DNA from: Streptomyces albogriseolus
GTDB taxonomy: Bacteria > Actinomycetota > Actinomycetes > Streptomycetales > Streptomycetaceae
NCBI GenBank assembly: GCA_014650475.1
Contig: BMVA01000025.1
Coordinates: 30,451 to 94,450 of the forward strand
Direction: 5' to 3'
DNA length: 64,000 nucleotides
Numbering within the stretch: the first letter of the stretch is position 1; every line of letters starts with the position of its first letter. The notes beneath the pieces are model-generated. The model was given only the letters and a program-made list of their open reading frames with translations, did no database searches and was not told the origin of the DNA. Position numbers and translations under genes: made by a program. Of the stretch, positions 1-64,000 are shown piece by piece.

Positions 1-72
1 GGGAGAGCGGGCCGTTGGGCACGGGGCCTCCTCGGTGCGGGGACACGGGGTCCACGATGTCCGAAAATCGCG

Positions 73-101
73 TTGACGGCCGGTGGGGCCACGCGTAACG
101 T
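73..101 (+). promoter_or_regulatory. Candidate sigma-HrdB-type promoter for the ABC-F/UvrA-like operon
   Basis: A -35 box TTGACG (73-78) and a -10 box TAACGT (96-101, fits TANNNT) lie 17 bp apart, the ideal spacing for a housekeeping Streptomyces promoter. Transcription would start near 108, giving a leader RNA of about 237 nt before the ABC-F start codon at 345. Inferred from sequence only. Confidence 0.55.
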
Positions 102-124
102 CGTCAGCGGTTCTGTTGCCGTCG

Positions 125-246
125 ATGGGAGAAGGACGTTGCTCGTCTGAGGTTCTGAGACACCGCCTCACACCGGTCAGGTGTGTGCGCTGCGTGCGAC
201 CTCGGCGTTCGAGCCGTCCTTGCGGTCCCTCCGCAACGGGGCTTTT
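125..246 (+). promoter_or_regulatory. Attenuator-like leader upstream of ABC-F gene
   Basis: The long 5' leader holds two hairpins. The first pairs CACACC (169-174) with GGTGTG (180-185) around a 5-nt loop. The second pairs TTGCGG (220-225) with CCGCAA (231-236) around a 5-nt loop and is followed by a T run at 243-246, so it looks like an intrinsic terminator 99 bp before the start codon. Possible micro-ORFs lie upstream: an ATG at 125, or TTG-CTC-GTC-TGA from 139 behind GGAGAAGGA. Drug-inducible ABC-F genes are known to use ribosome-mediated attenuation, and this layout fits. Nothing else was recognised in the first 344 bases. Confidence 0.45.
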
Positions 247-344
247 CTCATGCCACGGATTCCTTCCCCGGCTGCCGGTCGTCGTCCCGCGGTGTCTCGA
301 TACGCGTGTGCCCCTGATCGAACCGTGCAACCGCGGAGGCCCGC

Positions 345-1967
345 ATGTCAGCTTCTCTCACCTGTCACTCCCTCTCCTTCACCTGGCCCGACGGCACCGT
401 CGTCTTCGAGGACCTCGACGCCGCGTTCGGCCCCGGCCGCACCGGCCTCGTCGGCCTCAACGGCTCGGGGAAATCCACCCTGCTCAAGCTGATCGCCGGG
501 GAGCTCACCCCCACGGAGGGCTCCGTCAAGGTGTCCGGCGAGGTGGGCCGGCTGCCGCAGACCGTCACGCTGGACACCGCGCTGCGGGTCGACGAGGCCC
601 TCGGCATCGCCGGGAAGCGGGCCGCGCTGCACGCCATCGAGGCGGGCGACGTGGCGGAGGAGCACTTCGAGACCGTCGGCGACGACTGGGACGTCGAGGA
701 GCGCGCGCTGGCCACGCTCGGCGAACTCGGTCTCGGTCACATCGGCCTGGACCGCACCGTCGGCGAGGTGTCCGGCGGCGAGTCGGTCATGCTGCGGCTG
801 GCCGCGCTGCTGCTGAGCCGTCCCGACGTGCTGCTGCTCGACGAGCCCACCAACAACCTCGACCTGTACGCCCGCAGACGGCTGTACGCGGCCGTCGAGA
901 ACTGGCAGGGCGTCCTGGTCGTGGTGAGCCACGACCGGGAACTGCTCGACCTGGTCGACCAGATCGCGGACCTGCGCGCGGGCGGGATCACCTGGTACGG
1001 CGGCAACTACACGGCGTACGAGGAGGCCCTGGCCGTGGAGCAGGAGGCGGCGGAGCGCATGGTGCGGGTCGCCGAGGCCGACCTCCGCAAGCAGAAGCGC
1101 GAACTGGCCGACGCGCAGGTCAAGCTGGCCCGCCGTAAGCGGTACGGCCAGAAGATGTGGGACAACAAGCGTGAGCCCAAGGTCGTCATGGGCGAGCGCA
1201 AACGCCAGGCCCAGGTCGCGGCCGGCAAGCACCGCATCATGCACGAGGAGAAGCTCGCCGAGGCCAAGGAGCGGCTCGACGACGCGGTGGAGGCGGTGCG
1301 GAACGACGACGAGATCCGCGTCGACCTGCCGTACACCGCCGTGCCGCCGGGACGCCAGGTCCTCACCGTGACGGATCTGGAGCCGGCGTACGGCGCCCGG
1401 GTGAAGGGCCTCGACCTGCGGGGCCCGGAGCGGGTGGCGCTGATCGGGCGCAACGGCGCCGGGAAGACGACGCTGCTGCGCACGATCGCCGGGGAGCTGC
1501 CCCCGGTGTCGGGCGAGGCGACGGCGCACGTCCCGCTGCGGTTCCTGCCGCAGCGGCTCGACGTCCTCGACCCGGAGCTGACAGTGGCGGAGAACGTGGC
1601 GCGGTTCGCGCCGGGCGCCACCAACAACCGGATCCGGGCGCGGCTGGCCCGCTTCCTGTTCCGGGGCTCCCGCGCCGACCAGCGGGCCGCCACGCTGTCC
1701 GGCGGCGAGCGCTTCCGGGCGACCCTGGCGGCGCTGATGCTGGCGGAGCCCGCGCCGCAGCTGCTGATGCTGGACGAGCCGACGAACAACCTCGACATGG
1801 CGAGCGTCCGGCAGCTCACCACGGCGCTGGAGTCGTTCGAGGGGGCGCTGGTCGTGGCCAGTCACGACCTGCCGTTCCTGCAGTCGATCGGCATCACCCG
1901 CTGGCTGATGATGGAAGAAGGAGAGTTGAAGGAAATCACGCCAGAAGCTGTCGGGTATTCCGCCTAG
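345..1967 (+). CDS. ABC-F family ATPase (putative antibiotic-resistance/ribosome-protection factor)
   Basis: A soluble 540-residue protein with two ABC domains and no membrane segments. Walker A motifs are at about residues 37-45 (GLNGSGKST) and about 368 (GRNGAGKTT). Each half has an SGGE signature and a DEPTNNLD Walker B. Between the halves, about residues 225-320, is a long Lys/Arg/Glu-rich helical linker, the feature that reaches the ribosomal peptidyl-transferase region in ABC-F proteins. The family binds the ribosomal E site and either displaces antibiotics (macrolides, lincosamides, streptogramins) or regulates translation; the exact role here is inferred. GGAGG lies 8 nt before the ATG. 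Its leader looks attenuated, and the stop codon is 10 bp before a UvrA-like gene, so the two are probably co-transcribed. Substrate class cannot be read from sequence. Confidence 0.9.
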   Translation: MSASLTCHSLSFTWPDGTVVFEDLDAAFGPGRTGLVGLNGSGKSTLLKLIAGELTPTEGSVKVSGEVGRLPQTVTLDTALRVDEALGIAGKRAALHAIEAGDVAEEHFETVGDDWDVEERALATLGELGLGHIGLDRTVGEVSGGESVMLRLAALLLSRPDVLLLDEPTNNLDLYARRRLYAAVENWQGVLVVVSHDRELLDLVDQIADLRAGGITWYGGNYTAYEEALAVEQEAAERMVRVAEADLRKQKRELADAQVKLARRKRYGQKMWDNKREPKVVMGERKRQAQVAAGKHRIMHEEKLAEAKERLDDAVEAVRNDDEIRVDLPYTAVPPGRQVLTVTDLEPAYGARVKGLDLRGPERVALIGRNGAGKTTLLRTIAGELPPVSGEATAHVPLRFLPQRLDVLDPELTVAENVARFAPGATNNRIRARLARFLFRGSRADQRAATLSGGERFRATLAALMLAEPAPQLLMLDEPTNNLDMASVRQLTTALESFEGALVVASHDLPFLQSIGITRWLMMEEGELKEITPEAVGYSA

Positions 1968-1977
1968 CGTCGGCGGC

Positions 1978-4242
1978 ATGACCCAGCAGGACACCTTCAT
2001 CACCCTCACCGGGGCCACCGAGAACAACCTCAAGGACGTCTCGCTCCGCATCCCGAAGGGCCGGCTGACCGTATTCACCGGCGTGTCGGGATCGGGGAAG
2101 TCGTCGGTCGTCTTCGACACGATCGCGGTCGAGTCGCAGCGGCAGCTGAACGAGACGTACACCTGGTTCGTGCGCAACCGGCTGCCCAAGTACGAGCGGC
2201 CGCACGCGCGGGCACTGGAGAACCTGACGCCGGTGATCGTCGTCGACCAGCGGCCGGTCGGCGGCCACTCCCGGTCCACGGTGGGGACGATGACGGACGT
2301 GCACTCGGTGCTGCGGGTGCTGTTCTCCCGGCACGGCACCCCGAGCGCGGGCCCGGCGACCGCGTACTCGTTCAACGACCCCTCGGGCATGTGCCCCGGC
2401 TGCGACGGACTGGGCCGGACCGTGCGGCCGGACTGGGACCGCATCCTCGACCCGGACCGCTCCCTCGCCGAGGGGGCGGTCCGGTTCCCGCCGTTCGCGC
2501 CGGGCACCTGGCAGGGGCAGGCGTACACCCACAGCGAGGACCTGGACCCGCACAAGCCGGTGCGTCGGTTCACGCCCGCCGAGCGGGAGTTCCTGATGCG
2601 GGGTCGGCCCGGCAGCAAGGTCACCGTGCAGGGGACGGGCGGCACCTGGACCACCGCGTACGAGGGGCTGGCCGACCGCTTCGAACGGCTGTATCTGAAG
2701 CGGGATCTGGAGGGGATGAGCCAGAAGACCCGTGACCTGGTGCGGGAGTTCCTCACCGAGGGCGTCTGCCCCGGCTGCGGGGGCGCCCGGCTGAACGAGG
2801 CGGCGCTGGCCTCCCGGATCGACGACCGGAACATCGCCGACCTGTCGGCGATGCAGGTGTGCGACCTGATCCCGGTGCTGCGGGAGATCGACGACCCGGT
2901 GGCCGGGCCGGTCGCCGCGGCCGCCGTCGCCGCGCTGGAGCGGATCGAGCGCATCGGCCTCGGCTATCTCTCCCTCGACCGGGAGACGTCCACGCTCTCC
3001 GGCGGCGAGGGCCAGCGGCTGAAGACCGTACGGCACCTGGGCTCCAGCCTGACCGGGATGACGTACGTCTTCGACGAGCCGAGCGTCGGGCTGCACCCGC
3101 GGGACGTGCACCGGCTGGGCGAACTGCTGCTGCGGCTGCGGGACAAGGGCAACACCGTGCTGGTCGTCGAGCACGACCCGGACGTCATCGCGCTGGCCGA
3201 CCACGTCGTCGACATGGGGCCGGGCGGGGGCGCCGAGGGCGGCCGCGTCGTCTTCGAGGGGACACCGCGGGAGCTGGCCGCGTCCGGCACGCTGACGGGA
3301 CGCTGCCTCGGCCGGCGTACGGAGGTGAAGACCCAGGTACGCACCCCGACCGGCGAGTTGTGGGTGAAGGGGGCGGACCGGCACAATCTGCGGGACGTCA
3401 CCGTGTGCTTCCCGGCCGGGGTGCTGACCGCGGTGACCGGGGTGGCGGGGTCCGGGAAGAGCAGCCTGGTCGCCGAGTTCACCGACGCGCACCCCGAGGC
3501 CGTGGTGGTCGACCAGTCGTCCATCGGCATCTCCGGACGGTCCACCCCGGCCACCTACCTGGGGATCATGGACACCGTGCGGAGGATCTTCGCGCGGGAG
3601 ACGGGCGCGGAGCCGGGGCTGTTCAGCTTCAACTCCACCGGCGCCTGCGGGACCTGCGGCGGCCGGGGGGTCCTCTGCACCGACCTGGCGTTCATGGACC
3701 CGGTGACCACCACCTGCCCGGACTGCGAGGGTCGGCGGTTCGGCGAGGAGGTGCTGCGGCTGACCGTCGGCGGGCGGTCCGTCGTCGACGTGCTGGAGAT
3801 GACCGCGGGCGAGGCCCTGGACTTCTTCCACGACCCGGGCGTACGGCGACGGCTGCGCGCCCTGCGGGACGTCGGCCTCACCTACCTCACGCTCGGCCAG
3901 CCGCTGTCCACCCTGTCCGGCGGGGAGCGGCAGCGGCTGAAGCTGGCCACCCGGCTGCACCGGGACGGCGTGGTGTACGTGCTGGACGAGCCGACGACCG
4001 GGCTGCACATGGCGGACGTGGACGGTCTGCTCGGCCTGCTGGACCGGCTGGTGGACGCGGGCAACACGGTGGTCGTGGTCGAGCACAGCCTTCAGGTGGT
4101 GGCGTGCGCGGACCGGGTGATCGACCTGGGGCCGGGCGGCGGGAGGGACGGCGGCCGGGTGGTGTTCGAGGGCACGCCGGCCGAGCTGCTGCGGGCCCCG
4201 GGGTCGTACACCGGGGAGCATCTGCGGCGGGCCGTGGGCTGA
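1978..4242 (+). CDS. UvrA-like ABC ATPase, short DrrC/UvrA2 type
   Basis: A 754-residue protein of the UvrA superfamily. Walker A motifs are at residues 35-43 (GVSGSGKSS) and about 488 (GVAGSGKSS). Signatures [10 protein letters not shown] (about 340) and [10 protein letters not shown] (about 646) match UvrA. Cys-rich zinc-finger-like CPGC and CGTC/CPDC motifs lie in the insert regions. It is roughly 200 residues shorter than housekeeping UvrA (about 950), as in UvrA2 and the daunorubicin-resistance protein DrrC, which lack the UvrB-interaction region. These are proposed to remove intercalating drugs from DNA or recognise damage independently of UvrB. It follows the ABC-F gene by 10 bp with only a weak ribosome-binding site, suggesting translational coupling. 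Assignment as a resistance factor rather than a repair protein is inference. Confidence 0.85.
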
Positions 4243-4395
4243 GCCGCGTTACCCGTGGTACATCTCATCGTGGCCCGGGGTGGTCCCGTCGGGCGGGGGA
4301 TTGCATGATGGCAGCGCCGGGGCCCGTGGCCGACCGGCCCCGCGCGGGCTGAGATGCCCCCGACCACCAGCACGACCGATCCGAAAGGCGAACCC

Positions 4396-5172
4396 GTGCC
4401 CAGCAGGAAGGCCCTCGTCCGCCGCCCCGCCCCCTGCCTCGCCGAAGGGCTGGTGACCCATGTCGAGCGGGAGGAGGTGGACGTCGACCTCGCCGTGCGG
4501 CAGTGGGAGGCGTACACCGAGGCCCTGCGGGCGCACGGCTGGGAGACCGTCGAGGTGGACCCGGCCGACGACTGCCCGGACTCCGTGTTCGTGGAGGACA
4601 CGGTGGTGATGTTCCGCAACGTGGCGCTGATCGCCCGTTCCGGCGCGGAGTCGCGGCGTGCGGAGACCCTCGGCGTCGAGGAGGCCGTGGCGTCCCTGGG
4701 CTGTTCGGTGAACTGGGTGTGGGAGCCGGGCACGCTGGACGGCGGCGACGTCCTGAAGATCGGCGACACGGTGTACGTGGGCCGCGGCGGGCGCACCAAC
4801 GCGGCCGGCGTGCAGCAGGTGCGGGCCGCGTTCGAGCCGCTGGGCGCGCGGGTGGTCGCCGTGCCGGTGGCCAAGGTGCTGCACCTGAAGTCGGCGGTCA
4901 CCGCGCTGCCCGACGGGACGGTGGTCGGGCACGTCCCGCACATGGACGCCCCGTCGCTGTTCCCGCGGTTCCTGCCGGTGCCGGAGCCGTCCGGGGCGCA
5001 CGTGGTGTGCCTCGGCGGCGACAAGGTGCTGATGGCGGCGAGCGCCCCGAAGACGGCGGAGCTGTTCGCGGACCTCGGGTACGAGCCGGTGCCGGTGGAC
5101 ATCGGCGAGTTCGAGAAGCTCGAGGGCTGCGTGACCTGCCTGTCGGTGCGGCTGCGGGACCTGTACGCCTGA
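4396..5172 (+). CDS. Dimethylarginine dimethylaminohydrolase (DDAH) family protein
   Basis: A 258-residue amidinotransferase-fold hydrolase. The family converts N-omega-methylated arginines to citrulline and (di)methylamine; some relatives hydrolyse arginine. The conserved DDCPDSVFVEDT block, the LDGGDVL block, catalytic His about 163 (HLKSAVTAL) and C-terminal catalytic Cys about 248 (CVTCLS) are all present. I chose the GTG at 4396, preceded by AAAGG, because the homologous N-terminus begins near PSRKALVRRP; an in-frame ATG at 4354 would add 14 unconserved residues. It stands alone, 153 bp after the UvrA-like gene, with a CATGAT -10-like box in that gap. The physiological substrate is not certain. 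Confidence 0.88.
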   Translation: MPSRKALVRRPAPCLAEGLVTHVEREEVDVDLAVRQWEAYTEALRAHGWETVEVDPADDCPDSVFVEDTVVMFRNVALIARSGAESRRAETLGVEEAVASLGCSVNWVWEPGTLDGGDVLKIGDTVYVGRGGRTNAAGVQQVRAAFEPLGARVVAVPVAKVLHLKSAVTALPDGTVVGHVPHMDAPSLFPRFLPVPEPSGAHVVCLGGDKVLMAASAPKTAELFADLGYEPVPVDIGEFEKLEGCVTCLSVRLRDLYA

Positions 5173-5228
5173 CCGGCGGTCGGGGGAAGGAACCGGCGCT
5201 GGTCAGCGGCCTTTTACGGCGTCCTTAA

Positions 5229-5274
5229 CCTACGGCTTCGTAACCTACGGGTACGTAGCCTACGATGCCGTAGG
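5229..5274. promoter_or_regulatory. Triple tandem operator array, 15-bp period
   Basis: Three copies of the unit CCTACG-N4-CGTA-R begin at 5229, 5244 and 5259, exactly 15 bp apart. Each unit contains the inverted repeat TACG-N4-CGTA. A possible -10 box TACGAT (5261-5266) lies inside the third unit, so a bound repressor would block the desaturase promoter. The form suits a TetR-type dimer; the regulator is not encoded next to it. Confidence 0.7.
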
Positions 5275-5330
5275 TTGACCGGCACCGCTCGCCGGCGCGT
5301 CCGCATGTCCCCGTCCCCCTGGAGCCACCC

Positions 5331-6305
5331 GTGACACTCACTCCTGCCCACATCGACAGCCCTTCCGTCTGGACCGACGCCCGGCTGCTGTACGCGCTGG
5401 AGGAAGTGGTCGAGAAGGAGCTCAACCGGCATCTGAAGGTCGCCAAGGACTGGATGCCGCACGAGTACGTGCCGTGGAGCGACGGGCGCAACTTCCCGGG
5501 CTTCTTCGAGGACGGCGAGGCCTGGGACAAGGAGCAGTCGAAGGTCACCGAGGTCGGCCGCATCGCGCTCGTGGTGAACCTGCTGACGGAGGACAACCTC
5601 CCCAGCTACCACCACGAGATCGCCTCCCTGTTCGGCCGCGACGGCGCCTGGGGCACCTGGGTGCACCGCTGGACCGCCGAGGAGGGCCGCCACGGCATCG
5701 TGATGCGCGACTACCTGCTTGCCTCGCGCGCCGTGGACCCGGACAAGCTGGAGCAGTTCCGCATGGCGCACATGAGTGAGGGCTTCGAATCGGACAACCG
5801 GCACTCGATGCTGCACTCGGTCGCCTACGTGGCCTTCCAGGAGCTGGCCACCCGCATCTCGCACCGCAACACCGGCCACCAGTCCGGCGACCCGGTCTGC
5901 GACCGCATGCTGGCGCGCATCGCGACCGACGAGAACCTGCACATGGTGTTCTACCGGAACCTGCTGAAGGCGGCGTTCGAACTCGCCCCCGACCTGACGA
6001 TGCAGGCGGTGCGTGACGTGGTGGTGAACTTCCGCATGCCCGGCCACGGCATCCCCGGCTTCGAGCGCGCCGCCGCCCAGATGGCCATCGGCGAGGTCTA
6101 CAACATGCGCATCCACCACGACGACGTGCTGCAGCCGGTGCTGCGCTTCCTGAAGATCATGGAGATCGACGGGCTGGGCCCGGAGGGCCTCAAGGCGCAG
6201 GAGGAGCTCGGTCTGTTCCTCGGCGGGCTGGACGCCGAGGCGTGCAAGTTCGACGAGAAGCTCGCCGCCCGCAAGGCGCGGATGGCCGCCCGCGCCGCCG
6301 GCTGA
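5331..6305 (+). CDS. Soluble acyl-ACP desaturase (fatty-acid desaturase type 2)
   Basis: A 324-residue di-iron enzyme of the stearoyl-ACP delta-9 desaturase class (actinobacterial DesA-like), which introduces a cis double bond into an acyl-ACP chain using O2 and reduced ferredoxin. The two iron-binding half-sites are visible as E-E-G-R-H at residues 117-121 and D-E-N-L-H at 200-204. There are no membrane helices, which separates it from membrane desaturases. The GTG start is preceded by GGAG. The gene is monocistronic, converges on the whiB-like gene, and lies about 57 bp after a three-unit operator array, so its expression is probably tightly repressed and tuned to membrane lipid state (inference). 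Confidence 0.92.
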   Translation: MTLTPAHIDSPSVWTDARLLYALEEVVEKELNRHLKVAKDWMPHEYVPWSDGRNFPGFFEDGEAWDKEQSKVTEVGRIALVVNLLTEDNLPSYHHEIASLFGRDGAWGTWVHRWTAEEGRHGIVMRDYLLASRAVDPDKLEQFRMAHMSEGFESDNRHSMLHSVAYVAFQELATRISHRNTGHQSGDPVCDRMLARIATDENLHMVFYRNLLKAAFELAPDLTMQAVRDVVVNFRMPGHGIPGFERAAAQMAIGEVYNMRIHHDDVLQPVLRFLKIMEIDGLGPEGLKAQEELGLFLGGLDAEACKFDEKLAARKARMAARAAG

Positions 6306-6326
6306 GCCGGGTCCGGCCGGGGCGGC

Positions 6327-6575
6327 CTACGGGCGTCCGGTGCGCCGCAGTTCGAGGCGTTCCTTCTCGGACAGGCCGCCCCACACGCCGAAGCGCATGT
6401 CGTTTGTGAGGGCGTACTCCAGACAGGTCGCGCGGATCGGGCACATGCCGCAGATGCGCTTGGCCTCACGGACCGAGCTGCCGGGCTCGGGGAAGAAGAA
6501 GTCTCCCCCGGTCTGCGCGCACAGCGCCTCCTCCTGCCAGGTGAGGTCGGGTGGCGTCAATGTGTCGGTGTGCAT
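6327..6575 (-). CDS. WhiB-family Fe-S transcriptional regulator
   Basis: An 82-residue WhiB-like protein. The four cluster ligands are Cys19, Cys42, Cys45 and Cys51 (C-X22-C-X2-C-X5-C), followed by the G[VI]WGG turn at residues 63-67 and a basic C-terminus (ERLELRR). WhiB proteins carry a [4Fe-4S] cluster, bind the principal sigma factor and respond to redox or NO. I start at the ATG at 6575 because upstream codons lack homology. It is compact and similar to short paralogues near laccase genes in other streptomycetes, but I do not assign a wbl letter. A pair of ATCAACGC direct repeats lies upstream at 6610-6628. Confidence 0.93.
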   Translation of the reverse strand: MHTDTLTPPDLTWQEEALCAQTGGDFFFPEPGSSVREAKRICGMCPIRATCLEYALTNDMRFGVWGGLSEKERLELRRTGRP

Positions 6576-6609
6576 GGCCGGAAGCGTGCCCGAGCGGGAA
6601 AAACGTTCG

Positions 6610-6628
6610 ATCAACGCGGCATCAACGC
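6610..6628. promoter_or_regulatory. Direct repeat ATCAACGC x2 upstream of whiB-like gene
   Basis: ATCAACGC occurs at 6610-6617 and 6621-6628, spaced 11 bp (one helical turn), 35-53 bp before the whiB-like start on the minus strand. It may be an activator or autoregulatory site; short repeats can also occur by chance. Confidence 0.25.
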
Positions 6629-6723
6629 CGGACCCGTACCGCGGCCCCGGTCCGGCCGAACCCGCGCGGCGGTCACGATGATGACGGCCGGCACCCCGGC
6701 CGCGCACGGCGGCGCGCCGGACG

Positions 6724-7518
6724 TCAGGTCTCGCGCGGGTCGCCCCTGAGCACCGCGAAGCGCGCGCCGTACGGGTCCTCCAGGCGGGCCAGCCGGCCCA
6801 CCCCGGGGATCGAGGTGGCGGGCATCCGCACCCGGCCGCCCAGCTCGGCGGCGCGCGCCACCACGGCGTCCGGGTCCTCGGCGCCGATGTACGGCAGCCA
6901 GTGCGGCCGGCTCCCGTCCGCCTCGACGGGGTCGTCGGCGAGCGGCACCATCCCGCCGAAGGCGCCCTCCTCCCCCGCTCCCTGCGGGCTGACGGAGGTG
7001 TAGACACCGCCGGGGAAGCTCACCGCGGACGTCTCCCAGCCGAGGACCGCGTGGTAGAAGGCGGCGGCGCGGGCGATGTCCGGCGTGTACAGCTCGGCCC
7101 AGCAGAGGCTGCCCGCCTCGCCGGCCGACTCCAGCCCCTCGCGCCGCCCGGGCTGCCACACGCCGAAGGCGGCCCCCATCTGGTCGGCGAGAACCGCCGA
7201 CCGGCCCTGCTCCCCCACGGTGACCGGCGGCGCCGGCACGCTGCCCCTGGCCTTGCGGACCGCCTCGGCGGTCGCGTCGGCGTCGGAACACTGGAAGTAC
7301 ACGGTCCAGCCGGCCGGGTCCTGGCCGCCGGCCGGCGGCGCGCAGCCCGCGACGATCCGGCCCGCCCGCTCCAGGAAGCCGTAGCCGCCGCCCTCGGGTC
7401 CCGCGGAACGGTACGACCAGCCGAACAGGGCGCGGTAGAAGGACGCGGCGCCCTCGGGGTCGGGCGTGGCGACGTCGATCCAGCAGGGCGCGCCGTCGAC
7501 GAAGCGGGTGGTGAGCAT
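6724..7518 (-). CDS. VOC-superfamily protein with two glyoxalase/bleomycin-resistance-like domains
   Basis: A 264-residue cytoplasmic protein with two tandem vicinal-oxygen-chelate modules: the first starts around PCWIDVATPDPEGAASFY, the second around CWAELYTPDIARAAAFY. VOC proteins include glyoxalases, dioxygenases and drug-binding resistance proteins; this Streptomyces subgroup has no assigned substrate. The ATG at 7518 is preceded by GGAGGAGG, so I rejected a longer reading from 7578. It lies downstream of a LacI-type gene on the same strand (109-bp gap) and upstream of the whiB-like gene. Function beyond fold is unknown. Confidence 0.85.
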   Translation of the reverse strand: MLTTRFVDGAPCWIDVATPDPEGAASFYRALFGWSYRSAGPEGGGYGFLERAGRIVAGCAPPAGGQDPAGWTVYFQCSDADATAEAVRKARGSVPAPPVTVGEQGRSAVLADQMGAAFGVWQPGRREGLESAGEAGSLCWAELYTPDIARAAAFYHAVLGWETSAVSFPGGVYTSVSPQGAGEEGAFGGMVPLADDPVEADGSRPHWLPYIGAEDPDAVVARAAELGGRVRMPATSIPGVGRLARLEDPYGARFAVLRGDPRET

Positions 7519-7627
7519 GGTGCCTCCTCCGGGAGTCCCGTCGCCTGCTCCGCCGAGTCTTCCACCCCCCGCCGACAATCGCCCCGGACGGCACCCGGAC
7601 GGCCCGCGTCCGATCGGGGACCGGGGG

Positions 7628-8668
7628 TCAGGCGGACGCCCGGCGGACCAGCGTGACCGGCAGCACCACCCCGGAAGGGCCGGCGCCGGCGGTCTCGTCC
7701 GGCGCGGTGCCGGGCTCCAGGTCGCGCAGCAGCAGACGGGCCATCAGGCGGCCCATCTCCTCGATGTCCTGACGGACCGTGGTGAGCGGGGGTTCGGTCT
7801 GCTCGGCGATCGGCAGCATGTCGTCGAAGCCGACCACGGCGACGTCGTCGGGCACCCGCCGGCCGTGCTCGCGCAGCGCCCGCAGGGCGCCCGCCGCCAT
7901 CAGGTCGTTGCCGGCGAAGACCGCTTCCAGGTCGGGGCGGCGGCCGAGCAGTTCCCGCATGGCCCGCTCGCCGCTCGCGGCGGTGAAGTCGCCCTCCTCG
8001 ACGAGTGCCGGGTCGGGGTCGGCCATGACGTCCCGGAAGCCGTCGAGCCGGTCCACGGCCGAGGTCTGGTCGAGGGCGCCGGTGATGTGCGCGATCCGGC
8101 TGCGGCCGAGGGAGAGGAGATGGCGTACGGCGTCGCGGGCCCCGCCCCGGTTGTCGGTGTCGACGTAGCGGACGCCGTCCTCGCCGCCGTTCCAGTGCGG
8201 CCGGCCGCCGAACACGGTCGGCAGTCCGGCGCGCTGGATCAGTCCGGGCAGCGGGTCGTCGATGTGCAGGGAGAACACCAGGGCGCCGTCGACGTGGCCG
8301 CCGGCCAGGTAGCGGGCGACGCGCGCGTGGTCGTCGCGGTCCTCGGTGAGCAGCAGCACCAGCTGGTTGTCGTGGGCGGTGAGCTCCTTGCTGATGCCGC
8401 GCAGCTGCCGGGCGAAGAAGGGGTCGGCGAAGACCCGGGTCTCCGGTTCGGCCACGATGACGGCGACGGCGTCGTGGCGCCGGGTGACCAGGCTGCGGGC
8501 GGCCTGGTTGGGGACGTAGCCGAGTTCGTCCACCGCACGCCGGACGCGCTCGGCCAGGGGTTCGCGCACTCCGTCGAAGCCGTTGACCACACGGGACACC
8601 GTGGCCCGGGAGACCCCGGCCCGCGCGGCCACGGCCTCCAGCGTGGGACGTGGCGCACTCTCGCTCAC
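7628..8668 (-). CDS. LacI-family transcriptional regulator
   Basis: A 346-residue repressor. The N-terminal HTH with hinge helix reads TLEAVAARAGVSRATVSRV and is followed by VPNQAARSL. The rest is a periplasmic-binding-protein-like sugar-sensing domain ending in the LTTVRQDIEEMGR block. I use the GTG at 8668, preceded by AGGAG; a GTG at 8683 has no ribosome-binding site. A perfect 22-bp palindrome with core GAGAGCGCTCTC lies 53 bp upstream and suits autoregulation. The same core occurs before the GH16 glucanase gene (59165-59182), so a beta-glucan regulatory role is possible. The inducer is not known. Confidence 0.92.
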   Translation of the reverse strand: MSESAPRPTLEAVAARAGVSRATVSRVVNGFDGVREPLAERVRRAVDELGYVPNQAARSLVTRRHDAVAVIVAEPETRVFADPFFARQLRGISKELTAHDNQLVLLLTEDRDDHARVARYLAGGHVDGALVFSLHIDDPLPGLIQRAGLPTVFGGRPHWNGGEDGVRYVDTDNRGGARDAVRHLLSLGRSRIAHITGALDQTSAVDRLDGFRDVMADPDPALVEEGDFTAASGERAMRELLGRRPDLEAVFAGNDLMAAGALRALREHGRRVPDDVAVVGFDDMLPIAEQTEPPLTTVRQDIEEMGRLMARLLLRDLEPGTAPDETAGAGPSGVVLPVTLVRRASA

Positions 8669-8720
8669 TTCGGGGCTCCTCACCTGGCGGTTGGCCGAAA
8701 GGATAGCCCCGACCGGCCCG

Positions 8721-8742
8721 GCGGCGAGAGCGCTCTCGCCGC
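8721..8742. promoter_or_regulatory. 22-bp perfect palindrome, LacI-type operator
   Basis: Two 11-bp arms (8721-8731 and 8732-8742) are exact reverse complements with core GAGAGCGCTCTC. It sits between the laccase stop and the lacI start on the same strand. A LacI autoregulatory operator is the likeliest reading; it could also act as a stem at the laccase 3' end, although no T run follows. Confidence 0.65.
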
Positions 8743-8756
8743 GTGCGGGCCGTCCG

Positions 8757-9746
8757 TCAGTGCGCGTGCCCGGACTTCTTCCCGGCGGACCCGGTGTGGC
8801 CGCCGTGCTCGTGCGGGTGGTAGCCGGGGATGGTGCCGTCCGGTTTCTTCACCAGGAACAGGCCGACCATGCCCATGTCGGCGTGGCTCTGGACGTGGCA
8901 GTGGTACATCCAGGCGCCCGCGCCCACCCCCTCCCCCGCGATCACCTGGAAGCCGAAGGAGTCGGCGGGGCCGCAGATCTTGGTGTCGACGACCCGGGTG
9001 GGGTCGTCGGGCCCGGTGAGGATGCCGGTGCGGTTGTCCGCCCAGCGGTGACCGTGCATGTGGAAGGTGTGGTAGTACTCGCCGTGCGTGATCATGACGA
9101 TCTCGACCCGGTCGCCCACGGTGGCCTCGACGTTGGGGCCGGTGTGCGCGGGCTGGTTGTTGATCGTCATGTCGTTGAAGACGATGGTGTGGGTGGCGTC
9201 GGGCAGGACATCGCCCTTGCGGCGCACGATCACGGGCCCGTACAGGCCCCTGCGGATGCCTCCGGTGCCGTGCTCCGTTCCGACGACGTGGTCGTGGTAG
9301 TGCCAGTAGCCCGCGCTGCCCGACCGCCAGGTACCGTCCGCGCGGCGACCGGGCTCATGGGTGCGCCAGGTGTAGGTGCGGGTGCCGCCGGGTTCGACGG
9401 CGCTCCTGGTCTGCCGGGTGCCGTCGCTGGTGATCTCGTAGTCGACGCCGTGGACGTGCAGGCTCACCGGCACGTCCGTGGTGTTCTCGAACTCGATGTG
9501 CAGGGTGTCGCCCTCGTTGAGCTCGATCAGCGGGCCGGGGACCGTCGCCCTGCCCTTCTCGAAGCCGTAGCCCATCTGCCCGCCGGCCAGCCGCTCGGCG
9601 TACATCTTGATGCGGCGCACCTCGCCCCCGGCGGGCGCGGTCCGCGCCGGTGCGGTCGCGCTCATGGCCTCGGGCGCCACCGACAACGATGTCGCCACGG
9701 CCGCGCCGCCCAGGAGCACCCGCCGGTTGAAACCGCGTCTGTCCAT
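8757..9746 (-). CDS. Two-domain small laccase (SLAC/EpoA-type multicopper oxidase), Tat-exported
   Basis: A 329-residue secreted multicopper oxidase very close to what I recall of S. coelicolor SLAC. The N-terminus carries a twin-arginine signal ([12 protein letters not shown]) and an Ala-rich h-region. Copper ligands: HVH (97-99), HYHDH (149-153), HTFHMHGH (226-233) and HCH plus H288 and M293 (282-293), covering the type 1 and trinuclear sites. Such enzymes are trimeric and oxidise phenols while reducing O2 to water. The ATG is preceded by GGGGAG. It is transcribed divergently from the sugar-dehydrogenase operon, with 174 bp between them, and is followed by a LacI-type gene. Whether it is functionally linked to that operon is inferred from position. 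Confidence 0.95.
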
Positions 9747-9849
9747 GCCGAACTCCCCAGATGGCTGTCATGAACCTGTGAAACCGTAGCGGCCCGGCCC
9801 GTGTTTATCCACACTCAGGACAAAGTCCGTTTCTTTGCCGCGATAGGTC

Positions 9850-9878
9850 TTGGCGTCTGACGCAAAGAGGTCTAGCTT
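9850..9878 (+). promoter_or_regulatory. Candidate promoter for the ThuA/sugar-dehydrogenase operon
   Basis: TTGGCG (9850-9855) and TAGCTT (9873-9878, fits TANNNT) are 17 bp apart. A small inverted repeat, GCGTC-T-GACGC (9853-9863), overlaps the -35 side and could be an operator. The region between the divergent laccase and dehydrogenase genes also holds GGAC-AAA-GTCC at 9818-9828. Confidence 0.4.
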
Positions 9879-9920
9879 CCTTGACGCTGTTGCTGCGACC
9901 GAGGAGGGGTGGGTGGCCAC

Positions 9921-12452
9921 GTGCGGTCCACATCGCATCACGAACCCATGGATTCAGCAGGGTTGGACACGTCGAGTACCTCGAACGCACGAAGGACGAG
10001 AATCAGACGACGCGCCTGGGCGGCCACCGTGGCCGCCGGTGTCGTCGCCGCCGGCCTGCTGTCGGGTCCCGCCAGCGCGCGACCGGCCCCGGATCCGTCC
10101 CTGACAACGATGTCCATCACGTCGCCGCCCGGCGGCGCGAACGTCCGTGTGCTGCTGTTCTACGGCTCGGCGGCGGGCGGTGAGGAGTCACCGCTGGTGA
10201 ACGCCGGGATCGCGGCGATCGAGCGGATCGGGCAGACCGGTCCGGAGAACCAGCGCTTCACGGTGACCGCCACCGGTGACGCGTCGGTCTTCACCAACGA
10301 CAAGAAGCTGAGCCGTTTCAACACGATCGTGTTCCTCACCGGCGGCGGGGACGTCCTCGACCCGGAGCAGGAGGCGGGCCTCGAGGCGTACATGGAGGCC
10401 GGCGGCGGTTTCGTCGGCCTGCACGACGCGGCCCGCGCGGAGCCGTACTCGGACTGGTTCACCGGTCTGATCGGCGCCCGCCCGGCTGCGGGCCAGACCA
10501 CGGTGCAGCGGGCGACCGTGGAGGTCGGCGACCGGGTGCACCCGGCGACCAGGAGCCTGCCGCTGGAGTGGAAGCGGCCCGACAAGTGGCTGAACTGGAC
10601 CGAGAACCCCTCCGGCGAAGTGCACACGGTGGCCCGGGTCCGCGAGTCGACGTACCAGCCCGGCGCCGGCGCAGGCGGCTGGGACCACCCGGTCAGCTGG
10701 TGCCGTGACTACGACGGCGGCCGCTCCTTCTACACCGGCATGGGCGGCACGGTGTCGTCCTACGACGAGACCGACTTCCGCGAGCATCTGCGCGGCGCCC
10801 TGCTGTGGACCACCCGCCTGGTGCGGGCCGACTGCAAGGCGACCATCACCGGGAACTACAAGGCGGAGCGGCTCACCCAGCCCAACCAGCCCGGACAGAA
10901 CGACCAGATCGGCGAGCCGCACGGCCTGGTCACCGCGCCCGACGGCCGTGTGTTCTACATCGGCCGGGGCGGCGCGGACGCCTCCCAGCCGGTCGTCACC
11001 GACTGGAACGACCCGGATGTCGGCAAGGGCACGGGAGAGATCCACGTCTACGACCCGAGGACCAAGAAGGTCACCCTCGCCGGCGCGCTCACCGTCTTCG
11101 GCAACAAGGGCGGCGGCGACGAGCTGACCAAGGTCGAGGAGGGTCTGCTCGGGATCGAGCTCGATCCGGAGTTCGCCCGGAACGGATGGGTGTACCTGCA
11201 CTACACCCCGCACTCCGGGATCGACCGGGACACGCGCATGGCCGAGCGGCGGGTCTCCCGCTTCACGCTCGACCACGCCACCGGCAAGCTGGACCTGCGC
11301 AGCGAGAAGGTGCTGCTGACGTGGCCGGTGCAGATCCACAGCTGCTGCCACGCGGGCGGCGGGATGGCCTGGGACTCCAAGGGCAACCTGTACATCGCCA
11401 CCGGTGACAACAACTCCAGCGGCTTCAGCGCCGGCTACTCGGGCAACAACCCGCAGCCCCACTACAAGGGCGTGTCCTTCGCCGACGCGCGCCGCACCGC
11501 CGGCAACACCAACAACCTCAACGGCAAGATCCTGCGCATCCACCCGGAGCCGGACGGCACGTACACCCTCCCCGAGGGCAACCTGTTCACCGGCAAGGAG
11601 ACCGACGAGGGCGGCGGCAAGACCCGCGGCGAGATCTACGTGATGGGCGTGCGCAACCCGGCGCGCATCTCCGTCGACCAGAAGACCGACATCCTCTACG
11701 CGGGCTGGGTCGGCCCGGACGCGGGCGCCCCCTCGGCGACCTGGGGCCCGGCCAAGTACGACACCTTCGCCGTCATCACCAAGGCGTCCAACCGCGGCTG
11801 GCCGTACTGCATGGGCAACAAGCAGCCCTACCGGGACCGCAACCTGCCCGACCCGTCCAAGCCGCTGGGCTGGTACGACTGCGACCACCCGAAGAACGAG
11901 TCGCCGAACAACGACGGCCTGGTCAACCTGCCGCCGGTGACCGGCAACAACATCTGGTACGCGCCGCAGGGCGGCGGCCCGGACTTCCCGCGCGACGAGA
12001 ACGGCGTCCCGTCCTACAAGCAGGACGAGGCGACGTACCGGCTGCCCTGGCTCAAGGGCGGCGGGCAGGCCGCGATGAACGGGCCGGTCTACCGCTACGA
12101 CGAGGCGAACTCCAGTGACGTCAAGTGGCCCGCGTACTGGGACGGCAAGTGGTTCGTCGGCGACTTCTACGACGCCGACCAGCCGCGCAACGCGGTGCTG
12201 ATGGATCCGAGGACGCAGGGCGACGGCGGTCTGCCGGTGCACTCGGAGTCCCTGAAGAAGATCGTGCCGGTCGGCAACGACGGCATCAAGAACCTGATGG
12301 GCTGGACGTTCGGTCCGGACGGTGCGCTGTATGTGCTGGACTACGGGCGCGGGTTCTTCACCTCCGACGCCAAGTCCGCGCTGTGGCAGGTCACCTACAC
12401 GGGCGGCGGGCCGACCCCGGCCGCCGGACAGCTGGCGAGGGGGACGCGGTGA
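9921..12452 (+). CDS. Secreted ThuA-domain / PQQ-type glucose-sorbosone dehydrogenase fusion
   Basis: About 843 residues. After a basic N-terminus and hydrophobic signal (AATVAAGVVAAGLLSGPASA) comes a ThuA-like domain (roughly 65-290, with VLLFYGSAAGGEE, GGGFVGLHDA and LWTTRLVRADC), then a six-bladed glucose/sorbosone dehydrogenase domain (roughly 310-820, with GLLGIELDPEF, HSCCHAGGGMAWD, KILRIHPEPDG and FGPDGALYVLDYG). ThuA proteins act in disaccharide and 3-keto-sugar metabolism; the GSDH fold is a soluble PQQ-dependent aldose dehydrogenase. The start is uncertain: the ribosome-binding site GAGGAGG (9901-9907) is too close to a GTG at 9909 and somewhat far from this GTG; an ATG at 9948 is also possible. 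It overlaps the next gene by 4 bp (GTGA), so they form an operon. Confidence 0.88.
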   Translation: MRSTSHHEPMDSAGLDTSSTSNARRTRIRRRAWAATVAAGVVAAGLLSGPASARPAPDPSLTTMSITSPPGGANVRVLLFYGSAAGGEESPLVNAGIAAIERIGQTGPENQRFTVTATGDASVFTNDKKLSRFNTIVFLTGGGDVLDPEQEAGLEAYMEAGGGFVGLHDAARAEPYSDWFTGLIGARPAAGQTTVQRATVEVGDRVHPATRSLPLEWKRPDKWLNWTENPSGEVHTVARVRESTYQPGAGAGGWDHPVSWCRDYDGGRSFYTGMGGTVSSYDETDFREHLRGALLWTTRLVRADCKATITGNYKAERLTQPNQPGQNDQIGEPHGLVTAPDGRVFYIGRGGADASQPVVTDWNDPDVGKGTGEIHVYDPRTKKVTLAGALTVFGNKGGGDELTKVEEGLLGIELDPEFARNGWVYLHYTPHSGIDRDTRMAERRVSRFTLDHATGKLDLRSEKVLLTWPVQIHSCCHAGGGMAWDSKGNLYIATGDNNSSGFSAGYSGNNPQPHYKGVSFADARRTAGNTNNLNGKILRIHPEPDGTYTLPEGNLFTGKETDEGGGKTRGEIYVMGVRNPARISVDQKTDILYAGWVGPDAGAPSATWGPAKYDTFAVITKASNRGWPYCMGNKQPYRDRNLPDPSKPLGWYDCDHPKNESPNNDGLVNLPPVTGNNIWYAPQGGGPDFPRDENGVPSYKQDEATYRLPWLKGGGQAAMNGPVYRYDEANSSDVKWPAYWDGKWFVGDFYDADQPRNAVLMDPRTQGDGGLPVHSESLKKIVPVGNDGIKNLMGWTFGPDGALYVLDYGRGFFTSDAKSALWQVTYTGGGPTPAAGQLARGTR

Positions 12453-14653
12453 TACGCCGACCGAGAGTGTGGGCCGTGCTGCTGGCCGGCCTGATGACGC
12501 TGCTCGGCCTGCAGGCGCTGCCCGCCGCCGGGCAGCCGAGGGCCGAGGGCGCCCGCGCGGCGGCCCAGGTCCTCACCTGGACCGCCGACAACGACATCGA
12601 CGCGTACCGGTCCGCGCCGGCCACGGCGGTGGCCGGTCCCGCGACGATCGTCTTCGAGAACAGCGAGGCCACCGGCAACACCACCGGCATGCCGCACACC
12701 CTGACGTTCGTCACCTCCGACCCGGAGTACAACAGCGACGTCCAGCTGAACATCCTGGCCAACCCGTCCGACGCGCAGGGCGGCCGGCACACCGCGGAGG
12801 TGACGCTCACCCCGGGCAGGTACCTCTACCACTGCACCATCCCCGGCCACGGGTCGATGCGGGGCGTGCTGACGGTCACCGAGGGCGGCGGAGAGGACAC
12901 CACCGCGCCCGAGGTCACGGCGAAGGTCACCGGCACGCAGAACGACGCGGGCGCGTACGTCGGCGCCGCGACCGTGGCCCTCGATGCCACGGACGAGGGG
13001 TCGGGCGTGGACCACGTCGAGTACGTACTCGACGACGAGGAGGTCTGGCAGCCGTACACCGCCCCGGTCGTGGTCGACCAGGTCGGCACGCACACCGTCC
13101 GCTACCGCGCCCTGGACAGGGCCGGCAACGTGTCGGAGGAGAAGAGCGCCGGGTTCACCGTCGTCGCTCCTCCGTCGGACGACACCACGCCGCCGGAGAC
13201 CTCGGCGACCGTGGACGGCGAGAAGAACGCCGACGGTCACTACATCGACATGGCGACGGTCACCGTCACCGCGTCCGACACCGGCTCCGGCGTCAACACC
13301 ATCGAGTACGCGCTCGGCGCGGACGGCGCATGGCAGCCGTACGCCGGTCCGGTGATGGTGCACGAGGCGGGCACGCACACCGTCCGCTACCGGGCCACCG
13401 ACAAGGCGGGCAACGTCGCGGCGGAGAAGAGCGTGGAGTTCACGGTCGTCGCCGCACCTCCGCAGGACACCACCCCGCCCGCCACCGGCGTCACCGTGCA
13501 GGGTACGAAGAACTCCGACGGCGCCTACGTCGGCCGCGCCACGGTGACGGTCAGCGCCGACGACGGGCACGGCGGGTCCGGTGTGGCACGCGTCGAGTAC
13601 TCCCTCGACGCCGGTCCGTACCTGGCGTACACCGCGCCCGTGGTGGTGGACCGGGCCGGCCGGCACACCGTGGCCTACCGGGCCACCGACGAGGCCGGCA
13701 ACACCTCCGAGCCGCTCACGGTGAGCTTCACGGTGGTGTCCGGCGGCGTGCCCGCGCCCCCCTGCCCCGAGTACGACGAGCGGCTGACGGTGATCGTCGG
13801 CACGGTCGACTCGGGAGTGCCGAACCGGGTGACCGACAACCGGTGCCGGATCGGCGAGATGATCGAGGACGAGAAGGAGTGGACCTCGCAGGCGTTGTTC
13901 CTGAAGCACGTCAGGACGGTGCTGGACGCGCTGGAGAAGGAAGGGGTCGTCGACCGGCGGGAGTACCGGGCGATCAACAAGGCGGCCCGGCAGTCCGGCA
14001 TCGGCACGCCCGGCCAGACCGAGGGGTACCGCACCATCCTGGACGGCACGGAGGAGTCGTTCGCCAAGTGGGAGCAGGTGGGCGGCGGTTCGTTCAGCCT
14101 GAACCCGGACGGGTCGATCACCTCGGGCACCACCCGGGGCGGGCTCGGCATGCTGTGGTTCCCGCAGCGCACGTACGGCGACTTCTCGCTGAAGCTCCAG
14201 TGGCGTGACGACGCCCCGGGCACCGGCAACGCCAACTCCGGTGTGTTCGTGCGGTTCCCGCAGATCCACGACCATCCGGAGGAGCCCCGGCCCGAGTGGG
14301 CGGCGATCAGATTCGGGCACGAGGTCCAGGTGTTCGACTCGCCCACCGGGGACATGTACAAGACCGGCTCCGTGTACGGCTTCGACCGTGTGGGCCTGGC
14401 CGGCGCGGGCGTGACGCAGAAGGGCACCTGGAACGACTACGAGATCCGAGTGGTGGACCAGCACTACGAGGTCTACCGCAACGGCGTGCTGATCAACGAG
14501 TTCGACAACATCGGCGGTCTGGACTTCTCCCCGCCGCGCTCGGACGACCCGGGCACGGACGGGCGGCGGTACGCCTCCGGCTACATCGGACTGCAGGTGC
14601 ACGGCACGACGGACGTCGTCTCCTACCGGGACGTGCGGATCAAGGACCTGTAG
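12449..14653 (+). CDS. Secreted cupredoxin / triple Ig-like (OmpL47-type) / DUF1080 multidomain protein
   Basis: A 734-residue exported protein. Order: signal peptide (about 1-33); plastocyanin-like cupredoxin (about 38-148) with copper-site candidates in MPHTLTF and YLYHCTIPGHGSMRG; three tandem Ig-like repeats of about 95 residues each (DATDEGSGVDHVEY, ASDTGSGVNTIEY, ADDGHGGSGVARVEY, each ending near HTVRYRA..AGN); a helical spacer; and a C-terminal DUF1080 concanavalin-like domain (about 555-734, WKE-type YGDFSLKLQWR and NSGVFVRF). DUF1080 members include 3-keto-disaccharide hydrolases. Its GTG overlaps the stop of the upstream dehydrogenase. Together they suggest extracellular oxidation of a glycan or disaccharide, with the cupredoxin as a possible electron carrier (inference). 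Confidence 0.87.
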   Translation: MIRRPRVWAVLLAGLMTLLGLQALPAAGQPRAEGARAAAQVLTWTADNDIDAYRSAPATAVAGPATIVFENSEATGNTTGMPHTLTFVTSDPEYNSDVQLNILANPSDAQGGRHTAEVTLTPGRYLYHCTIPGHGSMRGVLTVTEGGGEDTTAPEVTAKVTGTQNDAGAYVGAATVALDATDEGSGVDHVEYVLDDEEVWQPYTAPVVVDQVGTHTVRYRALDRAGNVSEEKSAGFTVVAPPSDDTTPPETSATVDGEKNADGHYIDMATVTVTASDTGSGVNTIEYALGADGAWQPYAGPVMVHEAGTHTVRYRATDKAGNVAAEKSVEFTVVAAPPQDTTPPATGVTVQGTKNSDGAYVGRATVTVSADDGHGGSGVARVEYSLDAGPYLAYTAPVVVDRAGRHTVAYRATDEAGNTSEPLTVSFTVVSGGVPAPPCPEYDERLTVIVGTVDSGVPNRVTDNRCRIGEMIEDEKEWTSQALFLKHVRTVLDALEKEGVVDRREYRAINKAARQSGIGTPGQTEGYRTILDGTEESFAKWEQVGGGSFSLNPDGSITSGTTRGGLGMLWFPQRTYGDFSLKLQWRDDAPGTGNANSGVFVRFPQIHDHPEEPRPEWAAIRFGHEVQVFDSPTGDMYKTGSVYGFDRVGLAGAGVTQKGTWNDYEIRVVDQHYEVYRNGVLINEFDNIGGLDFSPPRSDDPGTDGRRYASGYIGLQVHGTTDVVSYRDVRIKDL

Positions 14654-14680
14654 GGCGAGAGGGTTCGTGAACGAGCCGGG

Positions 14681-15703
14681 TCAGGAGGCCGAGGGTTTCG
14701 GCTTCCTGGCCCGGCTCGGCTGCACCCGGCTGGGCTCGCCCGGCATCTTCGGGTACTCCGGCGGGTAGGGCAGGTCGCCGAGCCCGTGGTCGTGCTCGTC
14801 GCGGCGGGCGAGCTCCAGCAGGGACTCCAGCGAGAAGGCGTGGTCGTCCATGTCCGCGTGCACGTCGCCGAGTTCGGCGAAGCGCGCGGGCATCGTCGTG
14901 ATGTCGAAGTCCTCCGGGTGGGCGACGCCCACCTCGTCCCAGCGCAGCGGTGCGGAGACGGGGGCGTGCGGGCGGGGCCGCACCGAGTAGGCGGAGGCGA
15001 TGGTGCGGTCGCGGGCGGTCTGGTTGTAGTCGATGAAGATCCGCTCGCCGCGCTCCTCCTTCCACCACTTGATGGTCACCCGCTCCGGCATCCGGCGCTC
15101 CATCTCGCGGCCGACGGCGATGGCGGCGCGGCGCACCTGGGTGAAGGTCCAGCGCGGCTCGATCGGCACGAAGACGTGCAGCCCGCGGCCGCCGGACGTC
15201 TTGGGCCAGCCGCGCAGCCCGTACTCGTCAAGGACGGCGCGCAGTTCACGGGCGGCGCGCGCGGCGTCGTCGTAGTCGGTGCCGGGCTGCGGGTCGAGGT
15301 CGATGCGCAGTTCGTCGGGATGTTCGACGTCCGTGCGGCGCACCGGCCAGGGGTGGAACACGAGGGTGCCGTACTGGGCCGCCCACACCACGGCGGCCTC
15401 CTCCGTGGGGCACATCTCGTCGGCGCTGCGTCCGCTGGGGAAGGTGATGTGCGCGGTGGGGATCCAGTCGGGCATGCTCTTGGGGGCGCGCTTCTGGTAG
15501 AACCACTCGCCCTCGATGCCGTCCGGATAGCGCTGGAGGGTGGTGGGGCGCTCGCGCAGGGCGCGCAGGATGCCGGGGGCGACCGCCTGGTAGTAGCGGG
15601 CGACGTCCAGCTTGGTGTAGCCACGCTCCGGGAAGAAGACCTTGTCCGGGCTGGACAGCCGCACGGTCCGGCCGCCGACCTCCAGTTCCACCGCATCGCC
15701 CAT
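14681..15703 (-). CDS. LigD-type archaeo-eukaryotic primase/polymerase domain protein (NHEJ polymerase)
   Basis: A 340-residue stand-alone polymerase domain like the PolDom of mycobacterial LigD. Visible hallmarks are the SSPDKVFFPERGYTK start, the ERPTTLQRYPDGIEGEWFYQK block, the catalytic Asp pair in RIDLDPQ, the SGGRGLHVFVP motif and FIDYNQTARDRTIASAYSVR. These enzymes add nucleotides at broken DNA ends, preferring ribonucleotides. The ATG at 15703 begins the conserved region; no strong ribosome-binding site precedes it. It is divergent from a separate ATP-dependent ligase gene, so polymerase and ligase, fused in mycobacterial LigD, are split here. No Ku gene lies in the window. It converges on the DUF1080 gene. 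Confidence 0.92.
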   Translation of the reverse strand: MGDAVELEVGGRTVRLSSPDKVFFPERGYTKLDVARYYQAVAPGILRALRERPTTLQRYPDGIEGEWFYQKRAPKSMPDWIPTAHITFPSGRSADEMCPTEEAAVVWAAQYGTLVFHPWPVRRTDVEHPDELRIDLDPQPGTDYDDAARAARELRAVLDEYGLRGWPKTSGGRGLHVFVPIEPRWTFTQVRRAAIAVGREMERRMPERVTIKWWKEERGERIFIDYNQTARDRTIASAYSVRPRPHAPVSAPLRWDEVGVAHPEDFDITTMPARFAELGDVHADMDDHAFSLESLLELARRDEHDHGLGDLPYPPEYPKMPGEPSRVQPSRARKPKPSAS

Positions 15704-15796
15704 GCGGTCACGGTAGGCGCAGCCGTCACGGCCCGCACACCGGGCGCGGCCACCCCGGTGCGGGTGTCCCCCGTGATCACCTGAGACGATGGCGGC

Positions 15797-15952
15797 ATGA
15801 TCGTGCCAGGGCTCATCGGATGCGTCGTCCTCCTGGGCGTCGCCGCGACCGCCGTCGTCATCGGGCGCGCCTTCCGCAGGGAGGTCCGGTCGCGGCGGGA
15901 GAGGGAGCGGCGGGCCGCTCTCCAGGGCGCGGACCTCGGCGTCCGTCCCTAG
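15797..15952 (+). CDS. Small single-pass membrane protein, 51 aa (hypothetical)
   Basis: An ATG-initiated 51-codon ORF. Residues 3-23 are almost wholly hydrophobic (IVPGLIGCVVLLGVAATAVV) and are followed by a strongly basic stretch rich in Arg (about 24-39). This fits a small N-out or tail-type membrane peptide. It ends 9 bp before the DNA ligase start and would be the first cistron of that operon. Such short ORFs upstream of ligases are easily missed; I do not recognise a family. The ribosome-binding site is weak, so it could also be untranslated leader. Confidence 0.4.
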   Translation: MIVPGLIGCVVLLGVAATAVVIGRAFRREVRSRRERERRAALQGADLGVRP

Positions 15953-15961
15953 AGTCGAGCC

Positions 15962-17029
15962 ATGGACCTCCCGGTGATGCCGCCCGTCAAGCCGATGCTC
16001 GCCAAGTCGGTGGCGAAGATCCCGCCGGGCATGCAGTACGAGGCGAAGTGGGACGGTTTCCGGGCGATCGTGTTCCGCGACGGCGACGAGGTGGAACTGG
16101 GCAGCCGTACGGGCAAGCCGCTCACCCGGTACTTCCCCGAGCTGGCCGAGGCGCTGCGGGAGCGCCTGCCGGAGCGGTGCGTGGTGGACGGGGAGATCGT
16201 CATCGCCCGCGAGGGGCACCTCGACTTCGACGCGCTGACGGAGCGCATCCATCCGGCGGACTCCCGGGTGCGGACGCTCGCCGAGCGGACCCCGGCGTCG
16301 TTCGTGGCGTTCGACCTGCTGGCGCTGGCGGACGAGTCGCTGCTGGACGTGCCGCTGTCCGACCGGCGGACGCTGCTGGTGCGGGCGCTGCGCGACGTCA
16401 CCCCGCCGGTGCACGTTGCGCCGGCCACCACGGACGTCGAGGTGGCGCGGGGCTGGTTCGAGCAGTACGAGGGCGCCGGTCTGGACGGGGTGGTGGCCAA
16501 GCCGCTGGACCTGCGGTACCGGCAGGACGAGCGGGCCATGTTCAAGATCAAGCACGAGCGCACGGCGGACGTGGTGGTCGCCGGGTACCGGCTGCACAAG
16601 AGCGGACCCGTGGTGGGGTCGCTGCTGCTGGGCCTGTACGACGCTCAGGGCGCCCTCCAGCACGTGGGCGTGTCGGCCGCCTTCTCGATGAAGCGGCGCG
16701 CGGAGCTGGTGGAGGAGCTGGAGCCGCTGCGGATGGAGGACGTGTCGGGTCATCCGTGGGCGGCCTGGGCGGACGAGGCGGCGCACGCGTCGGCGCGGCT
16801 GCCCGGCGCGCCGAGCCGCTGGTCGGGCAAGAAGGACCTGTCGTGGGTGCCGCTGCGGCCGGAGCGGGTGGCGGAGGTCGCGTACGACCACATGGAGAAC
16901 GGGCAGCGCTTCCGGCACACCGCCCGTTTCCGCCGCTGGCGCCCCGACCGCACCCCGGAGAGCTGCACGTACGCGCAGCTGGAGGAGCCGGTCCGCTACG
17001 ACCTCGCGGAGATCCTCGGCGGGCCGTAG
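15962..17029 (+). CDS. ATP-dependent DNA ligase (LigC-like)
   Basis: A 355-residue monomeric ligase. The nucleotidyl-acceptor motif I is EAKWDGFRA with Lys29; motif III/IIIa (SFVAFDLLAL), motif IV (LDGVVAKPL) and motif V (MFKIKHERTADVVV) follow, then an OB-fold domain ending around FRHTARFRRWRPDR. Such actinobacterial LigC enzymes seal nicks, probably in end joining or base-excision repair, as a supplement to the essential NAD-dependent LigA. It lies divergent from a LigD-type polymerase gene, consistent with joint function in end repair, and converges with the alcohol dehydrogenase gene. Confidence 0.94.
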   Translation: MDLPVMPPVKPMLAKSVAKIPPGMQYEAKWDGFRAIVFRDGDEVELGSRTGKPLTRYFPELAEALRERLPERCVVDGEIVIAREGHLDFDALTERIHPADSRVRTLAERTPASFVAFDLLALADESLLDVPLSDRRTLLVRALRDVTPPVHVAPATTDVEVARGWFEQYEGAGLDGVVAKPLDLRYRQDERAMFKIKHERTADVVVAGYRLHKSGPVVGSLLLGLYDAQGALQHVGVSAAFSMKRRAELVEELEPLRMEDVSGHPWAAWADEAAHASARLPGAPSRWSGKKDLSWVPLRPERVAEVAYDHMENGQRFRHTARFRRWRPDRTPESCTYAQLEEPVRYDLAEILGGP

Positions 17030-17044
17030 AGCCGGGGCCGTGAC

Positions 17045-18235
17045 TCAGGGCTTGATCAGCACCTTGACCGCGCCGTCCCGCTTCTTCTGGAACATGTCGT
17101 AGGCCTCGGGGGCCTCGTCGAGGGTCACGCGGTGGGTGGCGAAGTCGTCGACGCCGAGCGGGTCCTCGTCGGTGAGGAAGGGGATGATCTCGTCGCTCCA
17201 GCGGCGCACGTTGGCCTGCCCCATGCGCATCTGGATCTGCTTGTCGAACAGGGTGAGCATGGGCAGCGGGTCGGCCATGCCGCCGTAGACGCCGGAGAGC
17301 GAGATGGTGCCGCCGCGGCGGACCAGCTCGATGGCGGTGTAGAGGGCGGCGAGCCGGTCCACGCTGAAGCGCTCGGCCATCGGGCCGCCGATCTTGCGGG
17401 GCAGCAGCGCGGCGGCGTTCTGCACCATGCGGGCCGCGGCGCTGCCGTGCGCCTCGGTGCCGACGGCGTCGATCACGGCGTCGGGGCCGCGGCCGTCGGT
17501 CTGGTCCCGGATCGCCTCGACGAGTTCCTTCTCGTCGTCGAAGGAGCGCAGGTCGAAGGTCTCCACGCCGCGTGCCTTGGCCCGTTGCAGCCGCTCGGGG
17601 ACCAGGTCCACGCCGAACACCCGTCCGGCGCCCTGGACCTGGGCGATCCGGCAGGCCATGTCGCCGATGGGGCCGAGGCCGAGCACCGCGACGCTGCCTC
17701 CCTTGGGGACCTCGGCGTAGGCGACGGCCTGCCAGGCGGTGGGCAGCACGTCGGAGAGGTAGAGGAAGCGGTCGTCCGCCGGGCCCTCCGGCACCTTGAT
17801 GGGGCCGTACTGGGCCTGCGGCACCCGCAGGTACTCGGCCTGGCCGCCGGGCACCGCGCCGTACAGCCGGGTGTAGCCGAACAGGGCCGCGCCCATGCCC
17901 TCGGCGGTGACCTGGGTGGTCTCGCACTGGGTGGGCAGCCCGGTCAGGCACATCCAGCAGTTGCCGCAGGCGATCTGGAAGGGCACCACGACCCGATCGC
18001 CGGCCTGGAGGTCGGGGACGGCCGCGCCGACCTCCTCCACGATGCCCATCGGCTCGTGGCCGAGGATGTCGCCGGGGGTCATGAACGGGGTGAGCACCTC
18101 GTACAGGTGCAGGTCGGATCCGCACAGTCCGGAGGTGGTGACGCGGATGATCGCGTCCGTCGGCTCCTCGATCTTCGGATCCGGGACGGTCTCGACCCGT
18201 ACGTCCCGCTTCCCCTGCCAGGTCAGTGCCTTCAT
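17045..18235 (-). CDS. Zinc-dependent alcohol dehydrogenase (MDR family, formaldehyde-dehydrogenase-like)
   Basis: A 396-residue medium-chain dehydrogenase. Catalytic zinc ligands: Cys38, Asp41 and His60-Glu61. Structural zinc: Cys90, Cys93, Cys96 and Cys104. A Rossmann GLGPIG motif binds NAD(P). Extra residues near 270-300 (VQNAAALLPRKIGGPMAER) resemble the glutathione-independent formaldehyde dehydrogenase/threonine-dehydrogenase-like branch. The ATG at 18235 is preceded by GGAGG. The gene stands alone and is divergent from the DUF3048 lipoprotein gene across 217 bp. The substrate cannot be deduced; formaldehyde or another small aldehyde or alcohol is plausible. Confidence 0.9.
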   Translation of the reverse strand: MKALTWQGKRDVRVETVPDPKIEEPTDAIIRVTTSGLCGSDLHLYEVLTPFMTPGDILGHEPMGIVEEVGAAVPDLQAGDRVVVPFQIACGNCWMCLTGLPTQCETTQVTAEGMGAALFGYTRLYGAVPGGQAEYLRVPQAQYGPIKVPEGPADDRFLYLSDVLPTAWQAVAYAEVPKGGSVAVLGLGPIGDMACRIAQVQGAGRVFGVDLVPERLQRAKARGVETFDLRSFDDEKELVEAIRDQTDGRGPDAVIDAVGTEAHGSAAARMVQNAAALLPRKIGGPMAERFSVDRLAALYTAIELVRRGGTISLSGVYGGMADPLPMLTLFDKQIQMRMGQANVRRWSDEIIPFLTDEDPLGVDDFATHRVTLDEAPEAYDMFQKKRDGAVKVLIKP

Positions 18236-18452
18236 CGCCGCCTGCTCCCTCCGTGCCGTCCGGTGTGCCACGCCGTGCGGGTCCGTGCGCCGCCCGTGCG
18301 GTTGCGTCCGGGTACCCGAGGCGCCGGACGCCGAACCGCCCGTCGCTGGGCCGATCGGCGGACTCCACCGCGCGGAATTCCGTCCGGTCCGGCAGGCGCG
18401 TAGACGATCGGAAAAGCGCACAATCGAAACAGCGGATGATTGAGGATGGCCG

Positions 18453-19451
18453 GTGACGACGGTGGGCACGGAACGAGGAGCGCTCCGACGGCGCGGCGGC
18501 AGGCGAGCCGGAGTGCTGCTGGCCGCCCTGCTGGCGGCCGGGCTGGCGGCGGGCTGCACATCGGGCGGGTCCGGTGACGACGGGCGCGGACCGCGGGAGT
18601 CCCCGGCGGCGACGCGGGACGCGGACGGGCAGGGGCCCCCGCCCGTCCTGACCGTGAAGATCGACAACGCGCCCGCCGCGCGGCCCCAGTCCGGGCTCGA
18701 CGCGGCCGACGTGGTCTACGTCGAGCAGGTGGAGGGCGGACTGAGCCGGCTGATGGCGGTGTACGCCACACGGCTGCCCGAGTCGGTGGGACCGGTGCGC
18801 AGCGCCCGGGAGTCCGACCTGGAGCTGCTGCGCCAGTTCGACGAGCCCCTGCTCGCCTTCTCGGGCGCCCAGAGCAAGCTCCTGCCGCTGATCGACGAGG
18901 CGCCGCTCACCCCCGTGGACCCCGGGTCGGAGCCCGACGCGTTCAGCCGCGACTCCGACCGGGCGGCCCCGCACAACCTGTACCTGCGCCCGGACAAGAT
19001 CCTGGAGGACCCGCCCGGCGAGGCCGCGCTGACCACCGGCTTCCGCGAAGGTCCCGCGCCCTCCGGCGGGACGCCCGACGAGGAGGTCACCGTGCGCTTC
19101 CCGGCGGCCCGCTTCACCTTCACCTGGTCGGACGCCGACGGGCGCTGGCAGGTGTCGATGGACGGCTCCCCCGCGACCACCCGGGACGGCGACCGGCTGA
19201 CGGCGGCCACGGTGGTCGTGCAGAACGTGACCGTGCGCAGCTCCGGCTTCGGCGACTTCCTCGGCAACAACACGCCGTACACGGAGACGGTGGGCTCCGG
19301 GAAGGCCACGGTGCTGCGCGACGGGCGCGCCTATCCGGCGTCCTGGAGCCGCCCGGCCGCCGAGGACGGCACGTCCCTCACCTCGCCGGACGGCGACCCG
19401 GTGAACGTCACGCCGGGACCGGTGTGGGTCCTGCTGACGGCGGCGCGCTGA
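18453..19451 (+). CDS. DUF3048 domain lipoprotein
   Basis: A 332-residue surface lipoprotein. The signal peptide ends in lipobox LAAGC with Cys35, followed by a Gly/Ser/Asp-rich linker. The DUF3048 fold is recognised by LTVKIDNAPAARPQSGLDAADVVYVE, here split across residues 66-90, by VGPVRSARESDLELL, and by the C-terminal VLLTAAR. The family is related to YerB and has no established function; a wall or murein role has been suggested. The GTG start is preceded by GAGGATGG. It is monocistronic, and a deletion scar starts 9 bp after its stop codon. Confidence 0.88.
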   Translation: MTTVGTERGALRRRGGRRAGVLLAALLAAGLAAGCTSGGSGDDGRGPRESPAATRDADGQGPPPVLTVKIDNAPAARPQSGLDAADVVYVEQVEGGLSRLMAVYATRLPESVGPVRSARESDLELLRQFDEPLLAFSGAQSKLLPLIDEAPLTPVDPGSEPDAFSRDSDRAAPHNLYLRPDKILEDPPGEAALTTGFREGPAPSGGTPDEEVTVRFPAARFTFTWSDADGRWQVSMDGSPATTRDGDRLTAATVVVQNVTVRSSGFGDFLGNNTPYTETVGSGKATVLRDGRAYPASWSRPAAEDGTSLTSPDGDPVNVTPGPVWVLLTAAR

Positions 19452-19460
19452 GCGGACGCG

Positions 19461-19565
19461 TCACCGGGCGGCGGCCGGCTGTCCGGGGTCGCGGAGCGTC
19501 TCGGCGGCGCCGGCCACCCGCCGGATCAGGTCGATGAACAGCTCCCGCTCGGCGGGGTCCGGACC
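19461..19565 (-). pseudogene. 3' stub of a regulator gene (interpreted as pcaV, MarR family)
   Basis: A 34-codon remnant reading DPAERELFIDLIRRVAG and ending AAAR-stop, which resembles the last helix of a MarR regulator. It has no start and no HTH; coding sense ends near 19565, where an opposite-strand fragment begins. In streptomycetes the MarR repressor PcaV is divergent from the pca operon, which would place its 3' end just here if everything between was deleted. The MarR assignment rests on a short stretch and is inferred. Confidence 0.5.
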
Positions 19566-19839
19566 GACCAGACGCTGTCGCCCCGCGAACGCCGCATGGT
19601 CGCGCCGACCGCGGTGGTGGCGCGCGGCAGCACGACGAACTGGCGGCCACACGTGCGGGCGGCGGCGCAAGGGCTCACCCCGGAGGAGACCGGCGCGGTG
19701 CTGCTGCGGACGGCGGTCCACTGCGGGGTCCCGGCGGCCCACGCGGCGTTCGCCGTCGCCCAGCGGGTGCGCGGAGGAGGACGCGGGTCAGGGTGGCCGG
19801 CCCGCGCTCGCGCCACCTCCGTCTGCCCGCGGTGCGTGA
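19566..19839 (+). pseudogene. 3' remnant of carboxymuconolactone decarboxylase domain (interpreted as pcaL/pcaC)
   Basis: From about 19574 the plus strand reads LSPRERRMV, then HVRAAAQGLTPEETGAVLL and GVPAAHAAFAVAQRV. This is the conserved C-terminal two-thirds of 4-carboxymuconolactone decarboxylase, the PcaC function, which in Streptomyces is fused to the enol-lactonase as PcaL. The first 40-50 residues of the domain and any upstream lactonase are missing, and no start codon or ribosome-binding site precedes it. After QRV the frame runs on without a stop, whereas a one-base shift gives a stop at 19839, so the end may also be frameshifted. It is next to an opposite-strand regulator stub, consistent with one deletion. 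Confidence 0.65.
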
Positions 19840-19863
19840 CCGGCGGCCGGACGTCTCGGGCGG

Positions 19864-22542
19864 CTAGCGGAGTCCCACGCCCGCGGCGAGTTCGGCGCGG
19901 GCCCGCTCCACCAGGCCGTCCGCGCCGCACGAGCGGGCCAGCGCCACTCCGCGCTCCAGGTCGGGCACGGAGCGGGCGAGCACGCCGTACTCGATCCGGG
20001 CGGCGGCGTGCTCGTACTGGCAGGGCGAGGACTCCAGATAGGTGACCGCCTGGCCGGCGAGACGTACCGCGCGCTGCCCGGTCTCCAGAGCGGCCGCCAC
20101 CCGCAGCGCCTCGCCTATGGCCGTGTCGGTGCCGAGGCGTTCGGCGCGGCGGCGGACGTCGACGGCGAGCCGGGCCGCCCGGGCGGGGTCCTCGGTCGCG
20201 AGGGCGCGGGCCAGGTCGGCGGCGGCGAAGACGTGCACCGGGTTGTGGTGGCCGCGCGCGGCAGCGGCCTTCTCCGCCGCCTCCAGTTCGTTGACGCCCT
20301 CCTTGGTGCGGCCCACGGCGAGCAGCAGGCGGCCGCGCACGGAACGCGGGTCGGGCAGCACGACGGTGGACGGGTAGGGCGGTGCGAAGCCGTGCCGCTC
20401 GGCCATGGCCCACGCCTCGTCGACGTGACCGCGGGCGAGCAGCGTGTCGACGAGGTTGCAGATGGCCGTCCAGTACAACGGCAGTCCGCGGCCGACGCGT
20501 TCGGCGAGGCGCAGCGACTCGCGCAGGGAGTTCTCCGCGGCCTCCAGTCTGCCGCGCCTGCGGTGGGCGAGACCGACGTAGGCGTGGGCGAGGACCAGGT
20601 GGCCGCCGCCCCAGCCCGCCGTGTCGTACGCCTGGAGGGCTTCGCTGTAGAGGGCCTCGGCGCGGTCGAGGCGGTCGGTGTAGGCGTAGGAGCCGGCCAG
20701 CATCAGCAGCAGCTCGACGCCCCACTCGGAGTCGGTCCAGCCGAGGCCGGGCGCGAGACGGCCGTTGACCAGGGCGCGGTCGCAGATCTCGACGATCTCC
20801 TCCGCGTTCTCGCCGCGCATCATGGCGTCGAAGCCGCGCAGGATGAGCAGCGCTCGCTCGGCGTTGTCGCGGCCGGTGCAGGTGGCGGCGAGTTCGGCGA
20901 GGCGTTCGGAGCGGCCGGGGGTGAGGGACTCTCCCGCGTGCACGCCCTCCCACATGAACTGCACGGCTTGGAGCCGCATCCGGGAGGGTCCGGCGGGCAG
21001 CCGGGCGGCCTCCGCCTCGACCGTGCGGACGGCCTCCTCCATCTGGTCGTTGTGCAGCAGGGCCTGGGAGAGGCGGATCACGGCGTCCACCCGCCGGTCG
21101 TCGTCAAGGCCGGGCATGCCGAGGGCGGTGCGCAGATGGCCGATGGTGCGGGCGGGCGCGGTGAGGAAGGTGGCGCTGCCCAGTTCGTAGAGGACGTGCG
21201 CGTGGATCTCGGGGCGGGGCGGTTCCTCCAGGGCGCGTTCCAGGCAGCGGCGGGCGGCGTCCGGGGCGCCGACGGCGAGATGTTCGCGGGCGGCCTCGCG
21301 CAGCTGCCAGACCAGTTCCTCGTCGTCGTCCGGGTGGACCTCGAGGAGGTGGCGGGCGGCCGCGGCGGCGCCGCGTCCGGAGTCGGTGACGATACGGGCC
21401 GCGATGCCGTGCATGGCGCGGCGCAGCGCGTCCGGGATGGAGTTGTAGACGGCGGTCGCGATCAGCGGGTGCACGAAGTCCAGCTCGTCGGGCCCGGCGG
21501 ACGCCGGGTCGCGCACCGTCAATATGCGGGCGTTGCGCAGGCGTTCGGCGCAGCGGGCCGCCTCGTCGGGTCCGAGCGTGGCGAGCTGGGCCACCAGGTC
21601 GACGGTGATGCCGTCGCCGAGGATGGCGGCCGCCCAGGCGAACCGGGTCGCGTCTATGCCGAGTTCCTCCAGCCGGGCGACGAGGCCGCCGCCGCGGGCG
21701 GAGCGGTTCAGCTCGCGCAGTTCGCCGGCGTGTGCCTCGACCGGTTCCAGCTCGCTGTCCTGCACCTTGGCGAGGAGTTCGACGGTCTCGTACGGGTTGC
21801 CGCCGGTGACGGCCCAGACCTCGCGGCAGAACGCGGCGTCCGCGTTCTCGCCGAGCGTGGCGCGGGTCAGTCCGGCCGCGGCCTCGGGGGTGAGGGCGCT
21901 GAGGTTGGTGACGGGGCGTCCGGCCGCGTCGGCGACGGCGTCCAGGTGACGGGCGCTCACGCCGCTGATCTCGCCGGGGCGGCGGGCGACCACGACGAGC
22001 ACCGACAGGTCGGCGAGGCGTTCGGCGAACGCGGCGAGCCAGTACAGGGTCTCCTGGTCGGCCCAGTGCGCGTCGTCGATGAGCAGCACCAGCGGCCAGT
22101 CCCGGCGGGCCAGCCGGCGCACGGCGGCGACCAGGCCCTCGCACACGCCCTGCGGGTCGGCCTGCCCGTCGCCGGGGTCGGCTATGCCGAGGGCGGGTCC
22201 CGCGATGCCGTACCAGTCGCCCAGGTACTCGCGGGCCTCCTCCGGCAGCATCGACACCAGGGCGGGCTGCAGGAGTTGGCGCACCACGTTGAACGGCACG
22301 GTGCGCAGGGTCTCGCCGCCGCGGGCGGACCAGACGGTGCAGCCGCGCTGTTCGGCGATGCGGCGGGTCTCGGCGAGCAGGGCGGTCTTGCCGAGACCCG
22401 CCTCGCCGCGCAGCACCAGCAGGGTGCCGGGCGAGTGGCGGTCGGCGCACAGGACGTCGACGGCCTCCGCGACGGCGGCGAGTTCCTCGTCGCGCTCCCA
22501 CAGGGCGGCCGAGGGTGCCGCCGGGGACCGTGCCTCCGTCAT
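19864..22542 (-). CDS. LAL-type AAA ATPase (LuxR-family-like) without a visible C-terminal HTH
   Basis: An 892-residue protein built like the large ATP-binding regulators of the LuxR (LAL/MalT-like) family. Walker A is GEAGLGKT (46-53) and Walker B LVLLIDDAHW (151-160), followed by an extended helical TPR-like region with many A/L/E-rich repeats. Typical members end with a LuxR helix-turn-helix; here the protein stops at AAGVGLR, and I find no HTH in any frame before the neighbouring pseudogene. It may be a naturally HTH-less signalling ATPase or a truncated regulator. The ATG at 22542 has GGGGAGG 8 nt upstream. An upstream extension to 22701 was rejected. It is divergent from the DUF2510 gene. 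Confidence 0.85.
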   Translation of the reverse strand: MTEARSPAAPSAALWERDEELAAVAEAVDVLCADRHSPGTLLVLRGEAGLGKTALLAETRRIAEQRGCTVWSARGGETLRTVPFNVVRQLLQPALVSMLPEEAREYLGDWYGIAGPALGIADPGDGQADPQGVCEGLVAAVRRLARRDWPLVLLIDDAHWADQETLYWLAAFAERLADLSVLVVVARRPGEISGVSARHLDAVADAAGRPVTNLSALTPEAAAGLTRATLGENADAAFCREVWAVTGGNPYETVELLAKVQDSELEPVEAHAGELRELNRSARGGGLVARLEELGIDATRFAWAAAILGDGITVDLVAQLATLGPDEAARCAERLRNARILTVRDPASAGPDELDFVHPLIATAVYNSIPDALRRAMHGIAARIVTDSGRGAAAAARHLLEVHPDDDEELVWQLREAAREHLAVGAPDAARRCLERALEEPPRPEIHAHVLYELGSATFLTAPARTIGHLRTALGMPGLDDDRRVDAVIRLSQALLHNDQMEEAVRTVEAEAARLPAGPSRMRLQAVQFMWEGVHAGESLTPGRSERLAELAATCTGRDNAERALLILRGFDAMMRGENAEEIVEICDRALVNGRLAPGLGWTDSEWGVELLLMLAGSYAYTDRLDRAEALYSEALQAYDTAGWGGGHLVLAHAYVGLAHRRRGRLEAAENSLRESLRLAERVGRGLPLYWTAICNLVDTLLARGHVDEAWAMAERHGFAPPYPSTVVLPDPRSVRGRLLLAVGRTKEGVNELEAAEKAAAARGHHNPVHVFAAADLARALATEDPARAARLAVDVRRRAERLGTDTAIGEALRVAAALETGQRAVRLAGQAVTYLESSPCQYEHAAARIEYGVLARSVPDLERGVALARSCGADGLVERARAELAAGVGLR

Positions 22543-22816
22543 CCCGCTGCCTCCCCGAGTCGCCCGAATGACGTACCGGACCCGAGCGTAGTCCTCCGCC
22601 CGGCCGAGCGGAGCCCGGTCGGGCCACGTGCTGCCGTGACGAGTGACACCGGGCACCGCGAGTCGACGCGGCCCGCCCCTCACCAGGGCCTCGTCGGTCA
22701 ACGGCGGTCCCCTTTCGGCCCGTTGACGCGGGACACGCCGTACCGGTAAAGGGCCGCTCCGGTCCGGCGGCGGACTCTCTCATCCGCCTTTCACCGTCGC
22801 CTCATACGGTGGGGGC

Positions 22817-24694
22817 ATGACGCAGGTGACTCCCCCCGGGTGGTACCCCGACCCCGGACAGACACAAGACGGCCCGCCGACGGAACGGTGGTGGGACGGC
22901 ACGGCCTGGACGGCACGGATCCGCGGAGCCGCTGCCGCGGGGCAGGCGGTTACGGGCCCGTCCGACGCGGCCGCGGCTGACGGCGTAGGGCAGGCGGGCG
23001 CGGACTCGGCTGACGGCGTAGGGCAGGCGGGCGCGGACTCGGCTGACGCCGGAGGGCAGGCGGGCGCGGACTCGGCTGACGCCGTTGGGCAAGCGGGCGC
23101 GGGCGCAGGGCAGGCCCCTGTGGGCGATGCCCCTGTGGGGCGGGCCGACGCCGGGGAAGCGGCCGCGGGGCCGGCGGGTGCGGGGCAGGCCCCTGTGGGC
23201 GACGCCCCTGCGGGGCGGGCCGACGCGCGCCATGCCGGTGCGGAGCAGGCCGCTGCCGGCCAGACGGACCCGAGCCGGACCGGTATAGGCGCCACGGCCG
23301 GGAGCGAGGCCGGCATGAGCCGGACTCCTGCGGGACACCAGGCCGGAGGACAGGCGACCGGGGCCGAGGAGACCGCCACGGAACAGGCCGTCCCTGGGCA
23401 GGGGGGCACGGGGCAACCCCATGCCGACCGGACGGACGCGAGCCGAGACGGCTCAGGAGCGGCGACCGGAGCCGCGGCGGGGCGGTCCGACGCGGCGCAA
23501 GCGGCCGAGGCCGAGATCGGCGAAAGCCGGGCCGACGCCGAGCGAGCGACCGAAGGCCACGCCGCCGCAGGGCCCACGGCTGCCGGCCAGGCCGCCGCGA
23601 CGCAGTCGGCCGGGAGCCCGGCCGACGCGGAACCGCCAGCCGTCGGACAGACCGACCCAGGCCCGGCTGCCATCAGCCAGACCGAGGCCGACAAGGCGAC
23701 CACAAGCCACGCCGCCGCGGCGCAGCCAGTCGGCGTGGAACCGCCGACCGCCGGACAGACCGGCCCCGGCCCGGCTGCCGGGAGCCCGGCCGGGGCCGGT
23801 CAAGCCGCCGCGGCGCAGGTGGCCGGTGGCTGGGCCGCCCTGGGGCAGGTGCCCGGTCATGGGCAGGGTGGCGGCTGGGGGCCGGTGGAGACCCTTGGTG
23901 GGGGTGTGCCCGGCTACCCCGTCCACCCTGCCGCGCCGCCGTCCCGGCGGGGGCGTCGGCTGCGGATGGGGGCGGCCGTCGCCGTGGTCGCTGCCGTGCT
24001 GGCTAGTATCGGTGTGGGGGTGTACGCCCTGACCGATGACGACGGGGACCGGAGCACCGCCACCTCGCAGCGGCAGGGTGGGCGGGACGACGAGCGGGGC
24101 GCGCCCGAAGGGGGCGGTCCGGGGGGTGAGGGCGACGGCGAGGGGGACGAACCGCGCCGGGTCGAGAGCGGGGCCGTGACCGACTCGCTGAGCGGGATCA
24201 GCCTGCCCGTGCCCGAGGGGTGGTACGGCGAGGAGTTGCAGGTCGGCGCCGCGCTGACGTCCAAGGAGTCGTACGACTGCCCCGGTGACGCCTCGAAGAC
24301 CTGCGTCAAGGGCGGCGCGTACTCGGCGCCGGCCGTGGTGCTCGGCACCCGCGGCGGGACCGCCGAGGAGGTCGCGAAGGCGGACATCGCCGCGAACGCC
24401 GAGGAGAGCTACGGCGGCGAGGCGTACGGGCGGATCACCTCGCACGACGTGCTGGCGTCGAAGGCGGTGACCGTGGCCGGGCAGAAGGGGTACCTGGTCC
24501 GCTGGAAGGCGGTGACCCAGGAGGGGTCGGACGGGTTCGTGCAGTCCCTCGCCTTCCCGTCCCCGTCCCGCCCGGACCAGATCGTGGTCGTGCGCTTCGG
24601 TGTGGACACCGACCAGCGGCAGACGGTCCTCGACGAGATCACCGAGGGCATCGAGGTGGCCGAGGGCGGCCGCGGCAGCGGGCAGGACGTCTGA
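22817..24694 (+). CDS. DUF2510 membrane protein with long repetitive Ala/Gly/Gln linker
   Basis: A 625-residue protein. Residues about 4-35 form a DUF2510 motif (PPGWYPDPG, RWWDGTAWT). Residues about 36-370 are low-complexity, rich in A, G, Q, T, D and P, including four 11-residue repeats (ADGVGQAGADS type). A basic RRGRRLR flank precedes one transmembrane helix (about 385-405), so the repetitive linker should be cytoplasmic and the C-terminal domain (about 450-620, GISLPVPEGWYGEELQVG onwards) outside. Such proteins are common in actinobacteria with no assigned function; the DUF2510 part may recruit partners. A strong terminator follows at 24741-24785. Confidence 0.82.
   Translation: MTQVTPPGWYPDPGQTQDGPPTERWWDGTAWTARIRGAAAAGQAVTGPSDAAAADGVGQAGADSADGVGQAGADSADAGGQAGADSADAVGQAGAGAGQAPVGDAPVGRADAGEAAAGPAGAGQAPVGDAPAGRADARHAGAEQAAAGQTDPSRTGIGATAGSEAGMSRTPAGHQAGGQATGAEETATEQAVPGQGGTGQPHADRTDASRDGSGAATGAAAGRSDAAQAAEAEIGESRADAERATEGHAAAGPTAAGQAAATQSAGSPADAEPPAVGQTDPGPAAISQTEADKATTSHAAAAQPVGVEPPTAGQTGPGPAAGSPAGAGQAAAAQVAGGWAALGQVPGHGQGGGWGPVETLGGGVPGYPVHPAAPPSRRGRRLRMGAAVAVVAAVLASIGVGVYALTDDDGDRSTATSQRQGGRDDERGAPEGGGPGGEGDGEGDEPRRVESGAVTDSLSGISLPVPEGWYGEELQVGAALTSKESYDCPGDASKTCVKGGAYSAPAVVLGTRGGTAEEVAKADIAANAEESYGGEAYGRITSHDVLASKAVTVAGQKGYLVRWKAVTQEGSDGFVQSLAFPSPSRPDQIVVVRFGVDTDQRQTVLDEITEGIEVAEGGRGSGQDV
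22975..23106 (+). repeat. Four 33-bp in-frame tandem repeats within the DUF2510 gene
   Basis: Units begin at 22975, 23008, 23041 and 23074. Units 1 and 2 are identical; 3 and 4 diverge slightly. Each encodes 11 residues, so copy-number change would keep the frame. A further imperfect duplication of about 45 bp lies near 23108-23152 and 23183-23227. Confidence 0.8.
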
Positions 24695-24740
24695 CGGCCC
24701 GTCCGGCCTCCCGGCCGGCGAGGCGGTACGCCCGTCGTAC

Positions 24741-24785
24741 GGCCGGGCGGGGCACCCCTCCGCTCAAGGGGTGTCCCGCCCGGCC
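24741..24785. terminator. Strong bidirectional terminator hairpin
   Basis: Arms of 19 bp (24741-24759 and 24767-24785) pair completely apart from one G-U, around a 7-nt loop. It lies between the convergent DUF2510 and TetR genes and can serve both. There is no clear T run, as usual in Streptomyces. Confidence 0.75.
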
Positions 24786-24868
24786 GGGTGGTGCGCCGCC
24801 CCCGTCCCCACGGTGCGGCGCGGTCGGGCCGCCGTCCGGTCGTCCCCATGACCGGCGGGGCCCGGGTC

Positions 24869-25483
24869 TCATCGCAGTCCGAGCGCCGGCAGCACCGCGG
24901 CCTCGACGAAGCGGAGCACGTAGTCCGGGTCCGCGTTGCGTCCCTCGAGCACGGGCCGGGCCCGCAGCACCCCGAAGATCTGCGCCGGGACGTACTCCAG
25001 CGCCGGGTTGTCCGCGTCGACCTCGCCGCGCTCGACGCCCCGCCGCAGGATCTCCTCCAGCGCGGCGATCTCCGGGTCGACCAGCGCCTCCCGCAGCGCC
25101 TGCGTCAGCTCCCGGTCCTGGAGGACCGCGTGCCCGAGCGCCTGGAAGAGCGTCGCGTCCTTCGGCGACAGCTCCCCCGCGCAGCGCGCGGCCTCGCGCA
25201 GATCCCCGGCGAGGGTGCCGGTGTCGATAAGCGCGAACCGCGCCCGTCCGCTGGACCGGAGGGCGGCGGCGACGAACTGCGGCTTGGTCCGCCACTGCCG
25301 GTAGAGGGTGGACTTGCTGCACCGCGTGCTGGCGGCGACGCCCTCCATGGTGACGGCGTCGTACCCGCACTCACGGATCTGCTCCAGCACGGCGTCGAAG
25401 AACTCCCGCTCCCGCTCAGGCGTGATCTTGGAGCGGCGCGAGGCGCCGGCCGGTCCCGGTCGGTCCGCGTCCTGCGACGTCAT
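24869..25483 (-). CDS. TetR-family transcriptional repressor
   Basis: A 204-residue TetR regulator. The N-terminal HTH reads FFDAVLEQIRECGYDAVTME then STRCSKSTLYRQW (about 22-65). The C-terminal ligand-binding helices are of the TetR_C (PsrA/AcrR-like) style with no identified ligand. The ATG at 25483 is preceded by GAGGGAG; a longer reading to 25603 would translate the operator array and was rejected. Upstream, six near-palindromic TATCGGTAC units at 16-bp spacing separate it from the divergent PAP2-DMT operon, so it very probably represses itself and that operon. The inducer may be a lipid or drug handled by those membrane proteins (inference). Confidence 0.93.
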   Translation of the reverse strand: MTSQDADRPGPAGASRRSKITPEREREFFDAVLEQIRECGYDAVTMEGVAASTRCSKSTLYRQWRTKPQFVAAALRSSGRARFALIDTGTLAGDLREAARCAGELSPKDATLFQALGHAVLQDRELTQALREALVDPEIAALEEILRRGVERGEVDADNPALEYVPAQIFGVLRARPVLEGRNADPDYVLRFVEAAVLPALGLR

Positions 25484-25524
25484 CGGCTCTGCTCCCTCTC
25501 TCCCGACGGAGTGTGTCGTACGTC

Positions 25525-25613
25525 GATCGATACTCGAGTGTACCGGTACGCGAACGTATCGGTACACTGGCGTATCGGTACGGATCCGTATCGGTACGTT
25601 CATGTATCGATCT
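25525..25613. promoter_or_regulatory. Six-unit operator array, 16-bp period (TetR sites)
   Basis: Nine-mers matching TATCGGTAC begin at 25525, 25541, 25557, 25573, 25589 and 25605, exactly 16 bp apart. The three central ones are perfect; 25541 has one mismatch (it gives GTACCGGTAC, a perfect 10-bp palindrome), 25525 has two and 25605 three. The array fills the space between the tetR and PAP2 starts. Confidence 0.85.
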
Positions 25614-25704
25614 TGGTCCGCGCCGATGAGCTGGGCCCGGTCCCCGAGTCAGCAGCTCCGCCCGCACCACGACACGCACCACCGTCAGCGAAGGGACCGG
25701 GGGC

Positions 25705-26505
25705 ATGCACGCGCGCGAGGAGTTCGAGGAACCCGAGCCGACGGGATCCGGTACCCGCGACCGGCCGCCGCTCGTCCGCGAACTGCTGCTGGTGGCCGGC
25801 CTGTTCCTCGTCTACAAGCTGGGACGGCAGCTCGCGGCCGGCCACACCGCCGAGGCGTACCGCAACGGCCGCGAGGTCTGGGACCTGGAGCGGGCGCTGC
25901 ACCTCCCCGGCGAGGGAGCGGTGCAGTCCTCGCTGCTGCACGGCGACACGCTCGTCCAGCTCGCCAACACCTACTACGCGGTCGTCCACTTCCCCGCCAC
26001 CGCGGCCTTCCTGGTCTGGCTCTACCTGCGCCGCCCCGGCCACTACGTCTGGGCCCGGCGCGCGCTGGCGGCGGTCACCGCGGCCGCGCTGGTGCTGCAC
26101 CTGACGTACCCGCTGGCTCCGCCGCGGCTGCTGCCCGCGACGGGCCTGGTGGACACGGCGCGGCTGTACGGGCCGTCGGTCTACGGACCGCCCGACGCCG
26201 ACCAGTTGTCGAACCAGTTCGCGGCGATGCCGTCGCTGCACTTCGGCTGGGCGCTGATGGTGGCGATCGGCCTGACCGCCGTCACGCGGACGGTGTGGCG
26301 GTGGCTGTGGCTGCTGCATCCGCTGGTGACCCTGCTGGTGATCGTGGGAACGGCGAACCACTTCTGGCTGGACGCGCTCGCGGCGGCCGCCCTCCTGGGG
26401 CTCGCCCTCGCGGTGGTGCGCCGGCCGCGGCCCGTCCCGGCGCCGGGGATCGTCCGGCCCAGGCGTCCGGAGCGGCGCCGCGCGCTCGTGGGGGCGAGCC
26501 GATGA
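25705..26505 (+). CDS. PAP2-family membrane phosphatase (phosphatidic-acid/inositol-phosphoceramide-synthase-like)
   Basis: A 266-residue integral membrane protein with about six hydrophobic segments. The PAP2 phosphatase motifs appear as PSLHFGWAL (motif 2, His) and the NHFWLDALAA block (motif 3, His and Asp), the arrangement of the AUR1/IPC-synthase-like branch that transfers or hydrolyses lipid head groups. AAGGGA precedes the ATG. It overlaps the next gene by 4 bp (ATGA) and is the first gene after the TetR operator array, so it should be repressed by that TetR. A role in lipid remodelling or polyprenyl-phosphate recycling is plausible but not shown. Confidence 0.88.
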   Translation: MHAREEFEEPEPTGSGTRDRPPLVRELLLVAGLFLVYKLGRQLAAGHTAEAYRNGREVWDLERALHLPGEGAVQSSLLHGDTLVQLANTYYAVVHFPATAAFLVWLYLRRPGHYVWARRALAAVTAAALVLHLTYPLAPPRLLPATGLVDTARLYGPSVYGPPDADQLSNQFAAMPSLHFGWALMVAIGLTAVTRTVWRWLWLLHPLVTLLVIVGTANHFWLDALAAAALLGLALAVVRRPRPVPAPGIVRPRRPERRRALVGASR

Positions 26506-27599
26506 GCGCCCTGCTGGTCGCGGTCCCGCTCTCCCTGGTCTCGGCCGTCGCCTACGCCTTCGCCGCCGTGACACAGGCCCGGCTGGCCACCCGCGGCTCC
26601 GGCGCCGGGGCGCTGCGGCTGCTCGGCAGCGGCGCCTGGTGGGGCGCGGTCAGCCTGAACGCGGCGGCCGCGCTGCTGCACGTCGTGGCCCTGAAGTACG
26701 GCCCGCTGACCGTGGTCCAGCCGCTGGGCGCGCTCACCCTGGTCGCCGCGGTGCCGCTGGGCGCGCGGACGGCGGGGCGGCCGGTGAGCGCCGTGGAGTG
26801 GCGCGGCACCGCCCTGACGCTGGCCGGCCTGGCGGTCGTCCTCGCCACGGCATCCGCACCGGCGCCGGACGACGTGCTGAGCGTGCCGGAGGCGCTGGCC
26901 GTCGCGGGCGGTACGGCGTCCCTGGTCGGCCTGCTGTCCCGGCCCGGCACCCGTCCGGGCCTGCGTCACGCGACCGCGTCGGGCATCGCGTCGGGGGTCG
27001 CCTCCGCGCTGACCCAGACGGTGACGGTCGCGGCGACCGACCGCACCGGCCCGCTGCTCGACGTCCGCGTGATCGGTGTGGCGCTGCTGGTCGCCGTCTT
27101 CTCGGCCTGCGGCCTCCTTCTCGCACAGACCGCGTACCGGGGCGGCCTCGGGGCCCCCTTGGCGATGGTCACGCTCGCCAACCCCCTGGCGGCGGCGGTG
27201 ATCGGCCTGGGCCTGCTCGGCGAGCATCTCCGGGGCGGCGCGCCCGGTCTGGCGTTCGGCCTGTTCGGCGCCGCTCTCGCGGCGCGGGGCGTAATCCTGC
27301 TGTCACGGGCCGCCGAGGGGACCTCCGCCGGTCCTGCGGAGGGTCAGGACGAGCCGGGCACGTCTCCGGCGGGGCCACGCACACCGGTCCCGGCGACCAC
27401 GGGCACGTCCGGCTTCCCGCAGTGGACGCCGCCGGTGGCCGCGGAGCCGTACACGCCGAGCCCGTCGGCGGGGGTGCCCCTTCTCCCGCCGGCTCGCGCC
27501 CAGGAGGGCGCGGCACTTCACTCCGCCCGGAGACCCGGGCGGCGGCGGAGACGGCGCCGGTGTCCCGGGCGGAGGGCCGGGGAGCACCGGGCCGCCTGA
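26502..27599 (+). CDS. DMT-superfamily (EamA-like) transporter
   Basis: A 365-residue polytopic protein with about ten hydrophobic helices over residues 1-275, arranged as two EamA-like halves (GPLTVVQPLGALTLVAAVPLG, split at residues 66-86, and GAPLAMVTLANPLAAAVIGL in the second half). The Streptomyces members of this group are annotated as multidrug DMT transporters without known substrates. The C-terminal 90 residues are Pro/Ser/Gly-rich and end in a very Arg-rich tail (RRRRRRR), unusual for the family; the true protein might end earlier if a sequencing shift were present. The start overlaps the PAP2 stop (ATGA). Export of a lipid or drug sensed by the TetR is an inference. Confidence 0.85.
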   Translation: MSALLVAVPLSLVSAVAYAFAAVTQARLATRGSGAGALRLLGSGAWWGAVSLNAAAALLHVVALKYGPLTVVQPLGALTLVAAVPLGARTAGRPVSAVEWRGTALTLAGLAVVLATASAPAPDDVLSVPEALAVAGGTASLVGLLSRPGTRPGLRHATASGIASGVASALTQTVTVAATDRTGPLLDVRVIGVALLVAVFSACGLLLAQTAYRGGLGAPLAMVTLANPLAAAVIGLGLLGEHLRGGAPGLAFGLFGAALAARGVILLSRAAEGTSAGPAEGQDEPGTSPAGPRTPVPATTGTSGFPQWTPPVAAEPYTPSPSAGVPLLPPARAQEGAALHSARRPGRRRRRRRCPGRRAGEHRAA

Positions 27600-27851
27600 A
27601 CCACGCGCGGCGTCAGACGGAGCGTCGGGCCGGTTCGGGCGCCCTCCGGTCGACGGAGGAGCCGGGCCTGCGAGCGGCGGCACGCCGGATCCCGATGGCC
27701 GTCCGAGTCCCCGCGAACGGCCCGTCATCACCTGACCTCGGCCCACCGGGAGGCGCGTCGGTTCAGCCGGAGGGGCGACAGAGCGCGGCGGCGGCGCGGA
27801 CGAGGTCCACGGTCGGGGGTGTCGAAGCACCGTCAGACGTGTTGCGCCCGA
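27600..27851. other. Intergenic stretch without recognised gene
   Basis: About 250 bp between the DMT transporter stop and the first sulfur-cluster operator. A minus-strand ORF (27303-27830) covers it but is Pro/Arg-rich low complexity, overlaps the transporter's tail, and lacks a ribosome-binding site, so I do not call it. I see no clear terminator hairpin. Confidence 0.4.
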
Positions 27852-27862
27852 TCACCATGTGA
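27852..27862. promoter_or_regulatory. Candidate operator TCAC-N3-GTGA, first sulfur unit
   Basis: TCACCATGTGA is an inverted repeat with 4-bp arms, 67 bp before the first leader-peptide start. The identical 11-mer occurs at 31259-31269 ahead of the second leader peptide, supporting a shared regulator. Confidence 0.5.
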
Positions 27863-27875
27863 GACGTTCCCCTCT

Positions 27876-27898
27876 TTTCCTACAGACTTACTAGGAAA
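27876..27898. promoter_or_regulatory. Candidate Rrf2-type operator TTTCCTA-N9-TAGGAAA
   Basis: Perfect 7-bp arms (27876-27882 and 27892-27898) around 9 bp. The inner CCTA-N9-TAGG is repeated with the same spacing at 31330-31346. It lies 31 bp before the first leader-peptide start, in promoter position. The regulator is probably the Rrf2 protein encoded in this unit (inference). Confidence 0.6.
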
Positions 27899-27929
27899 GG
27901 CTTGACGGCGTTCATGGGGGGTGCGCAGC

Positions 27930-28022
27930 ATGAGGGACATGTCCCCTGTGCAGCAGCGACTCGTACGTCGTCGGCATGTCGACTTCGGTCACGTCGTCAG
28001 CGCCGCCTGCTGTCGCGCCTGA
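27930..28022 (+). CDS. Cysteine-containing leader peptide, 30 aa (first sulfur unit)
   Basis: A 30-codon ORF whose C-terminal half reads RRRHVDFGHVVSAACCRA, with two adjacent Cys codons just before the stop. It matches the actinobacterial group of short putative leader peptides with R-H-[VI]-D-x-x-x-V-x-S-A-x-C-R found before sulfur and cysteine genes; cysteine-responsive attenuation has been described for similar uORFs in mycobacteria. A G-rich ribosome-binding site (27916-27920) precedes the ATG; a GTG at 27921 is in frame. The winged-helix regulator starts 105 bp downstream. A stall at the Cys codons would sense low cysteinyl-tRNA (inference). Confidence 0.75.
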   Translation: MRDMSPVQQRLVRRRHVDFGHVVSAACCRA

Positions 28023-28127
28023 AAGCTCGGCCCGTACGACGGCCGTGCACTCCGGCCCCGTTCCCGGCTCGCACGCACCACCCCCGCGTCCGCCGGGACC
28101 CGACACCTTTGACGAGGGACTACCGCC

Positions 28128-28658
28128 ATGACCACGGCACTTCCGCACCCGGCCGCCTCGCTCCGTCCGCTGCCCGACACGCGCCACCTCCACCTGGTGG
28201 CCGACGGGGTGCGGCACGACGCCGAGGACCCCGCGTCCCCGCCGCTCGTCGGCTACCTCCTGCTGGTTCCTCAGGGCACCGATCCCCTGGACCTGTTCGC
28301 GAAGGACCGGCCGCGGCCCGAGTTCCGTCCGGCGGACGACGCCGTCAGGATCGACACCGCGCGCCGCACCGCCGAGGTCGACGGGCGTGAACTCGACCTG
28401 ACGTACCTGGAGTTCGAACTGCTGGCGCACCTCGTACGACGGCCGCACCTCGTGCAGTCGCGCGAGACGCTGGTGGCGGCCGTCTGGGGCTACGACCACG
28501 TCGGCGACGGCCGCACGGTCGACGTCCACGTCGCACGCCTGCGCCGCAAGCTGGGCGCCGCCCACCGGCGCCGGATCGTGACCGTCCGGTCCATCGGCTA
28601 CAAGTACGTCCCCGACCAGCAGGAAAGCCCCCACGCCGCAGCCCGCGGCCGATCCTGA
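28128..28658 (+). CDS. Orphan OmpR-type winged-helix DNA-binding protein (no receiver domain)
   Basis: A 176-residue regulator. The C-terminal half (about 75-165) is a standard OmpR/PhoB winged helix: LDLTYLEFELLAHLVRRP, then TLVAAVWGY, VDVHVARLRRKLG and IVTVRSIGYKYV. The first 70 residues contain no Asp-bearing receiver fold; instead there is a short VGYLLLVPQGTDPLDLF segment. So it is not a typical response regulator and may respond to a metabolite or simply activate constitutively. GAGGG precedes the ATG. It is the first structural gene of the organosulfur unit, 14 bp ahead of the SfnB-like monooxygenase gene, and is a candidate activator binding TCACCATGTGA at both sulfur promoters (inference). 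Confidence 0.85.
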   Translation: MTTALPHPAASLRPLPDTRHLHLVADGVRHDAEDPASPPLVGYLLLVPQGTDPLDLFAKDRPRPEFRPADDAVRIDTARRTAEVDGRELDLTYLEFELLAHLVRRPHLVQSRETLVAAVWGYDHVGDGRTVDVHVARLRRKLGAAHRRRIVTVRSIGYKYVPDQQESPHAAARGRS

Positions 28659-28671
28659 GGAGAGCACCGCC

Positions 28672-29898
28672 ATGTGCCCTGCCGCCGCCGCGCCGACCCG
28701 CCCCGTGTCCCCGGCCGAACCCGTCGCGGACGGCCGGGCGCACTGGCTGCGCGTGGCCCGCGAGACGGCGGACGACCTGGCCACGGACACCGTGGACCGG
28801 GAACAGGCCGGCAAGGCCCCGGTCGACGAGGTGTCCCGGCTGCGCGAGTCGGGTCTGCTGACGCTGACGCCGGCCGGGCCGGGCGGCGGCGGTGCGGACT
28901 GGGACACGGCGTACGCGGTGGTGCGGGAGATCTCCGCGGCCGACGGCGCCATCGGACAGCTCCTCGGGTCCCACTACTTCCTGTCGTGGAGCGCCCGGTT
29001 CTTCGGGGACCCGGAGACGGCCCGGCGGACGGTGGAGCGCTCCGCGGCCGGACAGTGGTGCTGGGGCGGCGGGTTCGCCCCGCAGGACCCGCCGTTGACG
29101 CTGTCCCGCACCTCCCGCGGCCTGGTGCTCGGCGGCCGCCAGAGCTACCCGACCGGGGTGCTGGTGGCCGACCGTCTCGCCGTGCGGGCGGTGCGGGAGG
29201 ACACCGGCGAACCCCTGGCCGTGACGGTGGACCCGGCCCGCCGGGGCGTGGTGGTCGACGCGGCCGGCGACACCTTCGGGCAGCGGCTCGCGGGCGGCGG
29301 CAGCGTGGAGCTCGACGCCGTGCCGGTGGGCGCCGACGACGTCCTGGGCTCGCTGTCGGGGGACGAGGACCTGGTCCCCAGGACCGCCCTGGCCGCGCCC
29401 GTCGGCCGGCTGTTCTCGGTGCAGCTGCTGCTCGGCATGGCCGAGGGGGTGCTGGCCGAGGTGCGCGAGTACAGCAGGGCGGGGCACCGCCCGTGGCAGC
29501 CCGTCCCGTCCGCCGGCGCGCCCGACGACCCGCAGGTGCTCACCGCGTACGGCGAGCTGACCGTGCTCGCCCGCTCCGCGTCCGCGCTGTGCGACCAGGC
29601 CCTGGACGCCGTGCGGCGGGGGCTGGAGCGCGGCGAGGAGCTGACGTACGACGAGTACGCGGACGTCTCCGCGCTGGTGTCCATGGCCGAGACGGCGGCC
29701 GCCCGGGCCGCGCAGGAGTCCGCCACCCGCGCGCTCGACATCGTCGGCCCGCGCTCGGCGTCCGCGCGGCTGGGTTTCGACCGGTTCTGGCGCAACGCCC
29801 GGACCCACACCCTGTACGAGCCCGTCGCGCACCGGCTGCGTGACGTCGGGGACTACTTCCTCAACGGCGCCCACCCCCCGTTCGTCCTGCCCGCCTGA
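28672..29898 (+). CDS. SfnB-like flavin-dependent organosulfur monooxygenase (acyl-CoA dehydrogenase fold)
   Basis: A 408-residue member of the acyl-CoA-dehydrogenase-fold FMN monooxygenases (SfnB/DszC branch), which attack C-S bonds or sulfones with FMNH2 from a separate reductase. Recognisable blocks are DGAIGQLLGSHYFLSW, GRQSYPTGVLVADRLAV, GRLFSVQLLLGMAEGVLAE (starting about 243), and the C-terminal RALDIVGPRSAS with NARTHTLYEPV. The acyl-CoA dehydrogenase catalytic Glu is not needed in this branch. GAGGAGAG precedes the ATG. Position between a winged-helix regulator and a TauE exporter, in a cluster with SsuABC, supports a role in sulfur scavenging from sulfones or sulfonates; the exact substrate is unknown. 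Confidence 0.85.
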   Translation: MCPAAAAPTRPVSPAEPVADGRAHWLRVARETADDLATDTVDREQAGKAPVDEVSRLRESGLLTLTPAGPGGGGADWDTAYAVVREISAADGAIGQLLGSHYFLSWSARFFGDPETARRTVERSAAGQWCWGGGFAPQDPPLTLSRTSRGLVLGGRQSYPTGVLVADRLAVRAVREDTGEPLAVTVDPARRGVVVDAAGDTFGQRLAGGGSVELDAVPVGADDVLGSLSGDEDLVPRTALAAPVGRLFSVQLLLGMAEGVLAEVREYSRAGHRPWQPVPSAGAPDDPQVLTAYGELTVLARSASALCDQALDAVRRGLERGEELTYDEYADVSALVSMAETAAARAAQESATRALDIVGPRSASARLGFDRFWRNARTHTLYEPVAHRLRDVGDYFLNGAHPPFVLPA

Positions 29899-29928
29899 CC
29901 CCTCGGGGACCGTATCCAAGGACATGTC

Positions 29929-30711
29929 GTGACCTGGTCCACCGGACTCGCCGGACTGGCCGCGGGCCTGGTCATCTCGGTGGCGACCACGCCCGCGGGG
30001 GTGTCCGGCGCGGTGTTCCTGCTGCCGGTGCAGCTCAGCGTCCTCGGGGTGCCGAGCCCCGCGGTCACGCCGACGAACCTGCTGTTCAACGTGGTGGCCG
30101 GGCCCGGCGCGCTGCTGCGGCACCACCGCGCCGGCCTGCTGCGCGACCCGCTGACCCGCCGTCTGGTGAGCGGCACCCTGCCCGGTGTGGTCGTGGGCGC
30201 CGCCGTGCGGGTGTTCGCCGTACCCGGGGCCACCGTCTTCCGGCTGCTGATCGCCGTCCTGCTGGTGCCGCTCGGGCTGTGGCTCGTCCGGCGCACGGTG
30301 AGACCCGCCCGTCCCGCCGGGAGCGCGGAGCCGTCGCCGCGCGCCGTGACCGGGCTGGCCCTGGCGGTCGGCGTCGTCGGCGGGGTGTACGGCATCGGCG
30401 GCGGCTCGCTGCTCGGGCCGCTGCTGGCCGGGCTGGGCATGTCCGTCGCACGGGTGGCGCCGGCGGCGCTGGCCTCGACCTTCGTCACCTCGGTGGCGGG
30501 CGCGGCCGCCTTCGCGCTGCTGTCCCTGGCGGGCGCCGGCGACGTGGACCCGGACTGGTACCTGGGACTGGCCTGCGGGCTGGGCGGGCTGATCGGCGGG
30601 TATCTCGGCGCGCGGCTCCAGTCTCGCCTGCCCGAGACCGGGCTGCGTCTGCTGCTGGGCTCCCTCGCCACCGCGGTGGGCGTCCTTTACGCCGTGCAGG
30701 CGCTGGGCTGA
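29929..30711 (+). CDS. TauE/SafE-family sulfite/sulfonate exporter
   Basis: A 260-residue membrane protein with about eight helices in two halves (N-terminal GLVISVATTPAGVSGAVFLL; C-terminal GVYGIGGGSLLGPLLAGLG), the family pattern of glycine-rich TauE/SafE transporters that export sulfite, sulfoacetate or other C-S breakdown products. AAGGA precedes the GTG. It is 30 bp behind the monooxygenase gene, consistent with removal of toxic sulfite released by desulfonation. Direction and substrate are inferred from the family and context. Confidence 0.88.
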   Translation: MTWSTGLAGLAAGLVISVATTPAGVSGAVFLLPVQLSVLGVPSPAVTPTNLLFNVVAGPGALLRHHRAGLLRDPLTRRLVSGTLPGVVVGAAVRVFAVPGATVFRLLIAVLLVPLGLWLVRRTVRPARPAGSAEPSPRAVTGLALAVGVVGGVYGIGGGSLLGPLLAGLGMSVARVAPAALASTFVTSVAGAAAFALLSLAGAGDVDPDWYLGLACGLGGLIGGYLGARLQSRLPETGLRLLLGSLATAVGVLYAVQALG

Positions 30712-30763
30712 CCGCCGGTTCAGCGGCCCCGACCGCGGGTGGAGGGCGGCGCGGGCCGTGCGG

Positions 30764-30769
30764 GATAAT
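30764..30769 (+). promoter_or_regulatory. -10 box for a probable leaderless rrf2 transcript
   Basis: GATAAT lies 6 bp before the Rrf2 ATG (30776), so transcription would begin at or next to the start codon. No ribosome-binding site is seen, fitting leaderless translation, which is common in actinobacteria. No clear -35 box. Confidence 0.4.
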
Positions 30770-30775
30770 GTCGGC

Positions 30776-31234
30776 ATGCGGATCTCAGCCAGGGCGGACT
30801 ACGCGGTACGCGCCGCGCTGCAACTCGCGTCGTCCGGGGACGGCGGGCCGCTCAAGGCCGAGGCGATCGCCGACGCGCAGGACATCCCGCACAAGTTCCT
30901 GGAGAGCATCCTCAACGACATGCGGCGGGGCGGGCTCGTGGTGAGCCAGCGCGGCGGGAACGGCGGGTACCGGCTGGCGAAGCCCGCCGACGCGATCAGC
31001 ATCGCCGACGTCATCCGCGTCGTGGAGGGTCCGCTGGTCTCGGTGCGCGGCGTCCGCCCGCCCGAGCTGTCCTACTCCGGTCCCGCCGAGTCGCTGCTGC
31101 CGCTGTGGATCGCGCTGCGGTCGAACGTGCGCCAGATCCTGGAGGGTGTGTCCCTCGCCGATGTGGCGTCGTCCCAACTCCCGGCCGGGGTGGCCGCGTT
31201 GGCGGACGCCCCGAAGGCCTGGGTGAATCCCTGA
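30776..31234 (+). CDS. Rrf2-family transcriptional regulator without cysteines (CymR-like)
   Basis: A 152-residue Rrf2 regulator starting MRISARADYAVRAALQLAS, with recognition-helix region IPHKFLESILNDMRRGGLV and the wing SQRGGNGGYRLAKP. Rrf2 proteins that bind Fe-S (IscR, NsrR, RsrR) have three Cys in the middle; this one has no Cys at all, so it should sense by protein or ligand, as CymR does in cysteine regulation. The ATG at 30776 is the family start, not the ATG at 30758. It follows the TauE gene and precedes the second leader peptide. Likely represses both sulfur units at CCTA-N9-TAGG (inference). Confidence 0.9.
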   Translation: MRISARADYAVRAALQLASSGDGGPLKAEAIADAQDIPHKFLESILNDMRRGGLVVSQRGGNGGYRLAKPADAISIADVIRVVEGPLVSVRGVRPPELSYSGPAESLLPLWIALRSNVRQILEGVSLADVASSQLPAGVAALADAPKAWVNP

Positions 31235-31258
31235 TTCCGGCCGCCGACCAGGTGTTTC

Positions 31259-31269
31259 TCACCATGTGA
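31259..31269. promoter_or_regulatory. Candidate operator TCAC-N3-GTGA, second sulfur unit
   Basis: Same 11-mer as at 27852-27862; here the arms extend to CTCAC/GTGAG (31258-31270). It starts 115 bp before the second leader peptide. Confidence 0.5.
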
Positions 31270-31290
31270 GCGAACGGCGTCCATCATATG

Positions 31291-31320
31291 AGCAGCCTCT
31301 TGGGGCAGGGGCTGCTTTCT
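31291..31320 (+). terminator. Terminator hairpin after rrf2
   Basis: AGCAGCC (31291-31297) pairs with GGCTGCT (31310-31316), followed by TTTCT. It sits 56 bp after the rrf2 stop and separates the first sulfur unit from the ssu promoter. Confidence 0.6.
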
Positions 31321-31326
31321 GCCACG

Positions 31327-31358
31327 ATCCCTAGCAGTCAGGTAGGAAAACTAGGGAT
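31327..31358. promoter_or_regulatory. Candidate Rrf2-type operator ahead of second leader peptide
   Basis: It contains CCTA-N9-TAGG (31330-31346) with the same spacing as at 27879-27895, followed by AAA. It is nested in a larger inverted repeat, ATCCCTAG (31327-31334) and CTAGGGAT (31351-31358). It ends 15 bp before the leader-peptide start. Confidence 0.6.
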
Positions 31359-31373
31359 CCACAGGGGGTGGCC

Positions 31374-31475
31374 ATGACCGCGCGTCCGTTCGACGTCGCC
31401 GCACGCCTCCTGCTGACCTCGCGCCGCCACATCGACTTCGGCCGCACGTCCAGCGCCATCTGTCGGCCGGCCTGA
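31374..31475 (+). CDS. Cysteine-containing leader peptide, 33 aa (ssu unit)
   Basis: A 33-codon ORF ending SRRHIDFGRTSSAICRPA, with one Cys codon three codons before the end. It shares the R-R-H-[VI]-D-F-G-x-x-x-S-A-x-C-R block with the leader peptide at 27930-28022. GGGGGTG precedes the ATG. The 190-bp gap to ssuA is long and C-rich and could fold into alternative attenuator structures. Expected to couple ssu transport expression to cysteine supply (inference from similar actinobacterial uORFs). Confidence 0.78.
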   Translation: MTARPFDVAARLLLTSRRHIDFGRTSSAICRPA

Positions 31476-31665
31476 GGCCCCGCCGGAACCGCGCCCGCGG
31501 CCGTCCGCGCCTTCAGCCCGCTCACCCCGCACCGCACCCGCACACCGGACACGGCCGCCTCCCGTCCCCGCGAGGCAGGCCCGACGGCCGTGCGGGCGGA
31601 CGCCCCTGAGCACACGCCGTACGCCGGCATCGTCCCGAAACGCCCTTTCCCGAGAGGACACCTCT

Positions 31666-32772
31666 GTGTCTGCCGCACGACCGCTCACCCTCCTGCGCAC
31701 CGTCGCCGCCCTGGCGGCCCTCCCGCTCCTGCTCACCGCCTGCGGCTACGGTTCCGACGCCGAGGACGACGCCCCGCAGGCCGAGGTCGCGGCGGACGCG
31801 AAGAAGCTCTCCGCCTCCGAGGTGAAGATCGGCTACTTCCCGAACCTCACGCACGCCACCGCCCTGGTCGGCGTGCAGGAGGGCCTGCTCCAGAAGGAGC
31901 TGGGCGGCACCAGGATCAAGGCGTCGACGTTCAACGCCGGTCCGTCCGAGATCGAGGCGCTGAACGCCGGGTCCATCGACATCGGCTGGATCGGCCCCTC
32001 CCCGTCCATCAACGGCTACACCAAGTCGGCCGGCAAGAACCTGCGCATCATCAGCGGTTCGGCCTCCGGCGGCGTGAAGCTCGTGGTGAACCCGGACAAG
32101 ATCAAGACCTTGGACGACCTCAAGGGCAAGAAGATCGCCACCCCGCAGCTCGGCAACACCCAGGACGTGGCGTTCCTGCACTGGATCGCCGAGAAGGGCT
32201 GGAAGGTCGACGCCCAGAGCGGCAAGGGCGACGTGTCCGTGGTGCGCACCGAGAACAAGATCACCCCGGACGCCTACAGGTCCGGCTCCGTGGACGGCGC
32301 CTGGGTGCCCGAGCCCACCGCCTCCAAGCTGGTCGCGGACGGCGCGAAGGTGCTGCTCGACGAGTCCGACATCTGGCCGGACAAGAAGTTCGTGATCACC
32401 AACATCATCGTGTCGCAGACCTTCCTCGAGGAGCACCCGGACGTCGTCGAGGCCGTGCTGCGCGGCTCGGTGAAGACCAACGCGTGGATCAACGCCCACC
32501 CGGACGAGGCCAAGGCGTCCGCGAACAAGGCGCTGGAGAAGCTGTCCGGCAAGGCCCTGCCGGCCGAGGTCCTGAACCCGGCGTGGGAGTCCATCACCTT
32601 CCTCGACGACCCGCTGGCCTCCACCCTCGACGCCCAGGCGGCGCACGCGGTGTCGGCCGGTCTGCTGGAGAAGCCCGACCTGAAGGGCATCTACGACCTC
32701 GAGCCGCTGAACAAGGTCCTCAAGGCCGAGGGCAGGCCCGAGGTCGACGACGCCGGGCTCGGCGTCCGCTGA
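31666..32772 (+). CDS. ssuA: Aliphatic sulfonate/organosulfur ABC transporter, substrate-binding lipoprotein
   Basis: A 368-residue lipoprotein: signal peptide with lipobox LLTAC (Cys26), then an SsuA/TauA/ThiY-type periplasmic-binding fold. Typical blocks are VKIGYFPNLTHATALVG, the DIGWIGPSPSINGY substrate loop and GKKIATPQLGNTQDVAFLHW. The GTG is preceded by GAGAGGA. It heads ssuABC and follows a Cys leader peptide. The family imports sulfonates, taurine or sulfate esters; the ligand is not fixed by sequence, so the ssu name reflects context with SfnB and TauE. Confidence 0.88.
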   Translation: MSAARPLTLLRTVAALAALPLLLTACGYGSDAEDDAPQAEVAADAKKLSASEVKIGYFPNLTHATALVGVQEGLLQKELGGTRIKASTFNAGPSEIEALNAGSIDIGWIGPSPSINGYTKSAGKNLRIISGSASGGVKLVVNPDKIKTLDDLKGKKIATPQLGNTQDVAFLHWIAEKGWKVDAQSGKGDVSVVRTENKITPDAYRSGSVDGAWVPEPTASKLVADGAKVLLDESDIWPDKKFVITNIIVSQTFLEEHPDVVEAVLRGSVKTNAWINAHPDEAKASANKALEKLSGKALPAEVLNPAWESITFLDDPLASTLDAQAAHAVSAGLLEKPDLKGIYDLEPLNKVLKAEGRPEVDDAGLGVR

Positions 32773-32810
32773 CCCGTCCTCGATCCGACGAGACCCAGGA
32801 GGTGACGACC

Positions 32811-33608
32811 ATGGCCACCACGACGGCCGGCACGGCCGAGGACACCACGACGACGGCGTACGCCGCACGGGTCGAGCACGTCTCGAAGTCCTTCCCCGCT
32901 CCGGGCGCCCCGGGCGGACGGCAGCTCGTGCTGGACGACATCACCCTCGATGTCGCGCCCGGCGAGTTCGTCACCCTCCTGGGCGCCTCGGGGTGCGGCA
33001 AGTCCACCCTGCTCAACCTGGTCGCCGGGCTCGACCGGCCGTCCGCCGGCACGATCGGCACCGACGGCCGGCCCGCCCTGATGTTCCAGGAGCACGCCCT
33101 GTTCCCGTGGCTGACCGCGGGCAAGAACATCGAACTCGCCCTGAGACTCCGCGGGGTGGGCAAGCCGGAGCGCCGCCAGGAGGCGGATCGGCTGCTGGAG
33201 CTGGTGCGGCTGAAGGACGCGCACGGCAAGCGGGTGCACGAGCTGTCCGGCGGCATGCGCCAGCGCGTCGCCCTGGCCCGCGCGCTCGCCCAGGACAGCC
33301 GGCTGCTGCTGATGGACGAGCCGTTCGCCGCGCTCGACGCCATCACCCGGGACGTGCTGCACGACGAACTGACCCGGATCTGGCGGGAGACGGGCCTGTC
33401 GGTGCTGTTCGTGACGCACAACGTGCGCGAGGCGGTACGGCTCGCCCGGCGTGTCGTCCTGCTGTCGTCCCGGCCGGGCCGTATCGCCCGGCAGTGGACG
33501 GTGGACCTGCCGCAGCCGCGCCGTCTGGAGGACGCCGCCGTCGCGGAGCTGTCCGCCGAGATCACCGAAGAACTGCGTGGGGAGATCCGCCGTCATGGCC
33601 AGCACTGA
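32811..33608 (+). CDS. ssuB: Sulfonate ABC transporter ATP-binding protein
   Basis: A 265-residue ABC ATPase. Walker A GASGCGKST (58-66), Q-loop MFQEHALFPW, signature LSGGMRQR, Walker B LLLMDEPFAALD and switch His in FVTHNVREA match the SsuB/TauB family. An Ala/Thr-rich extension of about 20 residues precedes the domain. AGGAGGTGA lies before the ATG at 32811, 38 bp after ssuA. Its 3' end overlaps ssuC by 14 bp. Confidence 0.93.
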   Translation: MATTTAGTAEDTTTTAYAARVEHVSKSFPAPGAPGGRQLVLDDITLDVAPGEFVTLLGASGCGKSTLLNLVAGLDRPSAGTIGTDGRPALMFQEHALFPWLTAGKNIELALRLRGVGKPERRQEADRLLELVRLKDAHGKRVHELSGGMRQRVALARALAQDSRLLLMDEPFAALDAITRDVLHDELTRIWRETGLSVLFVTHNVREAVRLARRVVLLSSRPGRIARQWTVDLPQPRRLEDAAVAELSAEITEELRGEIRRHGQH

Positions 33609-34509
33609 GAAGGCCCCCGGCGTCACCGGGAAGAGCGCCGCACCCCGGGAACCGGACGCCCTCGCGGATCTCGAGGCGGGCCTCGACGCGCTGGACTCGA
33701 CGCAGACGGTCCGCACCCCGCTGCGCGAGACCCTGCTGCGCAAGGTGCTGCCGCCGGTCACCGCCGTCGCCCTGGTGCTGGTGGTGTGGCAGATCCTGGT
33801 CCTGGCGGAGGTCGCACCCCCGTACAAGCTCGCCTCCCCGGCCGACGTGTGGGGCGAGGTGCGCGCGGCCTGGCTGGGGGGCACGCTGCTCGACTACATC
33901 TGGACGTCCGTCTCGCGCGGCCTGCTCGGCTTCCTGCTGGCGCTCGCCATCGGCACCCCGCTCGGGCTGCTGGTGGCGCGGGTGACCTTCGTCCGGGCGG
34001 CCATCGGCCCGATCCTGTCGGGTCTGCAGTCGCTGCCGTCGGTCGCCTGGGTGCCGCCCGCCGTGATCTGGCTGGGTCTGAACGACTCGATGATGTTCGC
34101 CGTGATCCTGCTGGGCGCCGTCCCGTCCATCGCGAACGGGCTGGTGGCGGGCATCGACCAGATCCCGCCGCTGTTCCTGCGCGCCGGACGCACCCTGGGC
34201 GCGACCGGGCTGCGCGGCGCCCGGTACATCGTGATGCCCGCCGCGCTCCCCGGCTACGTGGCCGGTCTCAAGCAGGGCTGGGCGTTCTCCTGGCGCTCGC
34301 TGATGGCCGCCGAGATCATCGCCTCCTCGCCCGATCTCGGCGTCGGTCTGGGCCAGTTGCTGGAGAACGGCCGCAACAACAGCAGCATGCCGCAGGTGTT
34401 CCTGGCCATCCTGCTGATCCTGTGCGTCGGCATCGCCGTCGACCTGCTGATCTTCAGCCCGCTGGAGCGGCGCGTGCTGCGCGGGCGGGGTCTGCTGGTC
34501 AGCCGCTGA
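33595..34509 (+). CDS. ssuC: Sulfonate ABC transporter permease
   Basis: A 304-residue permease of the SsuC/TauC type. An acidic cytoplasmic N-terminal tail (about 45 residues) is followed by six hydrophobic helices. The EAA-type coupling loop reads RAGRTLGATGLRGARYIVMPAALPG, here spanning about residues 199-224. It overlaps ssuB by 14 bp, indicating coupled translation, and converges with the GH87 gene after 24 bp. Confidence 0.92.
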   Translation: MASTEKAPGVTGKSAAPREPDALADLEAGLDALDSTQTVRTPLRETLLRKVLPPVTAVALVLVVWQILVLAEVAPPYKLASPADVWGEVRAAWLGGTLLDYIWTSVSRGLLGFLLALAIGTPLGLLVARVTFVRAAIGPILSGLQSLPSVAWVPPAVIWLGLNDSMMFAVILLGAVPSIANGLVAGIDQIPPLFLRAGRTLGATGLRGARYIVMPAALPGYVAGLKQGWAFSWRSLMAAEIIASSPDLGVGLGQLLENGRNNSSMPQVFLAILLILCVGIAVDLLIFSPLERRVLRGRGLLVSR

Positions 34510-34533
34510 CCCCGCCCGCACGGGTCCCGCCCG

Positions 34534-36702
34534 TCAGGACCCGTACACCTCCACCTCGCTGAACTGGGCGGCCGGCCAGCCGGTGTTGCCGGTGACGTGC
34601 AGCCGCAGATGACGCGGGCCGCCGTCGACCGGGACGGTCACCGTGTTGCCGGTCGCCGGGTCGAAGCGGTACTCCCGGGCGGCGGCCAGCGTCGTGTACG
34701 CGGAGCCGTCGGTGCTGCCCTGCACGGACAGGGTCTGGGTGCGGGCCTGCCACGCGGCCTGCGGCGGCAGCTTCAGCACCACCCGGCGCACGGTGCGGGC
34801 GGCGCCCAGGTCGATCGTCAGGGTCTGCGGGAAGGCGTGGTTGGCGGACTCCCAGTAGGTGTTCGGGTCGCCGTCGACCGCCTTGCCGGGGGTGTACACG
34901 TCCTGCGAACCGGTCGCGGTGGCCGGCCGGTTCAGGGCGAGGTTGCGGTCGGGGCCGGGCTGGGGTTCGCCCTGGCCGGGCTCGGGCCAGGTGGAGCAGT
35001 CGGACCAGGTGCTGTCCCATCCGGAGTTGCCGCCGCCGTCGGTGACGGTGAAGGCGCCGGAGCCCGCGGGGTAGGGGCAGTTGTAGATGCCGGCCGATCC
35101 GACGCCGGTCGCGGTGACGTTGCGGAAGGTGGCGGCGCCCTGGGTCTCCGCCTGCACGACGACCGTCCCGGTCCGGTTCACGGTGGCGCCGTCGACGGTG
35201 ATGTTCCGGGCGGCGAAGCCGCGTCCGCTGCCGGAGACGAACTCGAAGGCGCTGTACGGGCTGTCGGTGATCGTGGTGTTCGTGATCCGCACCTGCGCGT
35301 CGATGGCGCTGTCGTAGGAGTCGACGCGCAGGGCGCCCATCGGGTGGTTCCAGTTGGGGTTCATCGCGCCGGTGCGCACCAGGGTGTTGCCGTCGACGGT
35401 GATGGTGCCGGACAGCGGGTGGAACGGGTCGAGGAACTTCTGGTTGGAGATGGCGATACCGCTGCCGAGGGCGTTGGTGTCGGCGATCAGGTTGTTCCGG
35501 ACGGTGATGTCGGTGCCGCCGTAGATCGCGATGCCGTTGGCGAGGTTCGGCTGGGTGATCGTGTTGTTCTCGAAGACGCTGTTCACGTCGGGCGCGTTCA
35601 GCGACCACATGGCGAGGGCGTCGTCGCCCTGGTTGCGCAGGAAGTTGTTGCGGACCTTCACCCCGCGGGCGTTGCCGTTGAGGTTGAGGCCGTCTGCCGT
35701 CATGTCGAGGAAGCGGCTGTTCTCGACGACGAGGTTGTCGTTGTTGCCGGTGAGCCAGAGCCCCACCTTGAGGTGCTGGAGCCACATCCCGGAGACGGTC
35801 GAGTCCGGTCCGAGGGAGCCGTTGACGAAGTTGTCGGGGTTGGAGTCGACGCGTTCGGTGACGTCGCCGATGACGGCGAAGTCCTTGATGTGGACGGTGC
35901 CGGAGGAGGCCGTCTGGTCGATGAAGCGGGAGGTGCGCACCACCGAGTGCCAGTGGCCGGCGCCCTGGAGGGTGACGTTCTGGACGCCGCTGAGGGACGA
36001 GGTCAGCCGGTACTCCCCCGGCGGGATCCACACGGTTCCGCCCTGGGCGGCGGCGACGGCCTCGCGGAACGCCTGGGTGGAGTCGCCCTGCCCGGTGGGG
36101 TCGGCGCCCTTGTCGGTGACGGAGACGGAACCGGCGGGGCGGGCGGCGGCGCCCGGCGCCTGCTCGAAGTCGGCCACGTCCACCGTGACCTGCACGTTCG
36201 TGGCCTGGAAGGCGACGGTGTCACCGGCCTGGACGTCCCGGCCGAGCAGCGTCCGCGCGTTGGCGTAGAAGTGGTGGGTGCGGGCGCCCGGGATCCATGG
36301 GGTGTCGACGTAGCTGTACCGGGAGGTGACCGGCAGGGTCCGGTCGAGCCGCTGCCCGTTGACGTACACGTCCAGCGAGCCGGACCGGCCGTCGGGGACG
36401 CTGTACGCCACGGTGACGGCGTTGGCGGCGCGGGGGACGGTGAACTCCACGCGCTCACCCGCGTTCAGACGCACCGCCTGCCGGCCGGACGCCTCGGAGG
36501 CGAGCGTGCCCTGGGTGTGGTCCGGGCCGATGCGGCTTCCGGTGTGGGCGGCGGACTCGGCCTCGACCGAGGTGAACGGGAGGGTGGCGCCGGCCGCGGC
36601 GTGGGCGGGCGCCGGGGCGACGGCGACGAGCAGGCCGGCGGCCAGGGCGACGGCCGTGGCCGCCGCCGGCGCACGGCGTGCGGTCGTGCGGGGGGTGGTC
36701 AT
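34534..36702 (-). CDS. Secreted GH87 alpha-1,3-glucanase (mycodextranase-type) with CBM35-like and F5/8-type modules
   Basis: A 722-residue exported enzyme. Signal peptide to about residue 36; CBM35-like carbohydrate-binding module (about 42-182); right-handed beta-helix catalytic domain (about 192-565); C-terminal F5/8-type (discoidin) module (about 590-722, NLALNRPATATGSQ to EVEVYGS). The beta-helix carries Asp337 in TADGLNLNG and Asp360-Asp361 in NQGDDALAMW; the 23-residue spacing equals that recalled for the GH87 catalytic Asp trio (D1067/D1090/D1091 of Agl-FH1). The family cleaves alpha-1,3 (or alternating alpha-1,3/1,4) glucans of fungal walls or dental plaque. It lies downstream of the GH13 and sugar-ABC genes on the same strand. 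Confidence 0.8.
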   Translation of the reverse strand: MTTPRTTARRAPAAATAVALAAGLLVAVAPAPAHAAAGATLPFTSVEAESAAHTGSRIGPDHTQGTLASEASGRQAVRLNAGERVEFTVPRAANAVTVAYSVPDGRSGSLDVYVNGQRLDRTLPVTSRYSYVDTPWIPGARTHHFYANARTLLGRDVQAGDTVAFQATNVQVTVDVADFEQAPGAAARPAGSVSVTDKGADPTGQGDSTQAFREAVAAAQGGTVWIPPGEYRLTSSLSGVQNVTLQGAGHWHSVVRTSRFIDQTASSGTVHIKDFAVIGDVTERVDSNPDNFVNGSLGPDSTVSGMWLQHLKVGLWLTGNNDNLVVENSRFLDMTADGLNLNGNARGVKVRNNFLRNQGDDALAMWSLNAPDVNSVFENNTITQPNLANGIAIYGGTDITVRNNLIADTNALGSGIAISNQKFLDPFHPLSGTITVDGNTLVRTGAMNPNWNHPMGALRVDSYDSAIDAQVRITNTTITDSPYSAFEFVSGSGRGFAARNITVDGATVNRTGTVVVQAETQGAATFRNVTATGVGSAGIYNCPYPAGSGAFTVTDGGGNSGWDSTWSDCSTWPEPGQGEPQPGPDRNLALNRPATATGSQDVYTPGKAVDGDPNTYWESANHAFPQTLTIDLGAARTVRRVVLKLPPQAAWQARTQTLSVQGSTDGSAYTTLAAAREYRFDPATGNTVTVPVDGGPRHLRLHVTGNTGWPAAQFSEVEVYGS

Positions 36703-36751
36703 GGTGCTGGTCCCTTCGTGGTGGGGGTACGGGAACAGACGGGGGCGCGGC

Positions 36752-38329
36752 TCAGGCGCGCAGCCAGACCGCGGTGTCGCCGGGCAGCCGTCCGGCGGTG
36801 TCGAGGGGGCCGCTGTGCAGGAGCAGCTCCGTGTGGGCGGGGAGGTCGACGGGCGTGTCCGCGAGGTTGACCACGCACAGGGCGTCGGCGCGGGTGAAGG
36901 CGAGGACGCCGTCCGGGGCGGGGAGCCAGGTCAGCGGGCCGTCGCCGAACTCCGGGCGCAGCCGGATCGCCGCGCGGTAGAGGCTGAGCATGGAGCCGGG
37001 GTCCTCGGCCTGCCGGTCGGTGGCGTAGGCGGCCCAGCCGTCGGGCTGCGGCAGCCAGGGCTCGCCGCCGAATCCGGCGTGCGGCTCGCCGGCCGCCCAG
37101 GGCAGCGGCACCCTGCACCCGTCGCGGCCGGGGTCGGTGCCGCCGGAGCGGGCGTGCATGGGGTCTTCGATACGGTCCAGCGGGATGTCCGCCTCGGGCA
37201 GGCCGAGCTCCTCGCCCTGGTAGACGTAGACCGCGCCGGGGAGGGCGAGGGAGAGCAGGGCGGCGGCGCGGGCCCGGCGGGTGCCGAGGGCCAGGTCGGT
37301 GGGGGTGCCGAAGGCCTTGGTGGCGAAGTCGAAGCCGGTGTCGGCGCGGCCGTAGCGGGTGACGGTGCGGGTGACGTCGTGGTTGCACAGCACCCAGGTG
37401 GCGGGCGCGCCGACGGGGGCGTGCTCGGCGAGGGTGTCGTCGATGGAGGTGCGCAGCCGGTCCGCGTCCCACGGGCAGGTCAGGAAGGAGAAGTTGAACG
37501 CGGTGTGCAGTTCGTCGGGGCGCAGGTAGCGGGCGAAGCGTTCGGTGTCCGGCAGCCAGACCTCGCCGACGAAGACGGCTCCGTACTCGTCGGCGACGGC
37601 CCGCCAGGCGCGGTAGACGTCGTGGAGTTCGTCGCGGTCGACGTAGGGGTGCGGGGCGCGGCCCTCGGTGACGTCGGGCAGCTCGGGGTCCTTGGCGAGC
37701 AGGGCGGCGGAGTCGACGCGGACGCCGGCGACGCCCCGCTCGAACCAGAAGCGCAGGATGTCCTCGTGCTCCTGGCGGACGGCGGGGTGGGCCCAGTTGA
37801 GGTCGGGCTGCTCGGGGGCGAACAGGTGCAGGTACCAGTCGCCGTCGGGCAGCCTGGTCCAGGCGGGGCCGCCGAACTCGGACTGCCAGTCGTTGGGCGG
37901 GAGTTCGCCGTGCTCCCCGCGGCCGGGACGGAAGTGGAACAGCTCCCGCCCGGGGCCGCCCGCGAGGGCCGCCCGGAACCAGGGGTGCTGGTCGGAGACG
38001 TGGTTGGGGACGATGTCGACGATGGTGCGGATGCCCAGTTCCCGTGCCTCGGCGATGAGCTTCTCCGCCTCGGCCAGGGTGCCGAAGGCGGGGTCGATCG
38101 CGCGGTAGTCGGCGACGTCGTAACCGCCGTCCTTCATCGGGGACCGGTACCAGGGGGTGAACCACAGTGCGTCGACGCCCAGTTCGGCGAGGTACGGCAG
38201 GCGGGCGCGGACGCCGGCCAGGTCGCCGGTGCCGTCGCCGTCGCCGTCGGCGAAGCTGCGGACGTACACCTGGTAGATGACGGCGGAGCGCCACCAGCCG
38301 TCGTCGGTGGCAGGGGTGGGCTGTCCCAC
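36752..38329 (-). CDS. GH13 alpha-glucosidase (oligo-1,6-/alpha-glucosidase type)
   Basis: A 525-residue cytoplasmic glycoside hydrolase without signal peptide. Core motifs: region I DIVPNH (105-110), region II GVRVDSAAL with nucleophile Asp206, region III VFVGEVW with acid/base Glu256, region IV LCNHDVTR with His317-Asp318. The SFADGDGDGTGDLAGV segment is typical of GH13_23/30-type alpha-glucosidases. The start is GTG at 38329, behind AGAAAGG. It follows the sugar-ABC permease gene (38 bp gap) and precedes the GH87 gene; presumably it hydrolyses imported alpha-oligosaccharides released by the glucanase. Confidence 0.9.
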   Translation of the reverse strand: MGQPTPATDDGWWRSAVIYQVYVRSFADGDGDGTGDLAGVRARLPYLAELGVDALWFTPWYRSPMKDGGYDVADYRAIDPAFGTLAEAEKLIAEARELGIRTIVDIVPNHVSDQHPWFRAALAGGPGRELFHFRPGRGEHGELPPNDWQSEFGGPAWTRLPDGDWYLHLFAPEQPDLNWAHPAVRQEHEDILRFWFERGVAGVRVDSAALLAKDPELPDVTEGRAPHPYVDRDELHDVYRAWRAVADEYGAVFVGEVWLPDTERFARYLRPDELHTAFNFSFLTCPWDADRLRTSIDDTLAEHAPVGAPATWVLCNHDVTRTVTRYGRADTGFDFATKAFGTPTDLALGTRRARAAALLSLALPGAVYVYQGEELGLPEADIPLDRIEDPMHARSGGTDPGRDGCRVPLPWAAGEPHAGFGGEPWLPQPDGWAAYATDRQAEDPGSMLSLYRAAIRLRPEFGDGPLTWLPAPDGVLAFTRADALCVVNLADTPVDLPAHTELLLHSGPLDTAGRLPGDTAVWLRA

Positions 38330-38366
38330 GTGGGTGCCTTTCTCTTCTGTGGACGGAGGTCCGGTG

Positions 38367-39233
38367 TCAGCCCTTGGTGCTGCCCGCGCTGATTCCGGCG
38401 ATGATGTGCCGCTGGAAGACGAGGAACAGCGCGACCATGGGGATGCCGGCGATGACCATCGCGGCGATCAGCACGGTCAGCTGGATGTTCTGCGACAGCT
38501 GCACGAGGGCCACGCTGATGGGCTGCTTGCCGGTGTCGGAGAAGACCATCAGGGGCCACAGGAAGTCCTGCCACACCGCGACCAGCGCGAAGATCGACAC
38601 CACGCCGAGCACCGGGCGGGACAGGGGCAGCACGATCGACCACAGGGTGCGCAGCTTGCCCGCGCCGTCGATCTCGGCGGCCTCGAGGACGTCCCTGGGG
38701 AGCTGGTCGAAGAACCGCTTGAGCAGATACAGGTTGAAGGCGTTGGCGACGGCCGGCAGCCAGATGGCGAGCGGGTCGTTGAGCAGGCCGAGGTCCGCGA
38801 CGGTCAGGTACTTCGGTACGACGAGAGCCTGGGCGGGGACCATCAGCGTGGCGAGGATGCCGCCGAGGATGAGGGCGCCGAAGGCCGGGCGGAGCTTGGA
38901 CAGGGCGTAGGCGGCGGCCGTGCAGAACACCAGTTGGAACGCCCAGGCGCCGGCGGCCTGCACCACCGTGTTCCACAGGTGGGTGGGCAGCCGCATCAGT
39001 TCCCAGGCGTCCGCGTACCCGGTGGTGCTCCAGTGCTCGGGGACGAGGGTGGGCGGGGTGCGGGCCACCTCGTCCGGCGACTTCATCGCGCCGGTCACCA
39101 TCCAGTAGACCGGGAACAGGAACGCCAGCGCGAAGAGCAGGACGACGCCGGTGAGGACGGTCCAGTAGACGGCCCGGCCTCGGGGGCGGGCCAGGACGGC
39201 CGGGGAGACGAGGGTGCGGGTTCCGCTGCTCAT
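38367..39233 (-). CDS. Sugar ABC transporter permease (MalG-type)
   Basis: A 288-residue permease with six hydrophobic helices. The coupling loop is EAAEIDGAGKLRTLWSIVLP, and the protein ends in the characteristic GISAGSTKG of oligosaccharide (CUT1) transporters. The ATG at 39233 overlaps the stop of the partner permease (ATGA). Together with the lipoprotein it forms an importer lacking its own ATPase, presumably energised by the shared MsiK ATPase of Streptomyces (known for such systems; MsiK is not in this window). Confidence 0.93.
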   Translation of the reverse strand: MSSGTRTLVSPAVLARPRGRAVYWTVLTGVVLLFALAFLFPVYWMVTGAMKSPDEVARTPPTLVPEHWSTTGYADAWELMRLPTHLWNTVVQAAGAWAFQLVFCTAAAYALSKLRPAFGALILGGILATLMVPAQALVVPKYLTVADLGLLNDPLAIWLPAVANAFNLYLLKRFFDQLPRDVLEAAEIDGAGKLRTLWSIVLPLSRPVLGVVSIFALVAVWQDFLWPLMVFSDTGKQPISVALVQLSQNIQLTVLIAAMVIAGIPMVALFLVFQRHIIAGISAGSTKG

Positions 39234-40183
39234 GCGGCGGCCTCCTCTCCGGAGCGGGTGAGGCGGAGGTAGACGGCGGAGAACGCGCCGAGCAGGGCGA
39301 GCAGCATGACGCTGAGCGCGCAGGCGCCGCCGAAGTCGTTGTAGAGGAAGGCGTACTTGTAGATGAGGTAGAGGACGGTGACGGTGGCGTTCTCCGGGCC
39401 GCCCCCGGTGATCACGAACGGTTCGGTGAACACCTGCATGGTGGCGATGATCTGCAGCAGCATCAGCATGAGGATGACGAACCGGGTCTGCGGGACGGTG
39501 ACGTGCCGGACGCGCTGGAGCAGGTTCGCCCCGTCGAGTTCGGCGGCCTCGTACAGCTCTCCGGGGATGGACTGGAGCGCGGCGAGGTAGATGAGCACGG
39601 TGCCGCCCATGTTGGCCCAGGTGGCGACGATCACCAGGGACACCAGGGCCGTGTCGGCGCCGTTGGACCAGTTCGAGGTCGGCAGGTGGAGAAGGCGCAG
39701 CGCCTCGTTGGCGAGGCCGGCGCCCGGGTCGTAGAACCACTTCCACAGCAGGGCGCTCACCACGGGCGGGATCATCACGGGCACGTAGACGACGACCCGG
39801 AAGAACGCCTTGGCGTGGCGGAGTTCGTTGAGGACGAGGGCCAGCACGAAGGGGATCGCGAAGCCGATCAGCAGGGCGAGCAGGGTGAAGGTGAGCGTGT
39901 TGCGCCAGGCGGCGGCGAACTCGGGGTCCTGCCAGACGCGGGTGAAGTTGGCGGTGCCGACCCATTCGGGGTCCGAGCCGGGCGTGTACTTCTGGAAGGC
40001 GATCACGACGGCGCGGATCGCGGGGTACCAGGAGAACAGCGCGAAGCAGACCAGCCCGCCGAGGAGGAAGCCGTACGCGCGCAGGTGGTCGGTGAGGCGG
40101 CGCCGCCTCCGGTCCCCTGCCGGGGACGGCGCCTTCACCGGACGGACCCGCGCGGCGGGGGGCCGTTCGACCGTCTTCGTCAC
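39230..40183 (-). CDS. Sugar ABC transporter permease (MalF-type)
   Basis: A 317-residue permease. A basic N-terminal tail (RRRRR, about 26-30) is followed by six membrane helices. The EAA loop is EAAELDGANLLQRVRHVTVP. The GTG at 40183 is preceded by GGAG and lies 3 bp after the binding-protein stop. Forms a heterodimer with the next gene's product (family knowledge). Confidence 0.93.
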   Translation of the reverse strand: MTKTVERPPAARVRPVKAPSPAGDRRRRRLTDHLRAYGFLLGGLVCFALFSWYPAIRAVVIAFQKYTPGSDPEWVGTANFTRVWQDPEFAAAWRNTLTFTLLALLIGFAIPFVLALVLNELRHAKAFFRVVVYVPVMIPPVVSALLWKWFYDPGAGLANEALRLLHLPTSNWSNGADTALVSLVIVATWANMGGTVLIYLAALQSIPGELYEAAELDGANLLQRVRHVTVPQTRFVILMLMLLQIIATMQVFTEPFVITGGGPENATVTVLYLIYKYAFLYNDFGGACALSVMLLALLGAFSAVYLRLTRSGEEAAA

Positions 40184-40186
40184 CGG

Positions 40187-41530
40187 TCAGCTCCGCGCCA
40201 GGATGCCGTCGATCTTGCCGGAGGCGTCCTTCAGCAGCTGGTCGATGTCGGCGTCCTCCTTGGTGAGGACGGCGGAGACCACGCCGTCGAGGACGGAGTA
40301 GAGCTGCTGGGCGTGCGGCGGCTCGATCTTCATCTCCAGCTTCTGGTTGCCGTCGAGGAAGGCTTGGTAGTTCTCCACCGGGACGTTGGCGTTGGCCTGC
40401 TTGACCTGCTGGTCCCTGGCGTCGGCGGCGCCGGTGAACAGGCGCGGTTCGGGCAGGCCTACGGGGGCGTCGTGCTGCTTGGCGCGGGCGTAGTCGCCGA
40501 GGAAGCCGTCGCCGGGGGTGAGGAACATGTGGTCGAGCCACGCGAGGCCGGCGCGGATCTGCTCGGGGGTGGCCTTCTTGTTGAACATGTAGCCGTCGCC
40601 GCCGACGAGGGTGGCCTTGCCGCCGGGCATGGGTGCGATGGCGATGTCCTGGTACTCGGCGCCCTTCTCCTTCACCAGGATCGGGATGTTGTCGGGGGCG
40701 GCGAGGTACATGCCGAGCTTGCCGGAGCCCATCATCTGCTGGGCGTCGTTGATGACGAGCAGCTGCTTGCTGCCCATCGACTCGTCCTTCCACCGCATGT
40801 CGTGGAGGGTCCGCAGGACGGCGCGGCCCTCGGGGGTGTCGACGGTGGCCTTCTTGCCGTCGGCGCTGACCACGTCGCCGCCCTGGGAGTACAGCTCGGC
40901 GGTGAAGTGCCAGCCGCCCTGGTTCTGGGCGCTGTAGTCGGCGTACCCGACGACTCCGTCCCCGAGCGCGGCAATCTCCTTCGCGGCTGTGCGGACCTCG
41001 TCCCAGGTGGCGGGCGGGCGGTCCGGGTCGAGGCCGGCCTTCTCGAACAGGGCGCGGTTGTAGATCAGGCCCATCGAGTAGCCGGTGCGGGGGATGCCGT
41101 AGATCTTGCCGTCGACGGTGTAGATGTCGCGGAGCTGCTGCTGGACGGTCCCGTAGCTCCTGAGCTCCTTGACGTACGGGGTGAGGTCGGCGGCCTGGCC
41201 GATGTCGACGACGTGCCGGGCGTCGGTGAAGTACGTGTAGAACACGTCCTCCATCTGGCCGCCGGCGAGCTTGGCGTCGAAGGTCTTGGGGTCCTGGCAG
41301 GGGAACGCGTCGTGCGGGACGACGTCGATGTCCGGGTTCTTCTTCTCGAAGGCGGCGATCTCCTCCTCGAAGAACTGGCGGTCGACCTTGGCGCTCTTGG
41401 GCGGCATGCAGTTGACGGTGATGCGCGTCGTGCCGTCGGCGGCGTCGTCGCCGTCCGAGCCGCAGGCCGTCAGCGCGAGGGCGCCGACGCCGAGCGCGAC
41501 GAGGGTACGGCGGATCCCGGTGCTTCTCAT
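40187..41530 (-). CDS. Sugar ABC transporter substrate-binding lipoprotein
   Basis: A 447-residue CUT1-type solute-binding lipoprotein. Lipobox LTAC with Cys23 (start at the ATG at 41530 behind AAGGGG; an upstream reading from 41572 was rejected). The mature part has the EIAAFEKKNPDIDVVP start, YGIPRTGYSMGLIYNRALF and the C-terminal LLKDASGKIDGIL helix. First gene of a five-gene operon with two permeases, GH13 and GH87, next to a LacI gene, hence likely to bind alpha-glucan oligosaccharides. The sugar specificity is not visible. Confidence 0.92.
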   Translation of the reverse strand: MRSTGIRRTLVALGVGALALTACGSDGDDAADGTTRITVNCMPPKSAKVDRQFFEEEIAAFEKKNPDIDVVPHDAFPCQDPKTFDAKLAGGQMEDVFYTYFTDARHVVDIGQAADLTPYVKELRSYGTVQQQLRDIYTVDGKIYGIPRTGYSMGLIYNRALFEKAGLDPDRPPATWDEVRTAAKEIAALGDGVVGYADYSAQNQGGWHFTAELYSQGGDVVSADGKKATVDTPEGRAVLRTLHDMRWKDESMGSKQLLVINDAQQMMGSGKLGMYLAAPDNIPILVKEKGAEYQDIAIAPMPGGKATLVGGDGYMFNKKATPEQIRAGLAWLDHMFLTPGDGFLGDYARAKQHDAPVGLPEPRLFTGAADARDQQVKQANANVPVENYQAFLDGNQKLEMKIEPPHAQQLYSVLDGVVSAVLTKEDADIDQLLKDASGKIDGILARS

Positions 41531-41594
41531 CGGTGGACCCCTTACGGGACAGGAGCGGTGGGCGGGGCACACTCAAGCACCGACGACAACGGTC

Positions 41595-41630
41595 CGCAAT
41601 ATGTCGCGCAGAATTTGAAATTATTCGACA
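41595..41630 (-). promoter_or_regulatory. AT-rich promoter region of the sugar-ABC operon
   Basis: This is a locally AT-rich island in a GC-rich context, between the lacI stop and the ABC operon start. It holds the 11-bp palindrome AATTT-G-AAATT (41612-41622) and a CATATT -10-like box on the minus strand. It probably contains the promoter; the exact start is unknown. Confidence 0.4.
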
Positions 41631-41642
41631 GTTGACGGGGGG

Positions 41643-42641
41643 TCAGTCGCGGGGCGCCTGCCCGGTCGAGCCGCGCACCACCAACTCCGGTTCGAACAGC
41701 AGCTCTTCGGGGGCCACCGTGGTCCCGCTGATCTGTGCGTTGAGCAGCTCCACCACCGCCTTGCCCATGGCCTCGATGGGCTGGCGCACGGTGGTGAGCG
41801 GGGGTTCGGTGCAGTTCATCAGCGCCGAGTCGTCGTAGCCGACGACCGAGATCTGACCGGGCACGTCGAGTCCCTTGCGCCGGGCGGCCCGTACGACGCC
41901 GAGGGCGAGGGGGTCGCTGGCGCAGATGAAGCCGGTGACGCCCCGCTCGATCAGCCGGGTGGCCGCGGCGTGGCCGCCCTCGATGGAGAACATGGCGCGG
42001 GCGACGTGCTCTTCGGGCACCTCGCCCGCCACCGCCCGGGCGGCCGCCAGCTTGCGCGCCGACGGCACGTGGTCGCCGGGGCCGAGCACCAGGCCGATGC
42101 GCTCGTGCCCGAGCGAGGCGAGATGCCGCCAGGCCTGTTCCACGGCCACGGCGTCGTCGCACGACACGGCGGGGAAACCGAGGTGCTCGATGGCCGCGTT
42201 GACGAGGACGACGGGGATGTTGCGCTCGGCGAGCTGCCGGTAGTGGTCGTGGGGCGCGTCGGCCTGGGCGTAGAGGCCGCCGGCGAACACCACGCCGGAC
42301 ACCTGCTGTTGCAGCAGCAGGGTGACGTAGTCCGCCTCGGAGACCCCGCCGCGGGTCTGGGTGCAGAGCACGGGAGTCAGGCCGAGCTGGGCCAGCGCGC
42401 CGCCGATGACCTCGGCGAAGGCGGGGAAGATCGGGTTCTGCAGCTCGGGGAGGACCAGGCCGACCAGCCGGGCGCGCTCGCCGCGCAGCTGGGTGGGCCG
42501 CTCGTAGCCGAGCACGTCGAGGGCGGAGAGCACCGCCTGCCGGGTGCCCTCGGAGACTCCAGGCTTGCCGTTGAGCACCCGGCTGACCGTGGCCTCGCTG
42601 ACCCCGACCTTCTTCGCCACCACAGCAAGTCGTCGCGTCAT
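41643..42641 (-). CDS. LacI-family transcriptional regulator of the alpha-glucan cluster
   Basis: A 332-residue repressor. HTH and hinge: LAVVAKKVGVSEATVSRVLN then VSEGTRQAVLSALDVLGY. The sugar-binding core includes GLVLPELQNPIFPAFAEVIG, FICASDPLALGVVRAARRKG and LTTVRQPIEAMG. It sits directly upstream of the ABC-GH13-GH87 operon on the same strand (112 bp gap) and should control it. No ribosome-binding site precedes the ATG, whereas a TACGCT box lies just upstream, so the transcript could be leaderless. It resembles Streptomyces MalR/AglR-type regulators, but the inducer is unassigned. Confidence 0.93.
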   Translation of the reverse strand: MTRRLAVVAKKVGVSEATVSRVLNGKPGVSEGTRQAVLSALDVLGYERPTQLRGERARLVGLVLPELQNPIFPAFAEVIGGALAQLGLTPVLCTQTRGGVSEADYVTLLLQQQVSGVVFAGGLYAQADAPHDHYRQLAERNIPVVLVNAAIEHLGFPAVSCDDAVAVEQAWRHLASLGHERIGLVLGPGDHVPSARKLAAARAVAGEVPEEHVARAMFSIEGGHAAATRLIERGVTGFICASDPLALGVVRAARRKGLDVPGQISVVGYDDSALMNCTEPPLTTVRQPIEAMGKAVVELLNAQISGTTVAPEELLFEPELVVRGSTGQAPRD

Positions 42642-42672
42642 GACCGCAAGCGTAGCGCAAGATACGCAAGTT

Positions 42673-42692
42673 GTTTGCAGAATTACGCAAAC
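42673..42692. promoter_or_regulatory. LacI-type operator GTTTGC-N8-GCAAAC
   Basis: Perfect 6-bp arms (42673-42678 and 42687-42692), 32 bp upstream of the lacI start. Two further GCAAG elements (GCGCAAG and ACGCAAG on the plus strand) lie between it and the gene, giving several candidate half-sites. Likely autoregulation by the adjacent LacI protein; the GntR stop is at 42700. Confidence 0.55.
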
Positions 42693-42699
42693 TCTTGGG

Positions 42700-43368
42700 T
42701 CAGGGCGCTGCCCAGAGTCCCCTCACCTGCCCGAGATGACGGGTCATCACCGCGTGGACGGCCTCGGTGTCGCGGGCGAGCAGCGCGTCGAGGAGTGCGA
42801 GGTGCTCCTCGGCCGACGCCCGCAGCCGTCCCTGTCCGGCCGGCGCGGTCAGTCCGTACAGCCGGGAGCGGCGGCGCAGGTCCCGGACCACCTCGACGAG
42901 ATGGGCGTTGCCGGCGAGCGCCAGCAGCCCGAGGTGGAGGCGCTGGTCGGCGTCGACGTACGCGATGAGGTCCCCGGCCGCCGCGGCGGCGACGATCTCC
43001 TCGGCGACCGGCCGCAGTGCGGCGAGAGCCGCCGGGTCGGCCGTGGAGACCAGCGCCGCCGTCGTCGGGATCTCGATCAGGGCGCGCACGTGGGTGTACT
43101 CGTCCAGCTGCCGCTCCGACACGGCGGTGACCCGGTACCCCTTGTTGGGAACGGCGTCGACCAGCCCCTCCTTGGCGAGGTCGAGCAGCGCCTCGCGCAC
43201 GGGGGTGGCGGAGACGCCGAAGCGTGCCGCGAGCCCCGGAGCCGAGTACACCTCGCCGGGCCGCAGTTCACCGGCGATCAGCGCGGCCCGCAGGGCGTCC
43301 GCAACCCGCTCCCGGTAGCTGGGGCCGCGTCCGCCGAGGGCGGGCAGGGCGGGGCCGCCGGCGGTCAC
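42700..43368 (-). CDS. GntR-family (FadR/VanR-type) regulator of the hydroxyproline operon
   Basis: A 222-residue regulator: winged HTH in the N-terminus (YRERVADALRAALIAGELRP, GLAARFGVSATPVREALLDL) and an all-helical FCD ligand domain with metal-type His residues (DADQRLHLGLLALAGN and SAEEHLALLDAL). GntR/FCD proteins control many amino-acid and sugar-acid pathways. GTG at 43368 overlaps the epimerase stop by 4 bp, so it is the last gene of the operon and probably senses hydroxyproline or a product (inference). Confidence 0.9.
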   Translation of the reverse strand: MTAGGPALPALGGRGPSYRERVADALRAALIAGELRPGEVYSAPGLAARFGVSATPVREALLDLAKEGLVDAVPNKGYRVTAVSERQLDEYTHVRALIEIPTTAALVSTADPAALAALRPVAEEIVAAAAAGDLIAYVDADQRLHLGLLALAGNAHLVEVVRDLRRRSRLYGLTAPAGQGRLRASAEEHLALLDALLARDTEAVHAVMTRHLGQVRGLWAAP

Positions 43369-44366
43369 AGGACGAACCCCGCGGGGAACGGGTCGCTCGG
43401 GTCCAGCAGGTACTGGGCGGTGCCGGTGATCCAGGCCCGTCCGGTGAAGCTGGGCAGTACGGCGGGGTGTCCGGCCACCTCGGTGGCGCCGAGCAGCCGT
43501 CCGGTGAAGCGGGTGCCGATGAAGGACTCGTTGACGAACTCGGTGTGCAGGGGGAGTTCGCCGCGGGCGTGCAGCTGGGCCATGCGGGCGCTGGTGCCGG
43601 TGCCGCACGGCGAGCGGTCGAACCAGCCGGGGTGGATCACCATCGCGTGCCGCGAGTGCCGGGCGGTGGAGCCGGGCGCGGTGAGCTGCACGTGGTGGCA
43701 GCCGTGGATGGACGGGTCCTCCGGGTGCACGGGCTCCCCCTCGGCGTTGACCGCCTCCATCAGGGACAGCCCGGCCGCCAGGATGTCGTCCTTGCGGGAG
43801 CGGTCGAAGGGCAGTCCGAACTGCTCCAGCGGCAGAACGGCGTAGAAGTTCCCGCCGTACGCCAGGTCGTACGTGACCGTGCGCCCGTCGGGCAGGGTCG
43901 CCTCGCGGTCCAGGGCGACGGCGAAGGACGGCACGTTGCGCAGGGTCACGGCGGTGGCGGAGCCGTCCGCGACCTCGACCTCGGCGACGACCGGCCCGGC
44001 GGGCGTGTCCAGGCGGACGGTGGTGACCGGCTCGACGACCTCGACCATGCCCGTCTCCACCAGCACGGTCGCCACGCCGATGGTGCCGTGCCCGCACATC
44101 GGGAGGTACCCGGACACCTCGATGTAGACGACGCCCCAGTCGCAGTCGGGCCGGGTCGGCGGCTGGAGGATCGCGCCGCTCATCGCCGCGTGGCCGCGCG
44201 GCTCGTTCATCAGCAACTGCTTGACGTGGTCGCGGTGTTCGCGGAACCACAGGCGCCGTTCGTTCATCGTGGCGCCCGGGACGACGCCGATGCCGCCGGT
44301 GATCACACGGGTCGGCATCCCCTCGGTGTGCGAGTCGACGGCGTGCAGGACGAGTGAGCTGCGCAT
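43365..44366 (-). CDS. Proline racemase-family 4-hydroxyproline 2-epimerase
   Basis: A 333-residue enzyme with both catalytic cysteines, Cys91 in LPMCGHGTIG and Cys254 in SPCGTGTSA, as required for 2-epimerisation of trans-4-hydroxy-L-proline to cis-4-hydroxy-D-proline (a Cys-Thr pair would instead indicate a dehydratase). GGAGGAGG precedes the ATG. Next to a DapA-family deaminase and a three-part D-amino-acid dehydrogenase, it fits the first step of bacterial hydroxyproline catabolism (LhpA/HypF-type role). Confidence 0.9.
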   Translation of the reverse strand: MRSSLVLHAVDSHTEGMPTRVITGGIGVVPGATMNERRLWFREHRDHVKQLLMNEPRGHAAMSGAILQPPTRPDCDWGVVYIEVSGYLPMCGHGTIGVATVLVETGMVEVVEPVTTVRLDTPAGPVVAEVEVADGSATAVTLRNVPSFAVALDREATLPDGRTVTYDLAYGGNFYAVLPLEQFGLPFDRSRKDDILAAGLSLMEAVNAEGEPVHPEDPSIHGCHHVQLTAPGSTARHSRHAMVIHPGWFDRSPCGTGTSARMAQLHARGELPLHTEFVNESFIGTRFTGRLLGATEVAGHPAVLPSFTGRAWITGTAQYLLDPSDPFPAGFVL

Positions 44367-44382
44367 CTCCTGGCTCCTCCTC

Positions 44383-45273
44383 CTAGGCCAGTCCGGCCGC
44401 GACGGCCTTCTCGGTGGCGGCGCGCACGGCCGCCTCCTGCTCCGGGTCCAGCGGGACGCGCGGCGGACGGCAGGGCCCGCCGTGGCGTCCGACGAGATCC
44501 ATGGACCGTTTGATCGCCTGCACGAACTCCACGCGCGAGTCCCAGCGCAGCAGGGGGTGCAGCTGCCGGTACAGCGGCAGCGCGGTGGCCAGGTCCCCGC
44601 CGGTCGCGGCGCGGTACAGCTCCACGCAGGAGCGGGGCAGCGCGTTGGGGTATCCGGCGATCCAGCCCTTCGCCCCGGCGACGGCGAGCTCAAGCAGTAC
44701 GTCGTCGGCGCCGGTCAGCAGGTCCAGCTCGGGCGCGAGTTCCGCGATCCGGTAGGCGCGGCGCACGTCCCCGGAGAACTCCTTGACGGCCTGGACGTAT
44801 CCCTCGCCGTGCAGCCGGGCGAGCAGTTCCGGCACCAGGTCGACCTTGGTGTCGACCGGGTTGTTGTACGCGACGACAGGCAGCCCGGTGCGGGCGACCT
44901 CGGCGTAGTGGGCGAGGACGGACCGCTCGTCGGCGCGGTAGGCGTTGGGCGGCAGCAGCATCACCGCACGGCACCCGGCCCCGGCGGCCTGCTCGGCCCA
45001 GCGGCGCGCCTCGGCGGACCCGTAGGCCGCGACGCCGGGCATCACCCGCTCCCCGCCGACGGCGGCGACGGCCGTCTCCACGACCCGGGCACGCTCCTCG
45101 GGGGTGAGCACCTGGTACTCCCCCAGGGACCCGTTCGGCACGACCCCGTCGCACCCGTTCGCCACGAGCCAGGAGCAGTGCTCGGCGTACCGGTCGAGGT
45201 CGACGGTCAGGTCCTCCCGCAACGGCAACGCGGTGGCGACGAGGACTCCCCGCCAGGGGCGGTGATCGGTCAT
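44383..45273 (-). CDS. DapA-family pyrroline-4-hydroxy-2-carboxylate deaminase (hydroxyproline pathway)
   Basis: A 296-residue class I aldolase-fold enzyme. The Schiff-base Lys164 lies in VQAVKEFSGD and the catalytic Tyr136 in VVAYNNP; the NGSLGEYQVLTPEE block replaces the GTTGE of dihydrodipicolinate synthase. In hydroxyproline operons such a protein converts cis-4-hydroxy-pyrroline-2-carboxylate to 2-oxoglutarate semialdehyde and ammonia. The ATG overlaps the FAD-protein stop by 4 bp. Annotation as dihydrodipicolinate synthase would be a family-level error; context favours the deaminase. Confidence 0.85.
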   Translation of the reverse strand: MTDHRPWRGVLVATALPLREDLTVDLDRYAEHCSWLVANGCDGVVPNGSLGEYQVLTPEERARVVETAVAAVGGERVMPGVAAYGSAEARRWAEQAAGAGCRAVMLLPPNAYRADERSVLAHYAEVARTGLPVVAYNNPVDTKVDLVPELLARLHGEGYVQAVKEFSGDVRRAYRIAELAPELDLLTGADDVLLELAVAGAKGWIAGYPNALPRSCVELYRAATGGDLATALPLYRQLHPLLRWDSRVEFVQAIKRSMDLVGRHGGPCRPPRVPLDPEQEAAVRAATEKAVAAGLA

Positions 45274-46673
45274 GAGGGTCCTTCCTCGGAGCGCGGGTGA
45301 GGGCGGTCGTGCGGGGTGGGCCGGTCGTGCCGGGCCGCAAGGACGCCCAGGGGGACCGGGCGGGCGAAGGGGCGGCGGGACGGAGTGGGCGGGCAGCCGG
45401 TGAGGGCCGCCACCCCCGGTGCGCACATGCGGCCCTGGCACCAGCCCATGCCCGCGCGGGTGAGCAGCTTGACCGTGCGGGTGTCGCCGGCGCCGAGGGT
45501 GAGGGCCTCGCGGACGGCGCCCGCGGTGACCTCCTCGCAGCGGCAGAGCACCGTGTCGTCGGGGACGCCGTCGCCCCAGTGGGCCGGCGGGCCGTGCAGG
45601 GCGTGCAGGGCCGCCGCCGCCGTGCGCTCCCGGGCGCGGATCCGGGCGGCCGGCGCCCAGTCGTGCGGGTCGGGTGCCGTGCCGCGCAGCCGGGCCGCGA
45701 CCGAGCGCCCCGCGATGTGTCCCTCGGCCAGCGCGAGCGCCGCGCCGCCGATGCCCGTGGCCTCGCCGGCCGCCCATACGCCCGGCACGTCGGTGCGCTG
45801 TTCGGCGTCGACGGCGACGGCGTGGCCGTCGAGCCGGCAGCCGAGGGTCTCGGCGAGGTCGGTGTGCGGCAGCATGCCGTGTCCCACCGCGAGGGCGTCG
45901 CACGGCAGCAGCCGCTCGGTGCCCGGCCGGACGCGGCCCTCCGCCTCGAGGGCGGCGACGGTGACGCCGGTGAGCCGGTCCTCGCCGTGGGCGCGGACCA
46001 CGGTGTGCCGGGTGAGCACCGGGACCCGGTGGCGCAACAGCCGTGCCGCGTACCCGGCCGCCTCGGGCAGCTTGCCGGCCAGGGCGCGGGCGTGACGCGG
46101 CAGCCGTGCGGGGTCCGTGGACTCGACGAGCGCGGCGACGCGGACGCCCGCCGCCGCGAGTCCCGTGGCCACGGGCAGCAGCAGCGGGCCGGTCCCGGCG
46201 ACCACGGCTGTGCGCCCCGGGGTGACGAGGCCGCCCTTGAGCATGGCCTGCGCGCCGCCCGCCGTGACGACGCCCGGCAGGGTCCAGCCGGGGAACGGCA
46301 GGACCGTCTCGTACCCGCCGGTGGCCAGCAGCACGGCGTCGGCGCGCACGTCCACGGATTCCCGCTGCTCCGGTCCGAGCAGCGCGTGCACCGTCAGCCC
46401 GCCGGACTCCCGCTCCACGCACCAGACATGGTGCTCGGGCCGTACGTCGACGGCGCTCTCGGCGAGGGCGGCCCGCAGCCGGGTCCAGGTGCGCCGCCCG
46501 TGCCGCGGGACGGCGCCTTCCGTGCCGAGGCCGGGCGCGGGCTGCCGGAAGTACTGCCCGCCGGGCCGCGGCGCCGCGTCCACCAGGGCGACCCGGATCC
46601 CGCGCCGCGCCGCCGCCAGGGCCGCGGCGAGACCCGCCGGGCCCGCGCCGATCACGGCGAGGTCAGTCCTCAT
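45270..46673 (-). CDS. FAD-dependent oxidoreductase with BFD-like [2Fe-2S] motif, D-hydroxyproline dehydrogenase subunit
   Basis: A 467-residue flavoprotein. FAD-binding GAGPAGLAAALAAARRG starts at residue 9; a second nucleotide motif occurs near GTGPLLLPVATGL. The C-terminal part has CRCEEVTAGAVREAL and WCQGRMC, a bacterioferritin-associated-ferredoxin-like cluster site. This is the architecture of the HcnB/LhpE-type alpha subunit of multi-subunit D-hydroxyproline dehydrogenases. GGAGGG precedes the ATG. It overlaps the small ferredoxin gene by 11 bp and the deaminase gene by 4 bp, implying a strictly coupled complex. Confidence 0.87.
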   Translation of the reverse strand: MRTDLAVIGAGPAGLAAALAAARRGIRVALVDAAPRPGGQYFRQPAPGLGTEGAVPRHGRRTWTRLRAALAESAVDVRPEHHVWCVERESGGLTVHALLGPEQRESVDVRADAVLLATGGYETVLPFPGWTLPGVVTAGGAQAMLKGGLVTPGRTAVVAGTGPLLLPVATGLAAAGVRVAALVESTDPARLPRHARALAGKLPEAAGYAARLLRHRVPVLTRHTVVRAHGEDRLTGVTVAALEAEGRVRPGTERLLPCDALAVGHGMLPHTDLAETLGCRLDGHAVAVDAEQRTDVPGVWAAGEATGIGGAALALAEGHIAGRSVAARLRGTAPDPHDWAPAARIRARERTAAAALHALHGPPAHWGDGVPDDTVLCRCEEVTAGAVREALTLGAGDTRTVKLLTRAGMGWCQGRMCAPGVAALTGCPPTPSRRPFARPVPLGVLAARHDRPTPHDRPHPRSEEGPS

Positions 46674-46956
46674 GGCCCGTGCCCTCCTGGGTGCGGATGA
46701 CGTCCCCCGGGCGCGCCGGGACCAGGCAGGCCCGCCGGCCGGGGCGGCCGTTGACGGTGACGAGGCAGTCGAAGCAGACCCCGATGCCGCAGAACACCCC
46801 GCGCGGACGTCCGCCGTCGCGGGTGGTGCGCCAGGAGGTGATGCCGGCGGCCCACAACACGGCGGCGATCGTCCGTCCGGGCAGCGCCTCGACCGGCCGC
46901 CCGTCGAAGGTCACCTCGAACGCGCGTGCAGCGTCGGCGCTTTCGGGGGATGTCAC
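46663..46956 (-). CDS. Small (2Fe-2S)-binding protein, D-hydroxyproline dehydrogenase gamma-type subunit
   Basis: A 97-residue HcnA/LhpF-like ferredoxin-fold subunit. Cluster ligands Cys56, Cys61, Cys64 and Cys77 are in the arrangement C-X4-C-X2-C-X12-C (FCGIGVCFDCLVTVNG, then ACLV). The GTG at 46956 overlaps the stop of the DAO gene (GTGA) and AAGGAGG lies upstream. It transfers electrons between the FAD subunits (family knowledge). Confidence 0.88.
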   Translation of the reverse strand: MTSPESADAARAFEVTFDGRPVEALPGRTIAAVLWAAGITSWRTTRDGGRPRGVFCGIGVCFDCLVTVNGRPGRRACLVPARPGDVIRTQEGTGHED

Positions 46957-48116
46957 CGCGCGGCCTCCTTCGTCGGGCGGGGGAAGCGGTCGGGCCGGAA
47001 AGGCGCGAGGTCCAGCCCGGGCGTCTCCCCGGTGAGCGCCTGCGCGACCAGCAGCCCTGTGCCCGGGGCCAGTCCGATGCCGGCGCCCTCGTGCCCGCAG
47101 GCGTGGAACAGGCCCGGCGCCCGTGGGTCGGGGCCGATCGCCGGGAGATGGTCGGGCAGGTACGGCCGGAATCCGGCGTACGTGCGCACGGCCCGCACCT
47201 CCGACAGGAACGGGAACAGCCGGGTCGCCCCCGCCGCCAGCGCCCGTACGGCCCGCAGCGACAGGGAGCGGTCGAAGCCGACGCGTTCCCTGCTGGCGCC
47301 GATGAGGACCGGTCCGGCGGCCGTGCCCTCCACCACCGGGGAGGCCAGCAGGTCCGCCGTGTCGCCCGCGACGTCGGCGACGTAGTCGGCGGCGTACACC
47401 TTGTGCCGGATGCGGGGCGGCAGCGGTTCGGTGACGAGGACGAAGCCGCGCCGGGGCATGACCGGCAGGAACACGTCGGCGCGGGAGGCGAGTTCGCCTC
47501 CCCAGGTGCCGGCCGCGTTGACGACCGCAGGGGCGTGGACGTCGCCGCGCGTGGTGCGTACGCCGCGCACGGCGCCGTCGCGGGCGCGCAGCACGCGGGT
47601 CACCTCGTGGCCGGTGAGGAGGCGTGCTCCGGAGGCTTTCAGCAGGTGCGCCGCCGCGAGGGCGGGCATCACCTGGGCGTCCTGCGGGTAGCGCACGCCG
47701 CCCGGGAGGGCCGGCGCGAGGCGCGGTTCCAGGTCGTGGAGACGGTCGGCGGGCACGGCTTCGGCGGTCACCCCGGCCGCCCGCTGGGCGTCCGCGAACG
47801 CCCGCAGTCCGTCGACGGCCTCCGGGGTCTCCGCGACGACGAGGCCGCCCTTGGCGTCGTACTCGATGTCCGGGCCGTACCGCGCCGCGAGTTCCGCCCA
47901 CAGCCGGAGGGACAGCAGGGCCAGGCCGAGTTCGGGTCCGGGCGCCTTGTCGGAGACGAGGAGGTTCCCCTCCCCCGCGCCGGTCGTGCCGCCGGCCACC
48001 GGGCCGCGGTCCACGACGGTGACGCCGAGGCCGGCGCGAGCCGCGTACAGGGCGCAGGCGGCACCCGTCATCCCGGCGCCCACCACCACGACATCGCAGG
48101 TCAGCGACTCGCTCAC
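46953..48116 (-). CDS. FAD-dependent D-amino-acid oxidase-fold subunit (D-hydroxyproline dehydrogenase beta)
   Basis: A 387-residue DAO-family flavoprotein. The dinucleotide motif is VVVVGAGMTGAACALYAARAG (starting at residue 9 and split here only by naming), with VVDRGPVAGGTTGAGEGN and the C-terminal HACGHEGAGIGLAPGTG. It is the HcnC/LhpB-like catalytic subunit that oxidises cis-4-hydroxy-D-proline. The GTG at 48116 starts the operon. The promoter region upstream has tandem GTCACAC elements. Substrate is inferred from the operon. Confidence 0.87.
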   Translation of the reverse strand: MSESLTCDVVVVGAGMTGAACALYAARAGLGVTVVDRGPVAGGTTGAGEGNLLVSDKAPGPELGLALLSLRLWAELAARYGPDIEYDAKGGLVVAETPEAVDGLRAFADAQRAAGVTAEAVPADRLHDLEPRLAPALPGGVRYPQDAQVMPALAAAHLLKASGARLLTGHEVTRVLRARDGAVRGVRTTRGDVHAPAVVNAAGTWGGELASRADVFLPVMPRRGFVLVTEPLPPRIRHKVYAADYVADVAGDTADLLASPVVEGTAAGPVLIGASRERVGFDRSLSLRAVRALAAGATRLFPFLSEVRAVRTYAGFRPYLPDHLPAIGPDPRAPGLFHACGHEGAGIGLAPGTGLLVAQALTGETPGLDLAPFRPDRFPRPTKEAAR

Positions 48117-48120
48117 CCCA

Positions 48121-48141
48121 GTACTATGTCACACGTCACAC
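48121..48141 (-). promoter_or_regulatory. Promoter/operator region of the hydroxyproline operon
   Basis: The direct repeat GTCACAC-GTCACAC (48128-48141) lies just upstream of the first gene. On the minus strand, a CATAGT -10-like box sits only about 7 bp from the GTG at 48116, so the message may be leaderless. The repeats suit a GntR-type dimer. Confidence 0.45.
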
Positions 48142-48181
48142 AGCCGGGGAACAGGGCGGGAACGGACGCCCCTGAGGGTGC

Positions 48182-48841
48182 TCAGTCGGCGGTGGGGACC
48201 ACGCGCAGATGGGAGGCGGCGCGGCGGGTCCTGCGGCCCGGGCCGGTGGCGCGGGGCGTCTCCCGCAGGACGAACGTCACCCGGCGGCACTCCATCTCCT
48301 CGAGGACGGAGGTGGTCTCCACCAGCAGGCGGCACTCCGTGGCGCCCCGGCGCGGATCCGGGTGCAGCAACGGCCGTACGGAGCCGTCGTGTCCGGCGGC
48401 CCGCTCGCCCACGGCGCGCAGCCAGTGCGGCAGACCGTGCCGGTAGGCGGCGTCCATGATCGGGTCCTGGGCGATGTCCCGCCGTACGGCGTGCAGCACG
48501 GGGTCGTGGGCGTGCCGCTCGGCGGCCGCGGAGAAGTCCGCCAGCATGGGCAGGCACCAGCTCGCCTCGTGGTCGCCCAGCACCGTGGCGGCGTCCGGGT
48601 GGAACAGCACGAAGCGGAGGAAGTTGGCGCCGGGGTGAGCCGTCGGATGCGGCTCGACGCCCTGGAAAAGCGCCCGGAAGGCGCCGTTGGTGAGCAGGAC
48701 GTCCCACCGGTGGTCCACGACCAGCGACGGGAAGGGGACGGAATCCAGCAGGACGGCGTAGTCCCGCAGATAGTCCTGGGCCTCGGGAGTCCCGGGGCCG
48801 GGCCGCGGTGCCGGCCGCTGCCCTCCTGCCTGAAATGCCAT
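48182..48841 (-). CDS. MmyB-like ligand-binding-domain protein lacking the HTH
   Basis: A 219-residue protein with the PAS-like MmyB/MltR ligand-binding fold (SVPFPSLVVDHRWDVLLTNG, then ANFLRFVLFHPDA and a helical middle). In Streptomyces this domain is normally the C-terminal half of an XRE regulator with an N-terminal HTH; here only about 28 residues (Gly/Pro-rich) precede it and no HTH is seen. It may act as a dominant partner or sensor, or the gene may have lost its 5' half. It is divergent from an XRE gene at 49065. Confidence 0.75.
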   Translation of the reverse strand: MAFQAGGQRPAPRPGPGTPEAQDYLRDYAVLLDSVPFPSLVVDHRWDVLLTNGAFRALFQGVEPHPTAHPGANFLRFVLFHPDAATVLGDHEASWCLPMLADFSAAAERHAHDPVLHAVRRDIAQDPIMDAAYRHGLPHWLRAVGERAAGHDGSVRPLLHPDPRRGATECRLLVETTSVLEEMECRRVTFVLRETPRATGPGRRTRRAASHLRVVPTAD

Positions 48842-49064
48842 CGGGAGGTCACCCCTCTTGCCTGTGCGGCCCTGACGCGGCGCCCCGATCCTGCTGCCCG
48901 GAAGGTCGGCATGTCAACTATCGTGGCATTCCACGGCGATTGACGGCCGAAATTGGCCACAGTTGTGGCGAGACCTGGATGCGAGTTCGATACACCGGCT
49001 AGTCTCCGTGAGGTTCACGGCAATCGCTTGTGAGAAGCCTGTGAGAGACGTAGGAGATCTTTCG

Positions 49065-49715
49065 GTGACGGGTGGCTTCGAGGGTCCGGGCACCGCGCCG
49101 ACGAACGCGCTGCCCGCCGTCGTCGCCCGCGTCACCGCACTCGCCGACCGGCTCGGCGTGGCGCACAGCGAGGTCTTCGACGTGGGCCGGCTGTCCGTGG
49201 CGTCCGGCGTCCCGGAGCCCGTGGTCAGAGCGCTGCTGAGCGGGCAGCCCGCGGGCGAGCCCGATGTGCAGGCGCGTTTCCTGCAGCGGCTGGACCTGCT
49301 GCGCCGTACCCGGCTGAAGCCGAACGGACGCAAGTACACCCAGCAGGAGATCGCCGACGGCGCGGGCATGTCCCGGCAGCAGGCCGGCGCGCTCATCAAC
49401 GGCGACCGGCGGCCCACCATGGAGCACTGCGACGCCCTCCAGCGGTTCTTCCGGGTGCACGCCGGCTTCCTCACCGCCGAGGACCCGGAGGCGCTGGCGA
49501 GCGCCCTCCAGCACACCGAGCAGGAACTGCTCCAGAAGCTCGCGGAGCGGGAGTCGGCCACGGCGGCCGACGATCCACTGGAGCGGCTGCTGCAGGACCA
49601 CGGGGTGCGGGGCATCGCCTGGCGGGCCGCGCAGCTGCCCACCGACCAGCATCGCGACAAAGTCGCGGAATGGCTGGACATGCTCCTGGAGAGCGTCCAG
49701 CGGCCCAAGTCGTGA
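49065..49715 (+). CDS. XRE-type helix-turn-helix regulator
   Basis: A 216-residue protein with an HTH in the middle (about 85-130: YTQQEIADGAGMSRQQAGAL then INGDRRPTMEHCDAL) and a C-terminal helical region. The GTG at 49065 has GGAG 8 nt upstream (TAGGAGATC), preferred to earlier in-frame starts from 48963. It precedes an ImmA/IrrE-like peptidase gene by 13 bp; such pairs act as a repressor and a protease that cleaves or inactivates it, as in ICEBs1 ImmR/ImmA. Cellular role otherwise unknown. Confidence 0.85.
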   Translation: MTGGFEGPGTAPTNALPAVVARVTALADRLGVAHSEVFDVGRLSVASGVPEPVVRALLSGQPAGEPDVQARFLQRLDLLRRTRLKPNGRKYTQQEIADGAGMSRQQAGALINGDRRPTMEHCDALQRFFRVHAGFLTAEDPEALASALQHTEQELLQKLAERESATAADDPLERLLQDHGVRGIAWRAAQLPTDQHRDKVAEWLDMLLESVQRPKS

Positions 49716-49728
49716 CCCGGGGAGAACT

Positions 49729-50292
49729 GTGGGCATCGGTAGGGAAATGCGCCGCCTGTGCGGCGAATTGGTCACGGAGCTGACGCTTCCCGTCCCGGCG
49801 CGGCCCGCCGATCTCTACGCCGCCCTGTGCGGGGCGATGAGCCGGCGCCGCGGGCGGCCGGTGCTGTTCCGCACGGCGGCCTTCCCGCCGGGCACCGCGA
49901 GCGGGCTGTGGCTCGACATGGCGGACCAGGACCTCGTCGTGGTCGAGGAACGCACCGCGCCCGACCACCAGTTGGTGATCCTCGGCCACGAGCTGTGGCA
50001 CATGAAGGCCGGCCACTGCGGCCACCACGTGGCGGGCGCGGGCGCGGAGGTCGCGACCCGGTTATGGGGCGCCTCCCTCGACGACGACGCGCTGCGGGCG
50101 ACCGTGCTGCGGGTCGCCGCGCGCACGCGGTTCGACCTCGACGAGGAGAAGGAGGCCGAGGCGTTCGGGCTGCTGCTGGCCAGCAAGTGCCGCACGTACC
50201 TGGCCGGTTCACCGCTGCGCGGGCCGGTGCAGCGGGATCATCTGGCGGGGCGGATCGGGGCGTCGCTGGGGTACCTGGGGCCGCAGAGCTGA
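49729..50292 (+). CDS. ImmA/IrrE-like zinc metallopeptidase-fold protein, with a TTA codon
   Basis: A 187-residue protein. The metal site HExxH is HELWH in ILGHELWHMKAGHC (about 85-98). The C-terminal EEKEAEAFGLLLASKCR resembles the distal Glu helix of IrrE/ImmA. It probably inactivates the upstream XRE regulator. The GTG is preceded by GGGGAG; an ATG at 49747 is the alternative. Codon 112 is TTA (50062-50064), which in Streptomyces is read only by the bldA tRNA, so the protein should appear late in growth or during development (inference). Confidence 0.8.
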   Translation: MGIGREMRRLCGELVTELTLPVPARPADLYAALCGAMSRRRGRPVLFRTAAFPPGTASGLWLDMADQDLVVVEERTAPDHQLVILGHELWHMKAGHCGHHVAGAGAEVATRLWGASLDDDALRATVLRVAARTRFDLDEEKEAEAFGLLLASKCRTYLAGSPLRGPVQRDHLAGRIGASLGYLGPQS

Positions 50293-50441
50293 GGCCCTCC
50301 GGGCGGGTCGCGGCTGTGCGGGCGCCCTGAGCGGGCGGCGGCTCGGGGCGATTGTCAGTGGTGGGCGGCAAGCTGGTGGTGCGCCCCCGTTTGTGCCGGG
50401 GGTGCGGGGACCCACGACGACGACACGGGGAGAGCCGAGCG

Positions 50442-50681
50442 ATGCCCACCGCAGTACTGACCGACCGCGAGCGCACCGCCGTCCAGGCCTATCTCAGACT
50501 GCTGCACACGGTGAGGGCCGCCTTCGGCGACGACGGGCGTGGCCCGGCGGGGCCGGTTGCACTGCCCGTTGTCCCGCCTTCCGTTCTCGCGGAGGCGGAG
50601 GCCGCGTTGGAGGGGGCGGGGCTGGCGGGGAACGAAGAGGAGTTCTTCCGGATGGTGCGCGACTGGCAGCCCGCCGGCTAG
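50442..50681 (+). CDS. Hypothetical 79-aa protein
   Basis: A short soluble ORF with GGGGAGAG before the ATG and normal G/C third positions. It is helical at its N-terminus (TDRERTAVQAYLRLLHTVRAAF) followed by a Pro-rich spacer and a helical acidic tail ending FFRMVRDWQPAG. I do not recognise a family; similar small proteins occur in other streptomycetes beside regulator genes. It is 149 bp downstream of the ImmA-like gene. Confidence 0.6.
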   Translation: MPTAVLTDRERTAVQAYLRLLHTVRAAFGDDGRGPAGPVALPVVPPSVLAEAEAALEGAGLAGNEEEFFRMVRDWQPAG

Positions 50682-50753
50682 GGGGTGCCGCTCGGGCGCG
50701 GCTCGCTTGTGTTCTCCGGCGCGTCGTGCCCGGGACGGCCCGGGGATCGGGCG

Positions 50754-50807
50754 GCTGCGGGGTGGTGGGGGCTTGTCGCGCAGTTCCCCGCGCCCGTTGC
50801 GGGGCGC
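50754..50807 (+). repeat. Streptomyces-type dispersed intergenic repeat, copy 1
   Basis: Core GTCGCGCAGTTCCCCGCGCCC followed by a GGGGCGC closing arm (here split: GTCGCGCAGTTCC from 50775, then the GC-rich hairpin GCGCCC/GGGCGC at 50790-50807). The same element in inverse orientation is at 54667-54718. It is a well-known type of abundant Streptomyces intergenic sequence. It lies between the 79-aa ORF and the metallophosphoesterase 3' end. Confidence 0.75.
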
Positions 50808-50852
50808 CCCGCCGCACAGCCGATCGCCCGACGGCGCGTGCCGGGCACGTAC

Positions 50853-51713
50853 TCACCCCTGCGGGTCAGCCATCTCGGGCAGGATGCGACGGAGGCGGCC
50901 CGGTGGGACCGGGCGTTCGCGCCATTCGCGGGGGTAGCCCACCGAGACCTCCTCGAAGCGGACGCCGTCCTGCCAGGTCGTCCGGGGGATGTGCAGATGG
51001 CCGTAGACCATGGTCCGGACGGGGTAGGCGCGGTGCCAGTCGTCGGTGAGGACGGTGCCGCACCACATGGCGAACTCGGGGTACCGGAGCACCTCGGTCG
51101 GGTGGCGGTGCAGCGGCCAGTGCGTGACGGGGATCAGGGGGAGGCCCTCGGGGAGTTCCGCGAGGCGCCGTTCCGTCTCGGCGACCCGGGCGCGGCACCA
51201 GTCCTCGCGGGTCGGGTACGGGTCGGGGTGCAGCAGACGCTCGTCGGTGCAGACCACCCCGGTGCCGTACGCGTACTCCAGTCCCTCCTCCTTGGTGGTG
51301 CACCCGGGCGGGAGGAACGAGTAGTCGTACAGGAGGAAGAGGGGCGCGACGGCGACGGGGCCGCCAGGGCCCTCCCAGACCGGGTACGGGTCCTCGGGGG
51401 TGAGCACGCCCAGGTCGCGGCACTGCTCGACCAGATGGTCGTAGCGGGCGACGCCGCGCAGGGTGACGGCGTCACTCGGGTGGGTCCACAGTTCATGGTT
51501 GCCGGGCGTCCAGATCACGCGGGCGAAGCGGCCGGCGAGGGTCTTGAGGGCCCAGCGGACGTCCTCCACCGTCTCCGCGACGTCGCCGGCCACCAGCAGC
51601 CAGTCCTCGTCCGACCCGGGCCGCATGCCCTCGACGAGGTCGCGGTTCTCGGCATAGCCGATGTGCAGATCGCTGATGGCCCACAGCTGGGGGCCGTCTC
51701 CACCCGTCGCCAT
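50853..51713 (-). CDS. Metallophosphoesterase
   Basis: A 286-residue calcineurin-like phosphoesterase with all metal-binding motifs: SDLHIGY (motif I), AGDVAE (II), PGNHELW (III), PVTHWP (IV) and YGHLH (V). The substrate is not known. In many streptomycetes the equivalent gene is followed closely by a phosphopantetheinyl transferase; here the 3' side is only the dispersed repeat and a short ORF on the other strand. It is divergent from the ATP-grasp gene (238-bp gap). Confidence 0.92.
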   Translation of the reverse strand: MATGGDGPQLWAISDLHIGYAENRDLVEGMRPGSDEDWLLVAGDVAETVEDVRWALKTLAGRFARVIWTPGNHELWTHPSDAVTLRGVARYDHLVEQCRDLGVLTPEDPYPVWEGPGGPVAVAPLFLLYDYSFLPPGCTTKEEGLEYAYGTGVVCTDERLLHPDPYPTREDWCRARVAETERRLAELPEGLPLIPVTHWPLHRHPTEVLRYPEFAMWCGTVLTDDWHRAYPVRTMVYGHLHIPRTTWQDGVRFEEVSVGYPREWRERPVPPGRLRRILPEMADPQG

Positions 51714-51951
51714 CTCCTTCGTCCCTTCAGCAGCCGCCGGACCTCACCACGAGATCACATCCGCCCCGCCGCAACAACCGCGGACCGTCACCCGGCCGTG
51801 GTATCAGGACGGCCCTTCTTGGTCGTATGATCTGCCCGACACCACCGCCATGGACACGTCCTTCCCGCACGGCGGTTCGGTGCACCTCCCTACGTCATGC
51901 CCGGGCACGGGCCGCTCCGCCCTGCCCGCACACCCTTGAAAGGCGGCCTGC

Positions 51952-53085
51952 ATGGTCTCTCGCGTACGCGTCTGGCTCAACCGCACGTACGCGGAGAACG
52001 TGTTCTTCATGGATCAGCTGCGGCGAAATCCCAGCGACCGGGCCGTCGAGATCCATGCCACCCACGGCGACCCCGACTCCCCCGTCCTCGCCGCGGCCGA
52101 CACGGCCGAGCTGGAACCGGAGGGGCTCTCCCCCGCTGCGTACGTCGAGTACGCGCTCACCCAGTGCGAGCGGCGCGGGATCGACGTGTTCGTGCCCCGG
52201 CTGCACCAGGCGGCGATCGTCGCGCACCGCGCCGAGTTCGAGGCGGCCGGGACCGCGCTGCTGGCGCCTCCGCCCGAGGCGGTGGCCGTGTTCGAGGACA
52301 AGGTGGTCGCCTACCAGGCGGTCGAGTCGATCGGCGTGCCGGTGCCGCCGTGGTGGCGGGTCCGTGACGCCGACGAACTCCTCGCCGCTGTCGAGGAGTT
52401 GGAGCGGCTGGGACACCGGGCGTGCTTCAAGCCCGCGGCCGGCGCGGGCGGGGTCGGCTTCCGCATGATCACCCGCGGGCCCTTCTCGCTCTCCCAGCTG
52501 AAGGGTTTCCCCGGCCCGCAGGTCCCGCTCGACCTGGTGCTGGAGTCCCTGCGGCGGGCCGAGGAGCCGGTCGACTGGCTGGTGATGCCGCGGCTGGAGC
52601 AGCCGGAGGTGTCCGTGGACTGTCTCACCGGGCCGGACAACCGGGTCCGGCTGGCGATCGGCCGCACCAAGCACGGCCGCCGCCGGGGCTTCACGCTGCA
52701 CGAGCGGTGGCTGGAGCCGGCCCGGCAGATCGCCGAGGGATTCGGCCTGCACCACCTGTCCAACATCCAGTTCCGGATGCTCGGCGACCGGCCGGTGCTG
52801 ATGGACGTCAACACCCGCCCCGCGGGCGGGCTGCACCAGCTCTCGCTCTGCGGGATCAACGTGCCCTGGGCCGCGGTGCGGCTGGCGCTCGGCGACGACC
52901 CGGGCGAGATCAGCCCGCCGTTCCTGGGCCAGGACTACACGGTGGTGTCCGGTCCTCGCCCGCTGCTGCCGGTGACCGTGCCACGGCAGCGGACCGGCTC
53001 GTCCACGGTCACGGGCACGCTGGACGCTCTGCCGGCGCAGACGACGCCCACCGGGCCGCGGGCGGCGTCGGGGGCGCTGCAGTAG
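51952..53085 (+). CDS. ATP-grasp family ligase (hypothetical substrate)
   Basis: A 377-residue ATP-grasp fold protein. The central region has the nucleotide-binding Lys block HRACFKPAAGAGGVGFRMI, and the metal site ends in QFRMLGDRPVLMDVNTRPAGG (positions about 275-296, Asp and Asn as likely Mg ligands). Such enzymes join a carboxylate and an amine via acyl phosphate. It has no neighbours hinting at the substrate. The ATG is preceded by AAAGGCGG. A TATGAT -10-like box lies about 120 bp upstream. Confidence 0.85.
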   Translation: MVSRVRVWLNRTYAENVFFMDQLRRNPSDRAVEIHATHGDPDSPVLAAADTAELEPEGLSPAAYVEYALTQCERRGIDVFVPRLHQAAIVAHRAEFEAAGTALLAPPPEAVAVFEDKVVAYQAVESIGVPVPPWWRVRDADELLAAVEELERLGHRACFKPAAGAGGVGFRMITRGPFSLSQLKGFPGPQVPLDLVLESLRRAEEPVDWLVMPRLEQPEVSVDCLTGPDNRVRLAIGRTKHGRRRGFTLHERWLEPARQIAEGFGLHHLSNIQFRMLGDRPVLMDVNTRPAGGLHQLSLCGINVPWAAVRLALGDDPGEISPPFLGQDYTVVSGPRPLLPVTVPRQRTGSSTVTGTLDALPAQTTPTGPRAASGALQ

Positions 53086-53244
53086 CGGTCGCCGCGCCGG
53101 CCGTGACGGCGGGCCGTCGACGGGCTTCCGGATTTTTCCGAAAGAAATCGTCGCCAGGGTGTATCAGACCCCGGAGTGCGTGCTCTTGATGGTGAACGGC
53201 GACTGGGGAAGCCGCCGGGGGGAGCACGGGGGACCGGGGGGAGC

Positions 53245-53289
53245 TCGGGTCGGTCGGCCGCTGTCACGGGGGGCGACCGGCCGGCCCGA
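53245..53289. terminator. Probable bidirectional terminator
   Basis: Arms of 16 nt (53245-53260 and 53274-53289) pair with two G-U and one mismatch, between the convergent ATP-grasp and GH4 genes. Confidence 0.5.
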
Positions 53290-53304
53290 AGCCGGTTTCC
53301 CCCG

Positions 53305-54645
53305 CTATCCGCCCAGGTAGGCGAGTCCGGGGTGGACGGCCGTGTAGGCGTCCACGAGCCGGCGGGCCACGCTCACCGAGTCCACCAGCGGGTGCAGCGC
53401 GAAGGCCTTGACCGCCGTGGCGCGGGACCCCGACCGGGCGGCGGCCAGCACCTCGCGCTCCACGGCCTTCACGGCGCAGACCAGACCGACGGCGTGCCCC
53501 GGGAACGGATCGACCGAGACGGGGTGCGCCCCGTTGGCGTCCACCAGGCAGGGAGCCTCGATCACGGCGTCCTCGTCCAGCGGTGAGAGCGTTCCGCGGT
53601 TGCGGACGTTGAGGATCAGGGTGGTGCGCTCGTCCCGGGCGATGGCCCGCATCAGCGCGAGCGCCACCTTCTCGTAGCCGCCCGACAGGTCGTCCGCCTC
53701 GCGCTCCCCCGCGCCGGCCGCCTCCCGGTTCTCGCTCATGTAGGTCGCCTCCCGCTCCTCGCGGGTGCGGTTCCACAACTCCAGCGCGGACACGTCAGGT
53801 TCGGCCGTCCCGGCGTAGAAGCTCTCCTGCTGGTCCCGCAGGAAGGCGCCGCGGGTCCGGTCCGCCCGCTGGTACGCCCGCACGGCCTCGCGGTTGAAGT
53901 AGTAGTAGTGCAGGTATTCGTTGGGGATCGCGCCGAGCGAGCGCAGCCAGTCCGCGCCGAAGAGGCGGCCTTCCTCGAACGAGCCGAGCAGCGCGGGGTC
54001 GGCGAGGAGGCGCGGCAGCTGGTCCTGGCCTGCCACGCGCAGGCCGCGCACCCAGCCGAGGTGGTTGAGGCCGACGTAGTCGATCCACGCCTCGTCCGGC
54101 CGCGCGCCCAGCACCCGGGCGACACGGCGGCCGAGCCCGACCGGCGAGTCGCAGATGCCGATGACGCGGTCGCCGAGATGGCAGGACATGGCCTCGGTGA
54201 CCAGGCCCGCCGGGTTGGTGAAGTTGATGACCCAGGCGTCGGGGGCGAGGCGGGCCACCCGGCGGGCGATGTCGACGGCGACGGGCACGGTGCGCAGCCC
54301 GTAGGCGATGCCTCCGGCGCCCACGGTCTCCTGCCCGAGCACGCCTTCGGCGAGGGCCACCCGCTCGTCGTTCGCCCTGCCCTCCAGGCCGCCGACGCGG
54401 ATGGCGGAGAACACGAAGTCCGCGCCACGCAGCGCCTCGTCCGGATCGGTGGTCGTGGAGACCTCGGGCGCGTCGGACACCCCGGCGGCCTGCTCGGCCA
54501 GCACCCGGGAGATGGCCCGCAGGCGCCCGGCGTCCACGTCGTGCAGCACGACCCGGGTCACCCGCCCCGCGCCCCGGTCCTTGAGCAACGCCCCATACAC
54601 GAGCGGCACCCGGAACCCGCCGCCGCCAAGAATCGCCAGCTTCAC
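53305..54645 (-). CDS. GH4 family glycosidase (6-phospho-beta-glucosidase type)
   Basis: A 446-residue NAD- and divalent-metal-dependent glycosidase. N-terminal NAD motif LAILGGGGFRVPLVY; NFTNPAG and ICDSPVG blocks; catalytic metal Cys/His in GICDS and GLNHLGW; YLHYYYFNR. GH4 enzymes work by redox-assisted elimination on phosphorylated or free glycosides. I prefer the GTG at 54645, behind GGAAAGG, over an ATG at 54663. It stands alone; the divergent region carries a dispersed repeat. Substrate is a family guess. Confidence 0.87.
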   Translation of the reverse strand: MKLAILGGGGFRVPLVYGALLKDRGAGRVTRVVLHDVDAGRLRAISRVLAEQAAGVSDAPEVSTTTDPDEALRGADFVFSAIRVGGLEGRANDERVALAEGVLGQETVGAGGIAYGLRTVPVAVDIARRVARLAPDAWVINFTNPAGLVTEAMSCHLGDRVIGICDSPVGLGRRVARVLGARPDEAWIDYVGLNHLGWVRGLRVAGQDQLPRLLADPALLGSFEEGRLFGADWLRSLGAIPNEYLHYYYFNREAVRAYQRADRTRGAFLRDQQESFYAGTAEPDVSALELWNRTREEREATYMSENREAAGAGEREADDLSGGYEKVALALMRAIARDERTTLILNVRNRGTLSPLDEDAVIEAPCLVDANGAHPVSVDPFPGHAVGLVCAVKAVEREVLAAARSGSRATAVKAFALHPLVDSVSVARRLVDAYTAVHPGLAYLGG

Positions 54646-54666
54646 ACCGACACCTTTCCACACTCG

Positions 54667-54718
54667 CGCCCCGGAGGGGCGCGGGGAACTGCGCGATCAA
54701 CCCCCACCCCGCAGCACC
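54667..54718 (-). repeat. Streptomyces-type dispersed intergenic repeat, copy 2 (inverse orientation)
   Basis: The reverse complement reads GCTGCGGGGTGGGGGTTGA, then TCGCGCAGTTCCCCGCGCCC, then CTCCGGGGCGC, closely matching copy 1 at 50754-50807. It lies directly before the GH4 start, in the gap to the two-component operon. Confidence 0.75.
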
Positions 54719-54832
54719 CGCCACAAGTCCCCCACCCCCGTAGGCGCCCCGCCCCGAAATCCCTCTCACCGGTGAGGCGACACCCCCCACCCCCTCCCGA
54801 TACTGAAACCCCCGCCCCGAGGAGCCCCCCTC

Positions 54833-56032
54833 ATGACCCTTCGCTCCACCTTCGCCGAGGCGACGACCCGCTGGCGCCCCACCAACCCCTACGTACTTGA
54901 CGCGGCGCTGGCCGCACTCACCCTCTTCGCCGTCTCCCTCCAATGGATCTTCCCCGACGAGGGCGACGACCCCCTGTCCTGGCAGGGCTGGCTCCTCGGC
55001 GCCGCCACCGCCGTCCCCCTGATCTGGCGGCGCAGAGCCCCCTGCGCCGCCGCCTGGGCGGTCTCCGTCGCCACCCCCGCGCAGGCGCTCTACCACGCGC
55101 CCCCGCCGGACGTGATGTACGGCGGCATGGTCGCCCTGTACACCATGGCGGCCCAGGCGCGCCCCTGGCAGCGGCGGCTGATGCTCACCGGATGGATCGT
55201 CGGCGTCGTCGTCACCATGCAGCACCAGGCGCACCAGGCCCCCTTCGAGTACGCCTTCCACCTGATGGGCCTCGTCGCCGCGTACGCGCTGGGGATGCTC
55301 GCCCGGGTGCAGCGCGCCTACACCGCCGAGTTGGAGGACCGGGCCCGCCGGCTGGAGCGGGAGCGTGCCGCGGACACGGCGCGGGCCAGGGCGGAGGAGC
55401 GTGCCCGGATCGCGCGGGACATGCACGACATCCTGGCGCACGCGGTGAGCCTGATGGTGGTGCAGGCGGAGGCCGGTCCGGTGGTGGTGCGCAAGGACCC
55501 GGACCGCGCGGAGGCGACGTTCGACACCATCGCCGCCGCCGGACGCGACGCGATGGCTCAACTTCGTCGTATCCTCGGCGTGTTGAAGGAGGAACCGCCG
55601 GACGGGGACTCCGGGTCGCCCCGGCTGCCGCAGCCGGGCGTGACGGCGTTGCCGGAGCTGGTCCGGCTGGTGCGGCGCTCCACGGGTCTGCGCGCCGAGC
55701 TGCGGACCTCCGGGGAGCCGCGTCCGCTGTCCTCGGACACGGAGGTGGCGGCGTACCGGGTGGTGCAGGAGGCGCTCACCAACACCGTGAAGCACGCCCG
55801 CGCCTCCCGCGCGCTGGTGCGGCTGGACTGGGCGGACGACCATGTGTCCCTCACGGTGACGGACGACGGGCGGGGGCCGTCCGGCGGGCCGGGCGGGCAC
55901 GGGCTGATCGGCATCCGGGAGCGGGCCGCGGCCTGCGGGGGCAGCGCGGAGACCGGCGAGGCTCCGGGCGGCGGTTTCCGGGTCGTCGTACGGCTGCCGG
56001 TGGCGGCGGACAGGGAGGGGGCGCTCGGTTGA
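54833..56032 (+). CDS. NarL-type sensor histidine kinase
   Basis: A 399-residue HisKA_3 kinase. Four or five hydrophobic helices over residues about 20-160 form a membrane sensor; a coiled linker leads to the dimerisation/phosphorylation motif RARIARDMHDILAHAVSLM with phospho-acceptor His198. The HATPase_c domain follows (N-box EALTNTVKHA, GHGLIGIRERA). The signal is unknown. Its TGA overlaps the TTG of the response-regulator gene, so they are translationally coupled; an MMPL transporter lies downstream. Confidence 0.92.
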   Translation: MTLRSTFAEATTRWRPTNPYVLDAALAALTLFAVSLQWIFPDEGDDPLSWQGWLLGAATAVPLIWRRRAPCAAAWAVSVATPAQALYHAPPPDVMYGGMVALYTMAAQARPWQRRLMLTGWIVGVVVTMQHQAHQAPFEYAFHLMGLVAAYALGMLARVQRAYTAELEDRARRLERERAADTARARAEERARIARDMHDILAHAVSLMVVQAEAGPVVVRKDPDRAEATFDTIAAAGRDAMAQLRRILGVLKEEPPDGDSGSPRLPQPGVTALPELVRLVRRSTGLRAELRTSGEPRPLSSDTEVAAYRVVQEALTNTVKHARASRALVRLDWADDHVSLTVTDDGRGPSGGPGGHGLIGIRERAAACGGSAETGEAPGGGFRVVVRLPVAADREGALG

Positions 56033-56700
56033 GCATCCGGGTGGTGGTGGCGGACGACCAGGAGCTGGTCCGCGCGGGTTTCGGCATGATCCTCGACGCC
56101 CAGGACGACATCGAGGTGGTGGCCGAGGCGGCGGACGGGCGGGAGGCCGTGTCGGCGGTGCGCCGGCACGGCCCCGACGTGCTGCTGCTTGACATCCGCA
56201 TGCCGGTGATGGACGGCCTGGAGGCGGCCCGTCTGGTGTGCGCGGAGTCGGGCTGCAAGGTGGTCATGCTGACCACGTTCGACCTGGACGAGTACGTGTA
56301 CGAGGCGCTGTACGCGGGCGCCAGCGGCTTCCTGCTGAAGGACGTGCGCCGCGACGACCTGGTGCACGCGGTGCGGGTGGTCGCGGCCGGCGAGTCGCTG
56401 CTCGCCCCGACGGTGACCCGGCGGCTGGTGGCGGACCTGGTGAAGCGCCGCCGGGAACAGCCGGCCGCAGACGGCCCTCCCCCGCCGAGCCTGGACGCGC
56501 TCACCGCCCGCGAGGTGGAGACGCTGCGGCTGCTGGCCCGCGGCCTGTCCAACGCGGAGATCGCCGGCACCCTGTTCGTCAGCGAGCACACCGTCAAGAC
56601 ACATGTGAGCAACGTGCTGTCGAAGCTCGGTCTCAGGGACCGGGTGCAGGCGGTGATCTGCGCGTACGAGACCGGTCTCGTCACCCCGGGAGTCCCCTGA
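56029..56700 (+). CDS. NarL/LuxR-family response regulator (TTG start)
   Basis: A 223-residue regulator: receiver domain with acidic pocket Asp9-Asp10, phospho-acceptor Asp55 (LLLDIRMPVMDG) and Lys in FLLKDV; C-terminal LuxR HTH (LTAREVETLRLLARGLSNAE, IAGTLFVSEHTVKTHV). I choose the unusual TTG at 56029 because GGGAGGGG sits 7 nt upstream and it overlaps the kinase stop (TTGA); the first GTG would be at 56041. It probably controls the MMPL gene downstream or a distant target (inference). Confidence 0.93.
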   Translation: MSIRVVVADDQELVRAGFGMILDAQDDIEVVAEAADGREAVSAVRRHGPDVLLLDIRMPVMDGLEAARLVCAESGCKVVMLTTFDLDEYVYEALYAGASGFLLKDVRRDDLVHAVRVVAAGESLLAPTVTRRLVADLVKRRREQPAADGPPPPSLDALTAREVETLRLLARGLSNAEIAGTLFVSEHTVKTHVSNVLSKLGLRDRVQAVICAYETGLVTPGVP

Positions 56701-56710
56701 GGTCACTCCG

Positions 56711-56753
56711 GGCTCCCCCTCGGGTGCCCCCGGATCCCTCCGAGGGGGGAGCC
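56711..56753 (+). terminator. Terminator after the two-component operon
   Basis: GGCTCCCCCTCGG (56711-56723) pairs with CCGAGGGGGGAGCC (56740-56753) with a single bulged G. It separates the response regulator from the MMPL gene. Confidence 0.6.
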
Positions 56754-56871
56754 GGCGGGGCGTCTCCCCCGTACGGGCGAGGGACACGAACCGCTCCTCC
56801 CGGCGATCCGCCGGGGCACCCCGTGGCACGAGTCTTGAGGCGTCGACGAACGTCAACGCCGGGGAGGGATC

Positions 56872-58983
56872 GTGCTCACCGCACTCGCCCGGACGGCCAC
56901 CCGCCGTCCACCGACCGTGATGCTCCTGTGGGGGCTCTTCCTGCTGCTGGGCTTCGGCCTGGGGACGGGCGTCTTCGCGCGCCTCTCCGACAACGTGCCG
57001 GAAGTTCCCGGCACCGAGTCCGAGTCGGCCGCGCGGTACCTCGACGAGCTGGATCCGGCGGGGTCCTCGATCACCGGGGTGGTGGCGGGCACGCCCGTCG
57101 CGGACGCCGGTCTGCGCGCGGAGGTCGAGCGCGCCGTGGCCGACGTGCGGAAGGTCGCCGGGGTCGCCGCCGTGCCGGACCCGTACGCCACGCCCGGGAT
57201 GATCGCCGAGGACGGCCACGCGCTGATCGTCCCCGTCACCCTGGAGGGCGGCCTCGACGACGACGCGGAGGAGCGCACGCTCGACGCGGCGGCCGAGCGG
57301 ATCCGGGAGATCGACGCGCCCGACGTCCATGTGAGCGGAGGGCCGCTGCTGGGCCTGCAGATGGGCGAGCGGGCCGCGCAAGACGTGAAGAACGCCGAGT
57401 TGATCTCCCTGCCGGTGGTGCTGGCGCTGCTGCTGGTGGTGTTCGGCGGGCTGCGGTCGGCGCTGCTGCCGCTGGTCGTGGCGGTCAGCGGCATCGCGGG
57501 GGCGTTCCTGGCGCTGTTCCTGTTCAGCGAGGTCACCGACATCTCGGTGTACGCGATCCAGGTGACGACGATGCTCGGCCTCGGACTCGCCGTGGACTAC
57601 GCCCTGTTGATGCTGGTGCGGTTCCGTGAGGAGCGCCGGACCACGGAGGACGTCGTCGAGGCGGTGCACCGCACGGTGGCGGCGGCCGGGCGGACGGTGC
57701 TGTTCTCGGGACTGACCGTCGCCGTCAGCCTGACCGGGCTGCTGGTGTTCCCCAGCGTGTTCCTGCGCAGCATGGGTCTCGCGGTGGCGGCGGTCGTCGT
57801 CATCGACATGCTCGCCGCCCTGACGCTGCTGCCCGCGCTGCTGGCCCGGTTCGGCGGGCGTATCCCGCCGGCGAAGTCGCCCGGGAACGGCGAGGAGGAG
57901 GGCCGGTTCTTCGCCCGCGTCGCCCGCTTCGCCGCCCGGCGCAAGGTGGCCGTCCTCGCGGTGGTGGTGCCGGTGCTGCTGGTGCTGGCCCTGCCCGTGG
58001 CGGGGATGAGCATCGTCGTCGGGGACGCGCGGCAGCTTCCCGCGGACAGCGAGGCGCGACAGCTCCAGGACACCGTCGCCGCCCACTTCCCGCCGGGCAC
58101 CGGCGTCTCCCCCGTCGTGGTGGTCGCCAAGCCGGGCACGGACGCCGCGACCACCGACCGGATCCGGGCGCTGGCGCCGGGCGCCACGACGCGTGAACTG
58201 CCGGGCGGCGGTGCGGTGATCGAGATCCGGCCGCCCGGCGAGGCGGACGGCGCGGAGGCGACGGCGCTGGTGGAGCGGGTGCGGGAGATGCGCGGCGACG
58301 CGCCGGTCGAGGTGACCGGCACCGCGGCCCGTCTGGTCGACTTCCGGCAGATGCTCGCGGAACGGGCGCCGTGGGCGGCGCTGACCGTGCTGGCCGGCAT
58401 CGTGCTGCTGCTGTTCGCGTTCACCGGTTCGGTGCTGCTGCCGCTGCGCACCGTCGTCACCACGCTGCTCAGCCTGGCCGCCGCTCTGGGCGTGGTGGTG
58501 TGGGTCTTCCAGGACGGTCATCTCGCCGGGCTGCTGGGCGCGGAGGGCCTGGGCGCGCTGAGCCTCACCGCGCCGCCGCTGATCGTCGCGATCGCGTTCG
58601 GACTGGCCATGGACTACGAGCTGTTCATCCTGGCCCGGATGCGGGAGGCGCGGCTGCGCTCCGGCGACGACCGGGAGGCCGTGGTGACGGGGCTGAGCCG
58701 CTCGGGCCGGGTGGTCACCTGCGCGGCGCTGCTGCTGGCGGTGGTGTTCGCGGCGTTCATGACGGGCGGTTTCTCGCCCATCCTGCAGATCGGCCTGGGG
58801 CTCACGCTGGCCGTGCTGATCGACGCGACCGTCGTGCGCATGCTGCTGGTGCCGGCGACCATGGCGCTGCTCGGCCGCCACGCCTGGTGGGCCCCTGCCC
58901 CGCTGCGCCGCGTCCACGACCGGTTCGGTGTGCGGGAGGAGCAGACCGAACTCCCCCGGGAGAAGGTGCCGTCGGGCGTCTGA
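56872..58983 (+). CDS. MMPL-family transporter (RND superfamily)
   Basis: A 703-residue polytopic membrane protein with 11-12 helices in two halves, each led by an extracytoplasmic domain. Diagnostic segments are LGLAVDYALLMLVRFREE in the first half and FGLAMDYELFILARMREA in the second, the D-Y pairs of MMPL/HpnN transporters. The family exports lipids, siderophores or antibiotics; the Streptomyces members act on hydrophobic compounds. The GTG is preceded by GGGGAGGGA. It follows a two-component system by 171 bp; a perfect terminator hairpin follows. Confidence 0.92.
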   Translation: MLTALARTATRRPPTVMLLWGLFLLLGFGLGTGVFARLSDNVPEVPGTESESAARYLDELDPAGSSITGVVAGTPVADAGLRAEVERAVADVRKVAGVAAVPDPYATPGMIAEDGHALIVPVTLEGGLDDDAEERTLDAAAERIREIDAPDVHVSGGPLLGLQMGERAAQDVKNAELISLPVVLALLLVVFGGLRSALLPLVVAVSGIAGAFLALFLFSEVTDISVYAIQVTTMLGLGLAVDYALLMLVRFREERRTTEDVVEAVHRTVAAAGRTVLFSGLTVAVSLTGLLVFPSVFLRSMGLAVAAVVVIDMLAALTLLPALLARFGGRIPPAKSPGNGEEEGRFFARVARFAARRKVAVLAVVVPVLLVLALPVAGMSIVVGDARQLPADSEARQLQDTVAAHFPPGTGVSPVVVVAKPGTDAATTDRIRALAPGATTRELPGGGAVIEIRPPGEADGAEATALVERVREMRGDAPVEVTGTAARLVDFRQMLAERAPWAALTVLAGIVLLLFAFTGSVLLPLRTVVTTLLSLAAALGVVVWVFQDGHLAGLLGAEGLGALSLTAPPLIVAIAFGLAMDYELFILARMREARLRSGDDREAVVTGLSRSGRVVTCAALLLAVVFAAFMTGGFSPILQIGLGLTLAVLIDATVVRMLLVPATMALLGRHAWWAPAPLRRVHDRFGVREEQTELPREKVPSGV

Positions 58984-59000
58984 CCCCGCCCGCCCCTGCC

Positions 59001-59032
59001 GCGGTGCCCGGGGTTCCGGCCCCGGGCACCGC
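59001..59032 (+). terminator. Terminator after MMPL gene
   Basis: Perfect 13-bp stem (59001-59013 with 59020-59032) around a 6-nt loop, 17 bp after the MMPL stop. Confidence 0.7.
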
Positions 59033-59164
59033 GCCCGTGTGCGCACACCCCGGCCCGGTTTCCCCGGTTCGCGCCCATTCGAGAGGTGAACTCCCGTGCG
59101 GGGGAGAGACTTTCACGGTTACACCTCTTGACCCCGAAGGGGCTCCGGAGCACATTGGCGGGAC

Positions 59165-59182
59165 CGTGAGAGCGCTCTCACG
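59165..59182. promoter_or_regulatory. 18-bp perfect palindrome, LacI-type operator of the GH16 gene
   Basis: Two 9-bp arms (CGTGAGAGC and its complement) with core GAGAGCGCTCTC, 62 bp before the GH16 start. The same 12-bp core is in the palindrome at 8721-8742 upstream of the LacI gene at 7628-8668. Confidence 0.7.
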
Positions 59183-59244
59183 CGATGTTCCGGGCTCTCA
59201 GGGCCTGTCCGCACAACCATCAGCACCGAGAGGTCTTCCCCCAC

Positions 59245-60210
59245 ATGAACGACACCTCCGGCACCCCCCGATCCCCCCACGCACGGCGGCGGCTGAGGCG
59301 CACGCTCGTCGCCCTCGCGGGCGCACTGGCGCTCGGGGCGGGCGCCCTCACCCTCACCGGCCCCACCGCCAGCGCCTCCGTGCCGCCCCCGCCGTCGGGC
59401 TGGACCCAGGTCTTCGCCGACGACTTCGACGGCCCCGAGGGCAGCGGCGTCGACACCGGCGACTGGCGGTACGCCACCGGCACCGGCTACCCCGGCGGCC
59501 CCTCCAACTGGGGCACCGGCGAGATCGAGACGATGACGTCGAACCCGGAGAACGTCTCCCTCGACGGCAACGGCAACCTGCGCATCACCCCGCGGCGCGA
59601 CGGCGCCGGCAACTGGACGTCGGGGCGCATCGAGACCGCCCGCGACGACTTCCAGCCCCCGGCCGGCGGCACGCTGCGGGTCGAGGCCCGCATCCAGGTC
59701 CCGAACGTCACCGGCGACGCGGCCAAGGGCTACTGGCCCGCGTTCTGGATGCTCGGCGCCCCGTACCGGGGCGACTACTGGAACTGGCCCGCCGTCGGCG
59801 AGCTGGACATCATGGAGAACACCCAGGGCATGAACACGGTGTTCGCCACGATGCACTGCGGCACCTCGCCGGGCGGCCCGTGCAACGAGACCAGCGGCAT
59901 CGGCGGCCAGACCACCTGCCAGGGCACGACCTGTCAGGCCGGCTTCCACACCTACCGGATGGAGTGGGACCGCTCGTCGGACGTGGAGGAGATCCGCTTC
60001 TCCCTCGACGACCACACCTTCCACACCGTCCGGGAGAACCAGGTCGACGCGACGACCTGGTCGAACGCCACCGACCACGGCTTCTTCGTCATCCTCAACG
60101 TGGCGATGGGCGGCGGCTTCCCCGACGCGTTCGGCGGCGGCCCCGACGCGGGCACCCAGCCCGGCCACTCGATGCTCGTCGACTACGTGCAGGTGCTCAC
60201 CGCCTCCTGA
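59245..60210 (+). CDS. Secreted GH16 endo-beta-1,3-glucanase (laminarinase-like)
   Basis: A 321-residue secreted enzyme. Signal peptide with Arg-rich n-region (RRRLRR, a possible Tat signal) and h-region to about residue 46 (TASA). The jelly-roll domain carries the catalytic ELDIME motif: nucleophile Glu186, Asp188 and acid/base Glu191. YWPAFWML and the CNETS block are family features. GAGAGG precedes the ATG; an upstream reading from 59185 was rejected. A LacI-type palindrome upstream and a strong terminator downstream make a self-contained induced transcription unit. Beta-1,3-glucan of fungi or algae is the likely substrate. Confidence 0.92.
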   Translation: MNDTSGTPRSPHARRRLRRTLVALAGALALGAGALTLTGPTASASVPPPPSGWTQVFADDFDGPEGSGVDTGDWRYATGTGYPGGPSNWGTGEIETMTSNPENVSLDGNGNLRITPRRDGAGNWTSGRIETARDDFQPPAGGTLRVEARIQVPNVTGDAAKGYWPAFWMLGAPYRGDYWNWPAVGELDIMENTQGMNTVFATMHCGTSPGGPCNETSGIGGQTTCQGTTCQAGFHTYRMEWDRSSDVEEIRFSLDDHTFHTVRENQVDATTWSNATDHGFFVILNVAMGGGFPDAFGGGPDAGTQPGHSMLVDYVQVLTAS

Positions 60211-60251
60211 CCCGCCTGTCCCACCCCCCACACCCGGCCCTCCCGGCCGGT

Positions 60252-60288
60252 GACGAGGGCCCCGCGCACCCCGCGCGGGGCCCTCGTC
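60252..60288 (+). terminator. Strong terminator after GH16 gene
   Basis: Perfect 16-bp stem (60252-60267 with 60273-60288), 5-nt loop, 42 bp after the GH16 stop. Confidence 0.8.
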
Positions 60289-61179
60289 GGCGTACCGGCC
60301 CCGTCGTTCAGCGGCGTTCCGCGCGGAACGCCCGCCGCGTCCGGGAAGCCGACCGCGGTGACGCGGTGGCGGGTGGCGAAGCCCCGCTCCACGAGCCGCA
60401 GCAGGGACGCGGTCGACGCGTGGCGCGGCACGGCCGTGTGCAGGCTCGGCGGCAGGGTGACGGCGTGCTCGTGCCAACGACGCAGAGACGGCAGGACGCG
60501 GGGCGGAGCGCGGCGAGCCGGGGCGGTCCGGGCCGGGCTGCATGGCGAGGACGGTTCCGCGGTACCCGGCGTCCCGGGCCCCGCGGACGCTCCGCTCGAC
60601 CGGGAAGGGAAAGGTGTTGATGCCGCTGCCGTCGCCCCCGTCCGCCGTCCGGGCGCCGCCGTCACCCCCTTGGGGGAATCCGCCTGCCATGTCTCCGGTG
60701 TCCGTCCCGCCGCGACCGCGGGCCCGCACACCGGAACCTCATCGCGCATCGCGAATAAGTCAGACTTTTACTTGTGAACGTGCCGCAGAGTTCCTCCAGT
60801 CCGGACCGAGGGTCACGTGGAGACGAGCACCGCACGGCGGACCGGCGCGGCCGTCCGGCGGGAATCGGCGGACGCCGGTCGCGGTTGACGCGAGCGCGAG
60901 AAAGAAGACGATCAGCGTGATCCGCACGATATACGAAGAAGTGTTCGATACGTCCGGCGCGTCCGGAGCCCGCGCCCAGCCGCCCCCGCGGGCGTGCACC
61001 GGGGTGAAGGACCTTGCGGACGAGGACACCCTGTATGGGGAGGACCGCTCCGCGACGGCCGGGAGCGCGTACGGCGAGGTGGCACGGCAGCCGGGGAACC
61101 CGGGCAGGGCGAGGTTCGTGGACGCCGGGCCGTGGCCGCGCCAGGCGGCGGCGTCCGACAGCGAGGGAGTTGACGCGGA
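60289..61179. other. 0.9-kb stretch without an intact recognisable gene
   Basis: No frame here shows a full-length, family-like protein. On the minus strand two frames hold coding-like fragments (GINTFPFPVERSVRGARDAG near 60600; SLRRWHEHAVTLPPSLHTAV near 60460) that would need a frameshift to join, possibly a decayed gene I cannot name. The part after 60770 is somewhat AT-richer and should contain the zwf promoter, including CGAA-N6-TTCG at about 60935-60948. In other streptomycetes tkt and tal genes commonly precede this zwf; neither is visible here. Confidence 0.4.
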
Positions 61180-62796
61180 ATGACCGACGAGACCACCGAA
61201 CCGGCGGTGGACGCCCCTGAGGCGGCGCAGGAGGAGCGGGCGGACGCCCTCACCGCCCTCACCGCGCCCCCGCCCGGCTGGGCCAACCCGCTGCGCGACC
61301 CGCGGGACCGCCGGCTCCCCCGGATCGCGGGCCCGTCCGGTCTGGTCATCTTCGGGGTGACCGGTGACCTGTCCCGCAGGAAGCTGATGCCGGCCGTGTA
61401 CGACCTCGCCAACCGGGGGCTGCTGCCGCCGGGCTTCTCGCTGGTGGGCTTCGCCCGTCGCGACTGGGAGGACCAGGACTTCGCCGAGGTGGTGCACGAG
61501 GCGGTCAAGGAGCACGCGCGCACGCCCTTCCGTGAGGAGGTCTGGCAGCAGCTGTCGGAGGGCATGCGGTTCGTGCCCGGCGACTTCGACGACGACCACG
61601 CCTTCGACCAGCTGCGCAAGGCCGTCGACGAGCTGGACGCCTCCCGGGGCACGAGCGGCAACCACGCCTTCTACCTCTCCGTGCCGCCGAAGTTCTTCCC
61701 GAAGGTGGTGCAGCAGCTCAAGAAGCACGGCCTCGCGGACGCGTCCGAGGGATCCTGGCGCCGTGCGGTCATCGAGAAGCCGTTCGGGCACGACCTGCGG
61801 TCCGCGCAGGAGCTCAACGCGATCGTGCACGAGGTGTTCGACCCGGAGCAGGTCTTCCGGATCGACCACTACCTGGGCAAGGAGACCGTCCAGAACATCC
61901 TGGCGCTGCGCTTCGCCAACCAGCTGTTCGAGCCCATCTGGAACCGCTCCTTCGTCGACCATGTGCAGATCACCATGGCCGAGGACATCGGCATCGGCGG
62001 CCGGGCCGGCTACTACGACGGCATCGGCGCCGCCCGCGACGTCATCCAGAACCACCTCCTCCAGCTCATGGCGCTCACCGCGATGGAGGAACCGGCCTCC
62101 TTCGACGCGGCGTCGCTGCTCACCGAGAAGCTGAAGGTGTTCCGTGCCGTGCGGCTCCCCGAGGACCTGGGGCGGCACACGGTGCGCGGCCAGTACGCGG
62201 CCGCCTGGCAGGGCGGCGCGAAGGTGCGCGGCTACCTCGAGGAGGACGGCATCGACCCGTCCTCGACCACCGACACCTACGCGGCGATCAAGCTCGGGGT
62301 GGACAACCGCCGCTGGGCGGGCGTGCCGTTCTACCTGCGCACCGGCAAGCGGCTCGGCCGCCGGGTCACCGAGATCGCCGTCGTCTTCCAGCGGGCGCCG
62401 CACTCCCCCTTCGACACCTCCGCCACCGAGGAGCTCGGCCAGAACGCCGTCGTGATCCGTGTCCAGCCGGACGAGGGCATGACGGTGCGGTTCGGCTCCA
62501 AGGTGCCCGGGACCTCCATGGAGCTGCGGGACGTGACGATGGACTTCGCCTACGGCGAGTCGTTCACCGAGTCCAGCCCGGAGGCCTACGAACGGCTCAT
62601 CCTGGACGTCCTCCTGGGGGACGCCAACCTGTTCCCCCGTCACCAGGAAGTGGAAGAGTCCTGGAAGATCCTCGATCCGATCGAGGAGTACTGGGCGTCG
62701 CACGGCACGCCTGCGCAGTACACATCGGGCAGCTGGGGACCCGCGGAAGCCGACGAGATGCTCGCACGAGACGGACGGAGCTGGCGCAGGCCATGA
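61180..62796 (+). CDS. zwf: Glucose-6-phosphate 1-dehydrogenase
   Basis: A 538-residue enzyme of the oxidative pentose-phosphate pathway, converting glucose 6-phosphate to 6-phosphogluconolactone with NADP. Coenzyme motif [10 protein letters not shown] (59-68) and active-site RIDHYLGK (227-234) are intact; an N-terminal acidic extension of about 45 residues is common in actinobacteria. The ATG is behind GAGGGAG. It overlaps opcA by 4 bp (ATGA). Confidence 0.97.
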
Positions 62797-63728
62797 AGAT
62801 CGATCTGACCGACACCACGGCAAGCAACATCAACAAGGCGCTGGTGCGGGGCCGCCGCGCCATCGGCACCCCTGCCGTGGGCATGGTCCTGACGATGGTG
62901 ATCGTCACGGACGAGGAGAACGCCTACGACGCCATCAAGGCGGCCGAGGAGGCCTCGCACGAGCACCCCTCGCGCACCCTGGTCGTCATCAAGCGGCACG
63001 CCCGCAACCCGCGCGAGCGCACCCGCTCCCGGCTCGACGCCGAGGTACGGGTGGGGTCGGAGGCCGGCACCGGCGAGACGGTGGTGCTGCGCACCTACGG
63101 CGAGGTGTCCGAACACGCCGACTCGGTGGTGCTGCCGCTGCTGCTGCCCGACGCACCCGTGGTGGTGTGGTGGCCGACCGACGCGCCCGAGAACCCCTCC
63201 CGGGACCCGCTCGGCGCGCTCGGCCAGCGCCGGATCACCGACCTGTACGCGGCGGAGGACCCGATGGCGGTCCTGCGCGCCCGGGAGCGCGCCTACGCGC
63301 CCGGCGACACCGACCTGGCCTGGACCCGGCTGACCCTGTGGCGCTCCATGCTGGCCGCCGCCCTGGACCAGGCCCGGACCCCCGTCACGTCGGCGACCGT
63401 CGAGGCCGAGACGGAGAACCCGGCCGCGGAACTGCTGGCGCGCTGGCTGGAGGCCCGGCTGCGGGTCCCCGTCGACCGGGTGGTGACCGCGGGCCCCGCG
63501 GTCACCGCGGTCCGGCTGGGCACCGAGGACGGCGAGATCGTGATCGACCGCCCCGAGGGCCCCCTGGCCACGCTCACCCTGCCCGGCCAGCCCCCGCGCC
63601 GGCTGGCCCTGAAGGTCCGCTCCACCGCCGAGCTCATCGCCGAGGAGCTCCGGCGCCTCGACGCGGACGAGATGTACGCCGTCGCCCTGCGCGGCGAGGC
63701 CCCCGAGGAGACTCCCGCCCATGTCTGA
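62793..63728 (+). CDS. opcA: Glucose-6-phosphate dehydrogenase assembly protein OpcA
   Basis: A 311-residue protein starting [17 protein letters not shown], with [14 protein letters not shown] and [11 protein letters not shown] blocks typical of actinobacterial OpcA, which activates or assembles G6PDH and is redox-sensitive in some species. It overlaps zwf by 4 bp and pgi by 8 bp. Confidence 0.96.
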
Positions 63729-64000
63729 CGTCCCCGCACCGGCCCGCCGCCCCGAGTGGGACGCCCTGGAGCAGCACCGCGCGCAGGGGCTGCCGGGCCT
63801 GCGCGACCTGTTCGCCGACGACCCGTCCCGCGCCGAGCGGTACGTCGTGTACGTCGGCGACCTGCGGATCGACTACTCCAAGCATCTGGTCACCGACGAG
63901 ACGCTGCGGCTGTTGCGTGAACTGGCGGCGGCCATGGACGTGTTCGGGTTGCGGGACGCGATGTTCCGCGGGGAGCGGATCAACACCACCGAGGACCGGG
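63721..64000 (+). CDS. pgi: Glucose-6-phosphate isomerase, 5' part (cut by window end)
   Basis: The first 93 codons only. The N-terminus (GLPGLRDLFADDPSRAERY, then LRIDYSKHLVTDETLRLL and FRGERINTTEDR) matches phosphoglucose isomerase, which interconverts glucose 6-phosphate and fructose 6-phosphate. The ATG at 63721 overlaps the opcA stop by 8 bp; the frame is open to the window end. It belongs to the zwf-opcA-pgi operon. Confidence 0.9.
   Translation, partial: MSDVPAPARRPEWDALEQHRAQGLPGLRDLFADDPSRAERYVVYVGDLRIDYSKHLVTDETLRLLRELAAAMDVFGLRDAMFRGERINTTEDR

Follow-up and report, generated by a model that had tools for sequence, protein, structure and literature searches.

Which protein reads a row of six similar sites spaced exactly 16 bp apart, and what is the unit that it reads? 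The row lies between a tetR gene and a PAP2/DMT-like gene pair (25705-27599, plus strand) of Streptomyces albogriseolus, in a 64,000-nt stretch of DNA referred to here as the window. TetR repressors are usually described with one or two dimers per operator in the cited parts of PMC4150764 and PMC9210681. The original prediction read the row as six 10-bp palindromic sites of the adjacent TetR. The main features are as follows.

24869-25483, minus strand: tetR, TetR-family repressor gene, 204 aa, TetR_N plus TetR_C_11 (Pfam); presumed binder of the array
25524-25613, no strand: whole array, six 16-bp repeats starting at 25524, 25540, 25556, 25572, 25588 and 25604
25705-26505, plus strand: PAP2-superfamily membrane protein, 266 aa (PF14378, 143.8 bits); leading gene of the presumed target operon
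26502-27599, plus strand: DMT-superfamily/NIPA-like membrane protein, 365 aa (profile matches below cut-off)

A conserved 16-bp array beside tetR

The 9-mers predicted at 25525, 25541, 25557, 25573, 25589 and 25605 start at exactly these positions in the window sequence, though compared by eye only three of them (25557, 25573 and 25589) match TATCGGTAC letter for letter. The copy at 25541 carries one mismatch, that at 25525 (GATCGATAC) two and that at 25605 (TATCGATCT) three. Tandem Repeats Finder returned a period of 16 for the array, which contains a chain of four units spaced by 16 bp, none with more than one mismatch. When the 300 nt upstream of tetR were resampled 2000 times under a first-order Markov model and all spacings between 11 and 25 bp were considered, no chain exceeded two units, a length reached in 2/2000 resamples. 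A chance origin of the array is excluded. Across the 8.07-Mb genome, the two-unit pattern GTAYCGRTAC N6 GTAYCGRTAC was found only at the array, as three overlapping pairs, with 0 for the reversed-pattern control. The 10-mer GTAYCGRTAC by itself occurred 24 times versus 19 for its reversed control, close to background, and thus the signal is the periodic arrangement.

We compared 199 genomes of the genus to assess conservation. The exact two-unit pattern was present in 112/199, with a reversed-pattern control of 0 throughout, and all 112 had a match to the window TetR at E <= 7.3e-65. A further 15 genomes had a TetR match at that cut-off but lacked the exact pattern; 16-bp arrays with mismatches were present at all 15 of their loci. 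The other 72/199 had neither the pattern nor a TetR of the window type. The cut-off was picked after the arrays had been seen, and the TetR and pattern lists were cross-counted by hand. We read 125 of the 127 loci (L001, L004-L032 and others), leaving out those of G197 and G163; listed coordinates place array and tetR 80 nt apart in G197. Loci L004-L032 were chosen through the pattern and L033-L150 through the TetR search. Before counting we set aside L002 and L003, which duplicate L001, together with 11 sister loci and 12 paralogue loci, and counts of gap letters also omit two duplicate arrays.

The periodic motif that the original prediction expected beside orthologous tetR genes is present at all the loci read, with a 16-bp chain at 125/125. 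The mean longest chain was 3.85 at 16 bp versus 1.00-1.01 at each other spacing from 11 to 25, and the spacing scan of these 125 arrays found one extra site outside the chains. Matches by tblastn to the PAP2 and DMT-like proteins were present in 118/125 and 122/125 orthologous stretches, respectively. One clade (L008, L038, L145, L146 and L150) has no PAP2 match and shows a DMT-like match after a six-repeat array. The array is thus real and conserved; it is the repeat unit that was misread.

The array had also been called iteron-like, which is apt only for its periodicity; no replication function is indicated. Replication-origin iterons, or a plain tandem repeat devoid of function, would share the direct 16-bp periodicity, but the mid-gap bases are variable and the 10-bp cores retained, which sets the array apart from a recent tandem duplication, and the array is conserved beside tetR at the 125 loci read. 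We assign this explanation a negligible probability. Replication iterons were rejected as a class on two grounds: a Pfam scan of nine neighbouring genes returned no replication initiator, and the array is conserved with tetR.

The proposed operator unit

The perfect 10-bp palindrome GTACCGGTAC was correctly located at 25540-25549, but taking it for the strongest form of the site is not supported, as it appears to be made of two weak halves of two neighbouring operators. A 22-bp palindrome, AYCGRTAC-N6-GTAYCGRT, centred on the 6-bp gap between repeats, is the best reading of the unit. With such a unit, the six repeats would form five overlapping operators with centres 16 bp apart, each with 0 mismatches to AYCGRTACN6GTAYCGRT and none assigned a strand:

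25526-25547: predicted operator O1, ATCGATAC-TCGAGT-GTACCGGT, nearest tetR
25542-25563: predicted operator O2
25558-25579: predicted operator O3, gap ACTGGC
25574-25595: predicted operator O4
25590-25611: predicted operator O5, nearest PAP2

A scan of the 8.07-Mb genome for this 22-mer with up to one mismatch returned exactly five sites, all in the array and all perfect, and the reversed-pattern control returned 1. The window's genome therefore shows no further target of this form.

The ends of the arrays distinguish a gap-centred unit from the predicted one, in which the same TetR would place one dimer on every 10-bp palindrome GTAYCGRTAC, giving six sites of which two are degenerate. The high conservation of internal 10-mers (327/402 perfect, 70 with one mismatch) agrees with six such sites. 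The terminal 10-mers, however, are damaged mainly on their outer side. Across the 125 arrays the first repeat keeps ATCGATAC, and the last repeat GTATCGAT, better than its two outer bases. Counted by a symmetric 10-mer rule (n=125), the first repeat had 193 outer-half and 33 inner-half mismatches, and the last had 177 and 23, respectively. Array by array this does not hold at every end, a point against the gap-centred unit: the outer half was worse than the inner in 96, equal in 20 and better in 9 for the first repeat, and worse in 91, equal in 31 and better in 3 for the last (n=125 each). An end rule based on the inner half could favour such an asymmetry, and we therefore recounted with the symmetric rule; the ends were the same in 119/125 arrays and the asymmetry stayed. 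It is expected if a dimer is centred on each gap and unexplained if a dimer sits on each 10-mer. Perfect terminal 10-mers were found in 31/250 cases (131/250 had two mismatches), versus 139/250 perfect outermost 22-mers (223/250 within one mismatch).

Covariation between half-sites points the same way. Half-sites were named strong (GTATCG/CGATAC) or weak (GTACCG/CGGTAC), names that derive from the pattern of occurrence and not from affinity, and were shuffled with array size and position matched, which removes shared ancestry only in part. Pairs of weak halves facing each other across a gap occurred in 20/527 cases versus 58.0 (sd 3.2) expected, and in thinned sets in 13/270 versus 30.4 (sd 2.2) and 8/128 versus 19.0 (sd 1.9); 19 of the 20 sit in outermost operators. 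Inside the 10-mers the depletion of such pairs was small, 84/402 versus 101.3 (sd 3.0), with 43/209 versus 49.0 (sd 2.0) and 19/102 versus 21.7 (sd 1.6) after thinning, the last not significant. This slight depletion favours dimers on 10-mers; the gap-centred model does not predict it, and it counts against that model. The stronger covariation nonetheless runs across the gap.

Two characterised regulators have operators whose half-sites, of this kind, are centred on an N6 gap. A DarR dimer (Rhodococcus, mycobacteria) binds GATAC-N6-GTATC with the dimer axis running through the gap, in the crystal structure described in the cited part of PMC10636190, and this is the geometry of the array's 22-mers. 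The same part describes two DarR dimers on overlapping palindromes of one 20-bp site, whereas the array here is 16-bp periodic. McbR of Corynebacterium glutamicum has an operator of like geometry, TAGAC-N6-GTCTA (PMC9210681), which is also close to the AGAC-N6-GTCT of a sister lineage described below; it is given as a single motif in the text cited, and the array here is multi-unit. End asymmetry, half-site covariation, the 22-mer scan and the DarR and McbR geometry all oppose six 10-bp palindromes as the sites, a reading that we regard as improbable. The array illustrates how end effects and covariation, in place of the most visible palindrome, can serve to identify a repeat unit.

A putative repressor row on two divergent promoters

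We consider it probable, from the sequence, that the array consists of five overlapping 22-bp operators of the adjacent TetR, acting as a local autorepressor on both divergent promoters. The tetR product matches PF00440 (34.6 bits) and PF16859 (76.9 bits), both above the curated cut-off. Its TetR_N helix-turn-helix and all-helical TetR_C_11 domain, found by Pfam, an AlphaFold2 model (mean pLDDT 87) and Foldseek, place it in the TetR_C_11 subgroup. The nearest solved folds of the model by Foldseek (2fq4, SCO5951 and an Ms6564-DNA complex) are TetR-family regulators. Operator-like palindromes lie beside its own gene, the 22-bp palindromes being 43-128 nt from the tetR start. By type the array is a predicted TetR autoregulatory operator, its multi-operator row a new variant.

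In the mechanism that we propose, a predicted TetR dimer would be centred on each 6-bp gap, and each internal 10-bp palindrome would serve two dimers, with GTAY read from the left by one and RTAC from the right by the other. Without inducer, the row of dimers would cover both divergent promoters and repress tetR and the PAP2-DMT operon; a ligand, probably sensed by the TetR_C_11 domain, would release the dimers. We infer from the DNA letters TetR binding, repression, promoter positions, any cooperativity and ligand release. Conservation of the row of overlapping sites in many Streptomyces relatives suggests that several repressor molecules may line up here, and not the usual one or two.

The spacing of 1.5 turns on alternating faces, part of the original prediction, holds as arithmetic: 16 bp between centres corresponds to 549 degrees at 10.5 bp per turn (~1.5 turns), which would place neighbouring predicted dimers on roughly opposite DNA faces and next-but-one operators on the same face, 32 bp apart. 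With neighbours on about opposite faces, protein contact between dimers is not a given, and the filament-like binding and steep or graded switch of the original prediction are hypothetical. CprB binds as two cooperative dimers on opposite DNA sides with no mutual contact, in the part of PMC4150764 cited, so any cooperativity here could be mediated by the DNA, or there could be none.

The array does lie in a divergent promoter region, as predicted, but the PAP2 and DMT-like genes run in the same direction, and it is tetR and PAP2 that diverge. The gap letters offer candidate promoter elements. The first gap ends in AGT in 87/125 arrays, and of the later gaps in the relatives ACTGGC is the most frequent; together with the neighbouring TAC or GTA, these letters form TACACT in opposite directions. 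O1 contains AGTGTA at 25537-25542, which is TACACT on the minus strand and a possible -10 box towards tetR, and O3 contains TACACT at 25563-25568, a possible -10 box towards PAP2. A promoter scan returned no consensus sigma-70 promoter, and the TACACT boxes are no more than conserved gap letters.

The start codon of the DMT-like gene overlaps the PAP2 stop codon. Its product scored 41.2 bits against NCBIfam DMT_1 (cut-off 50) and 16.9 bits against Pfam Mg_trans_NIPA (cut-off 26.2), both below cut-off. Directly downstream of tetR, positions 22817-24694 encode a 625-aa DUF2510 protein with a long repetitive stretch rich in Ala, Gly and Gln. Further along, at 28128-31234, a plus-strand row encodes a winged-helix regulator (Trans_reg_C), an acyl-CoA-dehydrogenase-like flavoprotein, a TauE/SafE exporter and an Rrf2 regulator, possibly a sulfur-related set.

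The number of repeats varies among the 125 arrays: 22 have four, 69 have five, 25 have six, 3 have seven and 6 have eight (19, 69, 28, 3 and 6, respectively, by the symmetric calling rule, n=125). On the TetR tree of the 125 loci, copy number requires at least 33 changes versus 51.0 for shuffled labels (range 44-55, 200 shuffles); it is thus labile but inherited. We tentatively propose, as an idea that could well be wrong, that TetR occupies an extendable row of three to seven overlapping operators, with two dimers on opposite DNA faces at each internal 10-bp unit, and that evolution can adjust how steep the PAP2-DMT switch is, or at what threshold it acts, by changing the number of repeats. 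If so, repeat numbers from four to eight, with at least 33 inferred changes, would tune that steepness or threshold. Natural arrays of 4-8 units across the genus, with one spacing and a simple half-site grammar, offer a ready set for relating repressor number, overlap and helical phase to response, and the lack of another visible target in the window's genome adds to their value as a test set.

Related loci and known multi-dimer systems

Loci with relatives of the window TetR bear on whether the adjacent gene encodes the binder. At the 11 sister loci the array has three 16-bp repeats and an altered half-site, its typical form being CAATCGAGAC-GCAAAC-GTATCGAGAC-GCTTGC-GTCTCGATGA, with a PAP2 match in 11/11 and a DMT match in 10/11. 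The division into main, sister and paralogue loci was drawn after the arrays had been seen; the E cut of 7.3e-65 separates the main group from the rest, and percent identity does not (main >=55%, sister <=56%). Four sister tips were included in the FastTree tree, and all of them descend from the ancestor node of the main arrays. The 12 paralogue loci, whose TetR is 48-53% identical, have no 4-8 unit array and no PAP2 or DMT match. That the array goes with the adjacent tetR, another part of the original prediction, is thus borne out at the 125 orthologous loci and by these paralogues. By eye, 11/12 paralogue loci (L050, L058, L061, L062 and L064-L070) share a palindrome with a 1-bp gap, GWACGAAACSGTTTCGTAC, upstream of tetR. 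The twelfth, L039, has a variant of GWACGAAACSGTTTCGTAC and two related units spaced by 16 bp, ATCGAAAC-GCAAGC-GTATCGAAAC, upstream of its tetR, and is a possible intermediate between single operators and arrays. Close relatives can differ in the number and geometry of their predicted operators, from a sister three-repeat array to a paralogue single palindrome, which weighs against the proposed row of operators.

A pattern scan of a named genome collection gave at least 120 matching stretches. Titles were available for 80, of which 78 are Streptomyces, one is actinobacterium OV450 and one an Acidimicrobiaceae MAG. Among the 120 matches listed, 114 have a TetR match within 400 nt, 4 have PAP2 and DMT matches and no TetR match in the stretch, and L234 and L247 look like chance pairs. 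One of the 114, the stretch from the Acidimicrobiaceae-titled MAG (L182, 4900-5739), holds a four-unit 16-bp array of the same motif with gaps gtgatc, gtgata and gtgata, upstream of a TetR_C_11 gene 33% identical to the window TetR; by eye, an MFS-like gene is next. The array may have arrived by distant transfer, or the same operator grammar may have come into use convergently.

These loci weigh on the proposal that some other regulator, or an activator, binds the array in place of the adjacent TetR. The tie between TetR and array is one of genomic association only, which leaves room for such a protein. Yet the association with tetR is complete in the 199-genome sample, the distant TetR_C_11 gene of L182 has an array of its own, and the sister TetR lineage carries its altered half-site in the same place. 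We judge another binder very unlikely and retain the adjacent TetR.

In the class sample the pattern was found in 19/40 genomes of the same genus and 0/354 of other genera, and in the phylum sample in 6/296, all of the same genus; exact pairs are thus confined to the genus in these samples, with L182, from the named collection, as the one exception seen. A search of the order by protein (E <= 1e-35) found the TetR or a relative in 165/197 genomes and 2/6 genera, the match in another genus being G694 at 1.7e-52.

Among known systems, the nearest precedent is EthR of Mycobacterium tuberculosis, reported as a cooperative homo-octamer on a 55-bp operator with direct and inverted repeats (PMC9210681, in the part cited). 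On its single long operator EthR thus exceeds two dimers, and the array here would have room for five. The arrays differ in that they are strictly 16-bp periodic, with 4-8 repeats offering room for 3-7 dimers. None of the seven solved-structure sequence matches of the window TetR is a chain named EthR. Ms6564, among its nearest solved folds, is described as binding DNA with two dimers at about 180 degrees to each other (PMC4150764, as cited), similar to the predicted arrangement of neighbours here. Ms6564, QacR, CgmR and CprB, however, place two dimers on 22-32-bp operators, not on an extendable row. The QacR/CprB dimer-of-dimers class was rejected for the array, which, judged on sequence, has 3-7 overlapping 22-bp operator sequences per locus. 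The TetR-family division regulators SlmA and RefZ spread along DNA, or form a ladder in EMSA, beyond the first dimer pair, according to the part of PMC6657595 cited; that spreading starts from one motif, whereas here the DNA carries a periodic series of sites. A search of open-licence papers by titles and the starts of abstracts found no paper on the array among the matches listed.

The 16-bp array is not general to the TetR_C_11 subgroup. None of 30 TetR_C_11 loci from a 60-genome class search, scanned over the whole stretch, contained at least three similar near-palindromic 10-mers spaced by 16 bp (0/30), with a detector that recovered 29/30 main-group loci. Chains were seen at these same loci at 11, 12, 15, 18, 21, 23 and 24 bp. 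Two of them, L308 and L309, have a CGAAAC-N6-GTTTCG palindrome.
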